NCBI GenBank assembly: GCA_024693415.1
Contig: JAILKX010000003.1
Span: 1-12,780 of the forward strand
Direction: 5' to 3'
DNA from: Bacilli bacterium
Lineage (GTDB): Bacteria; Bacillota_I; Bacilli_A; RFN20; CAG-826
DNA length: 12,780 nt
The notes beneath the pieces are model-generated. The model saw only the letters and a program-made list of their open reading frames with translations, made no database searches and was not told where the DNA came from. This document shows, piece after piece, positions 1-12,780 of the stretch. Both the position numbers and the translations under genes were made by a program. The stretch's first letter is position 1. The number at the start of each line of letters is the position of its first letter.

Positions 1-281
1 TCGGAGCAATTGTCGGCGCACACGTAGACGTCGTATCTCTGTTTCGGGTAATCGAGCTCGTTGAGGAGGAAGGTCACCGATTCCTTGATGACGCTCGACT
101 CGTTATGGGCGGGGATGATGATCGCGAACCTCTTGAGGTCCTCGTTCTCCTTGAAGTGCCTTGGTTTTAGGGGCGCGAAGAAGATGAAGAGGAACTGCCA
201 CGAAAGCAGGAATACCAAAAGCAGGCCGATCAGTCCGATGAGGCCCGTCATTATCCAGAAAACGATGTCCATGATAGCCAT
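1..281 (-). CDS. Glycosyltransferase family 2, N-terminal part (cut by window edge)
   Basis: The reading frame starts at the ATG at 281-279 and runs off the window after 93 codons. A second in-frame ATG lies three codons later. Residues 6-36 form a hydrophobic membrane segment. After a short basic linker comes IIIPAHNE at about 54-61, the nucleotide-sugar entry motif of GT2 enzymes, and then YDVYVCADNCS at about 83-93, whose Asp90 matches the first conserved aspartate of the GT-A fold. The order of one N-terminal membrane helix followed by a GT2 domain fits membrane-anchored processive or polysaccharide glycosyltransferases, but the acceptor cannot be judged from this fragment. No good Shine-Dalgarno is present. 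The ATG follows directly after the T-rich tail of the rubrerythrin terminator, so expression may rely on read-through or on weak initiation. The family assignment is firm and the substrate is unknown. Confidence 0.85.
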   Translation of the reverse strand, partial: MAIMDIVFWIMTGLIGLIGLLLVFLLSWQFLFIFFAPLKPRHFKENEDLKRFAIIIPAHNESSVIKESVTFLLNELDYPKQRYDVYVCADNCS

Positions 282-324
282 AAAACAAAATAGAGTCCCC
301 CTTTTATCGCGAAGGGGGACTTTT
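282..324 (-). terminator. Rho-independent terminator after rubrerythrin
   Basis: A perfect 10-bp inverted repeat, AGTCCCCCTT (294-303) and AAGGGGGACT (312-321), with an 8-nt loop lies 16 nt past the rubrerythrin stop. Read on the minus strand it is followed by a T-rich tail (CTATTTTGTTTT, 293-282) that runs up to the start of the next gene. Confidence 0.75.
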
Positions 325-336
325 GGTCAGAAGGGA

Positions 337-876
337 TCAATAGTTGACGACGCTCAGCTCGAAGAAGGACTTCGGATGCTTGCAGACCGGGCAGATCTCG
401 GGGGCGTACTTGCCGACGACGATGTGTCCGCAGTTGCGGCATTTCCAGACCGCGACGTCATCGCTCACGAACACCACTCCGCCTTTGACCTTCTCGAGGA
501 GGGCTTTGTAGCGCTCTTCGTGATGCTTCTCGATGGCGGCGACCATGCGGAACTTGGCCGCGATCTCGCGGAAGCCCTCTTCCTCCGCCACGCGGGCGAA
601 TTCGGGGTACATGTCGGTCCATTCGTAGTTCTCGCCGTTGGCGGCGTCGTTCAAATTCTCGAGGGTGGAGGGGACTTCGCCGCCGTGGAGGTATTTGAAC
701 CAGAGCTTGGCGTGCTCCTTCTCGTTGTCGGCGGTTTCGAGGAAGAGAGCGGCGATCTGCTCATATCCTTCCTTCTTCGCCTTGGAGGCGTAGTAGGTGT
801 ATTTGTTGCGGGCCTGGGATTCGCCGGCGAACGCGGCTTCCAGATTCTTCTCGGTTTTGGATCCTTTGAGTTCCAT
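337..876 (-). CDS. rbr: Rubrerythrin
   Basis: Rubrerythrin is a cytoplasmic NADH-linked peroxidase of anaerobes that reduces hydrogen peroxide at a diiron site, fed with electrons through a rubredoxin domain. The 179-residue product has the family's normal length. The ferritin-like domain carries Glu19, the Glu52-x-x-His55 pair, and Glu116-x-x-His119. The C-terminal rubredoxin domain has CRNC (146-149) and CPVC (162-165). I chose the ATG at 876-874 because known rubrerythrins start with the same MxLKGTKTEKNL-like sequence. A TTG four codons upstream directly abuts the Shine-Dalgarno and is unlikely to be used. The Shine-Dalgarno AAGGAGG (889-895) is 12 nt from the ATG, which is rather long. 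A TATAAT lies upstream, so the gene probably has its own promoter, and it ends at a clear terminator. The electron donor may be one of the other rubredoxin-bearing or flavodoxin-like proteins nearby; this is inference. Confidence 0.96.
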
Positions 877-888
877 AGTTGATTGCAA

Positions 889-945
889 CCTCCTTAATCG
901 TTGCTTAATAGATTATATCTTCTTCCCCCGCGCTTGTGCGAGGGG
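889..945 (-). promoter_or_regulatory. Rubrerythrin promoter -10 and upstream hairpin
   Basis: A perfect TATAAT lies on the minus strand at 917-912, and the Shine-Dalgarno AAGGAGG is at 889-895. I see no good -35 hexamer at the right distance. That position is instead filled by an inverted repeat at 926-945 (CCCC, mismatch, CGC, loop TTGT, GCG, mismatch, GGGG). It lies just past the stop of the upstream acyltransferase gene, but lacks a T-tract on the minus strand, so it may be an operator rather than a terminator. Confidence 0.45.
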
Positions 946-952
946 CAGTTTC

Positions 953-1747
953 CTATTCTTGGGCTTCCGGGCGCTTTTGGTAGGAAATCCACTCGACGTT
1001 TTCCTCGCTTGAGGAATAGTCGAGCATGAATTCGTAGACCTTGTTCCGGAGGTCCTTCTTCCGCTCGGGGAGGGAGAGGTTCATGTTCGGGTAGATCGGC
1101 TTGGAGACGTGGATCACCGGAAGCGGGCGGCGGTTCTTGAAGAACCGGCGCTGGCGGTAGGTCGTGACCATCGCGACGCAGGGGGCGTTCAGCTCCGCCG
1201 GATAATAGAAGGCGTCGTCGCCAAAGGGCCTGATGTGGGTCGAATAGGGCCAGATGTGGGCCTCGGGGAAGATCGCGATCCCGCACTTCTGCTTGATGCG
1301 GTATTTGACCGCCTCGACGAATTTGGCGTGCTCCTCGGGGTTCTCGGGGATCGCGAGGCACCCAAGCATCGTCACGAGCCACCTGATCCCGCGGATCGAG
1401 GTCGTGTCCTGGTTGCAGACGATGTAGGTCCTTTTGCCGAGGGAGACGTTCACCTGGGTGGTGACGGCGTCGACGATCTGGGTGTGGTTGCCATAGAAGA
1501 AGATGCCGCTATGGCGGAGGGGGCGGATGTTGCGCTTGCCCCTTACCTTGACGCGGTATCCAAGGAACACCACGAACTTCACGATCGGGTAGGCGATCAG
1601 GTAGTAAAGGAACCAGCTGAGGGCGCGGTAGAAGGGGTTTTTGTGGACGTATTTATAGTTCTTCGGCAGCGGGATGCGCTTGATTTTGGTGCCCGAAAAC
1701 TCGTCGTTCAGCATGTCATCGTAGTAGACGGTTTTCTTAGGACTCAT
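953..1747 (-). CDS. 1-acyl-sn-glycerol-3-phosphate acyltransferase (PlsC-like)
   Basis: Enzymes of this family transfer a fatty acyl group to lysophosphatidic acid at the cytoplasmic membrane, making phosphatidic acid for phospholipid and glycolipid synthesis. The 264-residue product has a hydrophobic stretch at about 44-63, the catalytic NHX4D motif as NHTQIVD (His88, Asp93), and the glycerophosphate-binding motif as FPEA (160-163) instead of the usual FPEG. About 40 extra residues precede the membrane segment. The start ATG at 1747 overlaps the end of the upstream glycosyltransferase gene by 11 nt, which indicates translational coupling. The pairing with a diacylglycerol-type glycosyltransferase suggests that both act in membrane lipid synthesis. 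Exact acyl donor and acceptor are not visible. A related lyso-lipid acyltransferase role is possible. Confidence 0.88.
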   Translation of the reverse strand: MSPKKTVYYDDMLNDEFSGTKIKRIPLPKNYKYVHKNPFYRALSWFLYYLIAYPIVKFVVFLGYRVKVRGKRNIRPLRHSGIFFYGNHTQIVDAVTTQVNVSLGKRTYIVCNQDTTSIRGIRWLVTMLGCLAIPENPEEHAKFVEAVKYRIKQKCGIAIFPEAHIWPYSTHIRPFGDDAFYYPAELNAPCVAMVTTYRQRRFFKNRRPLPVIHVSKPIYPNMNLSLPERKKDLRNKVYEFMLDYSSSEENVEWISYQKRPEAQE

Positions 1748-2897
1748 GGCTCTTCTTGTGGATTTCTATCGCCTTGTAATAGAACTGCTCCATCTTGTCC
1801 ATCGAGGTCTCGAAGTCGAAGCTGGAGGCGTAGCCTTGGTAGCCCTTGGCGTTCTCCGCGCGGATATCGGGGTGGTCGATGAAGAAATCGATGTGGGCGG
1901 CGAGGTCCCTCGGCGAGTTGTGCTTGTAGACGTTCAGCTTTCTGTCGATCGCGAAGGTCGAGACCGCGGATTCATGGGAATCGGTGAGGACGGGCGGCAA
2001 GCCGACCGAGACCGCTTCGAGGAAGCTGATCGGCTCGATGTCGACGTGGCCGCAATGGGCGTAGATGTCGCAGTAATTGAGGATCCTGATCATCTCATCG
2101 TGGCTATGGAACCCGAGGATCGGCGGGTTCTTGCACCACTTCTTGCCCCACTTGACCATCTTCTTCTCAAGCGGGCCGGCGCCCGGGAGGATCAAGACGA
2201 TGTCGTCGCGGTGCTTGGAATACTTCATGGCCTTGAGCAGGACCTTGTGCATCTTTTCGCGCGAATAGCGCGCCGTATAGGCGACGACGATCTTGCCTTC
2301 TAACTCTTTGGGCCGCTCGACCTCCATCCGCTTGAAATCGGTCTGGATGCCGTTGGAGATGACTTCGCCGTAATTGGTGAACTTCCACTTCTTCTTGGTG
2401 AGGTCATAGATGAATTGGCTCGGGAAGTGGATCGCGTCCACCTCCTTGAAGAGGGCCTTGTAGAGGACCTTGTACATGATCCAGTTCGCGAAGCGCGAGA
2501 ACTGGAGGAAGATGTGGTTGGTGTAATTCTCGGCCGAGGTGTGCATGGACGCGGTGGTCGCGATCCCATGCTCCCTGCAATAGCGCACCACCTTCGCCGA
2601 GATGTTCCAGGTGAAGTTGAAATGGGCGACGTCGGCGCCTTCTAGGGCCTTCTTGATGGTCTCCATGTCCTTGCCGGAGGCGGGGGCGACGCCATTGTGG
2701 GCGACGTAGTTATTGAACGGGCCGAAGTTGACCTTGTTGACCACGTAATAGCCCTCTTGCCCGATGCGTTCCTTATCGCAGCAGACGACGCGGACATCAT
2801 GGCCTTTGCGCTTCATGGCCTCGATGACGTTCAGCGTCGCGATCGTGGTGCCGTTATTTGGTTCGCCGAGCACGGCGCAGATGAATGTGATGACCAT
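1737..2897 (-). CDS. GT4 glycosyltransferase, probable diacylglycerol glycosyltransferase
   Basis: This 386-residue GT-B enzyme probably transfers a sugar from a nucleotide sugar to a membrane lipid on the cytoplasmic face. The N-terminal Rossmann half opens with a hydrophobic beta strand and GEPNNGTTIATLN (11-23), a Gly-rich acceptor-side loop. The C-terminal half has VAYTARYSREKMHKVLL (205-221) and GPLEKKM. The nucleotide-sugar motif is at 286-312 (DIEPISFLEAV, then GLPPVLTDS, then SAVSTFAID). The last stretch, with Glu288 and Glu294 followed by a Ser-Ala and Phe-Ala segment, resembles monoglucosyl-diacylglycerol synthases of Mollicutes and Bacilli rather than generic GT4 enzymes. A promoter lies just upstream. 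The start ATG has no Shine-Dalgarno. It is cotranscribed with the PlsC-like gene. The family is secure; the lipid substrate is inferred from motif similarity and the neighbour. Confidence 0.85.
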   Translation of the reverse strand: MVITFICAVLGEPNNGTTIATLNVIEAMKRKGHDVRVVCCDKERIGQEGYYVVNKVNFGPFNNYVAHNGVAPASGKDMETIKKALEGADVAHFNFTWNISAKVVRYCREHGIATTASMHTSAENYTNHIFLQFSRFANWIMYKVLYKALFKEVDAIHFPSQFIYDLTKKKWKFTNYGEVISNGIQTDFKRMEVERPKELEGKIVVAYTARYSREKMHKVLLKAMKYSKHRDDIVLILPGAGPLEKKMVKWGKKWCKNPPILGFHSHDEMIRILNYCDIYAHCGHVDIEPISFLEAVSVGLPPVLTDSHESAVSTFAIDRKLNVYKHNSPRDLAAHIDFFIDHPDIRAENAKGYQGYASSFDFETSMDKMEQFYYKAIEIHKKSHES

Positions 2898-2918
2898 AGT
2901 GATATTTCAGCATGGGCT

Positions 2919-2947
2919 ATTGTATAGGAAAGGCGACATGAAGCCAA
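2919..2947 (-). promoter_or_regulatory. SigA-type promoter of the glycosyltransferase-acyltransferase unit
   Basis: On the minus strand TTGGCT (2947-2942) and TACAAT (2924-2919) are separated by exactly 17 nt. The predicted transcription start is near 2912, leaving a leader of only about 15 nt before the ATG at 2897, with no Shine-Dalgarno in it. Confidence 0.65.
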
Positions 2948-3011
2948 AGACTTTTTCTTTTATTTAAAGAAAATAGACGCCAAAAGGCGGCTCTACGACA
3001 AGTAGAATCGC

Positions 3012-3039
3012 ATTCCATGGGGGACGTGTATGCGAATTC
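3012..3039 (+). repeat. 28-bp dispersed intergenic repeat, copy A
   Basis: First of three intergenic copies sharing the core GGGGGRCGTGTATGCG. It is 25/28 identical to copy B and 24/28 to copy C. It sits between the terminator of the surface lipoprotein gene and the promoter of the glycosyltransferase gene. Here the right end (ATGCGAATTC, 3030-3039) can pair with GAATCGCAT (3005-3013) to form a hairpin with a one-base bulge. An 11-codon frame, MGDVYANSLL plus stop (3017-3049), starts in it but has no Shine-Dalgarno. Function unknown. Confidence 0.85.
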
Positions 3040-3050
3040 GCTTCTCTAGG

Positions 3051-3090
3051 CAAAGCAAAGCCGCGTTCGGCGATGCAAACCGAACGCGGC
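3051..3090 (-). terminator. Hairpin terminator of the surface lipoprotein gene
   Basis: A perfect 11-bp inverted repeat (GCCGCGTTCGG at 3060-3070 and its complement at 3080-3090) with a 9-nt loop lies 21 nt beyond the stop codon. The tail on the minus strand (CTTTGCTTTG) is only moderately T-rich. Confidence 0.7.
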
Positions 3091-3111
3091 AACGAAGGAC
3101 ATTTTCGGTCC

Positions 3112-5097
3112 CTATTTGACGGACGCGGACCCCTGGTCGCTATAGATCGCGTAGCCGGATGTGGAGTACTTGAGGTTGAAGGTGTAGCTTTCTTTCCCGG
3201 CGGTGATGGTCTTGCTGCCGGCGCTTACGGTGCTGGAGGAGCTCGATTTGGTCATCCCCGAGGTGGATGGGGTGCGCTCGATCCCGCCGAACACCCCGAT
3301 CGTCCCGCCTTTGAAGGCGATCGTCGATTCGGTGTCGATCGCAAACGCCCCGCCGCCATAGGATCCGCCGGCGCTTCCGGGCCCGCAGACGAACACCACC
3401 CCGCCCGTCTGGGTGTAGGTGCCGTTGGAGTCGATGCCGTCGGTGTCGCCGCTTGTGGGCACGCAGACGTCGAGCCGGCCGCCGGAGACGGTGATGTTCG
3501 GGGTATAGGAGCCGCTATTTGCGTTCAGACCATCGTCGGAAGCAAGGACCGTGGTCGTTCCGCCCGAGACGTCGATCAGGTTCCCCTCGACCCCTTCGTA
3601 GGAGCCGGTGACGTTGAGCGTTCCGCCTTTGATGTAGACGGTCTGGTCGGCATGGACGCCATCGTCGGATGCGTAGATCGAGGTGCTGCCGCCGCTAAAT
3701 GTGACATTCCCTAGGGGCGCATACCCGTTTTCGAGGGTCTCGTCCTTGTTCGCGTGGATGCCGTCGTCATAGGCTTTGATGTCGATGGTGCCCCCGTTGA
3801 TCATCACTTGGTTCGCGGATTTGATGCCTTTGGCGGAGTCCGCGGCCTTGTTGGAAGCGCCGCCGCTCATCCCGCCTGGCCCGCCTTGGTTGCCGCCTGG
3901 GCCGCCTTGATTTCCGCCGCCATGCCCGCCAGGCCCCGCATAAGCGGACCTAGAGGAGGAGCTATAGGAAGAATAGGTATTGGTCTTGATCGTAAGCGAG
4001 GTGGGCACGCTTGAATCGGCCTGCTCCACCACCGCGTTATAGGACGCATCGATCCCATCCCCATAGGAATTGATCGTCACGTCCCCGCCGGAAACCGTCA
4101 CGTCGCCGCGCTGATTCCCTTTGGAGGAGATATCGGAATTGCTGGTCTTGAGCCCATCCCCGCCGCAGACGATGTCGATCGCCCCGCTTTTGACGGTGAC
4201 CGAATCGTTGCCGCGGATGCCATGGTTCAAGGCGTTGATCCCCAGCGTCAGGTTCTTGACGTCGACGTCGTCCTTGCCATGGACCCCATTATAGTAATCG
4301 GCATCGATGTAGAGCTCGCCTTTGCCCTTGATGGTGAGGTCGCCGTTTTCGACGTAGATCGCGCCCTTCCCCTGCCCGTCTACGTCTTCGGTATAGGCGG
4401 AACGCTTATCGTAGATATAGTTCTTGGTCCCGCTTTGGGCGGAGATCTCGACCTTGTCGGCGTCTGCTATGAAAATCGGGGAATTCTCGGAATTAGTTAG
4501 GGTCGCGCCCTCTAGGGATATCTCGATCTTCTGATCGGGGGCGTTCACGTAGATCTGCTTGTATTGGCTGCCGGAAATCACGTAGCCGTCGGCATTATCG
4601 CTAGGCGCGGTGATGACGAGGATGCTCGCATCCCCGGCATCCGGGACGTACGAATCGGAATCCTCTTCCGAGGCGGTCGTCCCGCTCGATTTCGTAACGC
4701 TAACCTTGCACGTCGCCTTGTAGGAGCCGTCGGCCGTCGTGACCGTGATGGTCGCGCTCCCTTCGGAGACGCCGGTGACCTTGCCGTTAGCGACCGTGGC
4801 GACGCTTTCGTCGCTTGAGGTCCATGTCACGGCGAGATTGGTCGCGTTATAGGGGACGATCGTGACGTTCAGCTGGGCCGAGGAGCCGGCTGCGATTGAA
4901 AGGGAGGAATAGTTCAAGGAGACGCCGGTGACGGACACGTCGTCTCCGTCATAGTCGATCTCGACGTTCGAATAGGTGGCGTTTCCGCCGTTATTGGCGT
5001 TGCCGCCAGGAAAAACATTGCCCTGCAATGCGCTGCAGGAAGTCGCTAGCCCCATCAAGGAGGCGGCTGCGACGATCAGTAATTTGGTATGTTTCAT
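3112..5097 (-). CDS. Surface lipoprotein with BIG2 domain and Cthe_2159-type carbohydrate-binding domain
   Basis: The product is a 661-residue exported protein that probably binds polysaccharide at the cell surface. A lipoprotein signal peptide ends at Cys21 (LATSC; the -3 residue is Ala where Leu is usual). Residues about 55-135 form a bacterial Ig-like BIG2 domain (VTGVSLNYSSLSI, TWTSSDESVATV, GKVTGVSEGSATITVT). From about 155 to 605 the sequence matches the Cthe_2159 (DUF4353) family, a parallel beta-helix with calcium loops and binding of acidic polysaccharide in the founding member. Acidic turn motifs recur: GDG at 313 and 347, DDG at 444, 478 and 521, and DTDG at 551. A Gly/Asn/Gln/Pro-rich insert at about 388-415 interrupts the helix. 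The Shine-Dalgarno GGAGG (5105-5109) is 7 nt from the ATG. It appears monocistronic, with its own terminator. The actual ligand is not known. Confidence 0.88.
   Translation of the reverse strand: MKHTKLLIVAAASLMGLATSCSALQGNVFPGGNANNGGNATYSNVEIDYDGDDVSVTGVSLNYSSLSIAAGSSAQLNVTIVPYNATNLAVTWTSSDESVATVANGKVTGVSEGSATITVTTADGSYKATCKVSVTKSSGTTASEEDSDSYVPDAGDASILVITAPSDNADGYVISGSQYKQIYVNAPDQKIEISLEGATLTNSENSPIFIADADKVEISAQSGTKNYIYDKRSAYTEDVDGQGKGAIYVENGDLTIKGKGELYIDADYYNGVHGKDDVDVKNLTLGINALNHGIRGNDSVTVKSGAIDIVCGGDGLKTSNSDISSKGNQRGDVTVSGGDVTINSYGDGIDASYNAVVEQADSSVPTSLTIKTNTYSSYSSSSRSAYAGPGGHGGGNQGGPGGNQGGPGGMSGGASNKAADSAKGIKSANQVMINGGTIDIKAYDDGIHANKDETLENGYAPLGNVTFSGGSTSIYASDDGVHADQTVYIKGGTLNVTGSYEGVEGNLIDVSGGTTTVLASDDGLNANSGSYTPNITVSGGRLDVCVPTSGDTDGIDSNGTYTQTGGVVFVCGPGSAGGSYGGGAFAIDTESTIAFKGGTIGVFGGIERTPSTSGMTKSSSSSTVSAGSKTITAGKESYTFNLKYSTSGYAIYSDQGSASVK
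3872..3913 (-). repeat. Tandem 21-bp repeat coding for a Gly-rich linker
   Basis: Two adjacent, near-identical 21-bp units (3872-3892 and 3893-3913) each encode GNQGGPG in frame (residues 395-408 of the lipoprotein). The unit is a multiple of three, so copy number can change without a frameshift and would alter the length of the flexible insert. Confidence 0.75.
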
Positions 5098-5163
5098 AGC
5101 TCACCCTCCGCGTTTACGGGGATATTGTGGATCCCTTGCCCAAAGAATCTTAAAACGTTACCC

Positions 5164-5177
5164 TTAAGTTAACTTAA
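5164..5177. promoter_or_regulatory. 14-bp perfect palindrome in the divergent promoter region
   Basis: TTAAGTTAACTTAA is a perfect palindrome between the divergent lipoprotein (5097, minus) and flavodoxin-like (5301, plus) genes. On the minus strand it lies a few bases upstream of a TAAGAT sequence (5154-5149) that could be the lipoprotein -10. It is therefore placed like an operator. The cognate regulator is not visible. Confidence 0.4.
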
Positions 5178-5204
5178 AGAAATCGAATGAATCGCGCGAA
5201 ACAA

Positions 5205-5232
5205 AATCTATGGGGGGCGTGTATGCGAATTC
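5205..5232 (+). repeat. 28-bp dispersed intergenic repeat, copy B
   Basis: Second copy of the core GGGGGRCGTGTATGCG, 25/28 identical to copy A, between two divergent genes. It contains an 11-codon frame, MGGVYANSIF plus stop (5210-5242), of exactly the same length as in copy A, again without a Shine-Dalgarno. GAATCGC (5189-5195) can pair with GCGAATTC (5225-5232), the same arms as in copy A but with a much longer loop. Confidence 0.85.
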
Positions 5233-5254
5233 CATTTTTTGAGCAAATTCATGG

Positions 5255-5266
5255 ACTGAGTTCAGT
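5255..5266. promoter_or_regulatory. Small inverted repeat upstream of the flavodoxin-like gene
   Basis: ACTGA (5255-5259) and TCAGT (5262-5266) form a dyad with a 2-nt centre, flanked by GG and CC in near symmetry, 35 nt before the start codon. It could be an operator. The promoter itself is unclear; GACAAT at 5275-5280 is the best -10 candidate. Confidence 0.25.
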
Positions 5267-5300
5267 TCCGGGCGGACAATAAGAAAAAAAGGAAGCAGCC

Positions 5301-5693
5301 ATGAATATCCAGATCAGATACCTATCGAAGCTCGGCCACACCAAGGCGATCGCGGAAGCCATCGCCGAAGGGGCGAAGTCCACCGCCGTCTCCATTTCGG
5401 AGGAGCCGGAGCTCAAGGAAAAAGCCGATATCCTGTTCCTCGGCGGCGCGCCTTACGCCAACGTCATGGACAAGGAGCTCAGGGAATACGCCAAGAAGCT
5501 CACGCCGGAACTCGTCGGAGAGGTGATCCTCTTCACCACTTCCAACTGGTCGAAGCGCACCGTGAAGGCGCTCAGGAAGATCCTGATGGGGAACCTTGTG
5601 AACGTGCGGGAAGGATATTTCTTCGCGCAGGCGTTCCAGATTGAGAAAAGAAAAGAGGCCGCGAAGGAATTCGGGGCCTCGTCAATCGAATAA
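5301..5693 (+). CDS. Flavodoxin-like protein
   Basis: Flavodoxins are small cytoplasmic FMN-binding electron carriers. The first strand is followed by SKLGHTKAIAEAIAEG (9-24), which has the position and helix of the FMN phosphate-binding loop, although the usual T/S-x-T-G-N-T is altered to S-K-L-G-H-T. FLGGAPYA (46-53) and LFTTSNWSK (77-85) fit the second and third flavin-contacting loops. At 130 residues it is a little shorter than a classical short-chain flavodoxin. The Shine-Dalgarno AGGAAG (5290-5295) is 5 nt from the ATG. The gene faces the DUF1295 gene end to end: their stop codons are directly adjacent (5691-5693 and 5696-5694), with no hairpin between. It could serve the neighbouring redox enzymes as electron donor, which is inference. 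FMN binding is likely but not certain given the altered loop. Confidence 0.75.
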   Translation: MNIQIRYLSKLGHTKAIAEAIAEGAKSTAVSISEEPELKEKADILFLGGAPYANVMDKELREYAKKLTPELVGEVILFTTSNWSKRTVKALRKILMGNLVNVREGYFFAQAFQIEKRKEAAKEFGASSIE

Positions 5694-6665
5694 TCAGGCA
5701 GCGTCTTGCTCTTTTTCCTTCTTCTCATAGGGACGCCAGGGAAGGGGGATGAAGCGCGAGACCTTTTTCTTATATTCGGCGTACTCGGGGTATTTGCCGC
5801 CCGAGATCGCCTCGCCCATCGTCGAGCTGCCGACGAAGAGGAGGACGAGGAACGCCGCCCCCATGAACGACCAGTTGAAGACGCCGACGCCAGCGCCAAT
5901 CGAGAAGATGTAGAAGCAGATCCAGAACAGCTGCTCGCCGAGGTAATTGGGGTGGCGGGAATAGTTCCATAAGCCGGTGGTGTTGAATCCTTTGCTGTAG
6001 GGCTCAGGGAGCTCTTCGAGCTTCTTGCCCTCATTGATCATGCCCCACTTCTTGTCCTGGAAGATGCGCTGCTGCTCATCGGCGACGGTCTCAAGGAGCA
6101 ATGCGCCGAAGGTGAGGCCCATCGCCACGAAATCGATCCAGTTGAGCGGCTTTTCCGAGCCGACGGAGGCGAGCATCGGGAAGGTGATGATCAGGACGAG
6201 GAGATTCTGGTAGACGCTGATGAAGAAGAGGTCGAAGGCCGCCCAAACTAGGCGGGACTTGAAGTATTTGGTCTTGCGGAGCACCTTCCAGCGGTAATCC
6301 TCTTCGCCGGTCCAGAATTTGATGGAATAGGCGCCTTTGCGGCCGAAGTTGATGGTGAGCCTGATGCCCCAAAGGGTCGCGAGGATCGCCATGATGATAA
6401 GGCGAGGGGTCATTCCGCCCATCGCGGCCATCACCCAAACGTAGGCGATCGGCAGGATCGACCAAAGCTTGTCCATCTGCGAGTTGTTGAGCGTGATCTC
6501 GCCGACGATGAAGCAATAGGCCGCGGCCGATGCGGTGATGATAAGCAGGACGATCGCGATGTCGGTCTGCAATTGGGTCAGCTGCGGGCCGACCGCGTAA
6601 TAGAGGATCGGGCAGGCGACGATCGCCGCTACCGCAATCACGGATACGATGATGTTTTTGACCAT
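5694..6665 (-). CDS. DUF1295 integral membrane protein (steroid 5-alpha-reductase/ICMT-like fold)
   Basis: The 323-residue product has several hydrophobic segments (about 4-25, 36-57, 68-105, 142-166, 176-194, 246-282). It carries the family hallmark GLWNYSRHPNYLGE (231-244) near the C-terminus, preceded by ETVADEQQRIF (192-202). This hallmark is shared by DUF1295 proteins, isoprenylcysteine methyltransferases and NAD(P)H-dependent steroid reductases, where it helps bind the cofactor. The likely role is therefore a membrane reductase or methyltransferase acting on a lipid, but the reaction is unknown. The C-terminus is charged and cytoplasmic-looking. The Shine-Dalgarno GGAGG (6677-6681) is 11 nt from the ATG, and a TATAAT lies at 6727-6722. 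The 3' end abuts the convergent flavodoxin-like gene without any intergenic base, so the two transcripts probably overlap. Confidence 0.88.
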   Translation of the reverse strand: MVKNIIVSVIAVAAIVACPILYYAVGPQLTQLQTDIAIVLLIITASAAAYCFIVGEITLNNSQMDKLWSILPIAYVWVMAAMGGMTPRLIIMAILATLWGIRLTINFGRKGAYSIKFWTGEEDYRWKVLRKTKYFKSRLVWAAFDLFFISVYQNLLVLIITFPMLASVGSEKPLNWIDFVAMGLTFGALLLETVADEQQRIFQDKKWGMINEGKKLEELPEPYSKGFNTTGLWNYSRHPNYLGEQLFWICFYIFSIGAGVGVFNWSFMGAAFLVLLFVGSSTMGEAISGGKYPEYAEYKKKVSRFIPLPWRPYEKKEKEQDAA

Positions 6666-6676
6666 AATGGAATCAA

Positions 6677-6727
6677 CCTCCGCTCATTCGATTCACGAAT
6701 GTTCGTATATAATGCCCCGAAATTATA
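6677..6727 (-). promoter_or_regulatory. Promoter and inverted repeat of the DUF1295 gene
   Basis: A perfect TATAAT is at 6727-6722 on the minus strand; the -35 region is poor. In the leader, CATTCG (6685-6690) and CGAATG (6696-6701) form a 6-bp inverted repeat with a 5-nt spacer just before the Shine-Dalgarno (6677-6681). The same hexamer recurs at 6754-6759 and 6786-6791. Confidence 0.45.
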
Positions 6728-6901
6728 GGCGATTCCGTTTCCATATGCACACACATTCGTTTTCGGTTCATGATTGTTGACTAATCGAATGTCAATCTTT
6801 GCTGCGAACCAAAAACGGGCCGCAAATAAAACTTGCAGTGCATATTTCAGGAAAATTGACGTTTCCCTTGTTAAACTTATTTGCGTAAGGAGATCCATAA
6901 T

Positions 6902-7243
6902 ATGAAACTAGCAATCTGCTATAACCCATCCGACAATACCATTTTCCAGCACTTCGGCCAGACCGAGCACTTTCTGATCGTCGACACCAAAACCGGCGAA
7001 AGGTCGCTCATCGATAACGGCGGCAACTCCCACAAGGCCCTTGTGCTTTATCTTAAAGGCTTAGCCGTCGACACCGTCATCGCCGGCGGAATGGGCGACC
7101 GCGCCATCGAATTGCTGAAACAGGCCGGAATCAACGTGATCCCTGGCGTCAGAGGCTCGGCCGAAGAGGCGATCAAAGCATTCGAGGAAGGCAAGCTCGA
7201 AGGGAATTTCAACGTCATCCATAAGTGCGACTGCGACGACTGA
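6902..7243 (+). CDS. NifX/NifB-type iron-molybdenum cluster-binding family protein
   Basis: This 113-residue protein belongs to the dinitrogenase iron-molybdenum cofactor biosynthesis family, small RNase H-like fold proteins that bind or carry metal clusters. Seen in the sequence are HFGQTEHFLIVD (17-28), the Gly-Asn-Ser-His loop (41-44), VIAGGMGDRAIELLKQAGI (59-77) and GVRGSAEEAI. A terminal Cys-x-Cys (109, 111) in an acidic tail could add metal ligands. No nitrogenase genes are present, so the role is probably general metal-cluster handling or redox homeostasis, as for stand-alone members in anaerobes. I chose the ATG at 6902 because AAGGAG (6887-6892) lies 9 nt upstream. An in-frame TTG at 6881 precedes that Shine-Dalgarno and is unlikely. 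A possible extended -10 (TGTTAAACT, 6869-6877) is the best promoter candidate. The gene ends in a strong terminator. Confidence 0.88.
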   Translation: MKLAICYNPSDNTIFQHFGQTEHFLIVDTKTGERSLIDNGGNSHKALVLYLKGLAVDTVIAGGMGDRAIELLKQAGINVIPGVRGSAEEAIKAFEEGKLEGNFNVIHKCDCDD

Positions 7244-7264
7244 TCGCTTAAAAGACATCATTCC

Positions 7265-7292
7265 AAAGCGCGGCGGTTCCGCGCTTTTTCTT
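7265..7292 (+). terminator. Rho-independent terminator of the NifX-like gene
   Basis: AAAGCGCGG (7265-7273) and CCGCGCTTT (7279-7287) make a 9-bp stem with a 5-nt loop, running into TTTTT at 7285-7289 and then CTT. It is the clearest terminator in the window. In the reverse direction the tail is poor in T. Confidence 0.88.
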
Positions 7293-7305
7293 ATGTATTT
7301 CTATA

Positions 7306-7333
7306 AATCCACGGGGGACGTGTATGCGTTTTC
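7306..7333 (+). repeat. 28-bp dispersed intergenic repeat, copy C
   Basis: Third copy of the core GGGGGRCGTGTATGCG, 24/28 identical to copy A. It lies between the terminator of the NifX-like gene and the 3' end of the convergent acyltransferase remnant. The ATG seen in copies A and B is ACG here and no stop follows at the same place, so a conserved peptide is unlikely. The right flank is TTTTC instead of AATTC, and the hairpin arms of copy A are absent. Confidence 0.82.
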
Positions 7334-7347
7334 GGCAAAAAACTTAG

Positions 7348-7716
7348 TTAAGCCGCCTGCTCTTTGCCCTGCTTCCTCTTCCTAATCGCGCCGATTGCGA
7401 ATTCGACGAGGATGCATGCCAAAACGAATAATGTGACCGTGAGCAGGGCGTATACGGGGCAGGCCCATTTTCCGAGTATCGAGAAATCGCTCCGGAAGAA
7501 AATCATGTGGACCGCATACATGAATATGAGGTGGGTAAGATATAGGAATTCGCTCCGATCGCCTAACCAAACGAGGCAGAATTCGATGGGCTTCACCTTG
7601 GAGAGGAGCCTCATGAGATTATGGATGGCATAGGTCCCGAAGACGCGGGCGCTTGTGCCGCCGTCGGTCCTGCCGCTGCTCTGCCCGATTGAAAACATGA
7701 CGTAAGGCAAAGGCAC
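7348..7716 (-). pseudogene. Remnant of an acyltransferase-3 type membrane protein (C-terminal end)
   Basis: The open frame encodes 122 residues from a GTG, but only the last part looks like a known protein. WLGDRSEFLYLTHLIFMYAV (about 50-69) resembles the conserved serine-to-histidine segment near the C-terminus of acyltransferase-3 (O-acetyltransferase) proteins, and it is followed by one more membrane helix (about 85-110) and a basic tail. Intact members have about 10 membrane helices and 330-400 residues, so the catalytic N-terminal part is missing. There is no Shine-Dalgarno at the GTG. The frame stays open upstream to about 7800 without an ATG. A strong promoter is present upstream but leads into a different frame. 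I read this as a deletion remnant. A small two-helix membrane protein that is still expressed is the alternative. Confidence 0.55.
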
Positions 7717-7748
7717 ATCAATGGGATCGCGGCGATCTTTTTGTTCAT
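7611..7748 (-). other. Possible 45-codon ORF starting with a lipoprotein-like signal sequence
   Basis: Directly downstream of a strong promoter, an ATG at 7748 opens a 45-codon frame. Its N-terminus (MNKKIAAIPLMCLCLTSC) has two lysines, a hydrophobic stretch and a lipobox-like LTSC with Cys18. The rest is Ala/Pro/Ser-rich, and it overlaps the acyltransferase remnant in another frame. It may be the surviving start of a deleted lipoprotein gene, a tiny lipopeptide, or chance. Confidence 0.25.
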
Positions 7749-7755
7749 CGAGCCC

Positions 7756-7783
7756 ATTATAACATATGGAAAAATGGCGCCAA
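7756..7783 (-). promoter_or_regulatory. Strong SigA-type promoter with extended -10
   Basis: On the minus strand TTGGCG (7783-7778), a 16-nt spacer and TATAAT (7761-7756) preceded by TGT (an extended -10) form a good promoter. An ATG sits only 7 nt past the -10 (7748), so a transcript starting at the usual distance would be leaderless. Confidence 0.55.
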
Positions 7784-7789
7784 GTCGCC
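7770..7789 (-). terminator. Probable weak terminator of the OhrR/MBL-rubredoxin/bacterioferritin-like operon
   Basis: A 4-bp GC stem (GGCG 7776-7779, CGCC 7786-7789) with a 6-nt loop is followed on the minus strand by A and TTTTT (7774-7770), 32 nt after the last stop codon. The stem is short, so some read-through is likely. It overlaps the next promoter. Confidence 0.45.
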
Positions 7790-7821
7790 TTGATGCCAGT
7801 TTATCGATCCCTCTGTCGGCT

Positions 7822-8274
7822 TTATTCGCCGAGCATCTCGATCAGATAGTTCTCATATCCGATCTCTTTGATGAGGTTCAGGTGCATCCTAACCCAATTG
7901 TAATGCTCCTGCTCATCCACGATGAACTTCTGGATCATCGCCCTGGTGACATAGTCATCCTCAAAAAGGGCGAGGGCCTTGGACATTTCAGGCAGAGCCT
8001 GGGCGCTGTCCTTGCAATCGTATTCGAGCATCTCCTTGATGTCGGTGATGACCGGGTACTTCTCGATGTCTACCGCCGGGGTCTCGCCGAGCTCGATGAG
8101 GCGGGCGTTGCACTCCTTGGCTTCGTCCCACTCCTCCTGCGATTCGGCCATGATCTTGTCGGCGAGCTTCTTGAAGCCCCTCTGGCTCAATAGCTGCGCA
8201 TGGATGCTGTGTTGCTGGCTGTTGCCGAACCATCCCTTCGCAAACGCTTTGAGCAATTCAACTTTCTGATTCAT
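7822..8274 (-). CDS. Bacterioferritin-like protein with a degenerate ferroxidase site
   Basis: The 150-residue product aligns by eye along its full length with bacterioferritins: HAQLLSQRGFKKLADKI (25-41), DIKEMLEYD (78-86), DDYVTRAMI (106-114), DEQEHYNW (120-127) and IGYENYL (138-144). Bacterioferritins store iron and oxidise Fe(II) with peroxide or oxygen at a diiron site. Of the usual ligands, Glu48, Glu121 and His124 are kept. The positions of Glu18, His54 and Glu94 in the E. coli protein appear to hold Trp15, Glu51 and Ser90, and the haem-ligand Met52 position holds Trp49. It is therefore unlikely to work as a standard ferroxidase and may be a non-catalytic subunit, use other ligands, or have another role. 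The ATG at 8274 has a strong Shine-Dalgarno AAGGAGG (8283-8289) 8 nt upstream. It follows the MBL-rubredoxin gene by 23 nt in the same operon. Confidence 0.82.
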   Translation of the reverse strand: MNQKVELLKAFAKGWFGNSQQHSIHAQLLSQRGFKKLADKIMAESQEEWDEAKECNARLIELGETPAVDIEKYPVITDIKEMLEYDCKDSAQALPEMSKALALFEDDYVTRAMIQKFIVDEQEHYNWVRMHLNLIKEIGYENYLIEMLGE

Positions 8275-8297
8275 TTTTTCTTCCTCCTTATGCATCA

Positions 8298-9242
8298 TTA
8301 AGCTGCGTTGAACTTTGATTTGGGCTGCTTGCATCTCGGGCAACGCCAATCCTCAGGCAGCTCTTCAAACGGAACATTGTCGTGTTCGGCGGGATCATAG
8401 ACGTATCCGCACACCGAGCAGACGTATTTGCCGGTTTTGGTTTTAAACGTGATCTCGCCCACGGGGATCGTCTCCACCGGTTTGGATAAATCGATGACCC
8501 TTTTGGCTTCGAGGCTCTCGGGCCCCTGCGGGGTGTGGGTCCCAAGGTAGACGGTCGGGTTATGGGAGACGAATTCCCTGACCCGGTCAAAGGTGACCCT
8601 CGCCGCGGGAAGATCATCGAAGACGATCGAGAGCTTGTTCTTATATAGTGCCTCATCGACGTAGGTGATGTCGGCCTGGAACATATAGAAGATGCCCTCT
8701 TCCTTATCCTCGGCGATGACGAGCGAATTCCCTCTGGTATGGCCTTTGGCCTTGACCATATGGATGCCGGGGACGATGGTCTGCGATTCCGGGAAATTAT
8801 GGTAAGCGCCATCGGTGAAATAGACGGGGACGATATTATCGACGCCCTGAAGCTCTTCGGCGCCGAGTTCCTCGGCGTTCACGTAGATCTTGGCGTTCGG
8901 GAAATCCTTGACGCGGCCGGAATGGTCGCTGTGGCGATGGGTGAGCAGGATCTTGGTGACCTGCTCTGGCTTATAGCCAAGCGCGATCAAGTTATCTATA
9001 TAATCGCCCGCATCCTCCCCGGTGAAGCCGAGGGAATTCTCGTCGGGGACTTCTATCGGAGTGCCTTTCGGGAAGCCGGTGTCCACGAGGATCACCTCAT
9101 CCCCGGTGTCGATCAGATAGTTTTGGAGGCTGCCGCGATACCTTTCCTTGATGTCGAAGCGCTCCATCCCTTCCTCGCCGCCAAAGGCGAACGGGGCGGA
9201 ATAGAATCCGTCTTTCCTGAATTGAATGGCTTTGATTTTCAT
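8298..9242 (-). CDS. Metallo-beta-lactamase fold hydrolase fused to rubredoxin
   Basis: The 314-residue product has two domains. Residues 1-260 are a metallo-beta-lactamase fold of the lactonase/glyoxalase II kind, with metal motif THRHSDH (His102, His104, Asp106, His107), His168 in GHTRG, Asp191 and His236 in LGTHTPQG. HxHxDH points to a zinc-type hydrolase rather than the HxExD diiron site of flavodiiron proteins. Residues 270-314 are a rubredoxin, with CSVCGY (275-280) and CPRC (301-304) binding one iron. The fusion suggests an electron-transfer function or redox control added to a hydrolase. The substrate is unknown. The start ATG at 9242 overlaps the stop of the OhrR-like gene as ATGA, with AAGGAG (9253-9258) 10 nt upstream; an in-frame TTG at 9251 lies too close to that site. 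It is the middle gene of the operon. Confidence 0.9.
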
Positions 9243-9682
9243 TTTGCCCAATCTCCTTCCAATAGTTTGTAGAGCAATTCCCTGTATCGGTCGAATTCCT
9301 CATCGCTCATCCAGTGCTCATCGTATAGCGTCTTGGGCACTTCGATGGCTTTGGTCTTCAGATCTCGGCCTTTTTCGGTGATTGCGATGACGAGCTTTCT
9401 TTTGTCCTCGCTATCCCTAGAGATATCGATCAGGCCTTTCTTTTCCATGATCCTGAGCGTGTCGGAAAGGGTGTTCGGTTTCAAGAACAAAGCCTCGCAG
9501 ATCTCCTTTTCGCTCACCCTCTCCTTCTCCCACATCACCATCATCACGATGTATTGGGTATAGGTGAGGTCGATCTTCCGCAAAAGGGGTTGGTAGCGCC
9601 TGAGGATCTTATTGAACACCGCATACGTCGGGAAACATATTTGGCTTTCTAGGAGCAATAAGGTCTCTTCGTCGTATCTCAT
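9239..9682 (-). CDS. OhrR-like MarR-family peroxide-sensing repressor
   Basis: The product is a 147-residue winged-helix dimeric repressor. The N-terminus has Cys16 in LESQICF, followed by Tyr20, Tyr30 and Tyr41. This is the same spacing as the reactive Cys15 and the three tyrosines that hold it in Bacillus subtilis OhrR, so it is very probably a one-cysteine organic peroxide or hypochlorite sensor. The DNA-binding region is [29 protein letters not shown] (about 56-84), with the wing around DSEDKRK. In characterised OhrR proteins oxidation of this cysteine releases DNA. The promoter just upstream contains an 18-bp perfect palindrome, so it probably represses its own operon, the MBL-rubredoxin and bacterioferritin-like genes. 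There is no Shine-Dalgarno: the ATG lies 6 nt after the -10, so the mRNA is predicted to be leaderless. No ohrA gene is seen here. Confidence 0.85.
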
Positions 9683-9688
9683 GAGCAG

Positions 9689-9717
9689 ATTATATCGGTA
9701 CCGATATATTTATTCAA
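9689..9717 (-). promoter_or_regulatory. SigA-type promoter of the OhrR-like operon
   Basis: TTGAAT (9717-9712) and TATAAT (9694-9689) are separated by 17 nt on the minus strand. The predicted start is at about 9682, the first base of the OhrR-like ATG. A palindrome fills the spacer and overlaps the -10. Confidence 0.8.
9691..9708. promoter_or_regulatory. 18-bp perfect palindromic operator
   Basis: TATATCGGTACCGATATA is a perfect palindrome that covers the promoter spacer and part of the -10. This is the position expected for a repressor that blocks RNA polymerase, and the OhrR-like protein encoded next to it is the obvious candidate. The GC core differs from the A/T-rich OhrR box of B. subtilis. 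Confidence 0.7.
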
Positions 9718-9775
9718 GAAATGCGCGCGCGTACGTTCGGATTGATTCAAATGCGCGGATTCCCGTCATCTACGC

Positions 9776-9800
9776 CGAAAACCCCGGATCGATCCGGGGT
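9776..9800 (-). terminator. Terminator after the GNAT gene
   Basis: The 20-bp palindrome ACCCCGGATCGATCCGGGGT (9781-9800) lies 19 nt past the GNAT stop and, on the minus strand, runs into TTTC (9780-9777). The stem is strong and the T-run is short. Confidence 0.65.
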
Positions 9801-9819
9801 CGCCAAAGGGATCGGGAAG

Positions 9820-10332
9820 CTACATCTTTTTCTTAAATCGGTACATCTCCATCATGTCTTCCCGCGTTTCCGGATCGCAATGATGCTCGTTGTAGTACTC
9901 GACGATATGGAAGCCGAGCTTATTGACATAAAAATGGATGTTCCTCTTCTCGAAGCAAGGCGTGACCGTTTCCCACGTTTTGACATTCGAATGGATCCTT
10001 TCTATCTCCCCCCAGGCTTCCTGCCCCATCCCTTTGGAATGGAAGGCGGGGTCGATGAAGAAGATTTCCAATTCGCCATGATCCCCATCGAGGTTCACGA
10101 TGATCCCGCCGACCATCCTGCCCTCCTCCACGATCCGATAGGCGATGGAGCCTACGCGGCGGATGGAATTGACGATGGTTTCCCGGGAGATGATCTCCCC
10201 TTCTTCCTCATATTGGTCTTCCATCTCGTCGCCGCAGAAATACTGCCCCGCCCCATACTTGAAGGCGGCTTGGTTCATCCTGATGAATTCCTCTTTGAAT
10301 TCATTTGTCAATGGGACTAACCGAACGGACAT
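9820..10332 (-). CDS. GNAT family N-acetyltransferase
   Basis: The 170-residue product has the GNAT fold: GGIIVNLDGDHGELEIFFIDPAF (about 75-97), then the acetyl-CoA pyrophosphate loop HSKGMGQ (98-104; the usual Q/R-x-x-G-x-G has His at the first place), the following helix EAWGEIERI, and the C-terminal NIHFYVNKLGFHIVEYY (131-147), typical of motif B. Members transfer acetyl from acetyl-CoA to small molecules or protein N-termini; the substrate cannot be told here. The start ATG is well supported by AGGAGG (10338-10343) 5 nt upstream. The leader contains a possible upstream ORF whose stop codon overlaps this Shine-Dalgarno, and a TATAAT lies at 10458-10453, so the gene probably has its own promoter and possibly translational control. 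It ends at a palindromic terminator. Confidence 0.88.
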   Translation of the reverse strand: MSVRLVPLTNEFKEEFIRMNQAAFKYGAGQYFCGDEMEDQYEEEGEIISRETIVNSIRRVGSIAYRIVEEGRMVGGIIVNLDGDHGELEIFFIDPAFHSKGMGQEAWGEIERIHSNVKTWETVTPCFEKRNIHFYVNKLGFHIVEYYNEHHCDPETREDMMEMYRFKKKM

Positions 10333-10341
10333 AGATACCTC

Positions 10342-10407
10342 CTAGGCCAAAATTAAAGCCCGCATAGACGAGCTCACTCGGTATCTTATCCAACAGGCGG
10401 CCGGCAT
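10342..10407 (-). CDS. Possible 21-residue leader peptide upstream of the GNAT gene
   Basis: An ATG at 10407 has the Shine-Dalgarno GGGGAGG (10412-10418) only 4 nt upstream and opens 21 codons, beginning MPAACWIRYR and ending ALILA. Its TAG (10344-10342) overlaps the first bases of the Shine-Dalgarno of the GNAT gene (10343-10338), so a ribosome finishing the leader would sit on the GNAT start site. The arrangement resembles translationally coupled or attenuating leader peptides. It could be a chance ORF: no homologue is known to me and no clear alternative RNA hairpins were found. Confidence 0.4.
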   Translation of the reverse strand: MPAACWIRYRVSSSMRALILA

Positions 10408-10452
10408 TTCGCCTCCCCTATGTTACGACGTACTGTCCTCCGATACGCCATT

Positions 10453-10484
10453 ATTATATCGGCAATCGGAGCAATTCCGATTGC
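10453..10484 (-). promoter_or_regulatory. -10 box and 9-bp inverted repeat upstream of the GNAT leader
   Basis: A perfect TATAAT is at 10458-10453 on the minus strand. Three bases upstream begins a perfect inverted repeat, GCAATCGGA (10462-10470) and TCCGATTGC (10476-10484), with a 5-nt spacer, which covers the -35 region; no -35 hexamer is recognisable. It may be a regulator site. It might instead help end the ABC transporter transcript, whose stop is 30 nt away, but no T-tract follows. Confidence 0.5.
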
Positions 10485-10514
10485 ATCAATGCTTTATCTG
10501 GCGAATCTTTTTAT

Positions 10515-11198
10515 TCAGAAATCGACTTTCTCCAGGCGCTTGGAGGAGATTTTGTAGACCGCGAGATGGATGGCGAACGAAATGAGCAAGGCTATGGCGA
10601 GCGCGGCGAACTGCACGCCGATATGGAGGTTATTCAGTATCTCAAGCCCCGGAACATATGGCAAAGCGATCGTGAAAACGCCGATATAGGCGATGAACCC
10701 AAAGATGGTCAATAGGGTCGACATGACGATCGACTTCCCTTTTTTGTAATAGATGGGGAAGAAGATCAGATCCGCAAGGGCATAGCCGATGACGGCGAAC
10801 GCAAGAAGCAGGACGAAGCTATCAAGCCCAAGACCTGGGGTGAGGAATTCCTCCGGATGCTCCGCCGCTTGCGCGATGCTTGCATTGATGATGCGGGCGA
10901 GGGGATACAAAGAGGATATGATGGCGATGAAGACCGCCTGCATCAGAAGCACGACGAGGATCCTCGCCATGACGATGTCCTTTTTGCGCACCGGCAGCAA
11001 GGTCGAATAGAGCAAGTCGTTGCTCTGCTGGCCTTTGTTGGCCCCGAGGAAGAGGATCGGGTAGCAGGTCAAAACGTAGATGAACCCAATCCCAATCGGG
11101 TAGGACGGGATGAGGATCATGAGGGGGAAGGCGAGGACGAAGACATAGCAGATGGGGTGCATCGCCAGTTTGAGTTCCTTATAGATCAAAGCTTTCAT
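10515..11198 (-). CDS. ABC-2 type transporter permease
   Basis: The 227-residue integral membrane protein has six predicted helices (about 17-33, 38-52, 75-99, 126-150, 155-181, 192-216). The cytoplasmic loop between helices 2 and 3 carries GQQSNDLLYSTLLPVRKKDIVMAR (about 56-79), the signature of the ABC2_membrane_5 permease family, which works with a single ATPase. It starts within the ATPase gene, overlapping it by 20 nt, so the two are translationally coupled; AAAAGG and AAGGAG lie upstream of the ATG. Relatives often export peptides, antibiotics or unknown compounds, or serve in cell-envelope stress. The substrate is not predictable from the sequence. Confidence 0.88.
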   Translation of the reverse strand: MKALIYKELKLAMHPICYVFVLAFPLMILIPSYPIGIGFIYVLTCYPILFLGANKGQQSNDLLYSTLLPVRKKDIVMARILVVLLMQAVFIAIISSLYPLARIINASIAQAAEHPEEFLTPGLGLDSFVLLLAFAVIGYALADLIFFPIYYKKGKSIVMSTLLTIFGFIAYIGVFTIALPYVPGLEILNNLHIGVQFAALAIALLISFAIHLAVYKISSKRLEKVDF

Positions 11199-12051
11199 TT
11201 TGCCTTTTGCTCCTTTCGATGTAGACCATGATCTGCTCTAGATCAGGCTCAACCGGCTCAATGCCGCGTTCGCGGAAGGCCTCTTTCCTATCGGCGCGGA
11301 TCAATCCTTCGATATGGCCGTCGAATTCCTTGTAGGCGATGTATTCCCGCAGCAGGTCCCTATTGCAGGATTTGTCTTTGACGAATAAATAGGAAGCGAT
11401 GAAATCGTTTTTGTTCCCGGTGTAGATGATCTCGCCGTCATGGATATAGGTGATGGCGGAGGCGCATTTGTCGAGATCGCTCGTGATGTGGGTGGAAAAA
11501 AGTATGGCCCTGTCTTTATTTTTGACGATCTGGCGGAAGATGTCGAGGATCTCGTCCCTCGAAACGGGATCAAGTCCCGAGGTCGGCTCATCGAGGATCA
11601 ATAGCTCCGCGTGGTGGGACAAGGCGACGGCCACCGAATACTTGACCTTCATGCCGCTAGAGAGTTCCTCGAGCTTCTTGTCGATGTCGAGGTTGAAGAG
11701 GCGGCACGCCTCGGCAAACTTCTGCTCATCGAACTTCTCATAGAACCTCTTCGTGACGTCCATCAGCTGGCGGATGGTCTTGTTCGGATAGTAATTGAGC
11801 TCGCTCAAAGCGAAGCCGATCCGCTGCTTATTTTCGAGTTCGTTCTCGCTCATGTCGGTGCCGAAGGCGCAGATCTTCCCGCTTTCGTAATGGACCAGGT
11901 TCATGATGCACTTAAGCGTCGTCGTCTTGCCGGCGCCGTTGCGGCCGATAAAGCCCATGATCTGGCCGGGTTTCACTTCGAAGGAGACGCCTTTCAGGGA
12001 AAAGGACGGGTAGGTTTTCCTGACTCCGTCGAGCGTTAATAGGGCGTTCAT
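11179..12051 (-). CDS. ABC transporter ATP-binding protein
   Basis: The 290-residue ATPase powers the adjacent permease at the cytoplasmic side of the membrane. Walker A is GRNGAGKT (36-43), the signature is LSSGM (130-134; the usual LSGGQ is altered), Walker B is LLILDEP (150-156), the D-loop is SGLD (158-161) and the switch histidine is His188 in FSTH. The Q-loop region is around ALSELNYYP (81-89). About 80 residues follow the core domain and contain no recognised motif. The start ATG overlaps the stop of the AbrB-type gene as ATGA, and GGAGGAG (12060-12066) lies 8 nt upstream. This gene is the middle of a three-gene operon with the AbrB-type regulator and permease. Confidence 0.93.
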   Translation of the reverse strand: MNALLTLDGVRKTYPSFSLKGVSFEVKPGQIMGFIGRNGAGKTTTLKCIMNLVHYESGKICAFGTDMSENELENKQRIGFALSELNYYPNKTIRQLMDVTKRFYEKFDEQKFAEACRLFNLDIDKKLEELSSGMKVKYSVAVALSHHAELLILDEPTSGLDPVSRDEILDIFRQIVKNKDRAILFSTHITSDLDKCASAITYIHDGEIIYTGNKNDFIASYLFVKDKSCNRDLLREYIAYKEFDGHIEGLIRADRKEAFRERGIEPVEPDLEQIMVYIERSKRQNESFDL

Positions 12052-12248
12052 TTCATCTTCTCCTCCGCCATTGCATAAAACATATCCGCCTTCAGGATGG
12101 CGATTCCTCTGGTTTTGTCACCCATAACCATCAGCGTTTCGCCCTCTTCGATGCCGAACATCTCCCGGGCTTCCTTCGGTATCGTGATCTGGCCTTTCGG
12201 CCCGACTTTGACGCTTACGATAAAGCGGTCCTGCCCTATGTCTTTCAT
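12048..12248 (-). CDS. AbrB/SpoVT-family DNA-binding regulator
   Basis: The 66-residue product has the swapped-hairpin AbrB DNA-binding domain: VSVKVGPKGQITIPKEAREMFGIEEG at about 11-36, then ETLMVMGDKTRGIAIL. Proteins of this type act as dimers or tetramers. This one heads an operon with an ABC-2 transporter and most likely autoregulates it. The ATG at 12248 has only weak Shine-Dalgarno-like sequence (AAAAGTAAG) upstream, which coincides with a tandem 9-bp repeat. A MazE-like antitoxin role is less likely because no toxin gene is adjacent. Confidence 0.88.
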   Translation of the reverse strand: MKDIGQDRFIVSVKVGPKGQITIPKEAREMFGIEEGETLMVMGDKTRGIAILKADMFYAMAEEKMK

Positions 12249-12251
12249 ATT

Positions 12252-12269
12252 CTTACTTTTCTTACTTTT
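12252..12269. repeat. Tandem 9-bp repeat in the AbrB-type gene leader
   Basis: CTTACTTTT occurs twice without gap (12252-12260, 12261-12269), followed by a partial third unit CTAACT. It lies between the predicted transcription start and the start codon, a likely place for an autoregulatory binding site. Confidence 0.6.
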
Positions 12270-12275
12270 CTAACT

Positions 12276-12473
12276 CTATTGTAAAACATCTGTATATTTT
12301 ATGCAACAATAATGCTGACGTCCGCGAAAGGATTGGATCACCGGAACCTGAGATGCGCCGAAAAGCCTCGCCATATCATCCTTTGTAAGCCAAACCGCAT
12401 CTTCGTTAGGAGAAACATTCACATCAAATCCTAGGCTTCTCAAATATTTAATAAAAAACACCGCCGCCATCAT
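12276..12473 (-). pseudogene. Possible remnant of a RhuM-type gene
   Basis: A 65-codon frame encodes AVWLTKDDMARLFGAS (about 26-41), similar to the VWLTQ-x-QMAELFG segment at the start of RhuM-family proteins. These are widespread accessory proteins of unknown biochemical function, often near mobile or toxin-antitoxin loci. The sequence after this motif does not continue as RhuM, and intact members exceed 300 residues, so this is at most a fragment. Its end overlaps the promoter of the AbrB-type operon. The surrounding DNA is AT-richer than the rest of the window, consistent with horizontally acquired material. The match rests on one short motif, so the call is tentative. Confidence 0.35.
12278..12306 (-). 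promoter_or_regulatory. SigA-type promoter of the AbrB/ABC transporter operon
   Basis: TTGCAT (12306-12301) and TACAAT (12283-12278) are separated by 17 nt on the minus strand. The expected start is near 12271, about 23 nt before the ATG. Confidence 0.7.
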
Positions 12474-12513
12474 CGATGGTGGATTTCCAAAAATTTATGA
12501 CGAAACGCGAAAG

Positions 12514-12780
12514 TTAGCTGACCCACGTGCATGTGAGGCTTCCAAGCCTAAACGTCGCATCACGCACATTATGATGGCACTTAATAAATAGATAATTATA
12601 TACATGATTGCCGCTCATTTCCGAATAAGTCCACCAAACCTCATCTCTTTGACCGGCTGTGACAAGGCGGGAAGACGACCATCTGGCTTTGTCATAAAAG
12701 GCAGGGAGTGCAGGATGATAATGATCTACTTCCCATAATATATCGATGGCATTTTCATCCTCGTTGTCGCTGAGATAATA
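12514..12780 (-). CDS. C-terminal end of an unrecognised protein (cut by window edge)
   Basis: On the minus strand a frame is open from the window edge to the TAA at 12516-12514, giving 88 residues without a start codon in view. The peptide is rich in aromatic residues (for example DILWEVDHYHPALPAFYDKA, EVWWTYSEMSGNHVYNYLF) and ends LTCTWVS. The composition looks like a folded protein and no stop occurs over 88 codons in AT-richer DNA, which supports real coding. I do not recognise the family. It lies upstream of the RhuM-like remnant on the same strand, and both belong to an AT-richer, probably accessory, stretch. A fragment of a decayed gene is also possible. Confidence 0.5.
   Translation of the reverse strand, partial: YYLSDNEDENAIDILWEVDHYHPALPAFYDKARWSSSRLVTAGQRDEVWWTYSEMSGNHVYNYLFIKCHHNVRDATFRLGSLTCTWVS

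What the first reader, a model, noticed from the sequence alone, without database searches (positions are those of the whole stretch)
3012..7333. Three copies of a 28-bp intergenic element with core GGGGGRCGTGTATGCG
The element occurs at 3012-3039, 5205-5232 and 7306-7333. 22 of 28 positions are invariant. Every copy is between genes and all are in the same orientation on the plus strand, although the settings differ (tandem, divergent and convergent gene pairs). It does not match a terminator, promoter, IS end or CRISPR. Spacing is about 2.1-2.2 kb. Possible roles are a DNA-binding site for a chromosome-organising protein, a DNA uptake signal, a small mobile repeat, or part of an untranslated RNA. 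Conserved orientation relative to the replication axis rather than to genes would favour a chromosome-architecture or uptake role.
Basis: partly seen in the sequence, partly recalled or inferred. Interest (0 to 1): 0.75.

Follow-up and report, generated by a model that had tools for sequence, protein, structure and literature searches.

The report
Genome-wide DNA tag in Bacilli
The three repeats belong to a roughly 27-base DNA tag that relatives of this bacterium carry hundreds of times, inside and between genes, much like the self-recognition tags that a few other bacteria use when taking up DNA.

Summary
The three 28-bp copies are at the stated places, 22 of 28 columns are invariant, and they are not chance (0 of 200 shuffles reach three hits). 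They are not a local repeat. In the closest held relative (G001, Erysipelotrichaceae MAG RUG11821) a matrix seeded only from these three copies and trained on one half of 394 kb finds 50 and 56 sites of at least 14 bits in the other half, against 0 and 1 for the reversed matrix. Sites lie on both strands. They are densest between genes, and also frequent inside genes beyond what the encoded proteins explain (27 and 28 sites against 2.5 and 1.5 with synonymous codons shuffled). The core is the most over-represented 10-mer of those stretches. The motif is confined to part of one family and drifts between members. No RNA, hairpin or insertion signature was seen. Copy 1 keeps its place in three relatives although the flanks have diverged.

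Best reading: a DNA uptake (USS/DUS-like) sequence, which would be new for Bacilli. Main rival: a genome-wide site for a chromosome-organising protein. Function is inferred, not shown, and one strong carrier (G180) shows no ComEA or ComEC gene.

The parts
3012..3039 (+). Copy 1 of the motif (core 3019-3034), between two minus-strand genes; 122 bp upstream of the glycosyltransferase start at 2897
   Evidence: same place and orientation in G001 (112 bp), G180 (122 bp) and G002 (107 bp)
5205..5232 (+). Copy 2 of the motif (core 5212-5227), between divergent genes
   Evidence: no element of 14 bits or more near the three closest orthologues of the flavodoxin-like neighbour
7306..7333 (+). Copy 3 of the motif (core 7313-7328), between convergent genes
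   Evidence: only one of 16 genomes has a relative of the upstream gene, and it has no element nearby
1737..2897 (-). Glycosyltransferase gene downstream of copy 1, used for the position test
   Evidence: Pfam Glycos_transf_1; homologues
3112..5097 (-). Gene between copies 1 and 2: Cthe_2159 carbohydrate-binding domain and Big_2 domain protein
5301..5693 (+). Flavodoxin-like gene next to copy 2
6902..7243 (+). Nitro_FeMo-Co domain gene upstream of copy 3
7348..7698 (-). Gene whose 3' end lies next to copy 3 (called by script, not searched against families)

Best explanation
The element is one instance of a genome-wide, non-palindromic DNA recognition motif, about AAWnnRn-GGGGRCGTGTATnCG-WTTTCG: an A-tract, a G-rich core with CGTGTAT, and a T-tract. 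SHOWN in relatives: sites by the hundred per genome by extrapolation, selected or driven at the DNA level, tolerated in genes, densest between genes near 3' ends, clade-limited and drifting between genomes. INFERRED: it works like a DNA uptake sequence. A surface DNA-binding part of an uptake machine (ComEA feeding ComEC, perhaps with a Tad-type pilus) would prefer DNA that carries the motif; recombination of the imported strands would keep restoring motif-bearing alleles, and this biased uptake would build up and maintain copies through the genome. No receptor and no uptake were shown.
For: Held-out excess 50 vs 0 and 56 vs 1. Excess over a synonymous-codon null. Most over-represented 10-mer of the G001 stretches: GGACGTGTAT 15 against 0.31 expected. 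No strand preference, no clustering (69/62; neighbours 74 opposite, 65 same). Intergenic enrichment, 32 of 131 sites in about 10% of the sequence, and lower density in codon-typical genes (19 in 127.7 kb against 33 in 103.8 kb), as reported for USS in constrained coding DNA (PMC7811141, passages). GC-rich core flanked by AT tracts with local base interactions, as described for USS. Clade-limited with drifting letters, like dialects. Information of the aligned sites, about 23 bits summed from the columns and inflated by the score cut-off, exceeds the roughly 12.5 bits needed to address 131 sites in 394 kb (my arithmetic). A ComEA-sized HHH_3 frame and ComEC lie on the same contig in 9 of the 13 motif carriers tested.
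Against: No uptake data. Uptake sequences are reported from two families only (passages). The machinery does not track the motif: TadA-like ATPase in 193 of 224 and ComEC in 138 of 224 family genomes, and motif-free G013, G098 and G106 have ComEA-sized and ComEC frames too. The strong carrier G180 has no ComEC match and no ComEA-sized HHH_3 match, and G146 has no ComEC match (drafts, so absence is weak). Canonical ComGB passes its cut-off in 3 of 26 genomes only. Codon-atypical genes, a poor proxy for newly acquired DNA, are not depleted but richest. No bias to gene ends inside genes, unlike Pasteurellaceae (PMC2346458, Findings section). One site keeps its place down to 48% protein identity, which also fits a local function. 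The weakest bin (14-18 bits) shows no intergenic enrichment (2 of 39).
Confidence: 0.47

Rival explanations
1. A genome-wide binding site for a sequence-specific chromosome-organising or nucleoid-associated protein that contacts A-tract, core and T-tract along one face of the DNA and works from hundreds of sites.
For: Dependence between adjacent columns suggests protein-DNA contacts; intergenic and 3'-end preference; one position kept across diverged genomes; short clusters such as three copies within 75 bp in G001.
Against: The motif is long and asymmetric; no strand switch or domain is visible on contigs up to 98 kb, though draft contigs cannot test whole-chromosome patterns; no candidate protein was identified or searched for.
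Confidence: 0.3
2. A recombination or translocation signal like Chi or KOPS, read by a DNA motor.
For: Density of about one per few kb and presence in coding DNA.
Against: Known signals of this kind are short and strand-skewed (recalled). Here about 27 bases carry information and strands are mixed; the most skewed contigs have 19 of 28 plus and 21 of 31 minus.
Confidence: 0.07
3. A small mobile repeat or the decayed remains of one.
For: Intergenic preference and occasional tandem copies.
Against: Excess in genes with proteins held fixed, 20 of 27 one-sided coding sites in ungapped alignments, no paired columns, kept position of copy 1.
Confidence: 0.05
4. Part of an untranslated RNA or a terminator.
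For: Copies 1 and 3 lie next to terminator-like hairpins (read by eye).
Against: No Rfam match up to E = 1, no covariation, no unusual folding, sites on both strands within genes.
Confidence: 0.03

Closest known systems
Uptake signal sequence (USS) of Pasteurellaceae
   Same: Genome-wide, asymmetric, GC-rich core with AT tracts, both strands, sparser in constrained coding DNA (USS side from passages of PMC7811141)
   Different: Unrelated letters; AT tracts on both sides of the core; lower density; no gene-end bias inside genes; different phylum; uptake not shown
DNA uptake sequence (DUS) of Neisseriaceae and its dialects
   Same: Over-represented motif with related variants among relatives (DUS dialects seen only in a title and abstract start, PMC7371117)
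   Different: The DUS is a 12-mer (PMC2346458); this motif is longer and more degenerate; uptake not shown
Sites of nucleoid occlusion or terminus-organising proteins (Noc, SlmA, MatP)
   Same: Repeated protein-binding DNA sites on the chromosome
   Different: Those are palindromic and far fewer (recalled); this motif is asymmetric and much denser
HIP1 of cyanobacteria
   Same: A highly iterated word in genes and between genes (abstract start, PMC4390886)
   Different: HIP1 is an 8-base palindrome tied to methyltransferases; this motif is neither short nor palindromic

Membership tests
DNA uptake sequence (USS/DUS) | Strong genome-wide over-representation, hundreds of copies | tested here: met
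   in G001; count per genome is an extrapolation from 394 kb
DNA uptake sequence (USS/DUS) | Both orientations, in coding and non-coding DNA | tested here: met
   69/62 strands, 99 of 131 in genes
DNA uptake sequence (USS/DUS) | Raises uptake of DNA that carries it | not testable with these tools
   Needs a competent strain
DNA uptake sequence (USS/DUS) | Carrier encodes DNA uptake machinery | tested here: inconclusive
   ComEA-sized frame and ComEC on one contig in 9 of 13 carriers, but neither found in draft G180
DNA uptake sequence (USS/DUS) | Scarce in newly acquired DNA (reported trend) | tested here: inconclusive
   Only proxies: codon-atypical genes richest; genes with matches in four partly sampled relatives 0.218 per kb, others 0.261
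DNA uptake sequence (USS/DUS) | Bias to gene ends inside genes (reported for Pasteurellaceae, not defining) | tested here: not met
   Decile counts 4 9 10 16 19 12 11 14 14 8
REP/MITE-type mobile repeat | Hairpin or inverted ends, insertion signature | tested here: not met
   no IS or MITE library searched
Rfam RNA families | Covariance-model match | tested here: not met
   0 matches up to E = 1
Chi/KOPS-type polar signals | Short and strand-skewed along replichores | tested here: not met
   Long motif, mixed strands on contigs up to 98 kb; no closed genome
Chromosome-organising protein site (Noc, SlmA, MatP type) | Palindromic site read by a known protein, with domain-wise chromosome distribution | tested here: inconclusive
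   Not palindromic; domains not testable on draft contigs; proteins not searched

The most novel reading that the evidence does not exclude
An independently evolved DNA-uptake-sequence system, the first in Bacilli (presumably cells with one membrane), with dialects among relatives and perhaps read by a ComEA or Tad-pilus component instead of a type IVa minor pilin.
Probability: 0.4. Interest if true: 0.87.

Novelty: new variant of a known kind. Interest (0 to 1): 0.67.

Why it matters
Strong sequence preference in DNA uptake is described for two families, Pasteurellaceae and Neisseriaceae (PMC7811141, passages). A comparable genome-wide tag in Bacilli would show that self-tagging for gene exchange also arose in another kind of cell envelope, would imply that these uncultured bacteria transform, and would offer several related dialects for finding the receptor. 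If it is instead a protein site, it is a long, asymmetric, abundant chromosome site whose reader is unknown to me.

Tried and rejected
Own-genome scan: none held. Rfam: no match. RNA folds of the three copies on both strands: z -1.4 to +0.1. Viral contigs: exact 20-base pattern, 0 hits; weak, as viruses of this clade may be poorly sampled. Sigma-54 promoter: weighed by eye and from recall, spacing off by one, dropped. Group II intron target: one triple copy follows an intron-like 3' end (L165, by eye); not tested further. Motif against uptake genes: ComEC, ComGB and HHH_3 (26 genomes each) and TadA do not separate carriers from non-carriers. Another strongly over-represented word in motif-poor G098, G135, G106: none with a comparable z-score in the 140-200 kb examined of each. 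A matrix re-trained inside G111 was noisier (58 vs 5 control at 14 bits) and is not relied on. In G111 the core is not among the top over-represented words. G123, G129, G189 and G146 have weaker or no excess for the 16-base core with 3 mismatches (26 vs 10, 21 vs 5, 15 vs 5, 5 vs 6). Weak coding hits could be a codon artefact; the synonymous null answers this at 16 bits and above, while at 10 bits the null reaches 19 of 65 and 12.7 of 74. Literature: (0 papers), 34, 53 and 59 on uptake sequences, of which 33 and 59 named Firmicutes and 53 Gram-positive, and on the clade name and intergenic repeats; no listed paper reports such a motif in Firmicutes. The library lacks most subscription papers and all preprints.

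Biases: the G001 stretches come from five long contigs that each held core hits and are richer in them (15 in 394 kb) than the genome (66 in 2.3 Mb), so genome-wide density is probably lower than on these contigs. G180 stretches were chosen for hits, and the G111 contigs held hits. Loci L165-L210 used were chosen for hits. Gene calls are from my own script.
Full report
What is there. The copies are real: 3012-3039, 5205-5232 and 7306-7333, plus strand, 22 of 28 columns invariant. They exceed chance: 3 hits with up to 3 mismatches, 0.21 expected, 0 of 200 shuffles reaching 3. All three are intergenic by my gene calls. The window has no Rfam match up to E = 1, and no whole genome is held for it.

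Relatives. By the letters flanking the core, most of these look like chance matches, but two genomes recur: four loci of RUG11821 (Erysipelotrichaceae, handle G001) and two of SUG2074 (Bacillales, handle G002). The core with up to 2 mismatches occurs 66 times in G001 and 18 times in G002; the pattern read backwards gives 2 and 2. G001 is also the best DNA match to window 5100-9700 among 224 family genomes (76% over 914 bases). With a 27-base pattern and up to 3 mismatches, 42 of 224 family genomes match. The highest counts are G180 67, G001 59, G002 28, G111 19, G185 19, G123 16, G189 12 and G202 9; the backward control totals 10 over all 224. With the 16-base core and up to 3 mismatches the excess over control is strong in G180 (88 vs 4), G111 (23 vs 1) and G185 (20 vs 2), weaker in G129 (21 vs 5), G189 (15 vs 5) and G123 (26 vs 10), and absent in G146 (5 vs 6). 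The trait is limited to part of the family and its letters drift, for example often CATG for CGTG in G111 and G123.

Density and consensus. On 394 kb of long G001 contigs an iterated matrix finds 131 sites of at least 14 bits against 1 for the reversed matrix. Because iteration can overfit, I seeded a matrix only with the three window copies, trained it on one half and tested it on the other: 50 vs 0 and 56 vs 1. Carried elsewhere at 16 bits or more it gives 77 vs 1 in 297 kb of G180 (contigs chosen for hits), 24 vs 0 in 260 kb of G111, 1 vs 0 in 140 kb of motif-poor G098, and the 3 known copies in the window. GGGACGTGTA and GGACGTGTAT are the most over-represented 10-mers of the G001 stretches. 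G098, G135 and G106 show no word of comparable z-score, and in G111 the core is not among the top words. Consensus: A-tract at -7 to -5, purine at -2, GGGGRC, CGTGTATnCG, WTTTCG.

It is a DNA motif. With codons shuffled among synonyms, so that proteins stay the same, genes in the two held-out halves give 2.5 and 1.5 sites of 16 bits or more where 27 and 28 are seen; shuffled intergenic DNA gives 0 and 0 where 16 and 12 are seen. In 193 aligned sites of G001 and G180 the 25 strongest column dependences all join columns at most 3 apart, which suits protein contacts and not a stem. RNA folds of the three copies are unremarkable.

Distribution in G001. Strands 69/62. Spacing CV 1.05 and 0.93 at two thresholds; neighbours 74 opposite, 65 same. 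Intergenic sites are 32 of 131 although about 10% of the sequence is non-coding; the share rises with score, from 2 of 39 (14-18 bits) to 11 of 17 (above 30 bits). Density is 1.9 per kb in convergent, 0.93 in tandem and 0.41 in divergent regions (8, 19 and 4 sites), and in tandem regions sites lie nearer the upstream gene's 3' end (mean 25% of the way). In genes, 72 of 99 sites have the core in one codon phase. Inside genes of G001 and G180 there is no bias to gene ends. Codon-typical genes hold fewer sites (19 in 127.7 kb) than the middle (34 in 124.6 kb) and codon-atypical thirds (33 in 103.8 kb).

Evolution. Copy 1 lies 122 bp upstream of a glycosyltransferase. Of 8 genomes with an orthologue of at least 48% identity, G001 (112 bp), G180 (122 bp) and G002 (107 bp) have an element in the same orientation and G111 has one at 168 bp on the other strand; G170, G158, G129 and G189 have none upstream. 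Six homologues of 28-34% identity have none within 200 bp upstream. Between window, G001 and G180 the intergenic flanks have otherwise diverged. For copies 2 and 3 the neighbouring genes have relatives in few genomes (5 of 16 and 1 of 16), and the four loci scanned, of seven matches to the first and one to the second, have no element of 14 bits or more. In orthologous coding pairs, 8 of 42 distinct sites of 16 bits or more are shared (one offset by two bases) and 34 are one-sided. Seven of the 34 have no scored partner; of the other 27, 20 lie in ungapped alignments. So coding sites seem to come and go largely by substitution, and some are kept.

Mechanism. The pattern resembles uptake sequences: abundant, asymmetric, AT-flanked, sparser in coding DNA, with variants among relatives. 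The comparison rests on passages of PMC7811141, the abstract and Findings section of PMC2346458 and passages of PMC12616744 and PMC5031613. Motif carriers have parts of an uptake machine: a ComEA-sized HHH_3 frame and ComEC on one contig in 9 of 13 carriers tested, for example G001 C21:10662-10853 and 11454-12146. G001 and G180 have an operon with a T2SSE ATPase, two platform-like proteins and a small pilin-like protein. In G001 the ATPase has a clear Pfam match and one platform protein a sub-threshold one; the Tad label is my reading. A Tad locus is required for transformation in Micrococcus luteus (PMC6668835, passage). Against this: the genes are common in the family beyond the carriers (TadA-like 193 of 224, ComEC 138 of 224), G180 has neither ComEC nor a ComEA-sized frame in its draft, canonical ComGB passes its cut-off in 3 of 26 genomes, and no receptor is identified. 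I give the uptake reading 0.47 and a chromosome-protein site 0.3.

Verdict. The feature is much larger than the finding: a genome-wide DNA tag in a clade of Bacilli. It looks most like a DNA uptake sequence; whether it is one needs an uptake assay.

Noticed in passing
L165:1-330 (G001 contig C53): Three copies of the motif lie 29 and 30 bases apart, directly after what looks by eye like the 3' end of a group II intron (label recalled, not searched).
   Followed up: no
G001 C13 (L299) and G180 C12 (L298): A compact operon with a T2SSE-type ATPase, two platform-like proteins and a 52-aa pilin-like protein, read as a Tad-type pilus in Bacilli.
   Followed up: partly
G001 and G180 sites, core positions 3-6: The middle of the core comes in discrete forms (GGAC 84, GGGC 22, ACCC 16, ATAC 10 of 193 sites), perhaps sub-dialects or a shape code.
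   Followed up: no
L232:13910, L232:15835, L242:7707, L248:19107, L239:11017: In several places the A-tract flank of the element (AAATAA or AAATAG) supplies the stop codon of the preceding gene (distances of 8).
   Followed up: no
window 337-888 and 7822-9682: Oxygen-stress-type genes: rubrerythrin, a ferritin-like protein, a metallo-beta-lactamase fold with rubredoxin domain, and a MarR-family regulator.
   Followed up: no
window 3050-3100 and 7265-7292: Terminator-like hairpins close to copies 1 and 3, seen by eye.
   Followed up: no
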